From NCBI GenBank assembly GCA_934408705.1, contig CAKRVL010000034.1:1-23418 (forward strand): a DNA stretch of 23,418 bases. The letters run 5' to 3'. Source of the DNA: an uncultured Blautia sp. (lineage in GTDB: Bacteria > Bacillota > Clostridia > Lachnospirales > Lachnospiraceae). Positions 1 to 23,418 of this stretch are shown one piece after another. The translations under genes and the position numbers were made by a program. The notes under the pieces were generated by a model. It saw only the letters and a list, made by a program, of their open reading frames with translations, was not told the DNA's origin and did not search any database. Positions within the stretch are counted from its first letter, which is position 1. Each line of letters begins with the position of its first letter.

Positions 1-2
1 AT

Positions 3-75
3 GGAGCATTAGCTCAGTTGGTAGAGCACTTGACTTTTAATCAAGTTGTCCGGGGTTCGAATCCCCGATGCTTCA
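3..75 (+). tRNA. tRNA-Lys (anticodon UUU)
   Basis: A full cloverleaf can be drawn. The 7-bp acceptor stem pairs GGAGCAT with ATGCTTC (one G-U). The D arm is AGCTCAGTTGGTAGAGC, the anticodon arm ACTTGACTTTTAATCAAGT carries TTT, and the T arm is CGGGGTTCGAATCCCCG. The discriminator base is A75 and CCA is not encoded. The TTT anticodon reads lysine codons AAA/AAG. A T-rich terminator hairpin follows directly. Other tRNA genes may lie upstream, outside the window. Confidence 0.97.
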
Positions 76-87
76 CTTCATAAAGCA

Positions 88-126
88 CTGGAAATCTTTA
101 ATAAATAAGGATTTCCAGTTTTTTTA
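88..126 (+). terminator. Rho-independent terminator of tRNA-Lys
   Basis: A perfect 9-bp stem (CTGGAAATC at 88-96, GATTTCCAG at 110-118) is followed by a run of seven T from 119. It lies 12 nt after the tRNA, on the same strand. Confidence 0.9.
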
Positions 127-138
127 TTTAACTGAATT

Positions 139-183
139 AAGCAAGTCCCCTGCAGAGTTGTGTGTGAAGCAGGGGACTTGCTT
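139..183 (-). terminator. Terminator-like hairpin after yedF
   Basis: A perfect 15-bp inverted repeat (139-153 with 169-183, core CAAGTCCCCTGC) lies 11 nt past the yedF stop codon. The T-tract on the minus strand is weak (AATTCAGTTAAAT), so it may end the serine hydrolase-DUF3343-yedF transcript inefficiently, or protect its 3' end. Confidence 0.6.
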
Positions 184-193
184 GTGTAAGGTA

Positions 194-826
194 TTAAGGA
201 CGAATAATAGTTTTAGCGTTTTCCATGATTTCAACGATTTCGTACATATTGGATACACCGCCTACTGCAAGGTTTTCTTTTAGCTTGTAGAAATCAAGGC
301 AGGTACCGCAGGTGAGGATCTTTACACCCTCTGCGTCCAGAGATTTCAGATCCTCCAGAGAATCGGAGCCTTCGCAGGTAAGGTAAGCACCGGAATTATA
401 ACAGAGAATAGTTTCGGGGAGCTGATCCTGTTTAGTCAGAGCAAAGATAAAAGATTTCATAAGAAGCTTTCCAAGCTGTTCTTCTCCGTCTCCCATTGTA
501 TTGGCAGATAAGACAACTACCATTCCATGACGTTTGGAATCAGGTGTGCAAGGTGTTGCGTTGTCTGATGATGTAGAAACAGAAGCTGTATGTGCATCTT
601 TTTCTGGAACCTGGAAGGTTACAGCGAAGTCTTTCTCTGCTTTTTTTTCAGAGGAAACTGTAAAGCCTTTACTGTTTCCGAATTTTGTAAGATTTTGAAC
701 TGCGATTTCATTGTCAACAAGAACGGTAAGAATACCTCCCTGAGTCATTTCTTCAGATGCTTTCTTCGCATTAACAACTGGGAGCGGGCATGCCATTCCT
801 CTTGCGTCTACTGTTTTGTTATTCAT
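194..826 (-). CDS. yedF: YedF: TusA-like / DsrE-like fusion linked to selenium metabolism
   Basis: A 210-aa cytosolic protein with two domains. Residues 1-75 are a TusA/SirA-like fold with the signature CPLP motif (Cys13), the persulfide-carrying cysteine of TusA. Residues about 100-210 are a DsrE-like domain with a conserved CGTC motif (Cys173, Cys176). This domain pair and length match the family named selenium metabolism protein YedF, which often occurs near selD and cysteine desulfurase genes. Its exact reaction is not settled; carrying sulfur or selenium as a per(sulfo/seleno)sulfide is the usual inference. It is the last gene of a minus-strand operon after the DUF3343 gene, with an AGGAGA ribosome binding site. 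selD and selA are not in this window. Confidence 0.88.
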   Translation of the reverse strand: MNNKTVDARGMACPLPVVNAKKASEEMTQGGILTVLVDNEIAVQNLTKFGNSKGFTVSSEKKAEKDFAVTFQVPEKDAHTASVSTSSDNATPCTPDSKRHGMVVVLSANTMGDGEEQLGKLLMKSFIFALTKQDQLPETILCYNSGAYLTCEGSDSLEDLKSLDAEGVKILTCGTCLDFYKLKENLAVGGVSNMYEIVEIMENAKTIIRP

Positions 827-870
827 ATGAAAATTTCTCCTGTTAAAATGTATTTATAGTTAATATTGGG

Positions 871-1107
871 TTAGATCATACATTCATAAATTCCTTCAGG
901 TTCCAATTCCTGCTTCTGAAGTATTTTCTCAAGGGTTGTAAGGTCATTAAGCCCAGCACACCAGGAAAGTCCACAGCTGGCAGAGATACTTCTGGGAACG
1001 GGAATCAACCTGCCGGGAGCGCCAATAGCTTTGCAGGATTTTTCCATAGCGATGGCATCTGTAGTGCAGCGAAATGTGATGATCAGCCGTTTTTCCTGAT
1101 TTATCAT
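871..1107 (-). CDS. DUF3343 protein, putative Se/S carrier
   Basis: A 78-aa protein matching the DUF3343 family (putative Se/S carrier-like). It has an N-terminal beta strand (RLIITFRCTTDAI) and the cysteine motif SCGLSWC near residues 48-54, where family members keep their reactive cysteines. The start ATG overlaps the stop of the upstream serine hydrolase by 4 nt (ATGA) and has a GGAGGT site, which indicates translational coupling. yedF lies 44 nt downstream. The DUF3343-YedF pair recurs in anaerobic Firmicutes, which supports a joint role in selenium or sulfur delivery; this is family knowledge plus context, not a shown function. Confidence 0.85.
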   Translation of the reverse strand: MINQEKRLIITFRCTTDAIAMEKSCKAIGAPGRLIPVPRSISASCGLSWCAGLNDLTTLEKILQKQELEPEGIYECMI

Positions 1108-2936
1108 GAGGTACCTCCCGGAAAACCATGAGAAACTGGTTCAATAGTCTGTTCCATCACTTTATGAAGTAATTCCAGGCCTCCTGTGCCTTTAAAAGCT
1201 CCGTATAGGAAATTGTTGGAGATTTCTTCTGTGATGGATTCAAGTCCCTCTATAATCATGCCCTTGCCTGGTGTTTCGTACCAGCGGATAAGGAGCTCAT
1301 CCTCTGGCATGAAAAAGATGTGAATCTTTCTGTGTACGCATTCTTCAAGAAACGTGAAATCCAGCTTCAGTACGGTGATACCATTTTCGTCGGTGGTAAA
1401 TTCTCCGGAGGCAGCAATAAGATAACTTTCCTCATGAAGAGTAAGCCAGGATTCTTTGTATTTGCCCAGACCTACCGGGATATTGTGCCATTGGCCTGCT
1501 TCGAGAAAATTTACAAAGAAATCCACTTTTGTACAGGTGAAAGAAAGCTGTTGTACACCCTCAGCCATGTTATTGTGGAAAAGCTGGATAAATAAAGGGA
1601 AAAGTCCAATGCTTTTTGGGGAAAGATCAAAAATTTTACCATTAAGCTGTCGGATAAATTCATAGGGATCCGGTGAAGGAACTCCTTTCACATAATTCCA
1701 GTTATTTGGGTGAGCGTTGGTACTGCGGCGAAGTCCGGTGGAACTCTTCTTCCAGCCGCCCTTTCGAAGGGCAGGAAGTGTCTGGGTAGTGCGGGTGCCT
1801 TTTTCCAATTCTGTGGTAAGCCGTTTAAGAAGAGTCTCTGCGCATGGATTTTCAGGTAAAATATCAGCAGGATGAAAATCTCTTGGAAAATACTTTCGGA
1901 TAATATTCAGCATGACACAGTTTTGGAAAAGCTCGTTGTTGCCTGCATTGGTGACAATGACCATATTCATGTCCGGATAAACAATTACATTCTGACCTAG
2001 CATTCCATTAAATTCAAAGCTTCCCGGGCGTGATTCCATCCATAGCTGATAGCCGTATCCGAAAGTACCTTCAACACTTTCTTTGTGCTTGGCGGTGGAA
2101 ACCTCGACCCAGAATTCCGGGATGATCTGCTGGCCCTGCCATTTTCCCTTCTGGAGATAAAGCTGTCCAAGCTTTGCCATATCCTCAGTGCAGAGGAAAA
2201 GTCCCCATCCGCCCTTGGTAATGCCTTTAGGACAGGTTTCCCAGAAATAGCGGGTGATTCCAAGTGGTGTAAAAAGCCTTGGCTCCAGATATTCAGTAAG
2301 GGTTAGTCCTGTACGTTCTGTGACGATGGCGGACAGGACGTAGGTATTTAGACTGTTGTACTGGAAGCTTTCTCCAGGAGTGCCGGTTATGGAGGAATTA
2401 ATGTAGCTGGTGAGCCAGTCGTTGCCTGAGATAATTCCAGATTCGTTGAAGGTTACACCGCTGGTCATAGTAAGAAGGTTTTCTACAGTAATTTTTGGAC
2501 GAAAAATTTTAGTAAAGGGATTCAGATTTTTCTGAAAAATATCATAAATATTTTCATCCAGGGAAAGCTTGCCTTCTTCCACCAAAAGACCGATAGCCAT
2601 ACCTGTGATACTTTTGCACATAGAATGTGTTACATGCCAGATACGGCTGCGGTAAGGGGCGAAATTGGCCTCGCAGATGACTTTGCCGTTTCTAAGGACC
2701 ATAAAATGGTGCATATCTGTATATCGTGAGGTATCCAGATCCCGCAGCAGATCGGCCAGCATGTCAGAGGAAATACCCTGGCTCTCTGGTGTGGCGCGGG
2801 GGAATGGTTGTTCGTAAGGCTTTTCAAATGGAAATTCAGGCTTTTGCGGAAAAAAATCCACCCTGCTGGTGCCATTTGTTTTTCCTAGAATAATGTTTGT
2901 AATCAGTTCTGCAACTGCAATCTGCTCTTTTGACAT
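1104..2936 (-). CDS. Serine hydrolase, class C beta-lactamase / NylB-like family
   Basis: A 610-aa protein with no signal peptide. Residues about 50-375 form a beta-lactamase-related (PF00144) domain. It has the nucleophile motif SMCK (Ser105, Lys108), the tyrosine motif in FQYNSLNTY (Tyr193, Y-x-S as in NylB amide hydrolases rather than the usual Y-x-N), and a late GMLGQNVIVYPD strand matching the family's third active-site element. The remaining 230 or so residues are a C-terminal extension I do not recognise. It is the first gene of the operon, behind a consensus sigma-A promoter and an AAAGGAG site. The substrate cannot be told; an ester or amide is expected. Its coupling to two selenium/sulfur-type proteins is odd. 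Confidence 0.85.
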   Translation of the reverse strand: MSKEQIAVAELITNIILGKTNGTSRVDFFPQKPEFPFEKPYEQPFPRATPESQGISSDMLADLLRDLDTSRYTDMHHFMVLRNGKVICEANFAPYRSRIWHVTHSMCKSITGMAIGLLVEEGKLSLDENIYDIFQKNLNPFTKIFRPKITVENLLTMTSGVTFNESGIISGNDWLTSYINSSITGTPGESFQYNSLNTYVLSAIVTERTGLTLTEYLEPRLFTPLGITRYFWETCPKGITKGGWGLFLCTEDMAKLGQLYLQKGKWQGQQIIPEFWVEVSTAKHKESVEGTFGYGYQLWMESRPGSFEFNGMLGQNVIVYPDMNMVIVTNAGNNELFQNCVMLNIIRKYFPRDFHPADILPENPCAETLLKRLTTELEKGTRTTQTLPALRKGGWKKSSTGLRRSTNAHPNNWNYVKGVPSPDPYEFIRQLNGKIFDLSPKSIGLFPLFIQLFHNNMAEGVQQLSFTCTKVDFFVNFLEAGQWHNIPVGLGKYKESWLTLHEESYLIAASGEFTTDENGITVLKLDFTFLEECVHRKIHIFFMPEDELLIRWYETPGKGMIIEGLESITEEISNNFLYGAFKGTGGLELLHKVMEQTIEPVSHGFPGGTS

Positions 2937-2983
2937 AAGGTGCTCCTTTCTGTGGGAAAGCGGTAGAAGTTGCTGTTAGGGTT

Positions 2984-3012
2984 ATTGTAGCAGTGGGGAA
3001 GAGGAGTGTCAA
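2984..3012 (-). promoter_or_regulatory. Sigma-A promoter of the serine hydrolase-DUF3343-yedF operon
   Basis: On the minus strand TTGACA (3012-3007), a 17-bp spacer and TACAAT (2989-2984) form a near-perfect housekeeping promoter about 48 bp upstream of the start codon. Confidence 0.85.
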
Positions 3013-3185
3013 TAAGGGGGAAACAGGTGCGTATGCCAGTCAGAAAAAAGTCCTGAGGAAAAAATAAATTTATGAATTGGTTCTAGGAGGCTGCCGGTCA
3101 GGCATAAATATAACTATACCTGCACAATCATGGAAGGTGCGCAGTTCCATAGTGGTTGTCCGGGGATGGAAAAAGGAGGATCTTT

Positions 3186-3524
3186 ATGAAGCATTTGAAA
3201 AAGTATTTCAACCAGAAAAAAGGTTATAGTTTGAAAGAATTTTTCAATATGGTAATGACTGTGATGACCTGCTTTTTTACAAAAATAATAAATGAAAATA
3301 GCAAGTGGACGATTAAAAAAATGGCTGTCGGAAAGCTGTCAGGAATGAATCAGCGGCTGTCTGTGTCAATGGAATGGAGGCCAGATACCGGTAAAATTGC
3401 TGATGGACAAGCTGTAGTGGAACAAATTGGAATGCGTGGAAGAAAAGGAAACAGGATACGAGATGTTTCATATGAGAAAGGACTGCCGTGCACAGAAATT
3501 AGAGAATGCAGAGGCAGTCCATAA
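3186..3524 (+). CDS. Small hypothetical protein (doubtful)
   Basis: A 112-aa basic ORF. The ATG at 3186 follows a textbook AAAGGAGGA site (3172-3180) at good spacing, which is why I prefer it to a TTG at 3156. The N-terminus (MKHLKKYFNQKKGYSLKEFF) is lysine-rich and is followed by a moderately hydrophobic stretch (FNMVMTVMTCFF). The second half is low in order and resembles no family I know. No clear promoter is visible, and it ends close to the convergent metallophosphoesterase gene. It may be a small membrane-associated protein, a decayed gene remnant, or a chance ORF behind a good ribosome site. Confidence 0.35.
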   Translation: MKHLKKYFNQKKGYSLKEFFNMVMTVMTCFFTKIINENSKWTIKKMAVGKLSGMNQRLSVSMEWRPDTGKIADGQAVVEQIGMRGRKGNRIRDVSYEKGLPCTEIRECRGSP

Positions 3525-3567
3525 GGATACAGGAGTGATTTAGTAGGATCTGGCAACAGTGGAATAA

Positions 3568-4758
3568 TTAGTTGTGAAAATGGACTGTAATCGAACAGAT
3601 TTCGCTGTTGGTGCCTACTCTCATGTTCGGTCCCCAGATTCCGGCTCCGGAGGTGACAATATTTTGCATGTGGCCTTTTTGAAGGTAACCACAGGTATTT
3701 TCCCAGAATAAATGGATGATCAGGTTTCCGGGGAAAATCTGGCCGTCATGGGTGTGACCGCAAAGGTCAAGGTCAACACCGGCAGAAGCAGTCTCTTCCA
3801 GCTCTTTAGGCTGGTGGTCAATGAAAATAATGGGTTTGCTCTGGTCCAGATTTTTGGTAAGCTGGGCCGGAGTAGCTCTTGAACCTTCTACTTTTTCACA
3901 GCGGGAAGCATCACGCCGGCCAACTATATAAAATTTGTTATCAATTAAGAGTGATTCATCATTTAGCAGATGGATTCCTGCATCTGTAAGAAATTCTTCC
4001 ATTCTGGGATCGTTATAGCTGTTTTCTGTTCCATTAAAGGTAAAGCCTGCGAGAATGGGTTCATTGAGATCATGATTGCCCCAGCAAGCGTAAACGCCGT
4101 ATTTGGATTTAATTCCTTTCAGAATATCTTTTAATTCATCTGGCTTGGAAATAGCATCGTATTCATTATCAAAAATGTCTCCTGCAATACAGACCACATC
4201 TGCATTTTCAGCATTGATTTTTTTCACTATCCGTCTGGCCTGGGCGGTGCCCATGCTGTAACCGAAATGGGTATCTGCAAGAAGCACAATTTTCAGGGAA
4301 TCCATGCCGTCTACTGTTTTTGTTACGTTTACCTCATAAGGTGTAGTATTTACTTGAGAAACGTGAAGTATTCCGTAGATACTGAGGGTTATGATCAGCA
4401 AGGTACAGATCAGTCCGGTAATTACGAAGGTACTTTGCTGTCCGATAAAATGGGCATGAAATATGTATTTCAATATCAGGCGTCCCAGATCTACAATGGC
4501 AATTACCAGAAGAATGTAGATAAAGGTGCCAAGAAAATAGTTGCCGGTGTGCTTCAGTATGCGGCGCAGTCTGACAGGTTTTTTAACAAGAAAACCGGTA
4601 AGCAGGGCTGTTGCTAATATTATGTAAACTCCTACAAAGGAAACGCGAAATGCCATTGTCTGAAAAAGCCTGTGGCAGGCGCTCATCCAGCGTATCATCC
4701 ATTGGACAACGTAGAAGTTGATCAGAATGTATAAAGGTGCAAGAAATAGTGCAACCAT
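3568..4758 (-). CDS. Membrane-anchored metallophosphoesterase (YkuE-like)
   Basis: A 396-aa protein. The N-terminal 140 residues hold about four membrane segments. The calcineurin-like phosphoesterase domain follows with all its metal-binding blocks: DTH (Asp162, His164), GD (194), GNHD (227-230), DHQP (314-317) and GHTH (334-337). This arrangement fits YkuE-type enzymes, which act on phosphoesters at the membrane; the true substrate is unknown. I place the start at ATG 4758 because GGAGG (4769-4765) sits 6 nt upstream. A longer reading from a TTG at 4809 has no good ribosome site. It is transcribed alone from a promoter at 4831-4859, divergent from the spoIID-like gene. Confidence 0.87.
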   Translation of the reverse strand: MVALFLAPLYILINFYVVQWMIRWMSACHRLFQTMAFRVSFVGVYIILATALLTGFLVKKPVRLRRILKHTGNYFLGTFIYILLVIAIVDLGRLILKYIFHAHFIGQQSTFVITGLICTLLIITLSIYGILHVSQVNTTPYEVNVTKTVDGMDSLKIVLLADTHFGYSMGTAQARRIVKKINAENADVVCIAGDIFDNEYDAISKPDELKDILKGIKSKYGVYACWGNHDLNEPILAGFTFNGTENSYNDPRMEEFLTDAGIHLLNDESLLIDNKFYIVGRRDASRCEKVEGSRATPAQLTKNLDQSKPIIFIDHQPKELEETASAGVDLDLCGHTHDGQIFPGNLIIHLFWENTCGYLQKGHMQNIVTSGAGIWGPNMRVGTNSEICSITVHFHN

Positions 4759-4830
4759 AGGAAACCTCCGTTTTATATTGGAAAAGTCGCTGACTGACAA
4801 TTTTTTCAAAGTCTGTGCAACAATGGCTAC

Positions 4831-4859
4831 AGTATACTACGGGGAATAAATTTTTGCAA
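4831..4859 (-). promoter_or_regulatory. Sigma-A promoter of the metallophosphoesterase gene
   Basis: On the minus strand TTGCAA (4859-4854), 17 bp, TATACT (4836-4831). It overlaps the sigma-E-like promoter of the opposite gene. Confidence 0.65.
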
Positions 4860-4872
4860 TTGTACATATAAT
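4844..4872 (+). promoter_or_regulatory. Sigma-E-like (mother cell) promoter of the spoIID-like gene
   Basis: GAATAAA (4844-4850), 14 bp, CATATAAT (4865-4872). This fits the Bacillus sigma-E pattern (KMATATT, 14-15 bp, CATACANT) at 5 of 7 and 7 of 8 positions. No sigma-A -35 lies at the right distance from the TATAAT. spoIID is a sigma-E gene in Bacillus, so the match makes sense. Inference from pattern only. Confidence 0.55.
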
Positions 4873-4899
4873 AGGGAAAAAAGGCAGCAGAGGCATTGC

Positions 4900-5760
4900 A
4901 TGGGAAAATGGCTTCGGAGGTTTTGTTCATCTGGCTTTTTTATACCGTTTATTTTATTGTTACCATATGTATGTACAATTGTGTTAAGTGGGGCAGATAA
5001 AGCACTTTTGCTGTATTCACCGGGGGAGGAGGAAATGCTTCCGCTGGTGCTTGTGGTGCAGATGAAAGGAAATTATGAGGATGAGACCATGATGGCGCAG
5101 GCTGTGATAGCCAGATCAGAGGTGTACAGAAGATTGGAGGAAGGGGAAAATAAAAGGGAGATTTTAAAGGAGGTAAATAAGAAGCTTACCGGAAAAAAAT
5201 ATTTGCCCAGATATAGAGTAGCGTGGAAGTTGCTGTGTATGGAAAATCGGCTTCAGCAGTCCGGGAGGGCAGTGGAGGCAACGACTGGGCAGGTGCTTAC
5301 ATATAATGGAAAATTAAAGCCAGTTCCTTATCATGAAATCAGCAGTGGCAAAACCAGAGATGGAGTGGAGGTTTTTCACAGCGAAGAATATGCATATTTG
5401 AAGTCTGTGGATAGCAGTCAGGATAAAGAGTCTCCGGATTATGTAAACAGTACATATGTGCCAATGGATCAGCTTCCGGCAAATCTGGTGATAAAAAAAC
5501 GGGACAGCGCAGGTTATGTTACTGCATTAACAGCAGATGGAAGCTGGCTGGAGGGCGAAGATTTCCGACAAGGCATGGGGCTTGCTTCGGCAGATTTTTC
5601 CGTGCAAAAATTGGGAAAAATGGCACGATTTCTTTGCAAGGGAAAAGGTCATGGACTGGGATTTTCCCAGTATGGTGGAAATGAGATGGCAAAAAACGGC
5701 AGCAGTTGGGAAGAAATTTTGACAACATATTTTCCGGAGATGGAGATTGAACGCAGATAA
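4900..5760 (+). CDS. spoIID: SpoIID/LytB-domain protein, sporulation engulfment
   Basis: A 286-aa protein with an N-terminal membrane segment (about 12-30) and an extracytoplasmic SpoIID domain. Seen motifs are MAQAVIARS (after residue 64, matching the family's LKAQAVAART), HEISSGKT near 147-154, and GKGHGLGFSQYGG at 248-260, the family hallmark. SpoIID is a lytic transglycosylase that cuts glycan strands during engulfment, working with SpoIIP and SpoIIM in the mother cell. The residue at the catalytic glutamate position appears to be Gln54 (VVQM instead of AxEM), so activity is in doubt. The next gene is SpoIIQ-like, as in other Clostridia where spoIID and spoIIQ are neighbours. SpoIID-family orthology is firm; strict one-to-one spoIID identity is likely. 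Confidence 0.82.
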   Translation: MGKWLRRFCSSGFFIPFILLLPYVCTIVLSGADKALLLYSPGEEEMLPLVLVVQMKGNYEDETMMAQAVIARSEVYRRLEEGENKREILKEVNKKLTGKKYLPRYRVAWKLLCMENRLQQSGRAVEATTGQVLTYNGKLKPVPYHEISSGKTRDGVEVFHSEEYAYLKSVDSSQDKESPDYVNSTYVPMDQLPANLVIKKRDSAGYVTALTADGSWLEGEDFRQGMGLASADFSVQKLGKMARFLCKGKGHGLGFSQYGGNEMAKNGSSWEEILTTYFPEMEIERR

Positions 5761-5905
5761 GCATCCCCCGCTTCAAGTGCGCGGAGCACTAAGCGGCGGG
5801 TGAAGGGGATGCTTATGTCAGTGGGAGCCTTCAGCTCCCACTGACAGATCGCGAAGCGATTGCGTTCATGAGCAAGTAGCGAAGCGGATTGCGAATGTCC
5901 GCTTT
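5759..5905. repeat. Structured intergenic repeat (nested palindromes)
   Basis: Between the spoIID-like and spoIIQ-like genes lies a run of hairpins: AAGCATCCCC/GGGGATGCTT (5759-5768 with 5805-5814, with smaller GC-rich stems inside), a perfect 12-bp stem GTCAGTGGGAGC/GCTCCCACTGAC (5817-5845), ATCGC-GAA-GCGAT (5848-5860) and AAGCGGA/TCCGCTT (5882-5904). The GCGAAGCGA-type wording repeats inside. It has no T-tract and no ORF, and looks like a dispersed REP-type intergenic element. It may also limit read-through or stabilise the spoIID mRNA end. Confidence 0.6.
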
Positions 5906-6012
5906 ACGAAAGGAAAGCTTATAAATATTGAATAAGATTTCAGATTCTGGATACCCTATAAATACAGATGGTACAACAGCTGTGAACAGAATGTATGTAG
6001 AGGTGAAAGAAT

Positions 6013-6795
6013 ATGAGGAAAAACAGAACAGCAAAAATTATTTTTAATGGCGGGCTCCTTGCGGTGATGGCAGTTCTGGGAGTGACTGCATATCAGGTTT
6101 CCAGTAAAAAGGAACATATTCAGGAGGTGCTTCCCCTGGAAAGTACGAAAGAGAGTGATATTGCCAAGGCGGATGAAGGGATAAATAAAGAGCCGTTGGC
6201 TGAAGCGGGAACAAATCTTGTGGAGGCCGAGCTGGATGATATGTCAGATACCGGCCTTTTGGATGGAATGTCAGATACCACAGCTCTGGCTGGAGAATCG
6301 TCATTAAAGGAGTCTGCGGATATTGGGGAGAGTACCAGTGTAAATGCGCAGGTTTCTCTGCATAAAGGACCGGAAATTAATTTTTCTGAAGATACATTGA
6401 TGGAATGGCCGGTAAATGGACATGTTATGATAGATTACAGCATGGATCAGAGCGTTTATTTTTCAACTCTGGATCAGTATAAATTAAGTCCTGCAATTGC
6501 GGTACAGGCTGTAGAAGGGGCACCGGTGGTCTCAGCAGTAAATGGCACTGTGTATTCTATAAAAAATGATGCACAGACAGGTACCACAGTGACAATGGAA
6601 CTGGGAAATGGATATCAGGCAATTTATGGTCAGCTTACAGATCTGGATGTAGCTGAAGGGGATACCGTTACGAAGGGATCTATTATCGGATATGTAGCCT
6701 CCCCTACCAAGTATTACAGCGAGGAGGGCAGCAATTTGTATTTCGCAATGAAAAAGGACGGGAAACCTATTGATCCGATCACATATTTACCGTGA
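6013..6795 (+). CDS. spoIIQ: SpoIIQ-like protein, degenerate M23/LytM domain
   Basis: A 260-aa protein with an N-terminal membrane anchor (about 10-28), an acidic linker of about 100 residues, and a C-terminal LytM (M23) fold at about 130-260. The fold is recognised by AVEGAPVVSAVNGTVYSI, VTMELGNGYQAIYGQL, VAEGDTVTKGSIIGYV and the closing PIDPITYL. The zinc ligands are missing: the HxxxD region is absent, YxHL reads YGQL, and HxH reads NLYF (241-244). It is therefore probably a binding or structural protein. In Clostridia SpoIIQ is made in the forespore and pairs with SpoIIIAH across the septum; position next to a SpoIID-like gene supports this. An AGAGGTGA site precedes the ATG. I found no convincing sigma-F promoter. 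Confidence 0.75.
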   Translation: MRKNRTAKIIFNGGLLAVMAVLGVTAYQVSSKKEHIQEVLPLESTKESDIAKADEGINKEPLAEAGTNLVEAELDDMSDTGLLDGMSDTTALAGESSLKESADIGESTSVNAQVSLHKGPEINFSEDTLMEWPVNGHVMIDYSMDQSVYFSTLDQYKLSPAIAVQAVEGAPVVSAVNGTVYSIKNDAQTGTTVTMELGNGYQAIYGQLTDLDVAEGDTVTKGSIIGYVASPTKYYSEEGSNLYFAMKKDGKPIDPITYLP

Positions 6796-6827
6796 CAGGT
6801 AAAATAAGAGATAGAAATTGTCACTGC

Positions 6828-6863
6828 TTTGACATTCACAAAAGTCAAAAAACAACGTATAAT
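6828..6863 (+). promoter_or_regulatory. Promoter with overlapping inverted repeat upstream of the GIY-YIG gene
   Basis: TTCACA (6835-6840), 17 bp, TATAAT (6858-6863) makes a good sigma-A promoter. A TTTGAC-N10-GTCAAA palindrome (6828-6833, 6844-6849) spans the -35 and could be an operator. The transcript would start inside the stem of the terminator just downstream, so its product is uncertain: a short RNA, or read-through to the gene at 7068. The rest of the stretch from 6914 to 7067 shows nothing I can name. Confidence 0.45.
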
Positions 6864-6913
6864 AAAGCAGGTGGGAAAGCTCGCAGTCGGTGTATATCTC
6901 CTACCTGCTTTTT
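6864..6913 (+). terminator. Rho-independent terminator after spoIIQ
   Basis: A 13-bp stem (AAAGCAGGTGGGA at 6864-6876 with TCCTACCTGCTTT at 6899-6911, one G-U) ends in a run of five T. Confidence 0.75.
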
Positions 6914-7067
6914 CCCGGGCTTGCAGAAAGCAGCCCCAGGCGAAATGCCGGATTGGAAAAATACAAGATTTGCAGCCGATTGCTTTTGAATAAAGATAAG
7001 GAGTGCCGCCAGAAGACGTATTCCGGTGCCTCCTTTACATAAATATATGCATAAGATGGGGAAAATT

Positions 7068-7310
7068 ATGAATTACACATACATTGTGCAATGTGCGGAT
7101 GGGACTCTTTATACTGGGTGGACAAACTGTCTGGAAAAGAGACTGAAGGCTCATAACAGTGGAAAAAATGGAGCGAAATATACGAAAACGAAGAGGCCGG
7201 TAACGCTTGTATATTATGAAGGATACGCCTCAAAGGAGGAGGCAATGAGCCGGGAATATGCAATTAAGCAGCTGCCCCGTGTGAAAAAACTGGCCTTAAT
7301 GGAGTTCTGA
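7068..7310 (+). CDS. GIY-YIG domain protein (YazA/YhbQ-type, UPF0213)
   Basis: An 80-aa single-domain protein. It opens with NYTYIVQCADGTLYTGWT, the two strands that carry the GIY-YIG element (here YIV...LYTG), followed by the helix with the conserved Arg (EKRLKAHNSG) and the late catalytic Glu (SREYAIKQL). Length and motifs match the small stand-alone UPF0213 group, thought to be structure-related endonucleases of unsettled role. I choose ATG 7068 since the domain begins at once and family members are about 80-95 aa; an in-frame GTG lies at 7026. It faces the hemolysin III gene tail to tail. Confidence 0.87.
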   Translation: MNYTYIVQCADGTLYTGWTNCLEKRLKAHNSGKNGAKYTKTKRPVTLVYYEGYASKEEAMSREYAIKQLPRVKKLALMEF

Positions 7311-7329
7311 AAACAGGGCAGCAAACTTC

Positions 7330-7992
7330 TTAAATAGGCATATTTGCCACGAAACAGTACATAACAATAAAGTGGCAGGCGCTTCCGAGCATGATGAATA
7401 CATGGAAGATCTCGTGGGATCCGAAGTTCTTATGCTTAGCATTGAAAATCGGAAGCTTCAGGGCGTAAATTACGCCGCCAATAGTGTAGATAATACCTCC
7501 TGCCAGGAGCCAGCCAAAGCCTGCTTTGGGTAATGCATGGATGATTGGAACGAAGGCCAGAACGCACAGCCAGCCCATGCCAATATATAAAACTGATGAA
7601 ATCCATTTAGGACAGGTTACCCAAAATGCTTTAAAAATAATGCCAAGAATGGCTGTTGCCCAAACAAGTGCGCAAAGTATATAACCAATTCTGTTATGAA
7701 GAACAATCAGGCAGATCGGTGTGTAGCTTCCGGCAATCATGACGAAAATCATCATGTGATCCAGCTTCTTCAGGCGGCGGTTCACCTTATCTGTGGAATC
7801 TACAGAGTGATACAGCGTGCTGGCAGCATAAAGCAGCATCATGGTGAGAATGAATATGCTTAAGGCAAGCACATGAATATGGTCATGCCATACTGAAGAA
7901 CGTATCAGCAGCGGTGCAACGCCTACTGCAGCAAGGAGAAAGGCAATGCCGTGGGTGATTGCACTTCCGGGATCTTTTAATTTGAATTTCAT
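7330..7992 (-). CDS. Hemolysin III family membrane protein (PAQR-like)
   Basis: A 220-aa integral membrane protein with seven predicted hydrophobic segments. Family marks are the opening DPGSAITHGIAFLLA, the metal-site motif STLYHS after the second helix, and the last-helix motif HEIFHVFIMLGSACHF. These histidines form the PAQR-type metal site. Proteins of this family (YqfA, YplQ) are membrane proteins whose true role is unclear despite the hemolysin name. The start ATG 7992 has a strong GGAGGTG site (8004-7998). An open frame continues upstream to 8145, but no good ribosome site supports it and the family starts here. Confidence 0.9.
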   Translation of the reverse strand: MKFKLKDPGSAITHGIAFLLAAVGVAPLLIRSSVWHDHIHVLALSIFILTMMLLYAASTLYHSVDSTDKVNRRLKKLDHMMIFVMIAGSYTPICLIVLHNRIGYILCALVWATAILGIIFKAFWVTCPKWISSVLYIGMGWLCVLAFVPIIHALPKAGFGWLLAGGIIYTIGGVIYALKLPIFNAKHKNFGSHEIFHVFIMLGSACHFIVMYCFVANMPI

Positions 7993-8167
7993 AATAGCAC
8001 CTCCAAAGAAGAAAACAAAAACTAAAACACATAGTATTAAAAACCACATCAAACAGTATGCAATAACTATAACACATTTTTTCAAAAATACAAGGGGTTT
8101 TTGTGAAAAGTCATAGGTGACGTTTACGAACATAGCATGATACAATATAAAGATACCAGTGTCATAA

Positions 8168-8201
8168 GGATTGCGGGAGCAGCGTAGCTGCGTAGCAATC
8201 C
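8168..8201. repeat. Short nested palindrome
   Basis: GGATTGC/GCAATCC (8168-8174, 8195-8201) encloses GCAGC-GTA-GCTGC (8179-8191). It lies between the divergent hemolysin III gene and the gene at 8235, and resembles the GC-rich intergenic repeat at 5759-5905 in style. Confidence 0.5.
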
Positions 8202-8234
8202 GGGTATGAAATAATTTACAGGGGGTAACTTGGG

Positions 8235-8615
8235 GTGAGGGTTACAGACGAGCTTTTGCAGAAAGCAGATCAGATTCCTAATTTTTCAGATGGGATCATC
8301 ATGCCGGATGGAGATTACAGACTTCTGGAGAAGACAGGACATCTTCAGGCTATGATGGTTCTTTTGCCATATTCGGAGAAGGAAATCTGGAAGATGATTC
8401 CGGAGAATGATTCTCCTTTATTCTGGATGATTGAGAAAACTGGTTGTGTGCTTACAGATTATAATTCAACAGTTGGTATGGCTATGACACCGGAGCAAAA
8501 AGTGGTTTTTGACGGACTGGTGAAGCATGGGATTATCTCGCCGGAGTATTTCGATATTACGAAGCAGAGGCAGAAGATGAGGGAGGAAGAGAAGCATAAT
8601 GGAAAAGAAGAATAA
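8235..8615 (+). CDS. Hypothetical protein, 126 aa
   Basis: A soluble, acidic 126-aa protein that I do not recognise. It has no signal peptide or membrane segment. The middle (LQAMMVLLPYSEKEIWKMIP) looks like a compact alpha/beta fold and the tail is charged (QRQKMREEEKHNGKEE). It starts at GTG with a GGGGG site about 10 nt upstream; no better start exists. A weak promoter (GTGACG-N18-TACAAT, 8117-8146) lies upstream. The natural codon use and clean borders between its neighbours suggest a real gene. It converges on spoVT. Confidence 0.65.
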   Translation: MRVTDELLQKADQIPNFSDGIIMPDGDYRLLEKTGHLQAMMVLLPYSEKEIWKMIPENDSPLFWMIEKTGCVLTDYNSTVGMAMTPEQKVVFDGLVKHGIISPEYFDITKQRQKMREEEKHNGKEE

Positions 8616-8653
8616 AGTGAATGATAATAGAAAAGAATAAAGTGAATGATAAT
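8603..8653 (+). repeat. Short tandem duplication at a gene end
   Basis: GAATAAAGTGAATGATAAT occurs twice in a row (about 8610-8628 and 8635-8653). The first copy contains the stop codon of the 126-aa gene. Confidence 0.7.
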
Positions 8654-8670
8654 TAGATTGTGTAATCAGG

Positions 8671-8700
8671 AGTGGCTTGTATCAGGGGGTACAAACCACT
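8671..8700. terminator. Stem-loop between convergent genes
   Basis: An 11-bp stem AGTGGCTTGTA/TACAAACCACT with an 8-nt loop lies between the stop codons of the 126-aa gene and spoVT. Neither strand has a T-tract, so it may be a weak two-way terminator or only an mRNA-end stabiliser. Confidence 0.4.
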
Positions 8701-8736
8701 TCTGATAAGTTGGAAAGCAGCTATCACTGTCTATAT

Positions 8737-9285
8737 TTATTGCTCCATCTGCCGGCCAAGGAAACCGGCAGCAGTCTGGACCAGAAGTTTTTCGCTGGTG
8801 CCCAGAGTCTCTTTATCACTTTTCCCGATGAGGATTACGCTGCCAATGGCATCACCTGCGGCATTAATAGGATGGATCACCTGGAAGCCGGGAGGGGCAG
8901 GCTGATCCTCAGTTACAGGTATTTTTCCTCTGTCTTTGGGATTAAGGCATTTTGTTTCGCGGTTATCAATGACTTCTTCTAACTGATCACTGATCATTTT
9001 TCCAATAAGTTCTTTGCTTCCGGGACCGGCAGCAGCAACTACCTGATCATGGTCTGTGATGCAGGAGAGTATTCCGGTGGAAAAAGAGAGCGCTTCAGCG
9101 TATTCTTTTGCGAAAAGGCTCAGCTCTCCGATTGGAGAATATTTTTTCAGAATGATCTCGCCTTCGCGATCTGTGAAAATTTCAAGAGGGGTGCCTTCTT
9201 TGATTCTCAGGGTCCGGCGAATTTCCTTAGGGATAACTACCCGGCCCAGGTCATCTATTCTTCTCACGATTCCTGTTGCTTTCAT
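8737..9285 (-). CDS. spoVT: SpoVT, stage V sporulation regulator
   Basis: A 182-aa transcription factor. Residues 1-50 are the AbrB-type swapped-hairpin DNA-binding domain with the classic SpoVT start (MKATGIVRRIDDLGRVVIPK). Residues about 55-180 are a GAF-like domain that senses an unknown ligand. Length and sequence match SpoVT of Bacillus and Clostridium. There it acts in the forespore as activator and repressor of sigma-G genes. A GGAGG site (9299-9295) precedes the ATG, and a sigma-G-type promoter is visible upstream. It is a single gene, separate from the niaR operon. Confidence 0.93.
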   Translation of the reverse strand: MKATGIVRRIDDLGRVVIPKEIRRTLRIKEGTPLEIFTDREGEIILKKYSPIGELSLFAKEYAEALSFSTGILSCITDHDQVVAAAGPGSKELIGKMISDQLEEVIDNRETKCLNPKDRGKIPVTEDQPAPPGFQVIHPINAAGDAIGSVILIGKSDKETLGTSEKLLVQTAAGFLGRQMEQ

Positions 9286-9333
9286 TTATCTTTTCCTCCG
9301 TTTTGTAATTTTCCATATTTTGTAGTGTATGGA

Positions 9334-9362
9334 TAGTATGTGAAAATATGGAGGATTTATGC
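9334..9362 (-). promoter_or_regulatory. Sigma-G-type promoter of spoVT
   Basis: On the minus strand GCATA (9362-9358), 17 bp, CATACTA (9340-9334). Both boxes match the Bacillus sigma-G consensus (GMATR, 17-18 bp, CATNMTA) without a mismatch, about 50 bp before the start codon. Bacillus spoVT is a sigma-G gene. Confidence 0.75.
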
Positions 9363-9426
9363 GTGTGAGACAGGACAAATCAGTTTTATTTTCGGAAAAT
9401 TACTGGAAATAAGAAAAAATTACGCC

Positions 9427-9975
9427 TTATTCCTGACCGCCCCAGAAATCAACTGGTTCGTAGTCCTGCAATTTTGCCAGAAAGCCTTTATGCTGAAGCT
9501 CTTCCTGAATAGCATCCAGGATTTCTTCACTTTCGGCATCAATGGTATGGTAGTGATAACCTGAAGTTACATTCATCAGAAGACTGGACTTGCCTGTACT
9601 GATCTCTTCCATGTAACTGCGGATGTCCCGGCGGGATTTGATTCCCATTTCTGCTTTCAGTACACCGTATACCTTGTGATAGACAAATACATCACGAATT
9701 TGTCCACCGGCATCTACAATGGTGCTCAGTTCTTCCTCTACCTGATTCTCTGTATGATAAATCTTAAAAACTCTGGAGTATTTCTTCTCTTCCTGCAGAA
9801 GATAGCCCTTGTTAGTGGAAAAGATGGAGGCTCCGTTGGCACGCAGGAGAGAAATATCCTGAACAATAATCTGGCGGCTTACATTTAACTCCTGGGAGAG
9901 CATACCACCGGAAACGGGACTATTGCTGGAGGATAAGATATTCAAAAGCTTTTTTCTTCTTTCTTCACCTTTCAT
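9427..9975 (-). CDS. niaR: NiaR, niacin-responsive repressor of NAD synthesis
   Basis: A 182-aa protein with an N-terminal winged helix (HTH_11, about 5-60, recognition region LNVSRQIIVQDISLLR) and a C-terminal 3H domain, named for three conserved histidines (here in VFVYHKVYG and SGYHYHTID). NiaR/YrxA binds nicotinic acid and represses NAD biosynthesis and niacin uptake genes in Firmicutes. It is the third gene after nadB and nadC (37-nt gap, AGGAGAT site), so it probably represses its own operon and nadA as well. No clear terminator follows. Confidence 0.92.
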   Translation of the reverse strand: MKGEERRKKLLNILSSSNSPVSGGMLSQELNVSRQIIVQDISLLRANGASIFSTNKGYLLQEEKKYSRVFKIYHTENQVEEELSTIVDAGGQIRDVFVYHKVYGVLKAEMGIKSRRDIRSYMEEISTGKSSLLMNVTSGYHYHTIDAESEEILDAIQEELQHKGFLAKLQDYEPVDFWGGQE

Positions 9976-10012
9976 AATGTCATCTCCTGTCTGCTGGTTT
10001 TTCGGTGGAAAT

Positions 10013-10870
10013 TCACTCCACCGGATGAAGATTCTTCATGGATAGATCCATAATAGGAGCGGAATGTGTAAGTGCTCCGCTTGATACATAATTTACACCT
10101 AAACCGGTAAGTCTTGCAATGTTTTCTTTTGTCACATTTCCGGAAACTTCGATTTCGGCACGACCTGCAATATAATCAATGGCTTCTTTCAGCTGTTCTG
10201 TAGTCATGTTATCCAGCATGATAATATCTGCACCGGCTTCTACAGCTTCTTTAACCATGTCAAGGTTCTCAACCTCAACCTCGATCTTGCGGACAAAAGG
10301 TGCATAAGCTTTTGCCATGGAAATGGCCTGTTTTACGCCTCCTGCAGCGCCGATATGGTTATCCTTCAGAAGAACACCGTCGGAAAGATTATAGCGATGA
10401 TTATTGCCGCCGCCTACACGAACGGAATATTTCTCAAAAATACGATTGTTTGGAGTGGTTTTACGGGTGTCAAGAAGCTTGATTCCTGTGCCCTGAAGAA
10501 GGGCTGCAACCTGGCTTGTGTAGGTGGCAATTCCACTCATTCTCTGAAGATAGTTGAGGGCAGTTCTTTCACCGCAGAGGAGTACACGGATGTCTCCGTA
10601 AATTTTTCCAACTAACTGTTTATTTTCTACGTGGTCGCCGTCTTTTACATAGAATTCAGCCTTTGTGGATGGATCCAGAAGTGTGAAGACACGTTCAAAT
10701 ACCTGAAGACCACAGATGATTCCGTCTTCTTTACAGATAAGATCTACAACGCCTGGAGTCGGATCCGGCATAACGCTGTTGGTGGATACGTCCTCGCTGG
10801 TGATGTCTTCTTTTAAGGCGCTTAAAATAAATGGATCAACGTTTAATCCGAGAGTTACCTGATCATACAT
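10013..10870 (-). CDS. nadC: Nicotinate-nucleotide pyrophosphorylase (carboxylating)
   Basis: A 285-aa enzyme that turns quinolinate and PRPP into nicotinate mononucleotide, CO2 and pyrophosphate, the third step of NAD synthesis from aspartate. The family signature is complete: LLDTRKTTPNNR, then EKYSVRVGGGNNHRYNLSDG and LLKDNHIGAAGG, then EVEVENL and DIIMLDNM around the barrel. ATG 10870 is the start: it has an AAAGGAA site and the domain begins there. An open frame extending back to 11041 lies within nadB and is spurious. nadB and nadC overlap by 8 nt, so they are translated together. Confidence 0.95.
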   Translation of the reverse strand: MYDQVTLGLNVDPFILSALKEDITSEDVSTNSVMPDPTPGVVDLICKEDGIICGLQVFERVFTLLDPSTKAEFYVKDGDHVENKQLVGKIYGDIRVLLCGERTALNYLQRMSGIATYTSQVAALLQGTGIKLLDTRKTTPNNRIFEKYSVRVGGGNNHRYNLSDGVLLKDNHIGAAGGVKQAISMAKAYAPFVRKIEVEVENLDMVKEAVEAGADIIMLDNMTTEQLKEAIDYIAGRAEIEVSGNVTKENIARLTGLGVNYVSSGALTHSAPIMDLSMKNLHPVE

Positions 10871-12236
10871 ATAAAAATTCCTTTCTGCCTTCTGTATTCT
10901 GGCCAAGAGCGATGGCCTGGGTGGCAAGGTGGTGATAAGTTTCTGCAAGAGCCGGTGCATCTTCGTATTGGCTGAAATCTGTATGAGAAGCAAGGCTTCT
11001 GGCAATTTCATCAGTATTTTCCTGTACATGGCAATTATCATCAGTATTTGTCTGAGTAGATGTCAGGGCAGCCAGATCATGCTCTGTCATATCCTGTGCA
11101 GCCCGTCTTGCGAAGACAAGGCTCTCCAGCAGGGAGTTGCTTGCAAGGCGGTTTTTGCCATGGACACCGTTGCAGGCTGCTTCACCTACTACATAAAGAT
11201 TTTCCATAGAGGAGTGGCTTTCATAATTAACCTTCACACCGCCCATAAAATAATGCTGTGCCGGAACAACAGGAATACATTCTTTAAAAACATCATATCC
11301 CATTTCCTTGCAGTGTTCAACAATGTTTGGAAAATGCTGGCGGAGAGTTTCGGCGGGGATTGTGCGAAGATCTTCCCAGACAAAATCAGTGCCGTCTTTT
11401 GCCATCTGTTCATGAATCTTCTGGGAAAGAAGGTCACGAGGCAGCAGCTCATTTACGAAACGGTTCATGTTTTTATCATATAGCTTGGCGCCTTCACCGC
11501 GGACGGACTCGGAAATCAGAAAGCTGCGGTCTTCCGGGCGTTTGGTGTAGAAGGTGGTAGGGTGGATCTGCACATAATCCGGATTCTGCAGTTCAATATT
11601 ATGCTTGCTGGCAATTGCAAGAGCATCGCCGGTAAGATGACGGAAGTTGGTAGAATGCTTGTAAAGTCCACCTACTCCGCCGCTTGCCATAACTGTATAT
11701 GTAGCGGTGATGGTGTCAAGGGAACCGTCAGGACGACGGATCACGGCACCGTAGCAGTGATTGTCTTTTTCCAGAATATCAACCAGAGTAGTGTATTCCA
11801 GAAGTTCTACGTTAGGCAGCGTCTGGACCTGACGAAGCAGGGAACTGGTGATTTCTTTTCCTGTTACATCTTTATGGTAAATAATACGGTTAGTGGAGTG
11901 CGCACCTTCTTTGGTGTAAGCAAGGCTGCCATCCTCGTTACGTTGGAATCGGGCACCATAGGAAACCAGATCCTGCACAACCTCAGGGGAAGTCTTGATC
12001 ATGATTTCTACAGATTTTTCGTCGTTTTCGTAATGACCGGCCTTCATGGTGTCTTCGAAAAAGCTTTCGTAGTCGGACTGCTCTTTCAGCATACACATGC
12101 CGCCCTGGGCAAGATAAGAGTCGTTGCTGATAAGGTCTGACTTGGTTATAATAGTGATTTTTTTATCGCGAGGGAGCTTGAGGGCACAGTAAAGTCCGGA
12201 GCATCCACTTCCTGCGATGAGGATATCTGTTTTCAT
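10863..12236 (-). CDS. nadB: L-aspartate oxidase
   Basis: A 457-aa FAD enzyme that oxidises aspartate to iminoaspartate, the first step of de novo NAD synthesis. It has the dinucleotide fold GSGCSG (9-14), the SYLAQGG loop (about 40-47), the active-site stretches GAHSTNRIIYH and SVRGEGAKLYD, the HYFMGG motif and the ending GEAACNGVHGKNRLASNS. The C-terminal helical domain is shorter than in the E. coli enzyme (about 540 aa), common for Firmicutes. In anaerobes fumarate, not oxygen, is the probable electron acceptor. First gene of nadB-nadC-niaR. Confidence 0.95.
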   Translation of the reverse strand: MKTDILIAGSGCSGLYCALKLPRDKKITIITKSDLISNDSYLAQGGMCMLKEQSDYESFFEDTMKAGHYENDEKSVEIMIKTSPEVVQDLVSYGARFQRNEDGSLAYTKEGAHSTNRIIYHKDVTGKEITSSLLRQVQTLPNVELLEYTTLVDILEKDNHCYGAVIRRPDGSLDTITATYTVMASGGVGGLYKHSTNFRHLTGDALAIASKHNIELQNPDYVQIHPTTFYTKRPEDRSFLISESVRGEGAKLYDKNMNRFVNELLPRDLLSQKIHEQMAKDGTDFVWEDLRTIPAETLRQHFPNIVEHCKEMGYDVFKECIPVVPAQHYFMGGVKVNYESHSSMENLYVVGEAACNGVHGKNRLASNSLLESLVFARRAAQDMTEHDLAALTSTQTNTDDNCHVQENTDEIARSLASHTDFSQYEDAPALAETYHHLATQAIALGQNTEGRKEFLYV

Positions 12237-12370
12237 AATTGTGGGTCCTTTTACTTAAAAGTCAGGTTAATGTTCACAGAGAATATTCTGGAAATTCTCA
12301 TATGAATGGTTGCATAAAATGGTTGCATAAATGTGTTCGGAAAGTTGCCTGACCGAGCAACATGCCTTGT

Positions 12371-12399
12371 AGTATAACACCAAACTTTACAATTGACAA
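12371..12399 (-). promoter_or_regulatory. Sigma-A promoter of nadB-nadC-niaR
   Basis: On the minus strand TTGTCA (12399-12394), 17 bp, TATACT (12376-12371). The leader to the nadB start is about 130 nt. Confidence 0.75.
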
Positions 12400-12411
12400 G
12401 ATAGCTGTAAA
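12386..12411. promoter_or_regulatory. Candidate NiaR operator (TTTACA-N14-TGTAAA)
   Basis: A perfect 6-bp inverted repeat (12386-12391, 12406-12411) covers the -35 of the nadB promoter and ends 8 bp before the -35 of the nadA promoter. Its place between two divergent NAD promoters, with niaR in the same cluster, makes NiaR the likely binder. I have not matched it to a published consensus. Confidence 0.5.
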
Positions 12412-12419
12412 CTTTTTTC

Positions 12420-12448
12420 TTGACAGTGAAGGGGCAAGGGCATATAAT
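12420..12448 (+). promoter_or_regulatory. Sigma-A promoter of nadA
   Basis: TTGACA (12420-12425), 17 bp, TATAAT (12443-12448): a full consensus match. The start site near 12455 gives a leader of about 240 nt that includes the MITE-like element. Confidence 0.88.
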
Positions 12449-12480
12449 CCTAAGAAAATGTCTGAAAAGAGTGGAGCCAT

Positions 12481-12644
12481 TAGAGCGTGTTTGAAAAATC
12501 ATTCCCGCAATCTGCACGCCCCACTTTGCGGGAGATTTCACCCGAATTCGGTTGCCGTAGCCCGCTACGGCGCCCTCATCCGAGCGAAATCTACCACAAA
12601 TTGTGACGCGCATCTTGCAGAAAGCCTTTTTCAAACACGCTCTA
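12481..12644. mobile_element. MITE-like element with 18-bp terminal inverted repeats
   Basis: The ends are perfect inverted repeats of 18 bp, TAGAGCGTGTTTGAAAAA (12481-12498) and its complement (12627-12644). The outer TA on each side may be a target duplication, as in Tc1/mariner or IS630-type MITEs. Inside are further palindromes: CCCGCAA/TTGCGGG (12504-12532), AGATTTC/GAAATCT (12533-12539 with 12586-12592) and GCCGTAGC-CC-GCTACGGC (12554-12571). It codes for no credible protein. It lies between the nadA promoter and gene, so it is transcribed as part of the nadA leader. Confidence 0.75.
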
Positions 12645-12696
12645 GCAGTGAATGAGGGTTCCGTAATAAGTGAAAAAACAGGAGTGAATAACGATT

Positions 12697-13617
12697 ATGA
12701 TGACTACAAGACAGCTGCAGGATGAGATTCTGCGTTTAAAGAAGGAAAAAGATATTTGCATTTTGGCGCATGCATACCAAAACCATGAGATTCTGGAGGT
12801 CGCAGATTACACAGGTGATTCTTACGGATTGAGTCAGCAGGCTGCCAAGGCACCTCAGAAGAATGTACTGATGTGTGGTGTTCGTTTTATGGCTGAGACA
12901 GTGAAGATTCTTTCCCCGGAGAAAACGGTTTATCTTTCAAATAGTGGTGCAGGATGTCCGATGGCTGAGCAGCTGGATGTGGAAATGCTTTTGGCACTGA
13001 AGGAAGCTAATCCGGATTATACTGTTGTAGCGTATATCAACACCACTTCTGAATTGAAAACCATCTGTGATGTGTGTGTAACTTCTTCTTCCGCAGTGAA
13101 GATTGTAAAAAATATTAAGAATGATAAGATCCTGTTTATCCCAGACTGTAATTTGGGAGCATGGGTGGAAAAGCAGATTCCGGAGAAGACCTTTAAATTT
13201 GTTCACGGTGGATGTCCGACTCATCTTAGAATGTCTGTAAGAGATGTGAAGAAGGCAAGAGAGGCCCATCCGGATGCGAAATTCCTGGTTCATCCGGAAT
13301 GTCTGCCGGAGGTTTCTGCAATGGCAGATTATATTGGAAGCACTACCGGAATTATGAAATATGCCAAAGAAAGTGATGCCAAAGAATTTATTATCGGTAC
13401 AGAGAACAGCATTGTTCAGCATCTTCAGTTTGAGTGTCCGGATAAGAAATTCTATCCGCTATCTAAGGACTGTGTATGCCATAACATGAAGCTTACAACT
13501 TTGATGGATGTTTATAATTGTGTCCGTGGTCAGGGCGGGGAAGAGATCATGTTGGATGAAGAGGTGAGAGTAAAGGCGAAGGCTTGTATTGATACAATGC
13601 TGACATTAGGGGAATAG
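12697..13617 (+). CDS. nadA: Quinolinate synthase A
   Basis: A 306-aa enzyme that condenses iminoaspartate with dihydroxyacetone phosphate to quinolinate, the second step of NAD synthesis, using an oxygen-sensitive [4Fe-4S] cluster. The three expected cluster ligands can be placed at Cys87 (GAGCPMAEQ), Cys173 (HGGCPTHLR) and Cys261 (CVCHNMK), with spacings of 86 and 88 residues as in known NadA structures. HAYQNHE near residues 25-31 and NTTSELK at 115-121 are further family blocks. An AGGAGTG site lies 8 nt before the ATG; a second ATG follows at once. It is divergent from nadB and probably under the same repressor. Confidence 0.95.
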   Translation: MMTTRQLQDEILRLKKEKDICILAHAYQNHEILEVADYTGDSYGLSQQAAKAPQKNVLMCGVRFMAETVKILSPEKTVYLSNSGAGCPMAEQLDVEMLLALKEANPDYTVVAYINTTSELKTICDVCVTSSSAVKIVKNIKNDKILFIPDCNLGAWVEKQIPEKTFKFVHGGCPTHLRMSVRDVKKAREAHPDAKFLVHPECLPEVSAMADYIGSTTGIMKYAKESDAKEFIIGTENSIVQHLQFECPDKKFYPLSKDCVCHNMKLTTLMDVYNCVRGQGGEEIMLDEEVRVKAKACIDTMLTLGE

Positions 13618-13654
13618 AAAAGATTGAATGTGATTGAGCATGCCTCTTTGCGTT

Positions 13655-13697
13655 AACAGAGCGTATTTGAAAAAAATCAGATGCGTTCTGTTTTTTT
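13655..13697 (+). terminator. Terminator of nadA, resembling collapsed MITE ends
   Basis: A 16-bp stem (13655-13670 with 13677-13692, three G-U pairs) around an A6 loop is followed by seven T. The left arm plus loop (AGAGCGTATTTGAAAAA) differs from the terminal repeat of the 12481 element at one base in 17. Confidence 0.88.
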
Positions 13698-13790
13698 GCA
13701 TATTTTTATCTGCTTACACAAATAAAATATGTGAAAAACAGACGTGGAACAATTGAAAAGGTAAAAAAAATATAAAAAAATGACGGATTT

Positions 13791-13824
13791 TTGGAAAGCC
13801 AACAGATGCGTATTTGTGTATAAT
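13791..13824 (+). promoter_or_regulatory. Probable activator-dependent promoter of the sugar ABC operon
   Basis: A perfect TATAAT (13819-13824) lies 37 bp before the ABC start, but no -35 lies at 16-18 bp. Where it should be there is a small palindrome TTGG-AAAG-CCAA (13791-13802). A poor -35 suits a promoter that needs an AraC-type activator such as the regulator at 19391. Inference. Confidence 0.4.
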
Positions 13825-13860
13825 AAATATATCTTGAACGAGAAAAGAAAAGGAGGAACT

Positions 13861-15369
13861 ATGAAAGAGATATTACTGAGAATGAAGGATATTAGTAAAA
13901 CTTTCGGCAGCGTGCAGGCATTAAAAGCAGTTTCTCTGGACCTTTATGCGGGTGAGGTACTTGCCCTGATGGGAGAAAACGGAGCTGGAAAATCAACACT
14001 GATGAATATTCTCAGCGGCTCCTTGCAGCCAACGGAAGGCGAAATTTTTCTGAAAGGAGAAAAAGTAACGGTTTCTAATCCGATTACTGCAAAGAAGCTG
14101 GGCATATCCAAAATTCATCAGGAACTTCAGATCGTACCGGAATTAAGTGTGGCAGAAAATATTTTTCTTGGCAGATGGATGAAGAAAAAGAATGGTTCTG
14201 TTGACTTTAAGGCTATGTCTGCCGAGGCACGCAAATATCTTGAAATGCTGGATGTGCATGTGGATCCCACAATGAAACTGAAGGATCTTCGAATCGGAGA
14301 ACAACAGCTGGTAGAAATTGCAAAGGCAATATCCTTAAATTCAGAGATTATCATTATGGATGAGCCCACCTCCGCGATCAGCGAAAAAGAAGCAGACAAG
14401 CTTTTCACAATTATCCGTAAGCTTCGAAGTGAGGGAAAAGGAATCATCTACATTACCCATCGAATGGAGGAAATCTTTAAGATTGCTGACAGGCTTACTG
14501 TAATGCGTGACGGTATGTATATTGATACGGTAAAAGCTTCTGAAACCTCCAAGGATGAGATCATCCGTATGATGGTAGGTCGTGATATGAGCGAGCAGTA
14601 TCCAAAGGATCCTACGAAAAAAGGTGAGATTGCATTAGAAGTTAAAAATCTTACATACAAGCCGCCTGTAGGAAGCTTTCGAAGGTCTTTGAAAGATATT
14701 TCCTTGTATGTGAGACACGGAGAGGTTCTGGGAATTGCAGGACTTGCCGGCGCCGGAAGATCAGAATTTTTTGAGTGTCTTGCAGGTGTGCATTATAAGG
14801 AGACGACAGGAACAGTTATTATTGATGGAAAAGAAGTCTTTATTAAAAATCCGGCCGATGCAATTCGTGCAGGCATTTCCTTTGCAACAGAGGATCGTAA
14901 AGGAACAGGTCTGGTACTCCAAAGATCAATTGGAGAAAATATGTCTCTTCCCCTTTTAAAAAAGTTCAGTCCCCGTTTTTTTATGAAAACAGGAGATGAG
15001 AAGAAAGAATGGGATAAACAGATGGATACGCTCCGGGTTAAGGCGCAGGGAACAAAAACTCCTGCAAAAGCGCTTTCCGGAGGTAATCAACAGAAGGTTG
15101 TACTTGGAAGATGGCTGATGACAGAGCCGAAGATTCTGCTTTTGGATGAGCCTACACGTGGTATTGACGTAGGTGCAAAAGCGGAGATTTATCAGTTGAT
15201 CAATAATCTTGCAAAACAGGGAATGGCGATTATTGTAGTATCTTCGGAGCTTCCAGAAGTAATTGGTATTTCGGATAGAATTGTTATTTTCTGTGAAGGG
15301 GAGCTGACCGGTGAGTATGCACAGGAAGATGCTACACAGGAAAAACTGCTTCAGAGTGCAACGAAATAA
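13861..15369 (+). CDS. Sugar ABC transporter ATP-binding protein (RbsA/MglA type)
   Basis: A 502-aa protein with two ABC modules in tandem, the layout of monosaccharide importers. Module one (about 5-240) has Walker A GENGAGKST, signature LRIGEQQLVEIAK and Walker B EIIIMDEPTSAIS. Module two (about 255-500) has a changed Walker A (GLAGAGRSE), signature ALSGGNQQKVVLGRW and Walker B LLLDEPTRGID, as is normal for RbsA and MglA. It powers import through the permease encoded 13 nt downstream. The start ATG 13861 has an AGGAGG site; an open frame from 13780 has none. Confidence 0.95.
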   Translation: MKEILLRMKDISKTFGSVQALKAVSLDLYAGEVLALMGENGAGKSTLMNILSGSLQPTEGEIFLKGEKVTVSNPITAKKLGISKIHQELQIVPELSVAENIFLGRWMKKKNGSVDFKAMSAEARKYLEMLDVHVDPTMKLKDLRIGEQQLVEIAKAISLNSEIIIMDEPTSAISEKEADKLFTIIRKLRSEGKGIIYITHRMEEIFKIADRLTVMRDGMYIDTVKASETSKDEIIRMMVGRDMSEQYPKDPTKKGEIALEVKNLTYKPPVGSFRRSLKDISLYVRHGEVLGIAGLAGAGRSEFFECLAGVHYKETTGTVIIDGKEVFIKNPADAIRAGISFATEDRKGTGLVLQRSIGENMSLPLLKKFSPRFFMKTGDEKKEWDKQMDTLRVKAQGTKTPAKALSGGNQQKVVLGRWLMTEPKILLLDEPTRGIDVGAKAEIYQLINNLAKQGMAIIVVSSELPEVIGISDRIVIFCEGELTGEYAQEDATQEKLLQSATK

Positions 15370-15382
15370 GGAGGGGAGACAG

Positions 15383-16363
15383 ATGGATAAGAAGAAAATG
15401 AAGGCTATGCTCAAACAGATGCAAAGCGTGATTGCACTGGTTATTATATTTATAGTGGCATCTACTATTTGTGTCAAAGATGGTAAAAATAACTTTCTTG
15501 ATATCAGAAACCTGATGAATGTATTAAGAGCTGTATCAGAAAATGGAATTATTGCCATTGGTATGACCATTATTCTGATTTTGGGAGATATCGATCTTTC
15601 TGTAGGTTCTGTTGTAGGTCTGATTTCAACCGGTTGTGCTTATCTGATGGTGAAAAGCGGACTTGGTTTTATTCCTGCTATTTTGGTAAGCCTTGGAATC
15701 GGTGCATTATTTGGTTTATTTAATGGTATCTGTATTACAAAGCTGAAATTACAGGCATTTATTGTTACTCTTGCATCTATGAATATTGCCAGAGGACTTG
15801 CCAGATTCTGGGCCAATGGAATTGGTATTCCTCTTGCCTATGGTAAAGGAGAAGGAATGGCACCGCCTGCATTTGAAGTACTTCAGATGCGTCTTGGAGG
15901 AATCGTACCGGTGCCGGCAATTATTTTTATTGCTCTTCTTATCATTTTCCAGATCATACTTGGAAAAACCAGATTTGGAAGACAGGTATATGCGATTGGT
16001 GGAAATAAAAATGCAGCTTATCTTTCCGGAATTAAGGTTGACAGAATCAAAATCTATGCGTTTATGATCTGTGCAATGCTTTCTTCTGTGGCAGCTATGA
16101 TCCATGCGGCTCAGATCAGTCAAGGTGGACCAAATGAAGGTCAGGGTTATGAGCTGAACGCAGTGGCAGCCTGTGCAATCGGCGGAACCAGTCTTGCTGG
16201 TGGAAAAGGAACGGTAGTTGGTACTTTGATCGGTGCTTTGATTCTTGGAATGCTGGATAATGTTCTTGGTCTTAAGGGAGTTAACTCAAACCTGCAGCTG
16301 ATGGTAAAAGGTTTCCTTATCATTATCGCAGTATTTATGCAGGCAGATAAAGTAAGTGACTGA
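15383..16363 (+). CDS. Sugar ABC transporter permease (RbsC type)
   Basis: A 326-aa membrane protein with eight to ten hydrophobic segments, typical for the BPD_transp_2 family. The signature AIGMTIILILGDIDLSVGS and the coupling-region motif ACAIGGTSLAGGKGTVVGT are present. It would form a homodimer channel with the tandem ATPase. The start at ATG 15383 follows a GGAGGGG site 13 nt after the ATPase stop. An open frame extends back into the ATPase gene to 15311, but the protein's basic N-terminus and first helix fit the ATG. Confidence 0.94.
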   Translation: MDKKKMKAMLKQMQSVIALVIIFIVASTICVKDGKNNFLDIRNLMNVLRAVSENGIIAIGMTIILILGDIDLSVGSVVGLISTGCAYLMVKSGLGFIPAILVSLGIGALFGLFNGICITKLKLQAFIVTLASMNIARGLARFWANGIGIPLAYGKGEGMAPPAFEVLQMRLGGIVPVPAIIFIALLIIFQIILGKTRFGRQVYAIGGNKNAAYLSGIKVDRIKIYAFMICAMLSSVAAMIHAAQISQGGPNEGQGYELNAVAACAIGGTSLAGGKGTVVGTLIGALILGMLDNVLGLKGVNSNLQLMVKGFLIIIAVFMQADKVSD

Positions 16364-16386
16364 TAAAAAGAAATGGAAAGAGAAAT

Positions 16387-16425
16387 AATTTTCAGGTTCT
16401 GTCCGGCAGCAGCTTCCTGAAAATT
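16387..16425 (+). promoter_or_regulatory. Intercistronic hairpin before the binding-protein gene
   Basis: A perfect 10-bp stem AATTTTCAGG/CCTGAAAATT (16387-16396, 16416-16425) lies between permease and binding-protein genes and is followed by only a short T run. Such hairpins often shield the mRNA of the binding protein so that it is made in excess. Confidence 0.55.
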
Positions 16426-16466
16426 TATATAACAAATTAACGAGATGCCGGAGAAAGAAGGTAAGT

Positions 16467-17441
16467 ATGAATAAAAAGATGATCAGTATCCTTTTGACAG
16501 CAGCTATGGGAGTTTCTGTTCTGGCAGCAGGAACAGTTACAGTCAGTGCAGCAGAGAAAAAAGACAAATATGTGATCGGAATGTCACAGTGTAATCTGGG
16601 TGAGCCGTGGCGTGTTGCAATGAATGACCAGATTGCTATGGCAGCAGAGAAATATCCTGAATTTGAAGTAATTTATGCAGATGCAGCTCAGGACAACTCC
16701 AAACAGATCGCAGATATTGAAAATTTCGTACAGATGGGTGTGGATCTTATCATTACCTCTCCTAACGAAGCGACTCCTCTTACCAATGCAGTAAGCGCAG
16801 CTTATGATGCTGGAATTCCGGTTATCCTTCTAGACAGAAAGATTGATGGAGACAAATATACACAGTTTATCGGTGCTGATAATGTAGACATGGGCCGTAT
16901 TGCAGGAGAATATGTTGCTGATACACTTCTTCCAGATGGTGGAAAAGTATGCGAGATTAAAGGCCTTGAAGGAACCTCCGGTGGAATTGACAGAGACAAC
17001 GGTTTCCGTGAAGGAATTAAGAAAAATGACAAAATCGAGATTGTTGCAGTAAACAATGCAGACTGGCTTCGTGAAAAAGCAATCACAGTTGCAGAAGAAA
17101 TGCTTCAGACAAATGATGATATTGACCTGTTCCTGGCACTGAACGATCCTATGGCAGAGGGTGCATATATTGCAGCTAAGAATGCAGGAAGAGAAGGAGA
17201 TATCCTTTTCGTTGGATTTGATGGACTTCCTACTCCTGACGGTGGAATCAGAAGCGTTATGGACGGAAGACTTAGCATGACTCAGGTTTATCCTACAGGT
17301 GGCGCAGAGGCTATCGAAAGTGCATATCAGCTCCTGGTTGAAGGAAAAGAGCTTGACAAAACTCTCACTCTTACTTCCGAAATCGTTATTCCAGACAATG
17401 CAGAAGAACTTCTGGAAAAATTCGGTGGATCAGCGGAATGA
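16467..17441 (+). CDS. Sugar-binding protein of the ABC importer, secreted without lipobox
   Basis: A 324-aa type I periplasmic-binding fold (Peripla_BP_4). A classic signal peptide (1-28) ends in VSA before AEKKDK. There is no cysteine near the cleavage site, so it is not a lipoprotein. Family blocks seen: EPWRVAMND (sugar contact), DLIITSPNE, PVILLDRKI, AGEYVADTL, GIDRDNGFREG, NADWLREKA, ALNDPMAEGAY and FVGFDG. The IDRxxGF and ND blocks resemble YtfQ-type monosaccharide binders, but the sugar cannot be named. Third gene of the transporter operon. A paralogue with a membrane anchor lies at 20611. Confidence 0.92.
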   Translation: MNKKMISILLTAAMGVSVLAAGTVTVSAAEKKDKYVIGMSQCNLGEPWRVAMNDQIAMAAEKYPEFEVIYADAAQDNSKQIADIENFVQMGVDLIITSPNEATPLTNAVSAAYDAGIPVILLDRKIDGDKYTQFIGADNVDMGRIAGEYVADTLLPDGGKVCEIKGLEGTSGGIDRDNGFREGIKKNDKIEIVAVNNADWLREKAITVAEEMLQTNDDIDLFLALNDPMAEGAYIAAKNAGREGDILFVGFDGLPTPDGGIRSVMDGRLSMTQVYPTGGAEAIESAYQLLVEGKELDKTLTLTSEIVIPDNAEELLEKFGGSAE

Positions 17442-17490
17442 TCAGATTCCTTTGAATAAGTCGAAAAAATTAAATATTACTGAAAATAAA

Positions 17491-17520
17491 AGCAGGGACA
17501 GTCTTGGCTGTTCCTGTTTT
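17491..17520 (+). terminator. Terminator of the sugar ABC operon
   Basis: A 9-bp stem CAGGGACAG/CTGTTCCTG (17493-17501, 17508-17516, one G-U) is followed by TTTT. It separates the transporter genes from the sensor genes. Confidence 0.8.
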
Positions 17521-17539
17521 GCACGTTACAGGTTTTTCA

Positions 17540-17568
17540 TTGACATGTATTCATAATTACTATATCAT
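17540..17568 (+). promoter_or_regulatory. Sigma-A promoter of the sensor operon
   Basis: TTGACA (17540-17545), 17 bp, TATCAT (17563-17568), 29 bp before the kinase start. It would give steady expression of kinase, regulator and sensor protein. Confidence 0.8.
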
Positions 17569-17597
17569 AAAAGAAATGACAGACAAAAGGAGAAACT

Positions 17598-19406
17598 ATG
17601 TTCCGTAAACTGAAAAATATTCTGCATCCGGAAAATATGTTGTTCAAAATGATCGTGCTGAACTGTGGTCTCCTTTTATTGGTTACACTGGTTTTGACAG
17701 CTGCAGGTAATTATATTTATCTGGAATCTATTGAAGAAAAGTCTTATGCCAATACTATGGAGATTCAAAATCAGGTTCTGAAATCACTAGATCTTATTTT
17801 TCAGTCCGTATCAGATAATATAGAGTTATTGGGAAAACAGCCTGCAGTGCAGGATTATTTGAAGGTTGATACTGAAAATCAACAGGCCAGCCGTGTAGAA
17901 TTAGAAGGTCTGGTACGAAATTTATTATTAGATTATTCAAAAACGTATACAGAGTATATAAATATTGTGGTGGTAAGTGCGAAAGGACAATATTTATCAA
18001 ACGATTCTTATCGAATCAAAAAATTATCTCTTACAGGGGAAAAATGGTACCAGGAGGCGGTAAACGGAGATGGCAGGCTGGTTTTAAGCACCAGCAGTCT
18101 GGGACGAAATCTGAAAAACTGGAAAAACTACAGTACGGATAGTTATGTAAGTACAGCTAAGTTAGTTAAAGATGATCAGACCGGAGAGGAAATTGGCGTG
18201 ATTCTGATCGATTTGGATTTGAAAAGTATTCAGAATCTTGTAGAAGATATTACTATGGGACAGACTGGATTTGGATATATTCAGGACAGTCGTGGACATG
18301 TATTGTATGCGCCGAAAAATGAGGTCGTATACCGAATGAATCCTGTCTGGGTAATGGATGGAAACAACGGAAGAGTACGGTGTCGGATCAAGGGAAAAGA
18401 TTATAATGTCATTTATACGCATTCCGGATACACAGATCTTACAGCCGTTGGTGTCTTTGACTGGGGAAAAACTATTGAGGGAGCGGCCAGGGTAAGAAGT
18501 GTTTCCAGATGGATCGCAGTGGTGATCATGATTTTTGCGGCAGGTATTACGGTAGCTTTTTCCGCATCCTTTACCAAACCTATTTCAGCGTTGTCAAAGC
18601 TTATGAAGAAGGCTCAGACCGGAGATATGACAGTACATTTCGAGAATCATTGCAAAGGGGAAATCAGACAGCTTGGAGATTCCTTTAATGCAATGGTGGA
18701 AAAAATCAATGAACTTCTTCAGATGGTTTATCAGGAGCAGAAAAATAAAAGAGAGGCGGAACTAAAAATACTGCACGAACAGATCAAGCCGCATTTTCTT
18801 TATAATACACTGGATACCATTCAATGGATGGCAAAACAGTATCATGCTCAGGATATTGTAGACATGGTGCTTGCGTTGTCTGGATTTTTCAGGATTAGTC
18901 TCAGCCAGGGAAAGGAATATATTTCAGTAGAGCAGGAAGTCCTGATGGTACAAAAATATCTGGATATTCAAAAAGTGCGATATGAAGATCTTTTTGAGTA
19001 CAAAACCCAGATTGAAAAAGATCTGGAAAAATATATGATGCTGAAAATCTGTCTGCAGCCTTTGGTGGAAAATGCACTTTACCATGGAATCAAGGAGTCT
19101 GAGGAATATCATGGAACCATTTGGATACGCGCTTTTTCAGAAGGGGATGAAGCATTTGTTCTGGTTGTAGAGGATGATGGAGCCGGGATGAGTGAGGAAA
19201 AAATGGAACAGTTAAACTCCTGGCTTAAAATGAAGGAACGGGATTCAAAAGTCGAGGCCTATGGAATTTTGAATGTAAATGACCGCATTAAGATTGCTTA
19301 TGGGGATGAGTACGGTCTGCACTATGAAAAAAGAACGGGAGGAGGTACCATCGCAGTTGTAAGACTGAAAAAGGTACATAAAGAAGACGTATGTGGAAAG
19401 TGTTAA
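17598..19406 (+). CDS. Sensor histidine kinase, YesM/LytS type
   Basis: A 602-aa membrane kinase. TM1 is at about 16-38, followed by an extracytoplasmic Cache-like sensor domain (about 40-300), TM2 (304-324) and a HAMP linker to about 380. The His_kinase domain (PF06580) has the phosphorylated His399 in IKPHFLYNTLDTIQW, followed by the ATPase with N box LQPLVENALYHG (Asn492) and VEDDGAGMS (526-532). Kinases of this type pair with AraC-like regulators and control sugar genes. The gene ends 16 nt inside the regulator gene, so the two are coupled. The likely stimulus is the sugar, directly or through the anchored binding protein at 20611. Confidence 0.94.
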   Translation: MFRKLKNILHPENMLFKMIVLNCGLLLLVTLVLTAAGNYIYLESIEEKSYANTMEIQNQVLKSLDLIFQSVSDNIELLGKQPAVQDYLKVDTENQQASRVELEGLVRNLLLDYSKTYTEYINIVVVSAKGQYLSNDSYRIKKLSLTGEKWYQEAVNGDGRLVLSTSSLGRNLKNWKNYSTDSYVSTAKLVKDDQTGEEIGVILIDLDLKSIQNLVEDITMGQTGFGYIQDSRGHVLYAPKNEVVYRMNPVWVMDGNNGRVRCRIKGKDYNVIYTHSGYTDLTAVGVFDWGKTIEGAARVRSVSRWIAVVIMIFAAGITVAFSASFTKPISALSKLMKKAQTGDMTVHFENHCKGEIRQLGDSFNAMVEKINELLQMVYQEQKNKREAELKILHEQIKPHFLYNTLDTIQWMAKQYHAQDIVDMVLALSGFFRISLSQGKEYISVEQEVLMVQKYLDIQKVRYEDLFEYKTQIEKDLEKYMMLKICLQPLVENALYHGIKESEEYHGTIWIRAFSEGDEAFVLVVEDDGAGMSEEKMEQLNSWLKMKERDSKVEAYGILNVNDRIKIAYGDEYGLHYEKRTGGGTIAVVRLKKVHKEDVCGKC

Positions 19407-20605
19407 TCGCAGATGACGAGCCAAAAATCCGGTTGGGGCTGAAAACTGTACTGGGAGAAATGGAACTTTCGGTTACAGTTTGTGCAGAGGCCAGAAATGG
19501 GATAGAGGCACTGGAAAAAACGAGACAGTGTCAGCCTGATTTTCTTCTGTTGGATATATGTATGCCAAGATTAAGCGGAATCCAGTTTTTGGAAGAGCTA
19601 AGAAAAATCAACAAGGATTGTCCGGTAATTGTCATTTCCGGATTTAATGAGTTTGCTTATGCAAAGCAGGCTATGAAGCTTGGCGTATCCGAGTATCTTC
19701 TGAAGCCTATAGCGGAAGAGGAATTACGGATTGCGGTGCAAAGAGTGATAGAAGAAATAAAACAGAAGCGAAAAAATGAAAAATACCTTGAATTGGTGAA
19801 ACAGCAGGTGATTCAGAATCAGGAATACTTGAGAAATGTGTTTTTTAATGATTGGATAGAGGGAAAATTATCCAAAGCTGAATGGAAAGAACAGGCAGAA
19901 TTTCTGGAAATGCATTTTTCAGAGCCTATGGTTCTCATACTGGCGGCAGTCCAGCCAGGATATGACACAAAGATGGATAAAGGTGAGAGCGCAGATAAAG
20001 AAGACAAGACCACCTTTAAAAAGGTTCTTTGTGAACTTCTGGAATCCTATTCTGTAATCGGCAGCTTTTCAAGTAAAGAGGAAGAGTTGATGGTTGTATT
20101 GAAGGATATACCGGAAGAACTGGATGCATTTTATAAAAAAATACAGGTGCAGACAGAAGAAAAAGTAAGGGAAAGATGTATAGTTACTGTTGGAAATTGT
20201 GTATTTGAAACATTTCCTGAGGTAAGCAGAGAAATGCGTCATAAAATCCAGAAGATGCTGGAGTGCAGACCGGTAGTTCAGGATGCCAGAAAATATATTT
20301 ATGCGAATTATCAGGATCGAAATCTGGATCTTTGGCAGGTGTCTCATGCGGTAGGTTGTAATTCATCTTATATGAGCAGGATTATGAAAAAGGAACTGGG
20401 AATTTCTTTTAAAGATTTTCTTACAAAGCTTCGGATCAACCAGGCAGTTGAGCTTATGAAAAACCGGGAATTATCTATTAATCAGATAGCAGAGATGGTG
20501 GGATATAGTAATCAGCATTATTTTTCAGCAGCGTTTAAAAACTGTCAGGGAATGTCACCTTCGGAATATCGTAAAAATTTGCCGCAGGCGGATAAAATTG
20601 GATAA
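19391..20605 (+). CDS. Response regulator with AraC DNA-binding domain (YesN type)
   Basis: A 404-aa regulator. The receiver domain (1-120) has Asp8/Asp9, the phosphorylated Asp55 (LLLDICMPRLSG), Ser83 and Lys105 (LLKP). A middle region of about 170 residues links it to two helix-turn-helix motifs at about 300-395 (LWQVSHAVGCNSSYMSRIMKK and INQIAEMVGYSNQHYFSAAFK), the AraC/XylS signature ending in MSPSEYRK. It probably activates the sugar ABC operon, whose promoter lacks a good -35. It has only a weak ribosome site inside the kinase gene, consistent with coupled translation. Confidence 0.94.
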   Translation: MWKVLIADDEPKIRLGLKTVLGEMELSVTVCAEARNGIEALEKTRQCQPDFLLLDICMPRLSGIQFLEELRKINKDCPVIVISGFNEFAYAKQAMKLGVSEYLLKPIAEEELRIAVQRVIEEIKQKRKNEKYLELVKQQVIQNQEYLRNVFFNDWIEGKLSKAEWKEQAEFLEMHFSEPMVLILAAVQPGYDTKMDKGESADKEDKTTFKKVLCELLESYSVIGSFSSKEEELMVVLKDIPEELDAFYKKIQVQTEEKVRERCIVTVGNCVFETFPEVSREMRHKIQKMLECRPVVQDARKYIYANYQDRNLDLWQVSHAVGCNSSYMSRIMKKELGISFKDFLTKLRINQAVELMKNRELSINQIAEMVGYSNQHYFSAAFKNCQGMSPSEYRKNLPQADKIG

Positions 20606-20610
20606 ATACT

Positions 20611-21537
20611 ATGAAAAAAGCTTGGGAAAAAGGAATTGTTATATTAGGGGCAGTAATCTTAGCGTTATTCTTTTGTCTGGGAAAAAAAGAAGAAAAAGTG
20701 TATACGAATGGTTATCAGTATTTAATCGGAGTTAGTGTTCCCAATGTTATTGAGCCATGGTTGAATAATTTTATTGATGCACTTACCGAAAAGGCAGAAT
20801 CTGATATGTCAGTCAATATCATTTTTCGTGATGCGGCCGGAAATTCAGAAAAGCAGCTTCAGGATATTCGGTCGTTAACAGAGTGTGGAATTGATCTTCT
20901 TATTGTGTCACCAAATGACAGCAACAGTCTCAATCAGGTTTTGCAAGAAACATTCCGTAAAATACCGATAATTTTAGCGGGAGTTGGAGTACAAAGTGAG
21001 GATTATACGTGTCTGATCCAGGCAGATGATAAGAAAATCGGCAGACTGGCAGGGGAGTATATTCTGGAAAATCTGTATGAACAGAATCAGAGAATCGTGG
21101 TATTTGAAGGCGTAGAAGATTCACAGGTATCGAAGCAAAGAAAAGAAGGTTTTCAAAATGCCATTCAGGGAAAAATTCCGGAAACAGATATTACTTATTA
21201 CAACGGGGAATGGCTTCGGGACCGGGCAGAATTAAGAATGAAAGATTACCTGATTGCTCATGATTTCGCAGAAATTGTTTTCGCATTTAATGATGATATG
21301 GCGTATGGAGCATATCTGGCATACCAGCAATACCGTATGGACGGAACGGTGCATATAATAGGAGTCGATGGATTTGAAGGGGAAAGCGAAGGCTTGAATC
21401 TGGTAAACAGGGGTATTCTCGATGCAACGATACAGACTCCGGATTTTGGCGGACTGTCATATGAAATTGCAAAGAGAATATTGAATGGGGAAAAAGTGGA
21501 CAGGAATATTATTATCCAGCCGAAGCTGATTTTTTGA
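20611..21537 (+). CDS. Membrane-anchored sugar-binding protein, probable co-sensor
   Basis: A 308-aa type I binding-protein fold, clearly a paralogue of the protein at 16467. Shared blocks are EPW, DLLIVSPND, AGEYILENL, EWLRDRAE, FNDDMAYGAYLAY and IGVDGFEG. The N-terminus has a basic start and a hydrophobic helix (9-23) that ends in FFCLGKKEE. Phenylalanines before the Cys do not fit a lipobox, so it probably stays as an uncleaved anchor. It starts 5 nt after the regulator stop with almost no ribosome site, so it depends on coupling. Its place after kinase and regulator, with no ATPase or permease of its own, points to sensing, as for XylFII or AraP-type proteins. Confidence 0.85.
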   Translation: MKKAWEKGIVILGAVILALFFCLGKKEEKVYTNGYQYLIGVSVPNVIEPWLNNFIDALTEKAESDMSVNIIFRDAAGNSEKQLQDIRSLTECGIDLLIVSPNDSNSLNQVLQETFRKIPIILAGVGVQSEDYTCLIQADDKKIGRLAGEYILENLYEQNQRIVVFEGVEDSQVSKQRKEGFQNAIQGKIPETDITYYNGEWLRDRAELRMKDYLIAHDFAEIVFAFNDDMAYGAYLAYQQYRMDGTVHIIGVDGFEGESEGLNLVNRGILDATIQTPDFGGLSYEIAKRILNGEKVDRNIIIQPKLIF

Positions 21538-21574
21538 AATTGCAGGTTCTTATAGAGCCGGAGAAAAATATCAA

Positions 21575-21602
21575 TTGACAGAGATTTGATTAAGTGTAAA
21601 AT
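21575..21602 (+). promoter_or_regulatory. Sigma-A promoter of the U32-like gene
   Basis: TTGACA (21575-21580), 16 bp, TAAAAT (21597-21602), about 45 bp before the start. It allows expression apart from the sensor operon. Confidence 0.65.
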
Positions 21603-21648
21603 ATTGGAAAGCAGTACAATATAAGAATATCAGGTATCAGTGATTTTC

Positions 21649-22566
21649 ATGGGAGAAATAACAGAGATGACAGATAAAGCCTATTACCATCTTCCTGGCT
21701 TGTTCGAGTTTTATGAGTTATATCAGGAATTTTTGCCGTTGTTTTATGAGCATAGAGAATATTTTTACGACTGGTGTGAGATCGGTTCCATTTATGGGGC
21801 TCCGGCAGATTGTATCTGGGGTGGCGGACGTGCTGGCTTCGGAGAATATGATCCGGAGGAAGTGTTGGCGCTGATGAAGAAATGGGGGATTTCTGCGCGG
21901 CTGACGTTCAGCAATTCGCTGCTTCGTAAAGAGCACCTTTCGGATGGAAAATGTAATGCGCTGTGTAAACTTTTTGAGAGTAAGGGAGCAGTTCAAAATG
22001 GCGTAATTGTTCATTCTGAACTGTTACTTGATTATTTGAAAAATAATTATCCGGGACTTTATTTTGTATCCTCAACAACTAAAGTTCTTACAGAGTTTGA
22101 ACAGCTTTATGATGAAATAAGGCGGGAAGAGTTCCGTTATGTAGTGCCTGATTTTCGACTGAATAAAGCATTTAAACAGCTTGATGCTTTGACGAAAAAG
22201 CAGAAGGAAAAAGTGGAGTTTCTTTGTAATGAGTGCTGCTGGTATGGATGTAAAGACCGGAAGCGATGCTATGAAAATGTAAGCCGCAAAAATCTGGGAG
22301 AGGGTTGCCTGGATCATCGGTGTAGTGCGCCGAATGCAAAGGAAGGGTATCTTTTTTCAAAGGCAATGACAAACCCAGGGTTTATCGGAATTTCAGATAT
22401 AAAAAATATCTACCTGCCGATGGGATTTTCCAATTTTAAAATCGAAGGCCGTAGTCTTGGAAGTGCATTGATTCTGGAATTTTTGCTTTATTATATGACG
22501 AAACCGGAGTACCAGATTCATGTAAGAGAGAAAATATATCTGGATAATATGCTGGATCTGTTTTAA
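21649..22566 (+). CDS. Cysteine-rich protein related to the U32 peptidase family
   Basis: A 305-aa soluble protein. Near the end it has GFSNFKIEGRSLGS (from 259), close to the U32/UbiU hallmark G-x-x-x-x-KIEGR, and earlier strands (RLTFSNSLL, GVIVHSELLL, LYFVSSTTKVL, YVVPDFRLN) that fit a TIM-barrel like U32 proteins. Seven cysteines lie within residues 193-225 (CNECC, YGCKDRKRC, GCLDHRC), a possible Fe-S or zinc site; U32 relatives UbiU and UbiV bind [4Fe-4S]. Function is unknown to me. Start choice is not certain: GTG 21640 and ATG 21667 are also in frame and no ribosome site is strong. Own promoter and terminator. Confidence 0.75.
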   Translation: MGEITEMTDKAYYHLPGLFEFYELYQEFLPLFYEHREYFYDWCEIGSIYGAPADCIWGGGRAGFGEYDPEEVLALMKKWGISARLTFSNSLLRKEHLSDGKCNALCKLFESKGAVQNGVIVHSELLLDYLKNNYPGLYFVSSTTKVLTEFEQLYDEIRREEFRYVVPDFRLNKAFKQLDALTKKQKEKVEFLCNECCWYGCKDRKRCYENVSRKNLGEGCLDHRCSAPNAKEGYLFSKAMTNPGFIGISDIKNIYLPMGFSNFKIEGRSLGSALILEFLLYYMTKPEYQIHVREKIYLDNMLDLF

Positions 22567-22585
22567 GACAATCGGTCATTATAGT

Positions 22586-22648
22586 AAAGCCGGTACGAGA
22601 TAGCGAAGAGGATATGTAACCTCCTCTTGACTATCAAGTACCGGCTTT
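22586..22648 (+). terminator. Long hairpin terminator between convergent genes
   Basis: AAAGCCGGTAC/GTACCGGCTTT (22586-22596, 22638-22648) forms an 11-bp outer stem. GATAG/CTATC and AAGAGGA/TCCTCTT continue it inward. TTTGTT follows on the plus strand and TTTACT on the minus, so it could serve both convergent genes. Confidence 0.7.
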
Positions 22649-22698
22649 GTTAAAGCTTTATGAAATTAGATTTTTATAGAATTATAGGAAAAGCTGCT

Positions 22699-23418
22699 TT
22701 ATTTTACGGTTACCTTACAGGTGATCTTCTTGGAACCGGAAGTAATGGTGATCACAGCCTTTCCTTTCTTCTTGGCTGTAAGCTTACCATTTTTACTTAC
22801 GGTGGCTATTTTCTTGTTGGAAGATTTGTAAGTTACCTTCTGCTGGCTGTTCTTTGGTGTTACTTTTACCTTCAGCTGGAAGCTTTTACCCTTTTTAAGA
22901 GTGACAGATTTCTTATTAGCTTTCAGTTTTTTGGTAAGGGTGATCTTTTTTACGGTTACGGTAAAGGTCGCCTGTTTGCCGCTCTTAAGGGTTACGGTAA
23001 TCTTCGCGGTTCCTGTTTTCTTTCCGGTAAGTTTTCCGGTGGAGGCATTGACTGCGACAACGGAAGGTTTGGAGGATTTCCAGCTCTGGATGCTGTCTCC
23101 TTTTTCAAAGGTAACAGATGGTCCGGAAATAGTTTTCTTCAGTGGAACAGTAATCTTGGTCTTGGAAAGCTTGATTGTTGCAGGAAGTTTTCCAATTACT
23201 TCTGTTTCCTTAGCACCGCAGACTGTACAGGTACGTTCTTTGCTGCCATCAGTAAAGACGGTTGCCTCTGTAACGATATGATAATCTCCAAAGGTGTGAT
23301 TACCGGCAGCTGGGATTGTTGTGGAAGCTTTTTTGTCATGGCAAACTGTACATTCTTCATGCTGGCTGCCGGAAGCGCCGCAGGTAGCAGCCTTGTCTAC
23401 AACAGTGGTGTAGGTGTG
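22699..23418 (-). CDS. Surface protein with BIG2-type Ig-like domains (3' part)
   Basis: An open frame of 239 codons enters from beyond the right edge and ends at TAA 22701-22699; its start lies outside the window. The visible part begins with paired-cysteine segments (TCGASGSQHEECTVCHDK and RTCTVCGAKE) joined by HTFGDYHIV, then has two lysine-rich Ig-like repeats. Each of these shows the BIG2 pattern: WKSSKPSVVAVNASTGKLTG with GTAKITVTL, and YKSSNKKIATVSKNGKLTA with GKAVITIT. Such C-termini occur in large secreted or cell-wall proteins of gut Clostridia. No LPxTG or other anchor is seen at the end. Binding or catalytic parts must lie upstream. Confidence 0.85.
   Translation of the reverse strand, partial: HTYTTVVDKAATCGASGSQHEECTVCHDKKASTTIPAAGNHTFGDYHIVTEATVFTDGSKERTCTVCGAKETEVIGKLPATIKLSKTKITVPLKKTISGPSVTFEKGDSIQSWKSSKPSVVAVNASTGKLTGKKTGTAKITVTLKSGKQATFTVTVKKITLTKKLKANKKSVTLKKGKSFQLKVKVTPKNSQQKVTYKSSNKKIATVSKNGKLTAKKKGKAVITITSGSKKITCKVTVK

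Follow-up and report, generated by a model that had tools for sequence, protein, structure and literature searches.

A predicted CuaDSR-like three-component sugar sensor beside a single ABC importer in an uncultured Blautia sp.

Introduction

In Geobacillus stearothermophilus, the AraPST system is composed of a kinase, a regulator and a sugar-binding protein encoded beside a sugar importer, which is the arrangement of the cassette reported here (AraP is compared by its description). An AraPST-like locus has been reported in Parageobacillus (PMC13068155). In the XylFII-LytS-YesN system of Clostridium beijerinckii, a sugar-binding sensor protein acts on the outer domain of the kinase; the XylFII-LytS complex is represented by the structure 5XSJ (PMC6321045). 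Concerning the CuaDSR system of Ruminiclostridium cellulolyticum, the sensor operon is described as constitutive, cellobiose induces the transport operon and the region upstream of cuaA is recognised by CuaR (PMC5663094). CuaD, the second substrate-binding protein (SBP), which comes from the sensor operon, binds the kinase CuaS in a two-hybrid test. The outer domain of CuaS (CuaSEC), which binds CuaD, comprises 267 residues, in which the authors report no named domain and which was modelled as a rod of two five-stranded alpha/beta modules (PMC10384115).

Two further systems respond to fructose. BT1754 (PDB 2x7x) is a fructose-sensing hybrid two-component system where the SBP, the kinase, the receiver and the AraC domain are fused in one chain (PMC3404733). 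LevQRST from Streptococcus mutans reads a fructose/mannose signal by means of a kinase and two binding proteins; the complex appears to require LevQ, and LevT has a part in sensing (PMC3043104). We have compared these systems with a locus carried by a stretch of 23,418 nucleotides (hereafter the window; contig CAKRVL010000034.1) from an uncultured Blautia sp.

Results and discussion

Organisation of the cassette

The original prediction, made from the DNA letters and their open reading frames, described a cassette of six genes, which is confirmed by the ORF coordinates and by Pfam (Table 1). The transport operon contains the genes of the ATPase, of its only permease and of the binding protein SBP1; the sensor operon contains those of the histidine kinase (HK), of the response regulator (RR) and of a second binding protein, SBP2. 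The best NCBIfam matches of the ATPase are the xylose, ribose and arabinose ATPases, all below the cut-off. Inspection of N-termini predicts that SBP1 is secreted without a lipobox, and its closest solved structure is 2x7x (1.3e-59). HK is a PF06580-type kinase with an extracytoplasmic domain, the dCache domain being complete, and its gene overlaps that of RR by 16 bp. The predicted model of SBP2 displays a pLDDT of 90.9, with 2x7x as top fold match. Judged by sequence, this protein is probably held at the membrane, with an N-terminal helix in the window; a lipobox-like Cys is present in 10 of 12 sequences inspected. As predicted, an anchored SBP paralogue without a transporter of its own is encoded in one operon with the kinase and the regulator.

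Table 1. Features of the cassette in the window.
Feature	Position	Strand	Basis
Conserved promoter box GTaAa-N5-TATAa...GA...gAAAtaCA, putative RR binding site	13761..13801	+	13-locus alignment
-10 element TATAAT, 17 bp 3' of the box	13819..13824	+	13-locus alignment
Sugar ABC importer ATPase, double ABC, CUT2 type	13861..15369	+	Pfam
Permease, RbsC/AraH-like	15383..16363	+	Pfam PF02653; NCBIfam below cut-off
SBP1, transport binding protein, BT1754-like pocket	16467..17441	+	PF13407
Terminator-like hairpin separating both operons	17489..17520	+	Predicted fold
Near-consensus promoter of the sensor operon (predicted)	17540..17568	+	Sequence
HK, YesM-type sensor histidine kinase, double Cache outer domain (residues 40-294)	17598..19406	+	Pfam, predicted fold
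RR, YesN-type response regulator, receiver and AraC DNA-binding domain	19391..20605	+	Pfam, coordinates
SBP2, membrane-anchored binding protein, altered pocket	20611..21537	+	Pfam, model, pocket residues

The sensor genes had been expected to possess their own promoter, and a near-consensus promoter preceded by a hairpin speaks for it. The region 17475-17535 folds with -21.4 kcal/mol (z -4.1). In the gap between SBP1 and HK, each of the 11 intact cassettes has a best 45-nt fold between -19 and -33 kcal/mol (values without shuffle control), and a loose TTG...TA...T match is found in the same gap in 9 of them (also without control).

Comparison with the described systems

Judged by its sequence, the cassette belongs to the known three-component sugar sensors (CuaDSR, XylFII-LytS-YesN, AraPST), as a hitherto uncharacterised member. 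Like them, and as anticipated, it unites a sensor SBP, a PF06580 kinase and a YesN-type AraC regulator. It shares with the described CuaDSR/CuaABC a second SBP in the sensor operon, a kinase outer domain of two modules (267 residues in CuaS), a YesN/AraC regulator and an adjacent transport operon with its own SBP (PMC5663094, PMC10384115). In contrast to CuaA and CuaD, described as Family-1 SBPs for cellobiose/cellodextrins, both SBPs are here of the PF13407 type. Besides its SBP, the Cua transport operon is reported to encode a phosphorylase and two membrane proteins, whereas the present one has an ATPase gene and just one permease. The Cache-like kinase domain of about 260 residues had been proposed to make a new version of the system. 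This novelty is not supported, as the 267-residue outer domain of CuaS is a likely precedent (PMC10384115); from its published model, CuaSEC would be a double Cache fold.

As regards XylFII-LytS-YesN, SBP2 has as best solved relatives, among the matches listed, 2x7x and ribose-binding proteins; XylFII is absent among the 60 listed of the 109 matches to the SBP2 profile. The outer domain of LytS (5XSJ) is absent among the 50 matches listed for HK, which is uninformative on their likeness. By sequence, BT1754 is the closest solved relative of both SBP1 and SBP2. Its domains correspond here to separate genes (a fused BT1754-type form is exemplified by the locus L017), the kinase possesses a dCache domain and SBP2 is devoid of three pocket residues. 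LevQRST likewise combines one kinase and one regulator with sugar-binding proteins lacking a transporter of their own, but its kinase is described with up to 5 predicted membrane helices and little outside, and its targets are a PTS and a fructanase (PMC3043104) instead of an ABC importer. Moreover, both of its SBPs are dedicated, whereas the hairpin and promoter signs would place one SBP here in the sensor operon and the other in the transport operon. No description of the present cassette was found in the literature searched, which covered few subscription papers.

Conservation of the cassette and of its promoter box

The gene order is the same in the 11 intact cassettes. Of the 64 genomes analysed from one genus, 7 contain SBP1, and HK and SBP2 lie beside it in each of these. 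Decayed cassettes were detected in two further genomes (L095 and L097), where the losses affect the transport genes as well as the sensor genes. The kinase, the regulator, SBP2, the box and the transporter co-occur and decay together. A survey of the whole family at E <= 1e-60 recovered the centre as the single match among 397 genomes; this survey was an even draw over a large family, with at most five candidates per genome scored among the rows listed, and rarity is therefore not claimed beyond the genus count.

The alignment of 13 loci reveals a conserved box upstream of the ATPase gene. The 3' end of this predicted 41-bp operator coincides with the -35 position. The stretch from GT to the -10 element is ungapped and the spacing between box and -10 is 17 bp in all 13 loci; the site was chosen via the motif AAATACA/AAAGCCA after the alignment had been viewed, and the spacing was not imposed. 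The -10 element is TATAAT in 12 loci and TACAAT in L003. With a leave-one-out profile, the box ranks first in 13/13 loci, among 29,500-46,702 positions each. The box pattern is found in 9 of the 64 genomes, one copy each, and all nine carry cassettes (7 intact, 2 decayed); the other 55 genomes are without the box, and the reversed-pattern control recovers 0/64. A laxer pattern, used on 14 genomes, gave just 5 additional matches (2-3 mismatches) versus 7 for the reversed control. Among the genomes scanned, the box occurs solely upstream of the transport operon. Because each carrier genome has a single box and none lies elsewhere in the 64 genomes, RR looks dedicated to one promoter.

A direct repeat of 10 bp (AAATTATAAA / AAATTAGAAA) with a 21-bp step is apparent within the box in several loci. 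The best window at lag 21 reaches 7.62/13 matches and that at lag 11 reaches 7.69; lag 21 being no better, the repeat is not claimed.

Sugar-binding pockets

SBP1 is identical to BT1754 at 10 of 12 contact positions (the exceptions are D->E and I->F), which we take to be the contacts of the E. coli ribose-binding protein and from which BT1754's own contacts may differ. This similarity with a fructose sensor suggests a furanose, probably fructose, as ligand of SBP1. SBP1 has BT1754-like contact residues, whereas SBP2 departs from them at R/D/R and Y. SBP2 retains 5 of the 8 core pocket positions. In the 95 homologues examined, the substitutions R->L/I and D->G are found in 95/95 sequences, the second R is V/I in 83 and Y is S/C/T in 92. 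With 41 representatives, the pocket positions of SBP2 are conserved above average (0.88 versus 0.70 for all columns; P 0.003 by permutation). Since its pocket differs, SBP2 may not share the sugar of SBP1, which counts against the mechanism proposed below. The layout of the cassette is of a known type; the real oddity appears to be this consistently different pocket beside that of the importer's SBP1, together with the tandem relatives described below.

The best solved relative of the SBP2 profile is 2x7x, a fructose sensor domain (3.4e-60), followed at 1e-42 (60 of 109 matches listed). In the tree, SBP2 and BT1754 lie on the same side of the deepest split with a support of 94/78, moderate evidence that SBP2 groups with BT1754-type signalling domains. 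The sugar, initially regarded as not known, is less so, SBP1 having a BT1754-like pocket.

At the locus L005, a GH32 gene, itself preceded by a second GH32-like ORF, ends 272 bp upstream of the ATPase gene. At L095, a GH32 gene lies about 7 kb upstream and adjoins a sucrose/beta-glucoside-type PTS gene (below NCBIfam cut-offs). The presence of GH32 near 2 of 13 loci has a rough P of about 0.01 if 3.3 Mb are taken to contain 2 GH32 genes, for a family singled out after being seen and with some loci having little upstream sequence. In six loci, 59 flanking ORFs were viewed at their N-termini and 9 of them were run against Pfam. As the choice was post hoc and GH32 is present in 57/64 genomes of the genus, this neighbourhood was rejected as proof of fructose and lends it weak support.

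Proposed mechanism and alternative readings

We consider it fairly probable that a single, dedicated importer is under the control of a three-component system resembling CuaDSR. The sensor operon would be expressed from its own promoter, probably constitutively, and the anchored SBP2 would sit on the dCache domain of HK outside the membrane. A furanose-type signal, with fructose or a compound containing it as the probable sugar, would pass through SBP2 to HK, which would phosphorylate RR. RR would then bind the box, covering a weak -35 position, and switch on the ATPase, permease and SBP1 genes, SBP1 capturing sugar of this kind for import. A mirror-tree test of the HK-SBP2 pairing was uninformative, correlation being high in all gene pairs: r is 0.908 for HK-SBP2 and 0.932 for HK-SBP1 in the 11 cassettes, versus 0.956 and 0.898 in 22 loci. 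The distance correlations fail to single out the HK-SBP2 pair, which counts against this mechanism.

The cassette would represent a compact, conserved and apparently single-target sensor-importer unit in the Blautia-type Lachnospiraceae, Blautia being a gut genus. Since both a 41-bp operator and a sugar class are predicted, a reporter strain would allow the complete path to be tested. One and the same signalling domain exists as part of a fused chain (BT1754), as a protein of its own (SBP2) and joined in tandem to a domain of the transport type, so a comparison of these forms can test how an SBP hands the sugar signal over to a kinase.

The tandem form was detected in 14 relatives, where an HK of this family accompanies a single protein with two sugar-binding domains (two of the 14 were analysed with Pfam). 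In the tree, the N domain falls into a cluster with SBP2 and two distal rows (97/87), and the C domain into one with the transport SBPs from loci of this kind (100/100). All 8 core pocket positions are kept in the C domain of 14/14 relatives; the N domain keeps 8 positions in two, 7 in two, 6 in two and 3 in eight. With a full pocket in 2/14 N domains versus 14/14 C domains, SBP2 may be a docking partner and not the sole sugar reader. In a four-component arrangement, SBP2 would mainly be the kinase-docking subunit and loaded SBP1 would read the sugar and dock on SBP2-HK, both roles being fused in the tandem relatives. LevQRST, as described, offers a precedent in which two binding proteins accompany a single kinase (PMC3043104). 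We judge this arrangement unlikely: the conservation of the SBP2 pocket argues that a ligand is bound, the eight N domains with the strongest decay belong without exception to Paenibacillus and share a single pattern, hence few independent losses, and 13 of the 14 tandem loci still contain a separate transport SBP. Its extension to the whole clade is rather doubtful. Signalling SBPs (SBP2 and the tandem N domain) would there be docking subunits, and a transport-type SBP would read the sugar in trans (SBP1) or in cis (second tandem domain). If true, the sugar would be reported through a two-protein SBP relay onto a dCache kinase.

Returning to the CuaDSR-like mechanism, it assigns the reading of the signal to SBP2, whereas the full dCache domain kept by HK could itself bind a small molecule, with SBP2 as an accessory or spare protein. 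The sequence R-x-W-Y, part of the dCache_1AA amine signature, is absent from all 49 kinase rows, 45 of which have Glu at the position of its Arg; sugars or other non-amine ligands would still be compatible. The amine motif also includes Y-x-D...D, and dCache is described as a common direct-binding sensor fold (PMC6321045). YxD is present somewhere within residues 100-235 in 30/49 rows and absent from the HK of the window. Direct sensing without a signalling role of SBP2 is nevertheless improbable, as SBP2 is the third sensor-operon gene in 11/11 intact cassettes, without a transporter of its own there, and an SBP gene adjoins such a kinase in 21/80 loci. Finally, a sensor operon regulating something besides the neighbouring importer, their adjacency being historical, is very improbable given the restriction of the box to the transport operon and to genomes with intact or decayed cassettes, and the shared presence and decay of transporter and sensor genes.

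Gene organization and comparison with known systems

The cassette is conserved and of a known type; its one real puzzle is the pocket of the second binding protein, SBP2, together with the tandem forms of this protein. All six predicted genes were confirmed on the forward strand. The ATPase is a double-ABC protein, the permease contains one BPD_transp_2 domain, SBP1 and SBP2 are both Peripla_BP_4 proteins, the kinase HK displays the domains dCache_1, HAMP, His_kinase and HATPase, and the regulator RR associates a receiver with an AraC domain (Pfam). None of the cassette proteins reached an NCBIfam cut-off among the matches listed, and therefore no curated sugar name applies.

The genes of HK and RR overlap by 16 bp, and 5 bp separate the end of RR from the start of SBP2. 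The gap between SBP1 and HK contains a strong hairpin and a near-consensus promoter, and for this reason the cassette, judged by its sequence, probably comprises two transcription units, as expected from the separate promoter proposed in the original prediction for the kinase, regulator and anchored-protein genes. In every one of the 11 intact cassettes, the most stable 45-nt fold of this gap lies between -19 and -33 kcal/mol, and nine of them have a loose promoter match there (both counts without shuffle control).

The predicted likeness to three-component sugar sensors is borne out by CuaDSR, which is reported to share the layout: its sensor operon is constitutive and includes an SBP gene, and its transport operon is induced (PMC10384115, PMC5663094). 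The cassette is thus a new member of an already known type of system. The large Cache-like domain of the kinase had been regarded as the possible mark of a new version, but the outer domain reported for the kinase CuaS already has 267 residues in two modelled modules. In contrast to CuaDSR, the sensor SBP of the cassette comes from another, BT1754-like branch. CuaA and CuaD are themselves unlike in specificity, so a difference between pockets is not in itself without precedent.

Features of the cassette, its surroundings and related loci (L-numbers are loci in other genomes)
Feature	Locus	Position	Remark
Putative NAD synthesis genes	window	9427-13617	directly upstream of cassette
Promoter box	window	13761..13801	proposed RR site
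-10 element	window	13819..13824
ATPase	window	13861..15369	+ strand
Permease	window	15383..16363	+ strand
SBP1	window	16467..17441	+ strand
SBP1 N-terminus	window	16467-16560	lipobox Cys missing
HK	window	17598..19406	+ strand
RR	window	19391..20605	+ strand
SBP2	window	20611..21537	+ strand
SBP2 N-terminus	window	20611-20690	plain helix
Promoter-like site	window	21575-21602	308-residue protein
308-residue protein	window	21640-22566	directly downstream of cassette
Inverted repeat	window	22575-22665	-37.4 kcal/mol, z -7.6
pfkB-family sugar kinase	L003	16428-17366	~5.5 kb downstream of cassette
Decayed cassette	L095	12029-14467	SBP2 remnant without leader directly 3' of intact ATPase
Decayed cassette	L097	10598-12481	fragments of ATPase, permease, SBP2
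Tandem protein	L006	9965-11860	beside dCache-type kinase and sugar importer
Tandem proteins	L008-L016, L019, L031, L043, L058		beside dCache-type kinase and sugar importer

Distribution and decay of the cassette

An alignment of the window SBP2 with 24 of its 143 homologues (120 listed) was used as query for a genome scan; this identified 528 related stretches, the best 80 of which were analysed. In these 80, SBP genes detected by script adjoin an HK-family kinase in 7 single and 14 tandem cases, two of the latter having the regulator elsewhere in the locus. Another 14 SBPs are part of chains of 920-932 residues, of which L017, the sole one scanned, proved to be a hybrid kinase. A further 44 are single SBPs with no HK-family kinase beside them, 42 of these having an ATPase gene, and one product has 472 residues. 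The full six-gene cassette is found in six stretches.

A sample of 64 genomes from the genus of L001, L002 and L004 was also surveyed. SBP2 is present in 11 genomes (E <= 1e-50), HK in nine (E <= 1e-90; identity 65-82% in eight and 33% in the ninth) and SBP1 in seven (88-97% identity), each of these seven having a cassette that also contains HK and SBP2. The remaining four SBP2 genomes correspond to two cassettes cut by contig ends (L098 and L099, the latter genome having HK on a separate contig) and to two decayed ones (L095 and L097), whose genomes lack SBP1 and HK at the survey thresholds. As the three genes co-occur and decayed cassettes lose both parts, the gain and loss of transport and sensor genes coincide. 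The database protein P0073 (56 members, 22 contigs), a partial permease running into SBP2, is a fusion protein from a decayed cassette; the kinase P0138 is a Blautia schinkii protein. In the 11 intact cassettes, the mean pairwise distances are 0.35 for HK, 0.44 for RR, 0.43 for SBP2 and 0.135 for SBP1, a divergence of the sensor proteins about 2.5 to 3 times that of SBP1.

The promoter element upstream of the ATPase gene

From the GT at 13761 to the -10 ending at 13824, 64 bp are aligned by MAFFT without gap in 13/13 rows, and the rest of this intergenic DNA aligns poorly across the 13 loci. All 13 display AAATACA (AAAGCCA in the window), exactly 17 bp, then TATAAT (TACAAT in L003). The site was chosen by a script from the AAATACA/AAAGCCA motif after the alignment had been viewed, the 17-bp spacing not being imposed. 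With a leave-one-out profile, near copies also excluded, the true site ranks first among 29,500-46,702 positions in every locus. Allowing up to 3 mismatches, the pattern has a single copy in nine of the 64 genus genomes (seven with intact and two with decayed cassettes) and its reversed control in none; the pattern derives from these same loci, so their recovery is expected and the informative part is that it occurs nowhere else in the 64 genomes. A laxer pattern recovered 5 extra matches (2-3 mismatches) in 14 genomes, versus 7 for the reversed control.

At the -35 position, the window has the hexamer AAGCCA and the other loci AATACA, which both agree with TTGACA at only three of six positions. 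The -10, by contrast, shows the full consensus in 12 of the 13 loci; such a weak -35 and perfect -10 would be as expected for an activator-dependent promoter. In the sensor-operon promoter, the -35 matches the consensus throughout. Most simply, RR would serve one promoter.

Sugar pockets and anchoring of the binding proteins

The best solved relative of both binding proteins is the fructose-sensing domain of BT1754 (2x7x; 1.3e-59 for SBP1 and 2.6e-32 for SBP2), which an SBP2 profile matches at 3.4e-60 and which ranks first in the fold search with SBP2. Pockets were compared at what we take to be the contact positions of ribose-binding protein. SBP1 displays C E W R D R R W N F D Y at these positions; the corresponding residues in BT1754 are C D W R D R R W N I D Y. 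Two of three neighbouring transport SBPs from tandem or related loci also contain the set W-R-D-R-R-(W/F)-N-D (L018 is the exception); these are YtfQ-like, although they score below the NCBIfam cut-off, with S and C in place of the D/E and Y of BT1754 and SBP1. Given this BT1754-like pocket, the ligand of SBP1 is likely a furanose, for which fructose, favoured by a little, is the best single guess.

SBP2 retains the E, W, R, W, N and D of the pocket. Among its 95 listed homologues of 295-350 residues, R is replaced by L or I and D by G in all, the second R by V or I in 83, and Y by S, C or T in 92. Conservation across 41 representatives averages 0.88 in the 12 pocket columns, against 0.70 for all 271 columns (P 0.003). 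Since the pocket columns exceed the average conservation while key residues are replaced, the predicted pocket of SBP2 is under constraint yet different.

The lipobox Cys of SBP1 is missing in all eight window-type cassettes (window, L001, L002, L004, L092, L093, L094, L096), where a signal peptidase I-like end takes its place; LAGC is present in L003, L005 and L007. Judged from these N-termini, the transport SBP1 of a Gram-positive seems to have lost its anchor. The SBP2 of the window and of L092 have no lipobox-like Cys, which is kept in the other 10 of 12 inspected; both start with a plain helix.

Tandem relatives of SBP2

In 14 loci among the best 80 of 528 stretches, the third component is a protein of 612-647 residues with two sugar-binding domains. 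Nine loci are from records labelled as Paenibacillus-type or Propionispora, and the others from records labelled as Herbinix, Eubacterium, Lachnospiraceae, Clostridia and Spirochaetaceae. Both tandem proteins scanned contain two Peripla_BP_4 stretches (Pfam). In a 70-row tree, SBP2 forms a single clade (100/100), the tandem N domains group with SBP2 and two distal rows (97/87; 98/94 with two separate SBPs added), and the tandem C domains cluster with 8/9 transport SBPs of tandem-type loci (100/100). The deepest split of the tree (94/78, less than the starred level) leaves the BT1754-type domains on the side of SBP2.

All eight core pocket positions are kept by the C domain in 14/14 tandem proteins and by the N domain in two, its pocket being incomplete in 12. 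This asymmetry is the basis for proposing a system of four components in which SBP2 would mainly dock on HK and a transport-type SBP would read the sugar; LevQRST of S. mutans is a functional precedent. If true, the novel point would be a sensor SBP not reading the sugar. However, 8/14 tandem proteins are from Paenibacillus and have a common N-domain pattern, so that independent pocket losses are few, and we consider this arrangement unlikely.

Flanking genes

The pfkB-family kinase of L003 was not found in the scanned parts of other loci. Pfam and NCBIfam gave no match for the 308-residue protein, which has a promoter-like site of its own. The very stable inverted repeat is located between its gene and a minus-strand gene for a repeat-rich, surface-like protein (judged by eye). 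On the other side of the cassette, a NadR-type regulator-like gene and nadC-, nadB- and nadA-like genes were recognized by eye.
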